Shown here one piece after another: positions 1-27,729 of a DNA stretch of 27,729 nucleotides. The position numbers and the translations under genes were made by a program. Every line of letters begins with the position of its first letter. Within the stretch, counting starts at the first letter, position 1. This DNA is from Clostridia bacterium. Its GTDB lineage: Bacteria > Bacillota_A > Clostridia > Christensenellales > Aristaeellaceae. The notes beneath the pieces were generated by a model. It had not been told where the DNA came from and did no database searches. It worked only from the letters and a program-made list of their open reading frames with translations. The DNA is taken from assembly GCA_017430945.1 (NCBI GenBank), contig JAFRMB010000133.1:1-27729 (forward strand), in the 5' to 3' direction.

Positions 1-565
1 CCACGCCGATGTCGATGGCCACGGCGTCGATGGCACCGGCCATCAGCTCGGTGAAGCAGATGTTGTAGTTCTCATAGCGCACCAGCTCGCCGAAGGTCGC
101 GCCGAATTCGGCCGCGTCGCCGCCGTCGCTGAGCAGGATGTCGGCAGAGGTGCCCAGCTGCACGCCCACGCGCTTGCCGGCCACGTCGTCCAGGGTCTCG
201 ATGCCGCTGCCCTTCTTGGTCAGGATCATCTGGGAGTTGTCAGAGTAGGCCATGGAGATGCTGTATGCCTCGGGATCGATGACGTCGATGGTCAGGCCGG
301 ACCAGATGCAGTCCATGTCGCCCGCGTCCAGCTGGATCAGCTTGGTGTCCCAGTTGATCGGCACCACTTCCTGGGTCCAGCCCAGGATCTCGCAGACCTT
401 CTGGCACATCTCGACATCGTAGCCGGTGTAGCTGCCGTCGTTGCCCATGTAGGAATAGGGCGGATACTCCGCGTCGATGCCCATCCTGAAAACGGTCCCC
501 TCGGCCAGACAGGCTGCGCTCATCATGAGCACCAGGGCTACCAAAACAGAGATCATGCGTTTCAT
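1..565 (-). CDS. Amino-acid ABC transporter substrate-binding protein (family 3), N-terminal part
   Basis: The ATG at 565 opens a frame that runs off the left edge, so about 188 codons are visible and the C-terminus is missing. The protein begins MKRMISVLVALVLMMSAACLAEG, a signal peptide. There is a Cys (SAAC) near its end, so it could be a lipoprotein, although AlaLeuAlaGlu-like cleavage is also possible. The mature part shows family-3 solute-binding signatures: FRMGIDAEYPPYSY, then GYDVEMCQKVCEILGW, then VPINWDTKLIQLDAGDMDCIW, and later GKRVGVQLGTSADILL. Family knowledge: these proteins capture polar amino acids outside the membrane and deliver them to an ABC permease. The permease and ATPase genes would lie to the left, outside the window. 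A GGGAGG ribosome binding site sits just upstream of the ATG. The family call is firm; the exact amino acid cannot be told. Confidence 0.9.
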   Translation of the reverse strand, partial: MKRMISVLVALVLMMSAACLAEGTVFRMGIDAEYPPYSYMGNDGSYTGYDVEMCQKVCEILGWTQEVVPINWDTKLIQLDAGDMDCIWSGLTIDVIDPEAYSISMAYSDNSQMILTKKGSGIETLDDVAGKRVGVQLGTSADILLSDGGDAAEFGATFGELVRYENYNICFTELMAGAIDAVAIDIGV

Positions 566-588
566 GTCGTTCTTCCTCCCATTCGGAT

Positions 589-617
589 ATTGTAAACTTG
601 ATGATAACACATTACCA
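589..617 (-). promoter_or_regulatory. Possible promoter of the amino-acid-binding protein gene
   Basis: On the minus strand a TACAAT -10-like hexamer lies at 589-594, about 24 bases upstream of the ATG at 565. The hexamer 17 bases further upstream is TGGTAA, a poor -35. The stretch is clearly more AT-rich than its surroundings. Weak call. Confidence 0.35.
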
Positions 618-673
618 CAGTGAAGTAAAGAGGCGGCGGCAACGTTTCGGAAATTTAACGGGCGGCGGCGCGA

Positions 674-1765
674 TCAGCCGTTGCACACCACGTCGCAGCA
701 GAGGCTGCCGCCGTCGACGTAGGTGTAGATGGTGATGGCGCCGGAGCCGGTGTAGCGGAACGAGAAATCCAGGTCCGCGTTGTAGTCGGTGAGGATGGCG
801 TCCGACGACCGGTCCACGTAATCCTGATTGTAGCGCGTTCCATAGGTAGATTTTTCGATGATGGCCACGTCGTCCATGTCCTTGACGGCGAGCCAGATCA
901 CGCTGGCCACCTGGGCCACGCCGCCGCCCACGACGCGCGCGCCGCGGCCGTTGACGGCCATGTCGTAGCCGTATTTTTCGGTGCGCGGCCCGACGATCCT
1001 GTTGAACGAGAAGACGTCGTCCCCGGCCAGCGTGGTGTCATATACGCTGCCGGCAGCCAGCCGGACGTTGTTCGCCGTCTCGCCGTACTCATCGAAGGGG
1101 ATGCGGGCCGTGACGGTCTGCGTCCGGCTCGGCACCGCCGTCGGCCTGGGCGTGCTCCAGTCGTCGAACCAGCTGCCGGTCTGACCGGACCAGTCGTCGA
1201 ACCAGGTGCTTTCGCCGGACCAGCCGCTGCCGGCGCCGTCCTCCATCGTGAGCTCGCAGTAAAGCCAGTCCCCGTTGTACCACATCTCGATCCTCATGTC
1301 CGAGGCGTAGTTGGTGAACCGGAAGTCGATGCCCGCGCTGTAGTCGGTGATCACGGCCAGGCTCCCGTCGGAGACGTGATCGCCCTTATAGTTGTTGCCA
1401 TAGGTTGACAGGGAATTGAAGCGGATCTCGCCCTCGACGTTCAGAAGCGCCATGTACAGCGTGCTGGCGACCTGCGACACGCCGCCGCCGGTGACGTTCA
1501 CGCCGCGGCCGTTGGGGGCGGAGCGGTAGCCGCGCGCGCCGGTGCGGGCGCCGACGACGTCGTTGAACGAAAACGCTTCGCCGGCGCGAACGTATGTGCC
1601 GTTGATCGCCTCCACCGCCAGGCGGATATTGTTGATCTTGTTGTCGCTGGCGTCGTACAGCGCGGTCCGGGCGTTGGCATAGACCGCGGCCTTCGCCGCG
1701 GGACATCCCGGCACCGCCAGCAGCAGCGCCAGCGCGAGGAGCGCGCACAGCCATCTCCTGTTCAT
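674..1765 (-). CDS. Secreted protein with two tandem VanW-like domains
   Basis: This 363-residue protein has an N-terminal signal peptide (about residues 1-27, probable cleavage after AKA). Two copies of a VanW-type domain follow. Copy 1 spans about residues 40-170 (NNIRLAVEAING, AFSFNDVVGARTG, NGRGVNVTGGGVSQVASTLY, STYG, ITDYSAGIDFRF). Copy 2 spans about 222-360 (NNVRLAAGSVYD, VFSFNRIVGPRTEKYGY, NGRGARVVGGGVAQVAS, STYG, LTDYNADLDFSF). The linker is Trp/Asp-rich and contains WFDDWS twice. Family knowledge: VanW-like domains occur in cell-surface proteins of Gram-positive bacteria, but their biochemistry is not established. The usual motif is GGGxCQVSST; here the Cys is Ser in copy 1 and Ala in copy 2. 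AAGGAGG precedes the ATG at 1765. It lies 110 bases downstream of scpA on the same strand, with no clear promoter between them. Confidence 0.85.
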   Translation of the reverse strand: MNRRWLCALLALALLLAVPGCPAAKAAVYANARTALYDASDNKINNIRLAVEAINGTYVRAGEAFSFNDVVGARTGARGYRSAPNGRGVNVTGGGVSQVASTLYMALLNVEGEIRFNSLSTYGNNYKGDHVSDGSLAVITDYSAGIDFRFTNYASDMRIEMWYNGDWLYCELTMEDGAGSGWSGESTWFDDWSGQTGSWFDDWSTPRPTAVPSRTQTVTARIPFDEYGETANNVRLAAGSVYDTTLAGDDVFSFNRIVGPRTEKYGYDMAVNGRGARVVGGGVAQVASVIWLAVKDMDDVAIIEKSTYGTRYNQDYVDRSSDAILTDYNADLDFSFRYTGSGAITIYTYVDGGSLCCDVVCNG

Positions 1766-1875
1766 ATCGAAGCCTCCTTATCGGTCGCTCGGATCGACGG
1801 TGTATGGCCGTTAGACGCGGTACGGACGCGTAAGGTTCCGCGCGGATCTGCCGCGGCGCGCTTCCACGGGCCCGC

Positions 1876-2595
1876 TCACGCCGACGTCAGGCGGATCTCG
1901 TCGTAAGCGGCGTCCTGCTCGACGCGCAGCCGGTTCAGTTTGATGAGCTCCAGCAGCGCCAGGAACATGGTCACGACCTCCTGCCGCGTGAAATCCGCAT
2001 CGAACAGCGCGCTGAACGTACAGCCGCCCCCGCGCAGCCGGCGCGAGATGCGCGCCATGCAGCCGGCGACGGTGTACGCGTCGCGCCGGATCTCCCGGTT
2101 GGCCAGCCGGTCGGCGAGCTCCGCCCGCTCCGCGCGCTCCAGTACCTTCCGGTAGGCGCGGATCAGCTTGTCCAGCGTCAGCCCGGTGATCTCGATGTTG
2201 GGCGGCGGCAGCGGGTACTCCTCCGGCAGCTTGGTCATGAGGTCGCGGGCATCCTCCTCGAGCGCGTGCATGCGCGCCGAAGCTTCCTTGAACTGCCGGT
2301 ATTCCTCCAGCTGCCGGATGAGGGCCTCCTCCGGACTCAGCTCGTCGGGGTCCTGCGGCTTGGGCGGCTTTGGCAGCATCGCGCGGGACTTGATCTCCAG
2401 AAGCGTCGCCGCCATCTGCAGGAATTCGCTGGCCGAATCCATGTCCAGCTCATCCACCAGCTTCATGGCCGCCAGATACTGCTCGGTGATCTCGGACACG
2501 AAGATATCGCGGATGTCGATCTTCGCGTTGGATATGAGCGTCAGCAGCAGATCCAGCGGCCCGTCGAACTGCTTGAGCGATACGATATAAGGCAT
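1876..2595 (-). CDS. scpA: Segregation and condensation protein A
   Basis: At 239 residues this is the usual length for ScpA. It starts MPYIVSLKQFDGPLDLLLTLI, the characteristic N-terminus that binds the SMC neck. The segment IDIRDIFVSEITEQYL and DSASEFLQMAATLLEIKSRAML follow, and there is a C-terminal winged-helix-like part (FTRQEVVTMFLALLELIKLNRLRV) that would contact the SMC cap. Family knowledge: ScpA is the kleisin of the bacterial SMC-ScpA-ScpB complex, which compacts and segregates the chromosome. The ATG at 2595 has a GGAGG that overlaps the end of the upstream protease gene; only 10 bases separate the two frames, so they are probably co-transcribed. scpB is often the next gene in Firmicutes but is not here: the next frame is the VanW-like protein. 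Confidence 0.95.
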   Translation of the reverse strand: MPYIVSLKQFDGPLDLLLTLISNAKIDIRDIFVSEITEQYLAAMKLVDELDMDSASEFLQMAATLLEIKSRAMLPKPPKPQDPDELSPEEALIRQLEEYRQFKEASARMHALEEDARDLMTKLPEEYPLPPPNIEITGLTLDKLIRAYRKVLERAERAELADRLANREIRRDAYTVAGCMARISRRLRGGGCTFSALFDADFTRQEVVTMFLALLELIKLNRLRVEQDAAYDEIRLTSA

Positions 2596-2605
2596 ACGTC
2601 CTCCG

Positions 2606-3475
2606 TCAGGTCATGAGCCCCATGGCCTTAAGGCCCATGGCGGCGAGACTGCCCGCCCCGGTGAGCACCTGTTCGTCCACCCAGCCCAGCAGCTTCCCGA
2701 CCGCGCCGGACATCACCAGCACGAGCATCGCCATGGACGCGATGCGCGCGACGTTGTGGTCTGCGAAAAGGCTGCGCTTCAGGAACAGGTCGTTCACCAC
2801 GTGGTAGCCGTCCAGCGGCGGCACCGGCAACAGATTGAAAATGCAAAGCACCAGGTTCGTCACCGCGAAATACCCCAGCATCTGATAGAGATGGCCGGAG
2901 ATCTCGCCGAACATCGGAGCGATCAGGTAATCCGACGCGTATGGCAGCATGTTCAGAAGCGCGCTCAGCGGCATGTAGTAATAGGTGCCGTCCCGCAGAT
3001 CGAAGAGGCAGTCCATGCCCGCGTAGCGCGCGCGGCAGATGCGGCCCGACAGCGCGCTCACCTCCACCGCGGGCACCCTGGCGAGCGCCGCGGCAAAGAT
3101 CGCGAACATCACCACCATGGCCAGCACGAACAGCAGGAGGTTCATCGTCACGCCGGCCACGGACACCTTCAGATCGTCTCTCCGGAAGTTCCTGTAGCGC
3201 AGAGGATTCACCGGTACGGGCTTGGCCCAGCCGTACCCCACGAGCAGCATCATCACCGTGCCGAGCGGGTCCAGGTGCTTGAGCGGGTTCAGCGTCAGGC
3301 GGCCCATCAGCCGCGCGGTGTCGTCGCCGCAGCGGCTGGCCACCCACGCGTGCGCGAATTCGTGCGCCGACAGCGCCAGGATCCGCCCGGGGAACGCCAG
3401 CAGGAATATGATCAGCATCCCTTTGGGATCGCTCAGGAATTCATCGAGATACGTCAGCAAGACACTGTCCTCCAT
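2606..3475 (-). CDS. Site-2-protease-family (M50) membrane metalloprotease
   Basis: This protein of up to 289 residues is strongly hydrophobic, with several membrane segments. The zinc motif HEFAH (about residues 38-42) lies in an early helix. It is followed by GRLTLNPLKHLDPLGT and GWAKPVPVNPLRYRN, both diagnostic of the short M50 rhomboid-like/YwhC-type subgroup. A later NLLPVPPLDGYHV supplies the third metal-ligand Asp. Family knowledge: these enzymes cut within or next to membranes; the substrate of this subgroup is unknown. A strong promoter lies at 3497-3525. The ATG at 3475 would have only a short leader and no clear ribosome binding site, but its own first codons contain GGAGG placed 8 bases before an in-frame TTG at 3460. 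That TTG may be the true start. The gene leads directly into scpA. Confidence 0.9.
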   Translation of the reverse strand: MEDSVLLTYLDEFLSDPKGMLIIFLLAFPGRILALSAHEFAHAWVASRCGDDTARLMGRLTLNPLKHLDPLGTVMMLLVGYGWAKPVPVNPLRYRNFRRDDLKVSVAGVTMNLLLFVLAMVVMFAIFAAALARVPAVEVSALSGRICRARYAGMDCLFDLRDGTYYYMPLSALLNMLPYASDYLIAPMFGEISGHLYQMLGYFAVTNLVLCIFNLLPVPPLDGYHVVNDLFLKRSLFADHNVARIASMAMLVLVMSGAVGKLLGWVDEQVLTGAGSLAAMGLKAMGLMT

Positions 3476-3496
3476 GCTTCACGAAATGTCTGCCTC

Positions 3497-3525
3497 ATTA
3501 TAACCGATTTTCGCGGGATGTTCAA
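3497..3525 (-). promoter_or_regulatory. Sigma-A promoter for the M50 protease-scpA operon
   Basis: On the minus strand: -35 TTGAAC (3520-3525), a 17-base spacer and a perfect -10 TATAAT (3497-3502). It is immediately back-to-back with the plus-strand promoter at 3529. Confidence 0.85.
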
Positions 3526-3528
3526 GCC

Positions 3529-3557
3529 TTGCAGGCGGGCGGCAAATGTGTTATAAT
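3529..3557 (+). promoter_or_regulatory. Sigma-A promoter for the 3610-4149 gene
   Basis: -35 TTGCAG (3529-3534), a 17-base spacer and a perfect -10 TATAAT (3552-3557). Because it overlaps the 5' end of the longest possible reading frame, it rules out the upstream start at 3529 and supports the ATG at 3610. Confidence 0.85.
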
Positions 3558-3609
3558 GTCGCAAACACATTCCGGTCCGGCACAGCCGGCGGACGACAGG
3601 AGGCTGCCT

Positions 3610-4149
3610 ATGGGATTCTTTTCCGGTCCCGATGAGGTCGCGCGCAAGGCGAACCTGAAGGTGATGGAGGATAAACGGCTGGCTTTTGCCCAGGCGATGC
3701 AGGCGCGCGGCTTTGCGCCCGAGCGGATGCTGATGTCGCAGCGGGAGGACGGCGGACTGATGGCGGTGTGCCGCTTCGGCGGCAAATGCTGCCTGATCGT
3801 CGGGCCCGGCTTCGGCAAGGAAGGGGACTTCGAGCTCGAGGAGTTCGATCGCTTCGACGTGCGCATCCAGCAGGTGAGCGTCAAGGCCGAAGGCATGGGC
3901 GGCATTTTCGGCTTCGGCAAGCGCGGACAGCACGGCATCGAGTACCATATCACACGGCACGACGGCAGCGAGGCCGTCATGCCCTTCGTGTTCGGGCGCA
4001 ATACGTGGGCCGAATTCACGCTCCCCAAAAACCCGCTGCTCAAGACCCGGCGCCGCCGCGGCGACGCCAACGTCGTGTGGGACCTGAAGCCCATCGAATC
4101 CAATCAGATCCAGAGGATCCTCGACCTCGCGGATTCGTATCTCGGCTGA
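3610..4149 (+). CDS. Conserved-looking protein of unknown function, 179 residues
   Basis: I do not recognise this protein. The start at 3610 is chosen because AGGAGG lies 6 bases upstream and the promoter at 3529-3557 places transcription just before it. There is no signal peptide or membrane segment, so it should be cytoplasmic. It opens MGFFSGPDEVARKANLKVMEDKR, probably an amphipathic helix. A beta-rich middle follows with Gly-rich turns (RFGGKCCLIVGPGFGKEGDFEL, KAEGMGGIFGFGKRGQHGIEY) and a basic patch (KTRRRRGD). It ends in a helix (IESNQIQRILDLADSYLG). The pattern of alternating beta strands with a final helix would fit a PH-like barrel, but that is a guess. It is a single-gene transcript with its own promoter and terminator. 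Confidence 0.8.
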   Translation: MGFFSGPDEVARKANLKVMEDKRLAFAQAMQARGFAPERMLMSQREDGGLMAVCRFGGKCCLIVGPGFGKEGDFELEEFDRFDVRIQQVSVKAEGMGGIFGFGKRGQHGIEYHITRHDGSEAVMPFVFGRNTWAEFTLPKNPLLKTRRRRGDANVVWDLKPIESNQIQRILDLADSYLG

Positions 4150-4169
4150 CGGTCCGAAGGGCGCACGAT

Positions 4170-4212
4170 AAAACACGTCAGCGGCGCGATCATGCGCCGC
4201 TGACGTGTTTTT
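4170..4212 (+). terminator. Strong, probably bidirectional intrinsic terminator
   Basis: A perfect 18-base-pair stem (4170-4187 with 4194-4211) around the six-base loop GATCAT, followed on the plus strand by a T run. On the minus strand the stem ends in TTTT followed by ATCG. It lies between two convergent genes, the unknown gene ending at 4149 and the LCP gene ending at 4229, and can serve both. Confidence 0.9.
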
Positions 4213-4228
4213 GCTTTGCCCGGAGGGA

Positions 4229-5269
4229 TCAGCCGCCGTAGATGAACTGCTGCAGCAGCTGGCGGTTGGCGTTGAAGTCGGGCTTGATGCACCAGACGCC
4301 GTCGAACGTGCCGGACTTGAAGGTGTTGTCCGCCGGGATGCGGAACTGGCGGATGCTGTCCATATCCATCTGCATGCCCGCCGCGGCGATGGTCATGAGC
4401 TGGGTGATGTTCATGTTGGTCTCGACGCAGCCCAGCAGCTTCATGATGACGCCCACGATGGTGCCTGCGTTCTCGTTCTGCAGCCGCTTGGCGATCTGGG
4501 TCAGCACATAGCGCTGGCGCTGGGTGCGCTTGTAGTCGGAGTCGATCTTACGGATGCGGGCGAACGCGGTGGCCTGGTTGCCGTTCAGGTGAACGCCCTT
4601 GCCGTAAGTCTCCAGCTTATCCATGCCGGAGAGCGGGGACAGATCGAACAGACCCTTGTTCAGCGCATCCTTCTCCTTCTCGGTGACGTCCAGGTCCAGG
4701 CCGCCGATCAGGTCGATGACCTCAGCCATGGAGCTCAGGTTCACCAGCGCGTAGTACTGCAGATTCAGCCCGAAGTACTCGTTTATGGTGCGCATGGTCA
4801 GCTGCGGGCCGCCCATGAAGCAGGCGGCATTGAGCTTGACGGACTGTTGATGGCCGTTCACGGAGACCCAGATGTCGCGCATGAAGGACGTCAGCTTGGC
4901 TTCCTTGGTCGCCAGGTTCAGCGACAGCACGATCATGGAATCGGTGCGGCCGTACTTGTTGGTGTATTTCACGTCAGAGCCGAGCAGCAGTATGTTCAGC
5001 CAGTTGTCCGGCAGGCCCTCGGTGACGGCGAAGTCGTCGATGGTGTACATCTCGTCGTCCGGCGCGGCCTGCTGGCCGGACATCCAGTCGGCCTCGGGTT
5101 CGGCCTCGGGCATCGATGCGTCCAGCTCATCCTCATAGGGGTTTTCGAGCAGATCATCCGGCTCGGGCGTCACCATCGGGATAGCGTTCGATTCCGCCAC
5201 GGCGCCGAAGACCAGCGACGCGATCAGGGCCACGGCCAGCAATATTGAAACTATCTTTTTGTTCTTCAC
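4229..5269 (-). CDS. LytR-CpsA-Psr (LCP) family cell-wall glycopolymer ligase
   Basis: The protein is 346 residues from a GTG start at 5269. A GGAGG lies about 10 bases upstream, and the promoter at 5325-5353 excludes the longer frame. One N-terminal membrane segment (about residues 6-24) is followed by an acidic, Pro/Glu/Asp-rich linker (about 30-75). The LCP domain then runs from NWLNILLLGSD to the end. Hallmarks are RTDSMIVLSLN, FMRDIWV (the conserved Arg-Asp pair, about 131-132), and ARIRKIDSDYKRTQRQRYVL with its conserved Arg residues. Family knowledge: LCP enzymes transfer teichoic acids or capsular polymers from polyprenyl phosphate to peptidoglycan on the outer face of the membrane. 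The polymer handled here cannot be inferred. The gene is monocistronic and ends at the shared terminator at 4170-4212. Confidence 0.92.
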   Translation of the reverse strand: MKNKKIVSILLAVALIASLVFGAVAESNAIPMVTPEPDDLLENPYEDELDASMPEAEPEADWMSGQQAAPDDEMYTIDDFAVTEGLPDNWLNILLLGSDVKYTNKYGRTDSMIVLSLNLATKEAKLTSFMRDIWVSVNGHQQSVKLNAACFMGGPQLTMRTINEYFGLNLQYYALVNLSSMAEVIDLIGGLDLDVTEKEKDALNKGLFDLSPLSGMDKLETYGKGVHLNGNQATAFARIRKIDSDYKRTQRQRYVLTQIAKRLQNENAGTIVGVIMKLLGCVETNMNITQLMTIAAAGMQMDMDSIRQFRIPADNTFKSGTFDGVWCIKPDFNANRQLLQQFIYGG

Positions 5270-5324
5270 GGATCTCCATCCTCCGACAATAGAATCGAAT
5301 GGGCGTCCACATTTGCCCGTGTAC

Positions 5325-5353
5325 ATTATAACAGCGGTATCTGCAAAAATCAA
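5325..5353 (-). promoter_or_regulatory. Sigma-A promoter of the LCP gene
   Basis: On the minus strand: -35 TTGATT (5348-5353), a 17-base spacer and -10 TATAAT (5325-5330). A 7-base inverted repeat, GTGACAA (5357-5363) with TTGTCAC (5378-5384), lies just upstream of the -35 and could be a binding site for a regulator. Confidence 0.8.
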
Positions 5354-5356
5354 TCG

Positions 5357-5384
5357 GTGACAATGATTCGACCCAACTTGTCAC
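5357..5384. repeat. Short inverted repeat upstream of the LCP promoter
   Basis: GTGACAA and TTGTCAC, 14 bases apart, sit directly upstream of the LCP -35 box. The position fits an activator site, but 7-base arms in an AT-rich gap can arise by chance. Confidence 0.35.
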
Positions 5385-5430
5385 ACCATAGTCCAATTCC
5401 CGACACAATCATTGCCGGCGCGAACGAACA

Positions 5431-5456
5431 GGGGCGGCGCAACACTGCGCCGCCCC
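5431..5456 (-). terminator. Probable terminator of hpf
   Basis: A perfect 11-base-pair GC-rich stem (5431-5441 with 5446-5456) with a four-base loop, 24 bases after the hpf stop codon. The following minus-strand sequence is T-containing (TGTTCGTTCG) but not a clean T run, so its efficiency is uncertain. Confidence 0.55.
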
Positions 5457-5479
5457 GCCTGCAAGCGGATTTTTGATTT

Positions 5480-6004
5480 CTATTCCTCGGGGATCAGCAG
5501 GCCGTAGCTGCCGTCGTTTCTGCGGTACAGCACGTTCATGGTCTCGTTCTCGGAGTTCATGAACAGGAAGAAATTGTGGCCCAGCAGCTCCATCTGCGTG
5601 ATGGCGTCCTCGACCTCCATCGGCTTGACGGCGAACTTTTTGACGCGCACGACGTCGTACTTCGCCTCCTCGTATACCGGCTCGACGACCTCGCCCGCCT
5701 CTGCCCTGGCTTCGCGCAGCTGCTTGCCCATCTTGGTGCGGTACCGGCGGATCTGGCTCTCCAGCTTATCCACCGCGCGGTCGATGGAGAGGTACATGTC
5801 GTTGGAGCTCTCCTCTGCGCGCAGGATCAGGCCGCTGACGCTCATCGTGATCTCGGCGATGTTCCTGCCGCCGCGCTGCTGCTTGAAGCGCACGAGGGCC
5901 TCCGGTTCACGATTGAAGTAGCGCTCGAGCTTGGAAAGCTTTTTCTCCGTCCTGGCCTTCAGGCTGTCCGAAACTACGTCCTTGCCGGAATAGACAAACT
6001 TCAT
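5480..6004 (-). CDS. hpf: Ribosome hibernation promoting factor, long form
   Basis: At about 174 residues this has the two-domain layout of long HPF. The N-terminal S30AE domain runs over about residues 1-100 (KFVYSGKDVVSDSLKAR, KLERYF, IAEITMSVSGLILRAEE, DMYLSIDRAVDKLESQIRRY). A linker follows, then the C-terminal dimerisation domain (about 120-174: VRVKKFAVKPMEVEDAITQMELLGHNFFLFMNSE, INVLYRRNDGSYGLLIPE-like end). Family knowledge: the N-domain occupies the tRNA and mRNA channel of the 30S subunit, and the C-domain pairs two ribosomes into inactive 100S dimers. Two ATGs compete. The one at 6010 is only 2 bases from GAGGAG, while the one at 6004 is 8 bases away and so preferred. relA, whose product often controls such genes, lies in the same window but in another transcript. 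Confidence 0.95.
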   Translation of the reverse strand: MKFVYSGKDVVSDSLKARTEKKLSKLERYFNREPEALVRFKQQRGGRNIAEITMSVSGLILRAEESSNDMYLSIDRAVDKLESQIRRYRTKMGKQLREARAEAGEVVEPVYEEAKYDVVRVKKFAVKPMEVEDAITQMELLGHNFFLFMNSENETMNVLYRRNDGSYGLLIPEE

Positions 6005-6191
6005 TTTCATCGCTCCTCTATATCGAAATGACGCTGGATCCGCGCCGCTTCGCGGGCGCCGTGCCCGCTACGCGCGCAATCGCCTGCCGCGCCTTATTGT
6101 TAATATTCTGCGTCGATCCCGGTTTTCCTGCATGGGCCGGAAAAAAACCTACGTCGCGATCCCGCGCGGGCCGAAGGGCACGGCCGGCGTC

Positions 6192-8135
6192 CTATTGCCC
6201 ATCGTCCTTTTTCCGCGCCGCCTTCCTGGCGGTGCCCGCGCCGCTCTTTCGCGCACCGGTGCCGCGCCGGGATGCGGACGCACGGCGCTGGCCGGGCTTC
6301 TTGCCCGCCACCTCCCGCTCGAAGTGCACGTCCGCGGGCGCGTTCTTCGCGGCGTCCACCAGGAACACGGAGAAGCGCCGGATGCCCGACATGAAGCGCC
6401 CGGACTTCTTCGCGCGCTCGACCTCGTCGCGCTGTCCGGCCATGTCGGAGAGGAATTTCTCCCACTTGCCGGTCGTGACGGCGGAGGCGATCTGCTCCGG
6501 CACCACGGCGATCAGCTTCCGCCCCTTTTCGGTGGACACGACGGCCTTGCCGCGCCTGCGGGCGTAGCCCACCTCTATGAGCCGCTCGATCACGGCGGCG
6601 CGCGTGGCGGGCGTGCCCAGCCCGGACGACTTCATCTGCTCCCTCAGCGCCTCGTCCTCGATGTCCCGGCCCGCGTTCTCCATGAGGTTCAGTATGGAAG
6701 CGTCGGTGTGCGGCGCGGGCGGCTTCGTCTTGCAGGCCTTCACCGAGGCCTTCGCCACCCGGCGCTCGTCCCCTTCGGCCAGCCTGGGCAGCGGCGGCTC
6801 GCGGTCCTCGCCCTTTTCAGGCCTGTCGTCGCGATACAGCGCCCGCCAGCCTTCGACGAGCGGCATGGCGCCGGTGGACCTGAAGTCGTGCGCCCCCACC
6901 CGCGTGATCACGCGGGCGGATTCGTACTCGTAGAAGGGATAGTGCGCCGCGATGAGCCGCCGGACGATCATGTCGTACAGGTTGCGCTCGTCCCTGTCCA
7001 GCGCGGACAGGTCGGCCGCCTTGTCCGTGGGCACGATGGCGTGGTGGTCGGAGATTCTGGCGTTGTCGTAAAAGCGCTTCCAGTGCATGTTCTTGTCCAT
7101 CTCCGGCGCGTTCACGAAGCCCGCGTAGGGCTCGGGCAGCTTGTTCAGGGTCGCGGCGATCTTCGGCTTCATGTCGTCCGGCAGATACCGGCTGTCGGTG
7201 CGCGGATAGGTGATGAGCTTGTGGGTCTCATACAGCGACTGAGCCAGCTTCAGCGTTCGGTCCGCGGAGTAGCCGTACCGCTTGTTGGCCTCGCGCTGCA
7301 GGCTCGTCAGGTCGTACAGCTGGGGCGGCGGCGTCTTTTTGTGCTCGCGCACGCTCTCGGTGACGCGCCCCGTCCGGCCCGCCACCTCCGCGCGGATCGC
7401 CTGCGCCTTCGCCTCGTCGTCGCAGCGCGTCTGCTTCGTCTCCGGATCGATCCACGTTCCCTCGTAATCGCCGAAGTTTGCGCGGATCTCCCAGTAGTCT
7501 CTGGGCACGAAGCGCTCGATCTCCAGATCCCGCTTCACGATCAGGTTGAGCGTCGGCGTCTGAACGCGCCCCACGGAGAGCCGCGCGTCATAGCGCAGCG
7601 AGAACGCGCGGGACGCGTTCATGCCCACCAGCCAGTCCGCCTCGGAGCGGCAACGCGCGCTCTCGTACAGCGCGTCGTAGGCGGCGGCGGGCTTGAGCTC
7701 TGCAAAGCCCTGGCGGATGGCGGCATCCGTCATCGACGAGATCCACAGCCGCTCCACCGGTTTTTGACAGCCGGCCATGCGGTAGATGTAGCGGAAGATC
7801 AACTCGCCCTCGCGCGCCGAGTCCGTCGCACAGATGATCGAGGCGACGTCTTTGTCCTTCATCAGCTTCTTGACGGTCGCGAACTGGTCCTTCGTCTTCG
7901 GCAGCACCTTGAGCGGTATCTCGTCCGGCAGTATGGGCAGCTGCGCCATGTTCCACTTTTTCCACTCGGGATCGACCTCCCCCGGCTCGCACAGCGACAC
8001 CAGGTGGCCGATCGCCCAAGTGACGATGTAATCGTCGCCGGACAGATAGCCCTCTCCCCTGCCGCGCACGCCCAGCACGCGGGCGATGTCCCTGGCCACC
8101 GATGGTTTCTCCGCGACGATCAGCTTCTTCGACAT
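6192..8135 (-). CDS. topB: DNA topoisomerase III (type IA)
   Basis: This is a 647-residue type IA topoisomerase. The TOPRIM domain starts at once (LIVAEKPSVARDIA, residues 5-18) and carries the acidic motif TDSAREGE (104-111). Domain II/IV motifs follow (SVGRVQTPTLNLIV about 187-200; LYDLTSLQREANKRYGYS about 273-290). The catalytic tyrosine is Tyr310 in ITYPRTDSRYLP. GLGTPATRAAVIERL marks the C-terminal part of the core. Family knowledge: the enzyme passes single strands through a transient break, decatenating replication intermediates. The C-terminus has no Cys4 zinc fingers and instead a Lys/Arg-rich tail (about 605-647), probably for DNA binding. AGGAG precedes the ATG at 8135. The gene follows the cyclophilin genes with a 92-base gap that contains a hairpin. 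Confidence 0.95.
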   Translation of the reverse strand: MSKKLIVAEKPSVARDIARVLGVRGRGEGYLSGDDYIVTWAIGHLVSLCEPGEVDPEWKKWNMAQLPILPDEIPLKVLPKTKDQFATVKKLMKDKDVASIICATDSAREGELIFRYIYRMAGCQKPVERLWISSMTDAAIRQGFAELKPAAAYDALYESARCRSEADWLVGMNASRAFSLRYDARLSVGRVQTPTLNLIVKRDLEIERFVPRDYWEIRANFGDYEGTWIDPETKQTRCDDEAKAQAIRAEVAGRTGRVTESVREHKKTPPPQLYDLTSLQREANKRYGYSADRTLKLAQSLYETHKLITYPRTDSRYLPDDMKPKIAATLNKLPEPYAGFVNAPEMDKNMHWKRFYDNARISDHHAIVPTDKAADLSALDRDERNLYDMIVRRLIAAHYPFYEYESARVITRVGAHDFRSTGAMPLVEGWRALYRDDRPEKGEDREPPLPRLAEGDERRVAKASVKACKTKPPAPHTDASILNLMENAGRDIEDEALREQMKSSGLGTPATRAAVIERLIEVGYARRRGKAVVSTEKGRKLIAVVPEQIASAVTTGKWEKFLSDMAGQRDEVERAKKSGRFMSGIRRFSVFLVDAAKNAPADVHFEREVAGKKPGQRRASASRRGTGARKSGAGTARKAARKKDDGQ

Positions 8136-8158
8136 GCTTCTCTCCTGTTTGAAAATCG

Positions 8159-8183
8159 GGGAGCGGGCACAAGCTCCGCTCCC
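8159..8183 (-). terminator. Terminator-like hairpin between cyclophilin 1 and topB
   Basis: A perfect 8-base-pair stem (GGGAGCGG at 8159-8166 with CCGCTCCC at 8176-8183). On the minus strand it is followed by CGATTTTCAAA. It would end the long upstream operon, or partially attenuate topB, since only 23 bases remain before the topB start. Confidence 0.55.
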
Positions 8184-8227
8184 TCGTCCGTGGTCTCATG
8201 CGCGCCGGCGCGCCTGCCGGCCGTTTC

Positions 8228-8752
8228 TCACTTGCCGTACTTTTCCGGCGTATACTTTTCGCCGAAGGTGTCCACCGTGGCGCGGCTGATGCGCTGCGCC
8301 TTGACCGGGCGGTCCTGGAATCCCGTGGAGGCCTGTGCGATGCGGTCCACCACGTCCATGCCCTCGATCACCTTGCCGAAGGCGGCGTAGTCGCCGTCCA
8401 GGTGCGGCGCGTCGGCATGCATGATGAAGAACTGGCTGCCCGCCGAGTTGGGCATCATGCTGCGCGCCATGGACAGCACGCCGCGCGTGTGCTTCAGCGT
8501 GTTCTGTTTGAAACCGTTGCGGGCGAACTCGCCCTTGATGCTGTACCCCGGGCCGCCCATGCCGGTGCCCTGAGGGTCTCCGCCCTGGATCATGAAGCCT
8601 GGGATGACGCGGTGGAAGATGAGGCCGTCATAGAAGCCCCGCTTCACCAGGTCCACAAAATTCGCCACGGTGTTCGGCGCGACCTCGGGGTAAAGCTCCG
8701 CCCGGATGGTGCCGCCGTTTTCCATTTCGATGGTGACGATGGGATTGCTCAT
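8228..8752 (-). CDS. Cytoplasmic cyclophilin-type peptidyl-prolyl isomerase (cyclophilin 1 of 3)
   Basis: A compact 174-residue cyclophilin with no signal peptide, so presumably cytoplasmic. Active-site motifs are intact: IFHRVIPGFMIQGGDP (Arg48, Phe53, Met54 and Gln56 by my count) and NSAGSQFFIMHAD. The Trp that binds cyclosporin in human CypA is replaced in HADAPHLDG. Family knowledge: the enzyme speeds cis-trans isomerisation of Xaa-Pro bonds. AGGAGG lies 9 bases before the ATG at 8752. It is the last of three neighbouring cyclophilin genes, 33 bases after cyclophilin 2. Long identical DNA stretches shared with cyclophilin 2, for example around 8417 and 8974, point to local duplication or gene conversion. 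Confidence 0.95.
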   Translation of the reverse strand: MSNPIVTIEMENGGTIRAELYPEVAPNTVANFVDLVKRGFYDGLIFHRVIPGFMIQGGDPQGTGMGGPGYSIKGEFARNGFKQNTLKHTRGVLSMARSMMPNSAGSQFFIMHADAPHLDGDYAAFGKVIEGMDVVDRIAQASTGFQDRPVKAQRISRATVDTFGEKYTPEKYGK

Positions 8753-8785
8753 ATTCGATCTCCTCCTGATCGCTTTCGGTCTGCC

Positions 8786-9370
8786 TTACCGGATCTTTTC
8801 CGCCTCGTAGGTCTCGCCGAAGGTCTCCACGCGGATGGTGGCGATCCTCTGTTCCTCGATGGGGCGGTCGCTGGCGTCGGTCGGGGTGGTCGCGATGGCG
8901 TCCACCACATCCATGCCCTCGGTCACCTGCCCAAAGGCGGCGTACTGTCCGTCCAGGAACGGGCCGTCCGCGTGCATGATGAAGAACTGGCTGCCCGCCG
9001 AATCCGGGTGCTGGGCGCGGGCCATGGAGATCACGCCGCGCGAATGGGACAGGTCGTTCCTGATGCCGTTGGCGGCAAACTCGCCCTTGATGTAGTAGCC
9101 GGGGCCGCTCATGCCGGTGCCGGTGGGATCGCCACCCTGGATCATGAAGCCCTTGATCACGCGATGGAAGATCACCCCGTCGTAAAAGCCGGCGTTGGCC
9201 AGTTCGATGAAGTTCGCCACGGTGTTGGGCGCGGTCTCCGGCTGGAGCGCCACCACGATGACGCCGCCGTTCTCCATGGTGATGGTGGCAACGGGCGCCT
9301 CTGCGGCAAAGCCCGCCACAGCCGACATCGCCAGCGCGAGCGCCAGCAGCGCGATGATGCATTTTTTCAT
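8786..9370 (-). CDS. Secreted cyclophilin-type peptidyl-prolyl isomerase (cyclophilin 2 of 3)
   Basis: A 194-residue cyclophilin with a clear signal peptide (residues 1 to about 22, MKKCIIALLALALAMSAVAGFAA) and no lipobox, so it should be released outside the membrane. The catalytic motifs are intact: IFHRVIKGFMIQGGDP and DSAGSQFFIMHADGPFLDG. It would help extracytoplasmic proteins fold. Its ATG at 9370 overlaps the TGA of cyclophilin 3 by four bases (ATGA), so the two are probably translationally coupled. It is closely similar to cyclophilin 1 in both protein and DNA. Confidence 0.95.
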   Translation of the reverse strand: MKKCIIALLALALAMSAVAGFAAEAPVATITMENGGVIVVALQPETAPNTVANFIELANAGFYDGVIFHRVIKGFMIQGGDPTGTGMSGPGYYIKGEFAANGIRNDLSHSRGVISMARAQHPDSAGSQFFIMHADGPFLDGQYAAFGQVTEGMDVVDAIATTPTDASDRPIEEQRIATIRVETFGETYEAEKIR

Positions 9371-10023
9371 TTTCGTTTTCCTTCCTTTCGATCGTCGATA
9401 TCCGACTTCTTCAGCTTTTCGGGCTCCGGGTACTCCACCTCGAAGGTCTCCACATGGATGCTGCGGATGTAGATCCGGTCCAGCGGCACATAGCTGCCGT
9501 CCACGGGGCGCGAGCCGATCTCGTCCAGCACGTTCATGCTCGCTTCGTCGGCGATGGTCCCGAAGGCGGCGTAATAGCCGTCGTACTCCGGATAGCTGCC
9601 CTCCATGATGAAGAACTGGCTGCCGCCGGTGTCGTAATCCGCCTTGCGCGCCATGGACACCGTGCCGCGCATGTGGGAGAGGCTGTTCGGGAAGTCGTTG
9701 GCCGAGAATTCGCCCTTGATGTAATAGCCCGGGTCGCCGGTGCCGTTGTCGTTGGGATCTCCCGTCTGGATGAATACGTTGGAGACCACGCGGAATATCT
9801 CCCTGTTGTTGTAGAAGCCGTCGTTGGCCAGCTGGATGAAGTTGTAGACCGTGTTCGGCGCGATGTCCGGCCTGAGCTCGATGCGCATCTGGCTGCCGTC
9901 GCCCAGGTTGATGGTGGCCACGGGATTGGGCGCCGGCTCTTCGTCCTCTTCCTGCCGCCTGCCACAGCCCGCCAGCGCCATGGCCAGCGCCAGCACCAGC
10001 AGCGCACAGATCCAGCGTTTCAA
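9367..10023 (-). CDS. Lipoprotein cyclophilin-type peptidyl-prolyl isomerase (cyclophilin 3 of 3)
   Basis: The start is a TTG at 10023 whose bases overlap the hemZ stop (TTGA), with GGAGGTG upstream inside hemZ. The resulting 218-residue protein has a lipoprotein signal peptide ending in the lipobox LAGC (Cys about residue 19). A charged spacer (GRRQEEDEEPAPNP) and a cyclophilin domain follow. This copy is more diverged. The segment IFRVVSNVFIQTGDP keeps the catalytic Arg and the Gln, but the His-Arg pair and the Phe-Met pocket residues are changed. GGSQFFIMEG is kept. Activity may therefore be lower or more selective. It would be anchored to the outer face of the membrane, analogous in place though not in family to PrsA. 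Confidence 0.9.
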   Translation of the reverse strand: MKRWICALLVLALAMALAGCGRRQEEDEEPAPNPVATINLGDGSQMRIELRPDIAPNTVYNFIQLANDGFYNNREIFRVVSNVFIQTGDPNDNGTGDPGYYIKGEFSANDFPNSLSHMRGTVSMARKADYDTGGSQFFIMEGSYPEYDGYYAAFGTIADEASMNVLDEIGSRPVDGSYVPLDRIYIRSIHVETFEVEYPEPEKLKKSDIDDRKEGKRK

Positions 10024-11483
10024 GGCAGATCCACCTCCGTCCCCTGAAGGATCACATCGCGCTTGCGCCGCACCATCTCGTCCACGCGGGCGATGTACTC
10101 GTCGATGTTTCGAACGTTCGGCGCGCGCTCGATGCGCAGCGCGCGGTCGAACAGCCACTTCGATATGGCGCCCGCGCCGAGCGCCAGCACGCTGACGGTC
10201 TCCTCCATATTGCCGATGTTGTAAAGGCAGGCCTTGCCGGGTCTGGCATAGCCCACGTTCTCAAGGTTGCCTGCCATGTACTTCTGCCGGTACAGGTAGT
10301 AGGGCCGGTATCCGGCTGCGGTCAGCCGCTCGCGCGCCATATCGATCATCTCGGCGGCGCCCTCGGCGTTGATCTGGGTGTGTCCTCCCGCCACGGTCAG
10401 CTGCTCGTGCAGCCTGCTCGAGCGCTTGATGGCCAGCGAATGCACGGTCACGCTGTCCGGCGACAGCGCCTCGACCACGTCCAGCGTGTGGGCGAAGTCC
10501 GCCACCGTCTCTCCCGGCAGCGCGGCGATCAGGTCCATGTTGATGTCGTCGAAGCCCAGCTGTCGCGCCAGACGATAGGCGGCGACGGTCTCCTCGCCGG
10601 TGTGCGCGCGCCCGATGCGCCTGAGCGTCTCGTCGTTGAAGGACTGCGGGTTGACCGAGATGCGCCCCACGCCGCGCCGGCGCAGCATCTCAAGCTTCTG
10701 CCGGTCTATGGTGTCCGGCCTGCCCGCTTCGACGGTCCATTCCACCGCGCCCGGGAACGCCGCCTGCGCCGCCGAGAGGACGCGCTCCAGTTCGCCGCAG
10801 GGGATCGCCGTGGGCGTGCCGCCCCCGACATAGCCGGCGCGCACCGTCATGCCCGCCTCGGCCATGAGATCGCGGCAAAGCGCGATCTCCCGAAGCAGCG
10901 CCTCGACGTAGGGCCCCACCCGGCTGCCGTCGCCGATCTCGCCGGCGGAAAAGGAGCAGTAGGCGCAGCGGGTCTTACAGAAGGGGATGCCGATGTACAA
11001 GTCGAACCGATCGGCCTGCGCCTCGCGGATGCCCGCCTGCATGTCGGCGATCTCGCGTAGCAGCCGCGCCTTGGCCGGCGTGACGTCGTATTCGTCCCGC
11101 ACGTGGCGCTCGGCCGCTTCGGGCGTGAGCCCCGCTTCCATGCCCTCGTAGAAGAGCCGCGTGGGCCGGATCCCCGTCAGGCTGCCCCACGGCGGATGGG
11201 CGCCGGTCACCTGCTTGAGCAGGTCGTAGAGCGCCAGCTTCACCTGCCGCTTGCGCAGGCGCTTGACCTCCACCGGCGTCGCCCCGGCGGCGCGCCGCGT
11301 GACCGTGCTGACAGCCTTCCCGTGCGTCCAACGGTCCGTCCACTGCCCGTCCGCCTCGGTGAAGCGATGCACGAACACCGCGTCCCCGTCGGTCAGGCTG
11401 ATGGGCACATCACCGTAGAACAGCCTGAGCACATCGCCCAGATCGGAAAAGAACTCCGGCGCGTCCGTGATGATGCGGATCAT
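10020..11483 (-). CDS. hemZ: Oxygen-independent coproporphyrinogen III dehydrogenase-like radical SAM enzyme HemZ
   Basis: This is a 487-residue protein. The ATG at 11483 overlaps the stop of the MBL gene (ATGA), and the longer frame is an out-of-frame shadow of that gene. An N-terminal domain of about 160 residues carries HPPWGSLTGIRPTRLFYEG, typical of HemZ. The radical SAM motif CKTRCAYCSF follows, with Cys169, Cys173 and Cys176 as 4Fe-4S ligands. GGGTPTAI and VNPQSFNDETLRRIGRAHT are conserved SAM- and substrate-site elements. Near the end is YRQKYMAGNLENVGYA. Family knowledge: HemN-like enzymes decarboxylate coproporphyrinogen without oxygen. Some HemZ proteins in anaerobes lack a full heme pathway around them and may have another role. 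No other heme gene is visible here. Confidence 0.9.
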   Translation of the reverse strand: MIRIITDAPEFFSDLGDVLRLFYGDVPISLTDGDAVFVHRFTEADGQWTDRWTHGKAVSTVTRRAAGATPVEVKRLRKRQVKLALYDLLKQVTGAHPPWGSLTGIRPTRLFYEGMEAGLTPEAAERHVRDEYDVTPAKARLLREIADMQAGIREAQADRFDLYIGIPFCKTRCAYCSFSAGEIGDGSRVGPYVEALLREIALCRDLMAEAGMTVRAGYVGGGTPTAIPCGELERVLSAAQAAFPGAVEWTVEAGRPDTIDRQKLEMLRRRGVGRISVNPQSFNDETLRRIGRAHTGEETVAAYRLARQLGFDDINMDLIAALPGETVADFAHTLDVVEALSPDSVTVHSLAIKRSSRLHEQLTVAGGHTQINAEGAAEMIDMARERLTAAGYRPYYLYRQKYMAGNLENVGYARPGKACLYNIGNMEETVSVLALGAGAISKWLFDRALRIERAPNVRNIDEYIARVDEMVRRKRDVILQGTEVDLP

Positions 11484-12100
11484 AGGCGATAGCGGCTCCT
11501 TTCGACGCCGATGGCGGTCTGCGGCCCGTGGCCGGGATACACGCGGACCGCCTCCGGCAGCGCGAACAGCCGCATCAGCGAATCGCGCATCTCCCGGGCG
11601 CTCCCGCCGTAGAGGTCCGTCCGGCCAAAGCCCGCCATGAACAGCGTGTCGCCGGAGAACAGCATGCCCTCTCCCTCCAGGTACAGGCACACCGACCCCT
11701 TCGTGTGTCCGGGCGTGCGCAGGATGTCGAAGTCAAGGCCCGCCACGGTCAGCGACCCGTCAAAGGGCGTCGCCTCGATGGGCGCAGCGGGCATCGACGG
11801 CATGCCCATCAGGTCCTGAAGGCCGTTCTTCCGGGGATCGTTCAGCATCTCCACGTCCTCCGCGGAGACATACACCGGCGCGCCGGTCTCCGCGGCCATC
11901 TCCCCCACCGCCATGATGTGGTCGAAGTGGCCGTGGGTCAGCAGGATCGCCGCCACCTTCCTGCCGCCCGTCGCGCGCATGATCTTCCGGCATTCGTCGC
12001 CGGGGTCGATGACGACGCAGTCGTCCCGGCCCTCCGCCTGTACGATCCAGGCATTCTCTTCGATGTCGCCGCAGACGACCGCTCTAGACTGTATGGGCAT
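11480..12100 (-). CDS. Metallo-beta-lactamase-fold hydrolase (glyoxalase II-like)
   Basis: A 206-residue single-domain MBL-fold protein. The zinc-binding motif THGHFDH is at about residues 55-61. The third His is in RTPGHTKGS, the bridging Asp in LFSGDTLF, and the last His in YPGHGPQT. Family knowledge: small proteins of this type hydrolyse thioesters such as S-lactoylglutathione analogues, but many have unknown substrates. It sits between dtd and hemZ, its usual place in clostridia. AGGAGG lies just before the ATG at 12100. The longer upstream frame is rejected because it overlaps dtd and has no domain content. Confidence 0.93.
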   Translation of the reverse strand: MPIQSRAVVCGDIEENAWIVQAEGRDDCVVIDPGDECRKIMRATGGRKVAAILLTHGHFDHIMAVGEMAAETGAPVYVSAEDVEMLNDPRKNGLQDLMGMPSMPAAPIEATPFDGSLTVAGLDFDILRTPGHTKGSVCLYLEGEGMLFSGDTLFMAGFGRTDLYGGSAREMRDSLMRLFALPEAVRVYPGHGPQTAIGVERSRYRL

Positions 12101-12123
12101 ATGTCCTCCTGATGGCTGTTGGA

Positions 12124-12573
12124 TCAAAACCGCTTCCGGCTGTCCAGCAGGATGGTCACCGGGCCGTCGTTCAAAAGCTCCACCTGCATGTGGGTGCGGA
12201 AGCGCCCGGTCTCGACGTGCAGGCCCTTTTGCTCCAGCAGGGCCTTCACCGTTTCGCACAGCGGCTCGGCCACATCGGGCTTCGCGGCCTGTATGAAGTC
12301 CGGTCGCCGGCCGTGGCGGGCGTCGGCCAGCAGCGTGAACTGGCTGACCAGCAGCACGTCCCCGCCCACGTCCGCAAGGGACAGGTTCATCCTGTCATTT
12401 TCGTCCTCGAACACGCGCAGGCCCGCGATCTTATCGGCGCAATAGCGGGCGTCGGATTCGGTATCGCCGTTTTCCGCGCCCACAAGGACCATAAAGCCGT
12501 TTTCGATTTTTCCGACGATCTCCCCCGCCACCGTGACGGAGGCGCGGGCGACCCGTTGGATCACACAGCGCAA
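12124..12573 (-). CDS. dtd: D-aminoacyl-tRNA deacylase
   Basis: The 149-residue length matches the family. The protein begins [15 protein letters not shown] and contains the two signature motifs SQFTLLAD (active-site Ser-Gln) and [11 protein letters not shown] (Gly-Pro cross-subunit motif). Family knowledge: the dimeric enzyme removes D-amino acids and glycine wrongly attached to tRNA. The start is a TTG at 12573, with GGAGG 8 bases upstream, and the family N-terminus begins exactly there. It lies 34 bases after relA and 23 before the MBL gene, inside the operon. Confidence 0.97.
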
Positions 12574-12607
12574 TGGGGTCTCCTCCCTTCGGTCCGGACC
12601 TTTCCTG

Positions 12608-14809
12608 TCAGCCGGAGACGCGGTTGACCTCGATGATGTCCGGCCATTTGTTCAGCTCGCGGATGATCTTGTTGAGCTGCTGGGTATCCTTGATCACGAG
12701 CGATATGTTGAAGATGAAGGTGTTGTCCTTGAGCGTGTGCGCGGAGATGGCGCTCACGGGCACCTCCATAGATGCGAACAGCACGCTCAGCTCCGCCAGC
12801 AGGCCGGTGCGGTTGTAGCAGATGATGCGGATCTCCGCCTCGTAGGTGCCGCCGGACTGCTTCTCCCACTCGACCTCGATGAGCCTGTCCTTCTCGACGC
12901 TCGGGTCCTTCAGGCTCACGCAGTCCGCACGGTGGACGGACACGCCGCGCCCGCGGGTGATGTAGCCGATGATCTTGTCGCCGGGCAGCGGCGAACAGCA
13001 GCGCGCGAAGCGCACGAGCATGCCGCTCTCGCCCTTGACGATGACGCCGTTCGAGGCGCTGGAGTGCTGGGGCTTCTTCGGCTGTTCCTCGGGCTTGTTG
13101 ACCTCCGGCAGCGGCGGCGCGATGTCCTCCGGCTTCTGGGTCTTCCTGAACTCCTCCACCAGGCGGTTCAGGATCTGCACGGTGCTCAGGCCGCCGAAGC
13201 CCACCATGGCGCACACGTCGTCGTAGGACTGCACGGAATAGCGCTTGTACAGCGTCTCCACGAACTCCGGTTTGCTCAGCTGGGACATGCTGTAGCCCAT
13301 CCGCTTGGCCTCGCGCTCGAGCAGCTCCTTGCCGTGGACGATGTTCTCCTCGCGCTGCTCCTTCTTGAGCCATGCGCGGATCTTCGCCTTGGCCTCGGAG
13401 GTCTTGACGATGTTCAGCCAGTCGCGGGATGGGCCGTGCGACGACGCCGAGGTCATGACCTCGACGAAATCGCCGGTCTCGAGCTGCGACGCCAGCGGCA
13501 CGATGCGCCCGTTCACCTTGGCGCCGATGCAGCGGTTGCCCACGGCGGAGTGGATGCGGTAGGCGAAGTCGAGCGGCGTGGCGCCGCGGGGCAGCGAGAT
13601 CACGTCTCCGCGCGGCGTGAACACGAACACCTCGTCCGCGAACAGGTCGAATTTCAAAAGCTCCGAGAAATCCCCGGGATCCTTGGCGTCGGACTGCCAG
13701 TCCAGTATGCGCCGCAGCCACGACAGCTTGTTGTCCAGCTCGTCGGCGGCCTTGCCCTCCTTGTAGCGCCAGTGCGCGGCGATGCCGTATTCCGCGGTGC
13801 GGTGCATCTCGAACGTGCGGATCTGCACCTCGAAGGGGCGTCCCTGGTTGACCACGGTGGTGTGCAGCGACTGGTACATGTTCGCCTTGGGCATGGATAT
13901 GTAGTCCTTGAACCGTCCCGGCACCTGGGGCCAGATCGTGTGCACGATGCCCAGCACGAAGTAGCAGTCCTGCTTGGTATTGACGAGCACGCGGATGGCG
14001 ATGAGGTCGTTGATCTCGTCGAAGGACTTGTTCTGGCTCTTCATCTTTTTGTAGATGGAGTAGAAGTGCTTCGGACGGCCGTCGATCTCGCACTTGATGC
14101 CCGCCTCGCTGAGCCGCGTCTTGAGCTCCTGGGTCACCTGCGCGATCAGCTGCTCGCGCTCCTCGCGCTTCATGCCCACGAGGCGCACCAATTCGTAGTA
14201 GCCCGCCGGGTCCAGATAGCGCAGCGACAGATCCTCCAGCTCCCATTTGACGGTATATACGCCCAGCCGGTGGGCCAGCGGCGCGTAGATGTCCAGCGTC
14301 TCGCGGGCGATGGGCACCTGCCGCTCCGGGCGCTGGTACTTGAGCGTGCGCATGTTGTGCAGCCGGTCCGCCAGCTTGATGAGCACCACGCGGATGTCCT
14401 TGGCCATGGCCAGGAACATCTTGCGCAGCGTCTCCGCCTGCGCCTCCTCCCGGTTGGCGAAGTTCAGCTGGGAGAGCTTGGTCACGCCGTCCACCAGCAG
14501 GGCCACCTCGTCGCCGAACGACTCGCGCACCAGGTCCAGCGTGCAGCCCTCTACGTCCTCCACGCAGTCGTGCAGCAGTCCCGCGGCGATGGTCGTGGCG
14601 TCCAGCATCAGATCCGTCAATATGACCGCCACCGCGCAGGGATGGCTGAAGTAGGGATCGCCGGATTTGCGCACCTGATCGGCGTGCGCCTTTTCCGCGT
14701 ATTCGTACGCCCGCCTGACCAGATCCATATCGTCGTCCGGATGGTACTTTTGCATGCGCGCGATCAGCTCGTCGACGCTGACATAGGCGCGTACACCGGT
14801 ATCAGACAC
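12608..14809 (-). CDS. relA: Bifunctional (p)ppGpp synthetase/hydrolase (RelA/SpoT family)
   Basis: A protein of about 733 residues with the full long-RSH layout. The HD hydrolase domain has [10 protein letters not shown], the HDCVED metal motif and [12 protein letters not shown]. The synthetase domain has [28 protein letters not shown] and [10 protein letters not shown]. The TGS domain is marked by [23 protein letters not shown] helical and conserved-Cys region follows ([24 protein letters not shown]), and a C-terminal ACT domain ends it. The hydrolase motif is intact, so both activities are expected. Family knowledge: it makes and removes the alarmone during amino-acid starvation on stalled ribosomes. 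Two starts are possible. A GTG at 14809 has GGAGG 8 bases away and is preferred; an ATG at 14833 follows a G-rich run. apt, often between recJ and relA in Firmicutes, is absent. Confidence 0.96.
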
Positions 14810-14851
14810 AGTCGGCTCCTCCCTTCCCTGCATGATCCCCCCTGGATCCTC

Positions 14852-17233
14852 CTACAGCATTCCTTCCCGCCAGCACCGGATCGCCCGCCAGACGGCGCTG
14901 TCCTCCGGGTCGGCCTTTTGCGCCGCCAGTCGCCGAACGCGCGGCGGGCAGGCCGTCATGTCCAGTTCGAACAGCCCCATATCCGAAAGCGCGAGCACCG
15001 ACGCCAGCGCGCATCTCTCATCCATGTCCCGGGACGACGCCACGAGATGGGCCAGCTCAGACAGATCCTGAAAGCGCACCGGCCGACGGACGATGTCCAT
15101 GAGTGCGCGGTAGGCCGTCCGCATGGCGTCCAGATCCGGCAGCAGCTTCATCCACGCCGGGCATTCTTCGAGCCTGTACACCTCGGGCGTCCCTTCCAGC
15201 CGTCCGGACAGGTACGCCGCGGGCACGCCCGCCAGCACCACCCGCCGGTAGACGCCCGGGATGCTGTCCGCCGCGGGGCAGACGCACACGGCATTGAAGG
15301 CGCGGGGGTCCTCCGGCATCGTGCCGAAGCTCACATCCGGCTCCGGCGAGATGCACCGGCTGAGCCTGGCGGCGCAGGCCAGATCGCTCGTCAGCACCAG
15401 CGTGCCCTGCGGGCGCGCGCACATCCATCCAGCGAGCGTATCCGCTTCGACCGGCGACACCGTCCCCTCGAAGGGGGCTATTTTTTTATTATATAGTACT
15501 TCTGTTAAGAAATCGCATTGAAGCGATCTTTCGCCCTCATGTTCCGCGATGCGCGTCCCGACCCCGGTCTCCGACAGCGCGCGCACCTCCATCTGTGCGG
15601 TCGTCCTGCCCATGTATTCGTTCAGCTTCGGCGAGAACAGGACGTCCACCTGCGCGCCCGTGTGAAGCTCCGACGCCTTGCGCCCTTCCCGGAACGCGAT
15701 GCCGCCCAGCCGGTGGCTGTCCTGCGACAGCGTGAGCTTCAGATGGGCGCTTCCCGCGCCGACGGCCCGGGCCTCGATGACCTCCGCCTCCGCCCGGAAC
15801 ACCGGGGCCGGATTGCCGAATCCCGTGGGCTGGATGCCCTCCAGCGCGGCCACCAGATCCGTCGTCACTTCCTCGAGGCGCAGCTGCATATCGTACGCCC
15901 TGACGGGGACGTATACGCCGGGATCGACGTTTTCCCAGAGCCACGCGTCCATGGCGTCGATGAAGTCGTTCAGCTTCTCCGGCGCCAGCGTCAGCCCCGC
16001 CGCCTGGCGGTGGCCGCCGTATCGCTGGAGGTGCGCCGCGCAGCCCGTCAGGGCTGCGTGGATGTCCACGCCTTCGATGCTGCGGCACGAGCCGGTCATG
16101 TGGTCCCCCTGGTCCGAAAGCATCACCACGGGATAGTTGTACTGCTCGACCAGCCGCGACGCCGCCAGCCCGATCACGCCCGGGTTCCACCCCTTCCCCG
16201 CCAGGATGATCGCCCTGTGGCGGATGAAGTCGAAGCCCCTCAGCCGGACCTGCGCCTCGTTCAGGATCTGCTCCTCCACCTTGCGACGCTCGGCATTTTC
16301 CGTCTCCAGCTCCTCCGCGAGCGCGTTCGCCTCGTCCGCATCGCACGACATCACCAGCCGGAGCGGGCGCATAGCCGTGTCGAGCCGTCCGCCGGCATTG
16401 AGCCTCGGGGCCAGCTGAAAGGCGATGACCGACGAAGTGATCGGCTTCCCGGACAGCCCGGCCGACTCGATGAGCGCGGCGAGGCCGGGGCGCGGCGCGG
16501 CATTGATGCTGTCAAGGCCCATGCGCACGATGGCGCGGTTCTCACCGGTCAAGGGCACCACATCCGCCACCGTCGCCAGCGCGGCGATGTCCACATAATC
16601 CGTGGGCGGCTGTCCCGACAGCGCCCACACTAGCTTCCACGCCACGCCCGCCCCGCACAGGTACGGAAAGGGATAGTCGTTCAGCAGCGGGTCGATCACC
16701 GGGCAGTCCGGCAGCGCATAGCCGTTCTGCGCGTCCCCGATGGGCCGGTGATGATCAGTGACGATCACGTCCAGGCCCAGCGACCGCGCAAGTGCGACCA
16801 GCTCCACCGACGTCACGCCGCAGTCCACCGTCACCATGAGCTTCGCCCGGGCGGCGATCTCGCGGATCGCGGCCTCGTTGAGCCCGTAGCCTTCCAAATG
16901 CCTTGACGGCAGATACACCTGCGCTCTGGCGCCGATCCCGTCCAGCCACAGCTTCATGATGGCCGAAGCGCACACGCCGTCCACATCGTAGTCGCCGTAT
17001 ATGCAGATCTGCTCGCCCGCGGCCACGGCGGCGCGGATGCGCCCGACCGCCGCGCCCATATCGCTCAGCAGGAAGGGATCGCACAGGCTCTCGATGCCGG
17101 GGTGAAGGAAGGCTTCGGCTTCGGCGGCGGATGCGATGCTCCGCTCGATCAAAAGCGCGTGCAGGGCCTCGGGCATGCCCTCGGGCCGCTCGAACCACGT
17201 CCGGTCATTGTTCCTCTTGACGTATCGCAGCAT
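14852..17233 (-). CDS. recJ: Single-stranded-DNA-specific exonuclease RecJ
   Basis: A 793-residue protein close to the length of Bacillus RecJ. DHH-family motifs are complete: DYDVDG (81-86), RHLEGYGLN (about 111-119), DCGVTS (137-142) and VTDHH (158-162). Then come GAGVAWKLVWALSG, the DHHA1 domain (GWNPGVIGLAASRLVEQY and RYGGHRQAAGLTL) and an OB-fold region. A C-terminal segment of about 200 residues is of the Firmicutes type. Family knowledge: RecJ degrades single strands 5' to 3' in recombination and mismatch repair, using manganese or magnesium. GAGGT precedes the ATG at 17233. It follows secF with a 94-base gap containing an inverted repeat, and leads into relA. Confidence 0.96.
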   Translation of the reverse strand: MLRYVKRNNDRTWFERPEGMPEALHALLIERSIASAAEAEAFLHPGIESLCDPFLLSDMGAAVGRIRAAVAAGEQICIYGDYDVDGVCASAIMKLWLDGIGARAQVYLPSRHLEGYGLNEAAIREIAARAKLMVTVDCGVTSVELVALARSLGLDVIVTDHHRPIGDAQNGYALPDCPVIDPLLNDYPFPYLCGAGVAWKLVWALSGQPPTDYVDIAALATVADVVPLTGENRAIVRMGLDSINAAPRPGLAALIESAGLSGKPITSSVIAFQLAPRLNAGGRLDTAMRPLRLVMSCDADEANALAEELETENAERRKVEEQILNEAQVRLRGFDFIRHRAIILAGKGWNPGVIGLAASRLVEQYNYPVVMLSDQGDHMTGSCRSIEGVDIHAALTGCAAHLQRYGGHRQAAGLTLAPEKLNDFIDAMDAWLWENVDPGVYVPVRAYDMQLRLEEVTTDLVAALEGIQPTGFGNPAPVFRAEAEVIEARAVGAGSAHLKLTLSQDSHRLGGIAFREGRKASELHTGAQVDVLFSPKLNEYMGRTTAQMEVRALSETGVGTRIAEHEGERSLQCDFLTEVLYNKKIAPFEGTVSPVEADTLAGWMCARPQGTLVLTSDLACAARLSRCISPEPDVSFGTMPEDPRAFNAVCVCPAADSIPGVYRRVVLAGVPAAYLSGRLEGTPEVYRLEECPAWMKLLPDLDAMRTAYRALMDIVRRPVRFQDLSELAHLVASSRDMDERCALASVLALSDMGLFELDMTACPPRVRRLAAQKADPEDSAVWRAIRCWREGML

Positions 17234-17278
17234 GTGGACCTCGCAAACACAGCCTGAACGAAAGGCCGATTCAAAACA

Positions 17279-17313
17279 GAATTAGGAACCGGCTGTGCGT
17301 CGATTCCTAATTC
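17279..17313 (-). terminator. Inverted repeat, possible terminator between secF and recJ
   Basis: Perfect 10-base arms GAATTAGGAA (17279-17288) and TTCCTAATTC (17304-17313) around a 15-base loop. On the minus strand they are followed by TGTTTTG. The stem is AT-rich and the T run short, so it may only attenuate read-through into recJ. Confidence 0.5.
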
Positions 17314-17327
17314 CGATGCTGTATCGA

Positions 17328-19013
17328 TTATTTCACCTGCTTGGCAGCGCGGCGCGCTCCGAGCTTCTTGTCCCACATGGCCCAGACCTGGCCGCTCAGC
17401 AGCACAGAGGAGTACGTGCCGGCCAGCATGCCGATGATCAGCGGGAACGCGAACTCGCGGATGGAGGACACGCCGAAGATGAACAGGCAGACCAGGGTGA
17501 TCAGCGTGGTCAGCGTGGTGTTGATGGTGCGCGACAGCGTCGTGCTGACGGAGACCTCCACGATGTCCATCATATCCATCTGCGACAGACCGGGTTTCTT
17601 GCGATCCTCGCGGATGCGGTCGAAGATGATGATCGTATTGTTGATGGAGTAGCCGACGATCGTCAGTATGGCCGCGATGAAGGAGCTGTTCACCTGGAAC
17701 GCGAAGCGGAAGAACACCATGAACGCGCACATGATCAGGATATCGTGCAGCAGCGCGAACAGCGCGGCGGCGCCGGACAGCGGGCTGAACCGGATGGCGA
17801 TGTAGATCAGCATGCACACGAAGGCGATCAGCAGCGCCTTGATGGCGTTCGACAGCAGATCGCGCCCGGCGATGGCGCTCACATGGTCGACGGAGATGAA
17901 TCGGAAGTTGGGATACTTCGCGGTCATCTCGCGCTCGAGCATCGTGCGCACCTGGCTGGTCACGTCGTCCACGTTGATCAGGATGCGCAGATCGCTGCCG
18001 GCCTCTTCGACGGCTTCGGGCTCTGCGTCCGCGGTGGCTTCGGTTTCTGCTTCCTCGGCGGCTTCGGCTTCCTCTTCACCTTCGCCCTCGGTGCCTTCGG
18101 TCTCGGCCTCTTCGGCTTCGGCTTCTTCGATCGCAGCCTCTTCGGCCTCGATGCGGGCGGCCTCCGCCGCGGCGTCGTACCTGGCGAACTGGATCTCGTT
18201 CAGGCTGAAGCCGCCTTCCTTCAGCGCGGCGTTCACGGCCCCGGCCACGGCGTCCTTGTCGTAGTCGCCGCCCATGCTGAACTCGATGATCTTGCCGCCG
18301 GCATAGCTCAGGTCGTAACCCAGGTCGCTGACCTCCAGGTTGGTGGCGGTCCGGTAGCTGGTCTGCTTTGCGCCGGAGACCACGCTCTGCACGGCCTTTG
18401 CCACGGTCTCCTCCATGCCCTTGGTCGCGTCCGCCAGCTTCAGGCGGATCTGCAGGTCGGTCAGGCCGTCGGAGGCGATGCCGGACTTGTCCATGTTCAG
18501 CATCGGCACAAAGGTCTCTTCCTCTGCGGGCTCCCCGGCCGCTTCTGCTGCGGTGTCTTCGGCAGCGTCTTCTGCGGTCTCGGTCTCGGCAGCCTCCGCC
18601 GCAGTGTCTTCGGCGGCCCCGGCCTCGGTATCCTCGGCGGCCTCGGCGCTTTCGGAAGCTTCTTCGGCGGCGTCTTCTGCGGCCTCAGTTTCGGCAGCCT
18701 CCGCCGCGGCGTCTTCTGCGGCCGCAGCAGCCTCGGCTGCCGCGTCTGCCGCCAGCTTCTCCTGCAGTCGGATGGACGCCTCGGAGGGCGCGGCCTTCTG
18801 CGGCTGATCGGTGTAGCCCGCAGACTGCAGTATCGTGATGACGTCATTGACGTCGTAGTCCTCGCCGACGGAGTAGCTCAGGATCGAGCCGCCGGTGAAG
18901 TCGATGCCCAGGTTCATGCCGACGCCCACGAGCTGCATGATCAGCGCGACGGCGATGATGGCGCCCGAAATGCACAGGTACAGGCGCGTGTTTCCGGTAA
19001 ATCTCTTTTTCAT
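17328..19013 (-). CDS. secF: Protein translocase subunit SecF with duplicated, Ala/Glu-expanded P1 region
   Basis: At 561 residues this is far longer than the usual SecF of roughly 300. TM1 is about residues 11-32, followed by GIDFTGGS. Five more membrane segments lie at about 387-550 with family motifs (YSINNTIIIFDRIRED; SRTINTTLTTL). The extracytoplasmic loop between TM1 and TM2 appears to hold two related units: GGSILSYSVGEDYDVNDV with DLQIRLKLAD, and GGKIIEFSMGGDYDKDAV with DLRILINVDD. Each is interrupted at the same place by an Ala/Glu/Asp-rich insert (residues about 86-166 and 281-339). Family knowledge: SecDF pulls exported proteins across the membrane using the proton or sodium gradient, with the P1 region of SecD as the main substrate-holding part. 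GGAGG lies 8 bases before the ATG; the gene is 19 bases after secD. Confidence 0.93.
   Translation of the reverse strand: MKKRFTGNTRLYLCISGAIIAVALIMQLVGVGMNLGIDFTGGSILSYSVGEDYDVNDVITILQSAGYTDQPQKAAPSEASIRLQEKLAADAAAEAAAAAEDAAAEAAETEAAEDAAEEASESAEAAEDTEAGAAEDTAAEAAETETAEDAAEDTAAEAAGEPAEEETFVPMLNMDKSGIASDGLTDLQIRLKLADATKGMEETVAKAVQSVVSGAKQTSYRTATNLEVSDLGYDLSYAGGKIIEFSMGGDYDKDAVAGAVNAALKEGGFSLNEIQFARYDAAAEAARIEAEEAAIEEAEAEEAETEGTEGEGEEEAEAAEEAETEATADAEPEAVEEAGSDLRILINVDDVTSQVRTMLEREMTAKYPNFRFISVDHVSAIAGRDLLSNAIKALLIAFVCMLIYIAIRFSPLSGAAALFALLHDILIMCAFMVFFRFAFQVNSSFIAAILTIVGYSINNTIIIFDRIREDRKKPGLSQMDMMDIVEVSVSTTLSRTINTTLTTLITLVCLFIFGVSSIREFAFPLIIGMLAGTYSSVLLSGQVWAMWDKKLGARRAAKQVK
17997..18173 (-). 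repeat. Ala/Glu-rich low-complexity insert B in SecF
   Basis: Encodes residues about 281-339 of SecF, almost entirely Ala, Glu, Thr, Asp and Gly, without a strict repeat unit. It lies between the two conserved halves of the second P1-like unit. Confidence 0.85.
18516..18758 (-). repeat. Ala/Glu-rich low-complexity insert A in SecF
   Basis: Encodes residues about 86-166 of SecF, built from variations of AAEDAAEEA and ETEAAEDT. The DNA is an imperfect repeat of GCC/GCG/GAA/GAG codons, a typical product of slippage and expansion. Confidence 0.85.
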
Positions 19014-19032
19014 GCTCGTACCCTCCTCATCA

Positions 19033-20289
19033 TTAGCGCGTGTAGGCCTTGCGGTCGTTGATCCCCAGCTTGCAGATCAGGATCAGCAGTCCGCGGGTGA
19101 TCACCACGGCAGTGAACAGGGACACGACGACGGAGATCGTCAGCGTGATGGCGAAGCCCTTGATGGTGCCGGTACCAAAGATCATCAGCACGATGGCGGC
19201 GATCAGGGTCGTGATGTTGGAGTCGGCGACGGCGCGGCCCGCGTTGCGGAAGCCGTACTTCACGGCGTTCAGCGGGGTGCGGCCCTCCCTGAGCTCCTCA
19301 CGGAAGCGCTCGAATATGACGACGTTGGCGTCGACGGTCATGCCGATGCCCAGCAGGATGCCGGCGATGCCCTGCAGCGTCAGCTGCGCGCCGGTGATCG
19401 CCAGGGCGTAGAACACGATGAGCACATAGATGAGCAGCGCCATGTCCGCGGCGACGCCGGGCAGACGGTACATGACCAGCATAAAGATCAGGATCAGGAT
19501 CAGGCCGACGATGCCGGCGATGATCGCGCCGTGGATCGCCTCGACGCCCAGCGTCGCCGAGATGGCGCGCGTCTCGACCTCTTCGATATCCATCGGCAGC
19601 GCGCCGGACTGGATCTGGATCGCCAGGGCGTTGGCCCAGTTGATGGACGCCTCGGTGGATTCGCTCTCAGAGCCGGTGATGATGCCGCGGCCGCCGGTGA
19701 TGGGCGTGTTGACCCTGGGCGCGGAGATCAGTTCGCCGTCCAGATAGATGGAGATGGCCTGGTTGAGGTATTTGGTGGTGGCGTCGGCAAAGCGCTTGCT
19801 GCCGTCCGCGGTCAGGCGGAAGCCCACGCCCGCGCGGGTCTGGGTCTCGTCGGTCCACTCGGCCTGCGCCTGGCGGATGTCCTTGCCCTCGATGACCACA
19901 TTGCCCTCGGGGTCCCTGAACTCCAGGTGCGCCGGCGTGCCGATGATCTGCGCGACTTCCTCGGGGTCTTCCACGTCCGGGATCTCGACCAGGATGCGGT
20001 CTGAACCCTGGGTGGCCACGGTGGCCTCCGTGAAGCCTGCATGGGTCAGGCGGTTGCGCAGCGCGCCGACGGTGTTCTCCATCAGCACCTCGTAGTTGTC
20101 CATGCTGGTATCAGTGGCCCGGTACTCCGTAGAGACGCCGCCCTTCAGGTCGAGGCCAAGGCTGATGGCTTCGCCAACGGGCTTGAGGTACTTCGGATTG
20201 TCGCCGAAGCGCAGGCCGTTGAGTGCCAGGAATGCCGCAACCACGATGAGCAGCGCAACGATTCCCAGTTTGATCAGACTCTTCTTCAT
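19033..20289 (-). CDS. secD: Protein translocase subunit SecD
   Basis: 418 residues from the ATG at 20289, which has GGAGG 10 bases upstream. TM1 covers about residues 5-24. The loop begins with the family motif ISLGLDLKGG, and the P1 domain follows (TVGALRNRLTHAGFTEATV; RILVEIPDVEDPEEVAQIIG; LEFRDPEGNVVIEGKDI). The membrane part carries GIGMTVDANVVIFERFREE and ADSNITTLIAAIVLMIFGTGTIKGFA. Family knowledge: SecD works with SecF and SecYEG in late steps of protein export. The adjacent genes secD and secF are separate, not fused. SecD has no low-complexity inserts, in contrast to SecF. It is the first gene of the long minus-strand block. Confidence 0.96.
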   Translation of the reverse strand: MKKSLIKLGIVALLIVVAAFLALNGLRFGDNPKYLKPVGEAISLGLDLKGGVSTEYRATDTSMDNYEVLMENTVGALRNRLTHAGFTEATVATQGSDRILVEIPDVEDPEEVAQIIGTPAHLEFRDPEGNVVIEGKDIRQAQAEWTDETQTRAGVGFRLTADGSKRFADATTKYLNQAISIYLDGELISAPRVNTPITGGRGIITGSESESTEASINWANALAIQIQSGALPMDIEEVETRAISATLGVEAIHGAIIAGIVGLILILIFMLVMYRLPGVAADMALLIYVLIVFYALAITGAQLTLQGIAGILLGIGMTVDANVVIFERFREELREGRTPLNAVKYGFRNAGRAVADSNITTLIAAIVLMIFGTGTIKGFAITLTISVVVSLFTAVVITRGLLILICKLGINDRKAYTR

Positions 20290-20357
20290 GTCGCTTGTTC
20301 CTCCCTGCTGTTGGCTGCGCATACGCAGCCATTCAAAGCATTATCATACAGCATATT

Positions 20358-20386
20358 ATTATACTCACAGTTTTCAAACAAGTCAA
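20358..20386 (-). promoter_or_regulatory. Sigma-A promoter of the secD operon
   Basis: On the minus strand: -35 TTGACT (20381-20386), a 17-base spacer and a perfect -10 TATAAT (20358-20363), about 69 bases before the secD start. It may drive secD through hemZ and the cyclophilins, as no other clear promoter is seen in that block. Confidence 0.9.
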
Positions 20387-20517
20387 CGCCGATTTTGCCA
20401 CACATCCGGTTCTTTACAAAAAATGCCAAAATCCGCGGCCGTGCCGCGCCTTTGAAGCCTCGCCGCCGCGCGCCGTCCCGGGGCGTTCCCCCTCCGCAGC
20501 GGCGGCCGGCCGAACAT

Positions 20518-20548
20518 AAAACGGACCAGACTCCCGTCTGATCCGTTT
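20518..20548 (-). terminator. Intrinsic terminator of the small secreted-protein gene
   Basis: A 13-base-pair stem with one G-U pair (20518-20530/31 with 20536-20548) and a four-base loop. On the minus strand it is followed by TTTTATGTT. It lies 26 bases after the stop codon at 20574 and upstream of the secD promoter, which it insulates. Confidence 0.8.
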
Positions 20549-20573
20549 CGGTCCGCCGCGTTTCGATGCTCCG

Positions 20574-21038
20574 TCAATGCAGCTTCACATAGCCCACATA
20601 GCGGCCGGAGGCGCTCACCACGAGCCCCCAGCCCTTTTTGGTCTTGGTGCCGTAGATGTGGCCGCCCTTGTGCACCCTGCGCCGGGGCGCCTTCTCACTG
20701 GGATAGCAGTAGACGTAGCCGCTGGCTTCGACCTTCAGATCCCATATGATGTTGGACCTCATCAGGATGCTCGATCCGGTGATCAGGTTTTTGGTGCTGG
20801 CGTAGAAGGTCTTGCCGCCCATGCGCAGCTTCGCCACGCCGTTTTTCTCGCCCAGGGCGCGCATCACGGTGTAGCGCGGCACACTTCTCAGCGGGAATCC
20901 CAGGAAAGGATCCGAGTAGATCGTGATCTTCTTCTTGGCGACCAGGCTGTAGCTGGCCATCGCCGGCACCATGGCTGCGATCATCGCACAGACGACCACG
21001 AGCGCAATGAGCTTTTTTGCGAATCCCGAACGCTTCAT
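20574..21038 (-). CDS. Small secreted protein, possibly two SH3-like repeats
   Basis: 154 residues from the ATG at 21038 (AGGAGG 9 bases upstream). The signal peptide spans residues 1 to about 28 (MKRSGFAKKLIALVVVCAMI then AAMVPAMA). The mature part is basic and rich in Tyr, Lys and Gly. It shows two stretches resembling bacterial SH3 beta strands: VAKKKITIYSDP...VMRALGEKNGVAKLRMGGKTFYAS, and SGYVYCYPSEK...GWGLVVSASGRYVGYVKLH. Bacterial SH3 domains often bind peptidoglycan, so a wall-associated role is plausible, but I cannot name a family. It has its own extended -10 promoter and terminator, so it is a single-gene unit. Confidence 0.75.
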   Translation of the reverse strand: MKRSGFAKKLIALVVVCAMIAAMVPAMASYSLVAKKKITIYSDPFLGFPLRSVPRYTVMRALGEKNGVAKLRMGGKTFYASTKNLITGSSILMRSNIIWDLKVEASGYVYCYPSEKAPRRRVHKGGHIYGTKTKKGWGLVVSASGRYVGYVKLH

Positions 21039-21103
21039 CCCGGACGACCTCCTGACCGTTGCGCAACCGGGCAGGATGCACATCATCCTGCCTTATTTCC
21101 GCC

Positions 21104-21112
21104 ATTATAGCA
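21104..21112 (-). promoter_or_regulatory. Extended -10 promoter of the small secreted-protein gene
   Basis: On the minus strand TGCTATAAT, a perfect extended -10 element. No good -35 is seen at 17 bases, as is common for extended -10 promoters. Confidence 0.7.
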
Positions 21113-21283
21113 CATAATTCTTTCGTAATTCCAAACGAAAACGCGATTTCGGTCACAATTGTTTGTCGTTTTTGTAATGATTGGCGCCCATCGCCCCACA
21201 GCTGAAAAAGCCGCCCGCCGGGAGCGTGCTCCGACAGGCCGGACAGCCGCAGATCTCATGCGAAAACAGCGCTTCGGACGGTG

Positions 21284-21312
21284 TTGCACCGGGCTGCGCG
21301 CCGTGCTATAAT
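21284..21312 (+). promoter_or_regulatory. Sigma-A promoter of the C_GCAxxG_C_C gene
   Basis: -35 TTGCAC (21284-21289), a 17-base spacer and -10 TATAAT (21307-21312), also preceded by TGC (extended -10). Confidence 0.88.
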
Positions 21313-21372
21313 GATCCCGTACGACAGGCGAACGACCTTTGTTCCCCCAACGCTCATCACAGGAGGTCCAGA

Positions 21373-21855
21373 ATGATCGATCACGCAAAGCCGGCCCGGG
21401 AAAACTTCCTTTCCGGCATGACCTGCGCACAGTCCGTGCTGTGTGCATTCGAGGATGTGACGGGGCTCGACCGCGACACATCGATGCGGATCGCCGCGTC
21501 CTTCGGCGGCGGCGTGGGCGGCCTCCGGGAGATGTGCGGTGCCGTCTCCGGTGCGCTGGTAGTGCTGGGGATGGCCAGAGGCTGGACGGACCCCGACGAC
21601 GAGGCAGCCAAGTCCGCCCACTACGAACGCACGCAGACCTTCGTGCGGCGCTTCCGCGACGCAGAGGGCACCAGCGTGTGCGCCGAGCTGCTCTCTGCCG
21701 CGGGCGTCGTCCCCGGGCCCGGGCCTGCGCCGCGCACCCCGGAATACTACACCGTCCGCCCCTGCACCCGGCTGGTCGGGACCGCCGCGCGCCTGCTGGA
21801 CGAGCTGCTCGCCGAAGCGCGCGATGCGTCGCGCGGGGACGTTCGCCCGGACTGA
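21373..21855 (+). CDS. C_GCAxxG_C_C family (putative redox-active) protein
   Basis: 160 residues from the ATG at 21373, with AGGAGG 6 bases upstream and the promoter just before. Family features: GMTCAQSVLCAFEDVTG (Cys18), AASFGGGVGGLREMCGAVSGALVVLG (Cys55 in the CGAxxG core), then GTSVCAEL (Cys103) and RPCTRL (Cys131). Family knowledge: these small Cys-motif proteins are common in anaerobes and are thought to be redox-active or metal-binding, but no reaction is established. The C-terminal half has a Pro/Gly-rich stretch (GVVPGPGPAPRTPEYY). It is a single-gene unit with its own terminator, upstream of the RND gene on the same strand. Confidence 0.88.
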   Translation: MIDHAKPARENFLSGMTCAQSVLCAFEDVTGLDRDTSMRIAASFGGGVGGLREMCGAVSGALVVLGMARGWTDPDDEAAKSAHYERTQTFVRRFRDAEGTSVCAELLSAAGVVPGPGPAPRTPEYYTVRPCTRLVGTAARLLDELLAEARDASRGDVRPD

Positions 21856-21888
21856 CGCAGACGCCTCCTGGCGCCATATCAGAAGATC

Positions 21889-21924
21889 CGCCTGCCGGCT
21901 TTTAACAGGCAGGCGTTTTGTTTA
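21889..21924 (+). terminator. Intrinsic terminator after the C_GCAxxG_C_C gene
   Basis: A perfect 8-base-pair stem CGCCTGCC (21889-21896) with GGCAGGCG (21908-21915), an 11-base loop, then TTTTGTTT. Confidence 0.92.
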
Positions 21925-21946
21925 TCTGCAATTCATACTTCCCTGT

Positions 21947-21952
21947 TATTAT
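21947..21952 (+). promoter_or_regulatory. Possible -10 of the RND gene
   Basis: TATTAT in an AT-rich stretch about 64 bases before the start codon. No acceptable -35 lies at 16-18 bases, so this is weak. The preceding terminator implies that a promoter must exist in this gap. Confidence 0.3.
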
Positions 21953-22015
21953 ATCGTTGGATGATCATGATCCACCCCATCTGGCGGATCCTTCCTCTGA
22001 CACGGAGGTCATGAT

Positions 22016-25000
22016 ATGCTGTCCAAAATCTCGGTCAAAAAACCCTATACGGTCATCGTGGGCATCATACTCGCGCTGGTGCTGGGCTATATCTCCTTCC
22101 AGCACATGACCACGGACCTGCTGCCCAGCATGAACCTGCCCTATGTGGTGGTATATACCCCCTACCCGGGCGCGACGCCGGAGCAGGCCGAAAACGAGAT
22201 CACCCGGCCCATGGAGGCGGCCTTCGCCACGCTGACGGACGTCAAGAAGATCACCTCCCGGTCCAGGGACAACGTTTCTGTGGTCATCATGCAGTTCAAC
22301 GACGGCGCGAACATGGACACTGCGCTCATCGAGATCTCCTCGCGGCTCGATCAGCTCAAAGGGTCGTTCGACGACGACGTAGGCAGTCCCGTGGCGATGA
22401 AGCTGAACCCCGACATGCTGCCGGTGACGATCCTGTCCGTCACGCGGGACGATATGGATCTGCTCGGGCTGTCCGACTATGTGAACGACAAACTGGTGCC
22501 CGCCTTCGAATCGCTCAACGGCGTCGCCTCCGCGACGGCCTCCGGCGTCATCGAGCAGGAGCTCGACGTGACCATCGAACAGAGCCGCATCGACGTACTG
22601 AACTCCGCGATCCTGAAGGACCTGGACAAAAAGCTCTCCAAGGTGGAGCGTCAGCTCAACGAGGGGCAAAGCCAGCTCTCCGAGGGCCGCAGACAGCTGG
22701 CCGTCGCCAGGGGCATGGCTTATTCCCGCCTCAATCAGGTGAAAAAAGCGCTCAAGGACGGTGAGAAACACCTCGGCCCCGCCGTACAGGCCCTCATCCA
22801 GCAGCGGGACGACCTGGTCAGCCAGCGCGACAGCCTGGCCGCCGCCGCCGAAAAGATGGCGCAGGCGATGGATCTCTCCGACGATGACAGGGCCGCCATA
22901 CTCGAGGCCGCCGCTGCGTTGGACGCCGCCCGGCAGAGGAAGGCCGACCTGGAGCGGCAGCTGGCCGCGATACAGAGCGGCGAAGACCCCGATCTGTCCG
23001 ACCAGCTGCTCGAGCTCCGGTCCCAGCGCGACGAACTGATCGGCCGGCGCAAAGCGCTCGAGGATTACATCGGCGACCTGCGCCTCAATGACGAGAGCGC
23101 GCTCCAAAGGGATGCCGATGCCCTGTCGGCTGAGATCGTATCGACCCACACACAGCGCGACGATGCGCAGAAGGCGCTGGACGACCTGATGCGGCAGCGC
23201 GATGCGCTGATGCAGGAAGTGGACGACCTGACCGCGCGGCTGGCGGCGCTCTCCGGGTCTTCCCCGGATCCCGATCCGGACGATCCCGGCGGCGACGGAA
23301 CGCCCGATCCGGACGATCCCGACGACACGGACGGTCAGGACGGCACCGGCGGCCAGGACGGGTCCGGCGATCCGGACGGCAACGGCAGCCAGGAAGACTC
23401 CGGCGGTCAGGACGGCTCCGATGGTCAGGACGGCTCCGATGGTCAGGACGGCTCCGATGGTCAGGACGGCTCCGATGGTCAGGACGGCTCCGATGGTCAG
23501 GACGGCTCCGGCGGCGACAGCGGCGGCGATCCGGACGACCAGAGCGATACCGGCGCCAACGGCCAAAGCGGGCAGGACGGCGGCGGCGACAACCAGGACG
23601 GCTCCGGCGCTGATGGCGGCGGCTCCGATCCGGCCGACGGCACCGGGTCCGACAGCTCCGGCGGCGATCCGACCGTCCCGGGCGACGGCTCTGGCGACGG
23701 CCACGGCGGCAGCAGCTCCGACAGCGGCAGCCCGGATGCCTCCGCTTCTTCGGGAGGCTCCGGCGATCCTTCCGGCGGCAGCGCCGGTCCCTCCGGCAGC
23801 TCCGACGACTCCGGCACTTCCGGCGGCGCTGACGCTTCCTCCGGCGGCTCCGGGTCGTCCGGCGGCTCTGACTCCTCAGGCAGCTCCGGTTCATCCGGCG
23901 GCCCCGGTTCTTCCGGCGACTCCGATTCTTCCGGCAACGGCTCCTCCGGCGGCTCCGGCTCCTCCGGCAGTTCCGGCTCCTCCGGCAGCAGCTCCGGCTC
24001 CTCCGGCAGCGACTCCGGCTCCTCCGGCAGCAGTTCCGGCTCTTCCGGCGACTCCGGTTCTTCCGGCAGCAGCTCCGGCTCCTCCGGCAGCAGTTCCGGC
24101 TCTTCCGGCGACTCCGGCTCCTCCGGCAGCGACTCCGGCTCCTCAGGCGGCTCCGGCTCCTCAGGCAGCAGCTCCGGCTCCTCAGGCAGCAGCTCCGGCT
24201 CTTCAGGCGGCTCAGGCTCTTCAGGCGGCTCAGGCTCTTCAGGCGGCTCAGGCTCCTCAGGCGGCTCCGGCTCCTCAGGCAGCGCGTCAGACAGCGTGTC
24301 CGTCATGAACAGGTTGGGCGTCGCCTGGGCGGAGGAGGCCACGGCCGAGTCTCTGCAGGCGCAGCTCAGCGCCGCCCGCGGCCAGCTGGCGGAGCTGAAT
24401 CGCCAGATCACCGAGCAGAAGGCGGAGGTCAACGGACTCGATGCCCGCCTCTCCGATCTGAACAACAGCTACGCCGCAAAGCTCGCGGCGCTGCAGGTGT
24501 TGCGGGATGAGAACGAGAACATCGAGGCGCGCATCTCCGATGCGGAGGCGCAGATCTCCCAGCTGAGCGGGCGCATCGATGCGCTGGAGAGTTCCATCGC
24601 CCTGCTCAGCGGCCAGATGGGCCAGTCCGGCGATGCCGTCGCAGATGAGCTGTCCCGGCAGATCGCCGAGCTGGATCAGCAGATCCGGGCGCTCGAGGCC
24701 TCCGGCGCCGGCCAGACGGCAGCGCTCATCAGCGACCCCAAGGCGCTCAAAGCGCAGTACGCCCAGGCCCAGGCAGGCCTCAAGCAGATGGACGCCGGCA
24801 TCGCTGAGCTCGACAGCATGATCGACAAGCTGAACCAGGGCATCATCCCCGCCGGCTATATCGACGGCATCAAGAAGGACACGAAGCTCTCCGACGCCAA
24901 GAAGGCCCTGGAGGACGCCGAGTCCAAGATGGGCGGCGCCTTCGCCAAGGCGCAAAAGGCGCTGGACGACGCTGCGGCGAAGCTCGCCAAGGCCCGCAGG

Positions 25001-27729
25001 GAATTCAACGACAAGCGTGACGAGGCCTTTGAAAATGCCGGACTGGACGGCGTGATCACCGTGCAGATGGTGTCGGGCATCATCGGCGCGCAGAACCTGT
25101 CCATGCCCGCGGGCTATGTGAAGGATGCGTCTGAGGACCGCGTGCTGGTGCGCGTGGGCGACAAGTTCACGGCCGCCGCACAGCTCAAGCGCATGAAGCT
25201 GTTCGAGCTGGATCTGGACACCATCGACGAAGTGCGCCTGTCCGACGTGGCGCGGGTCGAGCTGACCGACGACCGCGAAGACGTCTTCACCAAGCTGAAC
25301 GCACAGGACGGCATACTGCTGTCGCTGGACAAGCAGTCCACTTACTCCACCGCCGACGTGGCGGACACCATCATGGTCCGCGCGAAGCAGCTGCAGGCAG
25401 AGGATCCCGCGCTGCACATCGTGGACCTCATGAACCAGGGCGAATACATCGACATCGTCGTGGATTCCGTGCTCGGCAACCTGCTCTACGGCGGCGCGCT
25501 GGCCATACTCGTACTGCTGCTGTTCCTGCTGGACTGGCGGCCGACGCTGACCGTGGCCTTCTCGATCCCCATCAGCGTGGTCATCGCCTTCGTGTGCATG
25601 TACTTCTCGGGCATCACGCTGAACGTGCTGTCGCTGTCCGGCCTGAGCCTCGGCATCGGCATGCTGGTGGACAACTCCATCGTATCGGTGGAGAACGTCT
25701 ACCGTCTGCACGGCGAGGAGAAGCTGCCGCTGCTGCGCGCGTGCGTTGAGGGCGTGAGGTCGGTCTCCGGCGCGCTGTTCTCATCTACGCTGACCACGAT
25801 CTGCGTGTTCCTGCCCATCGTGTTCGTGCAGGGCATGGCCCGCGACCTGTTCGCGGACATGGGCCTGACCATCGCCTTCTCGCTGCTCGCCAGTCTCTTC
25901 GTCGCCATGACCGTGGTGCCGATGATGACCTCGTATCTGATGCGGCGCTCAAAGCCCCGGAAGATGCGCCTGTTTGCGCACATACAGGCGGGCTACACCG
26001 CGCTGCTGCGCGGCGCGCTGCGCGTCAAGCCCCTGGTGCTGGTCGCGGCGCTGGCGCTGCTGGCCTTCTCGGGACTTCAGGTCTCGAAGATGGCCATCTC
26101 GTTCATGCCGGAGGTCAATTCCCGCCAGATGAGCGCGACGCTGACGCCGGATACCGCGCTGTCCGATCGCGATCAAAAGGCGCAGGCCTCGGCCATCATG
26201 ACCGACATGCTGGCGCTGGAGGGCATCGGATCCATCGGCCTTATGAACGGCTCAGGCTCCGTCATGGCCTCCGACGGAAACTTTTCCTATTACATCATCG
26301 TCGACGAATCCGCCGGCCGTAAAAACAGGGACATCGCCGCCGATATCGAGGCGATCGGCGACAGATACGGCGCCGATCTCAGCGCACAGGCCAGCACCAT
26401 GGACATCTCCATGCTCACGGGCTCCGGCATCTCCGTCGAGATCACCGGCGACGACATCGAGACCCTGCAGTCCATCGCGCTGGACGTGGCGCAGCTGGCC
26501 CGCGACACCGAGGGCATCACCGACGTCAGCGACGGCCTCGAGGACGCCGTGCCCGAGCTGCGCATCGTAGTGGACAAGGAGAAGGCCATCGACCAGGGCC
26601 TGACCACCGGCCAGGTCTACCAGTTCATCGCCCAGAAGCTCATGGAAAAGGTGGAGATCGGCAAGATCACGCTGGACGGCAAGGAGATGTCCATCCAGAT
26701 GATCGAGGGCCGCGACATCGGGCTGCGCCCCGAGGAGATCCAGGACCTGGAGATCGAGGTGGACAACGAGGCGGAGAACAAGCTGGTGCGCATCGGCGAC
26801 ATCTCGGAGCTCCGGGACACCGCCAGCCTCGCGACCATCAACCGCGCCTCCCAGCGCCGGATGGTCACCGTGAGCTTCGCCGTACAGGACGGCTATGCCG
26901 CCAACCTTGTCAGCGACGACTTCAGGGCGAAGCTCGACGATTACGATCTCCCCGCGGGCTATTCCGCGGACCTGGCGGGCGAGAACGAGACCGTCATGGG
27001 CATCATGGAGGACCTCATGTGGATGATCCTGGTGGCCGTGCTGCTCATCTTCCTCATCATGGTGGCGCAGTTCCAGTCCTTCAAGTCGCCGATCATCGTC
27101 ATGTTCACGATCCCGCTGGCCTTCACGGGCGGCCTGCTGGCGCTGCTGATCACCGGCATGGATCTGTCCATCGTGGCCATGCTGGGCTTCCTGGTGCTCT
27201 CGGGCGTGGTGGTCAACAACGGCATCGTGTTCATCGACTGCGTCAACCAGCTGCGCATCGGCGGTATGCAGAAGCGCGCCGCGCTGATCGAAGCCGGCCG
27301 GCAGCGCCTGCGCCCGATCCTGATGACCGCGCTGACGACCATCCTCGGCATGTCCACGATGGCGCTCGGCCACGGCACCGGCGCTGAGATGATGCAGCCC
27401 ATGGCCGTCGTGTCCATCGGCGATCTGACCTATGCCACGCTGATGACGCTGTTCGTGGTGCCCGTGCTCTACGACCTGTTCAACGGCCGGGAGATGAAGG
27501 CGCGCGAGATCCAGATGATCCGCGAAGCCGCCGGCATGAACGGCGACGAGATCCTGGACGCGCCGGCCGTACCGGACGCTCCCGCGCCCTCGGCGGGACC
27601 CGAAGACGCCCCCGCGCCCTCGACCATCGTGCGGCCCGCCGCCGACGCGCCCGAGCGCCCCTCCACCGTCATCCCCGAGCGCCATGCCGGCACGCCGGCA
27701 CACCCGGCCCCCTCTGCGGAGCCGGCCCC
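22016..27729 (+). CDS. RND-family exporter with a giant coiled-coil/low-complexity insertion (C-terminus outside the window)
   Basis: The frame is open from the ATG at 22016 (GGAGG 7 bases upstream) to the window end: at least 1904 codons, against roughly 1050 for a usual RND pump. TM1 is about residues 11-29. The first pore-domain part (LLPSMNLPYVVVYTPYPGA; ATLTDVKKITSRSRDN) is normal up to residue 199. Residues about 200-1008 are an insert: coiled coil (about 200-413), Gly/Ser/Asp linker (414-762), coiled coil (about 773-1007). The RND sequence then resumes exactly (ITVQMVSGIIGAQNLSMPAGY). The membrane domain has GIGMLVDNSIVSVENV (Asp1219, relay position), and the second half ends with LSGVVVNNGIVFIDCVNQLR. 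The tail from about 27500 is Pro/Ala-rich. Family knowledge: trimeric proton-driven export of lipids, drugs or surfactants. No adaptor gene is visible upstream. No frameshift was found at the points checked. Confidence 0.93.
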   Translation, partial: MLSKISVKKPYTVIVGIILALVLGYISFQHMTTDLLPSMNLPYVVVYTPYPGATPEQAENEITRPMEAAFATLTDVKKITSRSRDNVSVVIMQFNDGANMDTALIEISSRLDQLKGSFDDDVGSPVAMKLNPDMLPVTILSVTRDDMDLLGLSDYVNDKLVPAFESLNGVASATASGVIEQELDVTIEQSRIDVLNSAILKDLDKKLSKVERQLNEGQSQLSEGRRQLAVARGMAYSRLNQVKKALKDGEKHLGPAVQALIQQRDDLVSQRDSLAAAAEKMAQAMDLSDDDRAAILEAAAALDAARQRKADLERQLAAIQSGEDPDLSDQLLELRSQRDELIGRRKALEDYIGDLRLNDESALQRDADALSAEIVSTHTQRDDAQKALDDLMRQRDALMQEVDDLTARLAALSGSSPDPDPDDPGGDGTPDPDDPDDTDGQDGTGGQDGSGDPDGNGSQEDSGGQDGSDGQDGSDGQDGSDGQDGSDGQDGSDGQDGSGGDSGGDPDDQSDTGANGQSGQDGGGDNQDGSGADGGGSDPADGTGSDSSGGDPTVPGDGSGDGHGGSSSDSGSPDASASSGGSGDPSGGSAGPSGSSDDSGTSGGADASSGGSGSSGGSDSSGSSGSSGGPGSSGDSDSSGNGSSGGSGSSGSSGSSGSSSGSSGSDSGSSGSSSGSSGDSGSSGSSSGSSGSSSGSSGDSGSSGSDSGSSGGSGSSGSSSGSSGSSSGSSGGSGSSGGSGSSGGSGSSGGSGSSGSASDSVSVMNRLGVAWAEEATAESLQAQLSAARGQLAELNRQITEQKAEVNGLDARLSDLNNSYAAKLAALQVLRDENENIEARISDAEAQISQLSGRIDALESSIALLSGQMGQSGDAVADELSRQIAELDQQIRALEASGAGQTAALISDPKALKAQYAQAQAGLKQMDAGIAELDSMIDKLNQGIIPAGYIDGIKKDTKLSDAKKALEDAESKMGGAFAKAQKALDDAAAKLAKARREFNDKRDEAFENAGLDGVITVQMVSGIIGAQNLSMPAGYVKDASEDRVLVRVGDKFTAAAQLKRMKLFELDLDTIDEVRLSDVARVELTDDREDVFTKLNAQDGILLSLDKQSTYSTADVADTIMVRAKQLQAEDPALHIVDLMNQGEYIDIVVDSVLGNLLYGGALAILVLLLFLLDWRPTLTVAFSIPISVVIAFVCMYFSGITLNVLSLSGLSLGIGMLVDNSIVSVENVYRLHGEEKLPLLRACVEGVRSVSGALFSSTLTTICVFLPIVFVQGMARDLFADMGLTIAFSLLASLFVAMTVVPMMTSYLMRRSKPRKMRLFAHIQAGYTALLRGALRVKPLVLVAALALLAFSGLQVSKMAISFMPEVNSRQMSATLTPDTALSDRDQKAQASAIMTDMLALEGIGSIGLMNGSGSVMASDGNFSYYIIVDESAGRKNRDIAADIEAIGDRYGADLSAQASTMDISMLTGSGISVEITGDDIETLQSIALDVAQLARDTEGITDVSDGLEDAVPELRIVVDKEKAIDQGLTTGQVYQFIAQKLMEKVEIGKITLDGKEMSIQMIEGRDIGLRPEEIQDLEIEVDNEAENKLVRIGDISELRDTASLATINRASQRRMVTVSFAVQDGYAANLVSDDFRAKLDDYDLPAGYSADLAGENETVMGIMEDLMWMILVAVLLIFLIMVAQFQSFKSPIIVMFTIPLAFTGGLLALLITGMDLSIVAMLGFLVLSGVVVNNGIVFIDCVNQLRIGGMQKRAALIEAGRQRLRPILMTALTTILGMSTMALGHGTGAEMMQPMAVVSIGDLTYATLMTLFVVPVLYDLFNGREMKAREIQMIREAAGMNGDEILDAPAVPDAPAPSAGPEDAPAPSTIVRPAADAPERPSTVIPERHAGTPAHPAPSAEPA
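22613..23257 (+). other. RND insert, first coiled-coil arm
   Basis: Encodes residues about 200-413, heptad-like and rich in Leu, Gln, Asp, Glu, Arg and Ala (for example KKLSKVERQLNEGQSQLSEG, QQRDDLVSQRDSLAAAAEKM, TQRDDAQKALDDLMRQRDAL). There are brief breaks at GMAYSRLN and IQSGEDPD. At 0.15 nm per residue a continuous helix of this length would be about 30 nm long. Confidence 0.8.
23258..24304 (+). repeat. RND insert, Gly/Ser/Asp low-complexity linker
   Basis: Encodes residues about 415-763. The first part is Asp/Gly/Pro-rich (DPDPDDPGGDG). The centre carries GQDGSD repeats. The last 180 or so residues are almost pure Gly and Ser in GSSGS-type units. The DNA is an imperfect array of GGC, TCC and AGC codons and shows only this frame as meaningful; long frames on the other strand are by-products of the repeat. 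Confidence 0.9.
23405..23512 (+). repeat. Perfect 18-base tandem repeat, six units
   Basis: The unit GGTCAGGACGGCTCCGAT occurs five times without change and a sixth time with its last codon altered (GAT to GGC). It is in frame with the exporter and encodes Gly-Gln-Asp-Gly-Ser-Asp, so Gly occupies every third position. Confidence 0.97.
24332..25036 (+). other. RND insert, second coiled-coil arm
   Basis: Encodes residues about 773-1007 (for example SLQAQLSAARGQLAELNRQI, NIEARISDAEAQISQLSGRI, KALEDAESKMGGAFAKAQKA). Breaks are seen near SGAGQTA and IIPAGYIDGIKKD. Its length is close to that of the first arm, which fits an antiparallel hairpin with the low-complexity linker at the tip. Confidence 0.8.

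Follow-up and report, generated by a model that had tools for sequence, protein, structure and literature searches.

The 27,729 nt stretch of DNA analyzed here (the window) encodes an RND permease whose docking subdomain (DN) is interrupted by an insert of ~810 residues. This DN insert is a graded trait of a clade of Clostridia and no isolated layout, and its best reading is a built-in, length-constrained substitute for the hairpin of an adaptor. We consider it somewhat probable that the protein serves its monoderm Clostridial hosts as a proton-driven RND exporter of the AcrB type, with a DN hairpin that replaces in cis the adaptor α-hairpin supplied in trans. With this hairpin, predicted to reach about 30 nm, one protein could act as both pump and adaptor.

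The permease ORF (22016..27727; all features located here lie on the + strand) starts with ATG and encodes 1904 aa; no stop codon occurs between 22016 and the window end, so the frame is open at its 3′ side and the C-terminus lies beyond the window. The protein is a member of the AcrB/HAE-1 RND superfamily (PF00873), matching the model with 642.7 bits (cut-off 28) in two stretches, the best of which covers residues 1014-1822. The first part of the core, residues 1-199 (22016..22612), contains TM1 (10-30), PN1 and the start of PN2 and DN, and the remainder, residues 1010-1904 (25043..27727), contains the rest of DN and PN2, TM2 onward, the second periplasmic loop and the C-terminal tail. The gap between the two PF00873 stretches is the insert, residues 200-1009 (22613-25042), where a previous sequence-only reading had seen the RND sequence break off at about 199 and resume at about 1009. 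Alignment to E. coli AcrB places the insertion point where the first DN helix ends, between AcrB residues ~199 and 203, in agreement with the proposed location in the docking subdomain. The 60 PDB chains listed among 83 are 1031-1069 aa long, that is, without such an insert. The structure matches listed by VIA and Foldseek were RND pumps throughout with no coiled-coil match among them; since RND pumps filled these listings, they are silent on the existence of coiled-coil matches. At the positions that we take to form the proton relay of AcrB (Asp407, Asp408, Lys940, Arg971 and Thr978 in AcrB numbering), the window protein has D, N, N, R and T, respectively. The equivalents of Asp407, Arg971 and Thr978 are kept in 47/47 insert-type rows, with Asn in place of Asp408 and Lys940; Asn is also found at 408 in 17/23 and at 940 in 18/23 insert-free Clostridial pumps. 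In the AF2 model of the relative P0216, helix 189-203 is the fourth helix of the first periplasmic loop, and by helix count we infer that it corresponds to Nα4 of an AcrB-type pump. In AcrAB, Nα4 and the base of β-hairpin 1 make up site 1 for the adaptor β-barrel (PMC6975555).

The insert consists of coiled coil, low-complexity linker and coiled coil, the order already recognized in the sequence-only reading. The N-arm (residues 200-414; 22613..23257) is predicted to form helices up to 285 and at 289-320, 327-357 and 360-413, and the helix break or joint at residues 286-288 (22871..22879) coincides in the alignment with the tip of the hairpin in mid-size relatives. The C-arm (residues 777-1007; 24344..25036) is predicted to form helices at 777-830, 836-869, 872-895, 898-905, 908-940 and 958-1007, the last two separated by a conserved non-helical loop of 17 residues (941-957; 24836..24886; ..IIPAGYIDGI..). 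The hydrophobic periodicity is 3.54 in the N-arm (power 3.02; shuffled 95% level 1.20) and 3.56 in the C-arm (power 2.33; shuffled 95% level 1.11). The arms also match SMC, Rad50, ATG16 and similar Pfam and NCBIfam families, which we attribute to the general likeness of coiled coils. The intervening linker (residues 415-773; 23258..24334) is disordered (pLDDT <50) and S/G/D-rich, with 125 S, 115 G, 56 D and a single K/R in ~360 residues. It is encoded by tandem repeats of 18 and 21 bases (window 23330-23514 and 23791-24283), and its length may therefore vary between strains. At the border of linker and C-arm lies a conserved AxA-[DE]-[DEG] motif (AWAEE, residues 770-774; 24323..24337), which is reminiscent of a helix cap or of the site cut by signal peptidase. 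A motif of this type was counted within a 57-residue stretch in 155/161 long-type rows, against 0.095 expected from the arms; a few of these matches lie at other places in the stretch. Neither HlyD nor Biotin_lipoyl was among the 12 Pfam matches of the ORF at E≤1; as the insert has no matched lipoyl or HlyD domain, the window pump is not an adaptor fusion. The EsaA/YueB and YhgE/Pip families were absent from the same 12 Pfam matches and from the 25 listed of 29 NCBIfam matches.

Among 120 listed homologs of 7049 found, the 118 with both flanks are without exception interrupted at the same position, by 508-809 residues, and two lack the first flank. A frame artefact, which had been named as a possible pitfall, is thus unlikely. 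The close relatives belong to MAGs, in part recovered from the gut of sheep, goat and roe deer, and include Candidatus Faecivicinus. We surveyed 391 genomes of the class to which the genome of locus L007 belongs, scoring at most two candidates per genome, and obtained a PF00873 match over the cut-off in 174. Of the listed matches, 31 starting at model position 190-206 were chosen and 30 fetched, the other (G001) being L007's own genome. Inserts at the same site measure 25-51, 76, 185-228 and 253-326 residues across the loci and 567-767 residues in the window type. The short inserts are proline-rich or simple helical loops, and the mid-size ones, found in Soehngenia, Keratinibaculum, Alkalibacter and Wansuia, look like coiled-coil hairpins in their sequence. 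A tree of the pump core with 71 rows unites the 47 insert-bearing rows in a single clade, and the 14 long-insert rows make up a clade of their own nested among the hairpin pumps, both with a starred value of 100; the tree is a quick one, calculated with the insert columns omitted and no mixture model, and gave long-branch warnings. In the family of L007, 130 of 200 genomes have a PF00873 match, over the cut-off in 64, and many of these matches are short and to other RND-type proteins. Of the 25 matches with E-values no higher than 5e-148, 23 start at model position 198-203; the remaining two are insert-free (G503) and partial (G466). The frames in this family reach 2538 aa.

The insert-type and insert-free pumps differ in their neighborhoods. 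An HlyD adaptor gene adjoins the pump in 22/22 insert-free Clostridial loci (20 picked by us from the class survey, plus L024 and L025), directly upstream in 21 and downstream in one (L073). Pfam HlyD_3 was found in 21 of 22 upstream neighbors and the downstream adaptor of L073 by HMM alone; the adaptor HMM was built from 21/22 upstream neighbors and matches there by construction. In contrast, this HMM found an adaptor gene directly beside 0/39 insert-type pumps, the flanks being at least 1.5 kb on both sides in 30 loci and <1.5 kb on one side in nine. The 39 exclude L010 (contig end), the duplicates L016, L017, L020, L023 and L057, and the frames without the first part, L006, L008, L018, L019, L021 and L022. 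The lone HMM match among the insert loci (L031, E 1.9e-4) is the RND protein itself. In the Pfam scan of 119 of the 134 insert-locus neighbors, 25 of 163 families were listed; single adaptor matches could hide among the others, which the adaptor HMM covers. No adaptor gene lies upstream of the window pump, the side in view, where the neighbor (21181..21855) encodes a C_GCAxxG_C_C family protein (PF09719) and not an adaptor. The window genes near the pump encode VanW, ScpA, LytR-CpsA-Psr, SecD, RelA/SpoT, RecJ, cyclophilin and C_GCAxxG_C_C proteins, which in our judgement look like those of an ordinary Clostridial genome. Omp85 was found in 0/19 insert-type genomes and in 7/14 named control genomes. 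These results support the earlier suppositions of a single-membrane host and, as far as the genes beside the pump are concerned, of a missing adaptor. Eight rows with inserts of 25-76 residues also have no adjoining adaptor, so that adaptor loss does not require a long hairpin and may have preceded it.

TetR is the commonest neighbor of the insert-type loci (21/119 scanned). A TetR-family gene identified by Pfam lies at most ~30 bases after the pump in L041, L033, L013 and L026, with same-sized genes beside others, and gene order suggests that pump and regulator likely form a self-regulated operon. The idea that the hairpins act outside the membrane as a folding cage or chaperone for a peptide or lipopeptide substrate has been raised for Gram-positive adaptors with very large hairpins (PMC4446572). 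Besides the prevalence of TetR, no peptide-synthesis family is among the 25 listed of the 163 neighbor families, and we regard this explanation as very improbable.

For the mid-size relatives, a hairpin is predicted and is also recovered by coevolution. In the AF2 model of P0216 (1190 aa), the RND fold carries an insert predicted as an unbroken two-helix hairpin, with helices 205-284 and 288-371 and a three-residue join. When couplings were computed by a mean-field method for 119 mid-size sequences (Meff 84), the highest-ranking of 147 antidiagonals were 570-576 (z up to 4.06, sd 1.4). As these are the antidiagonals of the AF2-predicted hairpin, the mid-size hairpin is recovered independently. 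For the window protein, AF2 likewise predicts extended helices in both arms, as the sequence-only reading expected, with low confidence in residues 1-1190 (mean pLDDT 59, pTM 0.31). The modeled N-arm (200-413) has 214 residues and the C-arm (777-1007) 231, or 214 when the 17-residue loop is subtracted, a subtraction of our own choice. The predicted breaks of the N-arm lie ~87, 124 and 159 residues from the base, and those of the C-arm ~84-95, 121 and 158 residues from the base after this subtraction. The couplings between the window arms, from 143 of 150 rows (Meff 36), are weak. The strongest of 378 antidiagonals is 1196 (z 4.24, sd 1.28), with the unrelated antidiagonal 1107 close to it (z 3.48); the expected base pairing of the arms gave no coupling signal (antidiagonal 1208, z 0.02; 1191, z 0.72), and in the distal block 1108 (z 3.34) exceeds 1196 (z 3.06). 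The case for pairing of the distal arms therefore comes mainly from the confidence of the model and from the matched lengths.

Alternatively, the N-arm could turn at 286-288 and the C-arm at ~896-907, so that the insert folds back on itself; the result would be a compact bundle of four helices, ~13-19 nm long, and no 32 nm rod. The alignment of the 286-288 break with the hairpin tip of the mid-size relatives would suit such a fold, as would a weak coupling signal for a fold-back at residue 287 (antidiagonals 573-582, z 2.0-2.8, sd 1.03). However, ~125 and ~119 residues lie beyond the joint, more than the ~86 below it, and with the 17-residue loop taken out, the helix breaks of the window arms are in the register expected of a straight rod. 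In the member L106, folded-back segments would probably extend ~60 residues past the base and enter the membrane. We thus judge the bundle to be improbable, and a rod of ~32 nm is likely on the model.

The length of this rod appears to be constrained. In 157 long-type rows kept of 159 scored for their linker, the N-arm measures 213-216 residues and the C-arm 229-275 (5-95% ranges); the dropouts with weak linker scores include L106 and P0019. N-arm and C-arm lengths correlate at 0.70 after this cut and at 0.99 in 13 genome-derived rows, both values depending largely on L107, L109 and L111, three members in which both arms are shortened together (133-148 and 162-173 residues). A crude helix mask, which ended at the loop near residue 325, gave a correlation of -0.04 over the 159 rows and was discarded. 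L106 (genome G436) has no low-complexity linker, and its insert of ~510-525 residues reads as coiled coil throughout. With breaks chosen by eye, each arm of L106 has ~255 residues, an Asp-Pro-Asn stretch (467-477) adjoins the midpoint at 466, and Gly/Ser motifs lie about equally far from the base in the two arms. An α-helix rises by 0.1485 nm per residue. At this rise, a straight rod would be ~32 nm long in the window protein (~214 paired residues) and ~38 nm in L106, and the periplasmic part of AcrB adds ~7 nm (40 + 30 Å; PMC8277102). The earlier estimate of arms of about 215-235 residues and a hairpin of about 30 nm is supported by the matched arm lengths of the window protein. The hairpin fold is seen in the model of a mid-size relative, and a straight rod in the window protein is likely, with weak coevolution.

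In the mechanism that we favor, the hairpin would be inserted in the DN helix region, the normal docking place of the periplasmic adaptor. The window type would have arisen by growth at the tip of an ancestral hairpin with arms of ~85-100 residues, until ~214 residues were paired, and this ~32 nm hairpin would be capped by the disordered, acidic, S/G-rich loop. If the pump is an AcrB-like trimer, three straight hairpins would rise from the funnel and cross much of the wall, with the linker loop at the surface. The least certain step is whether the three hairpins would close into a six-helix conduit or stay as open guides or tethers. In the mid-size helices, a single conserved face includes Leu and Ala/Gly positions, and a further hydrophobic stripe, such as a barrel might use, is not clearly visible; this pattern suits a tight antiparallel pair, and a barrel is neither proved nor excluded by it. 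A wall-spanning conduit is a good hypothesis. Its fullest form, which we put forward only tentatively, is that these pumps are one-gene envelope-spanning exporters, in which three DN hairpins form a six-helix conduit of 13-38 nm that replaces adaptor and outer channel, the conduit length being a ruler of the wall, the disordered surface loop being highly variable and the origin being independent of the MmpL5 tube.

The lack of a second stripe would also fit hairpins that anchor the pump to the wall, position it or carry the linker outward as a surface probe, with substrates leaving the funnel freely and no conduit. The tip linkers are highly variable (52 to 348 residues in the scored long-type rows, of differing composition) and look like surface loops, and the elongated ectodomain of EsaA is able to span peptidoglycan (PMC9600267). 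Against such a tether, the hairpin springs from the part of an export funnel on which adaptors dock, adaptor genes are absent beside the insert-type pumps, and arm length is constrained more than a tether seems to require. Moreover, deletion of the coiled coil abolishes efflux in MmpL5 (PMC12501195). Taken together, we find the tether rather unlikely.

MmpL5 is, by analogy, the closest precedent for the insert-type pump. This HAE-2 protein of M. tuberculosis (MmpS5L5) has a 196-residue antiparallel coiled-coil insert in PD2, and the hairpins of the trimer are modeled as a six-helix barrel of ~13 nm (PMC12501195). MmpL5 and the window pump are thus both RND exporters with a coiled-coil hairpin insert in a periplasmic domain, predicted in the latter case. 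However, the MmpL5 insert lies in PD2 of the second periplasmic loop, and the protein has an MmpS partner and works in a mycomembrane envelope, whereas the Clostridial pump is AcrB-type and monoderm and carries in DN of the first loop a hairpin with a disordered tip and arms about twice as long. Because the loop and the RND branch are different, the likeness is probably convergent. We found no description of the DN-hairpin RND layout in Clostridia among the titles and abstract starts listed from the open-licence literature. The sequence-only reading knew of no system of this exact layout; the graded occurrence throughout the clade and the MmpL5 precedent narrow that novelty, which stands insofar as the MmpL5 insert is in the other loop.

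Other known systems share single features with the window pump. Bacillus subtilis SwrC has ~1065 aa and hence presumably no long insert. It is a Gram-positive RND exporter of the amphiphile surfactin (PMC12096827). AcrAB-TolC has the same pump core and fold, and the AcrA barrel docks on the same DN region as the insert by our own helix mapping (PMC6975555). In contrast to AcrA, the hairpin is in cis, with three per trimer if the pump is trimeric, and has no lipoyl/HlyD domain; in contrast to AcrAB-TolC, there is no adjoining adaptor gene and no Omp85 in the insert-type genomes. EsaA/YueB of type VIIb secretion is likewise a Firmicutes membrane protein with an elongated ectodomain that can span peptidoglycan (PMC9600267), but is no RND pump, and no such family is among the listed matches of the window ORF.

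The very large hairpins of Gram-positive adaptors are hard to explain as a mere bridge to an outer channel, as a review points out (PMC4446572). Graded built-in hairpins without an adjoining adaptor make this puzzle testable, through the need for the hairpin in efflux, its fit to wall thickness and the formation of a tube. If the conduit is real, it would be a second, independent origin of an MmpL5-type solution, in the AcrB branch. Among the insert-free RND frames, L056:401-4741 (genome G256) encodes 1447 aa, some 400 of them extra, and is adjoined by an adaptor-like frame of 126 aa at the contig end. The long-type relatives P0098 (2451 aa), P0105 and P0100 have long low-complexity C-terminal tails, that of P0098 with PQGYGNAQPGN repeats.
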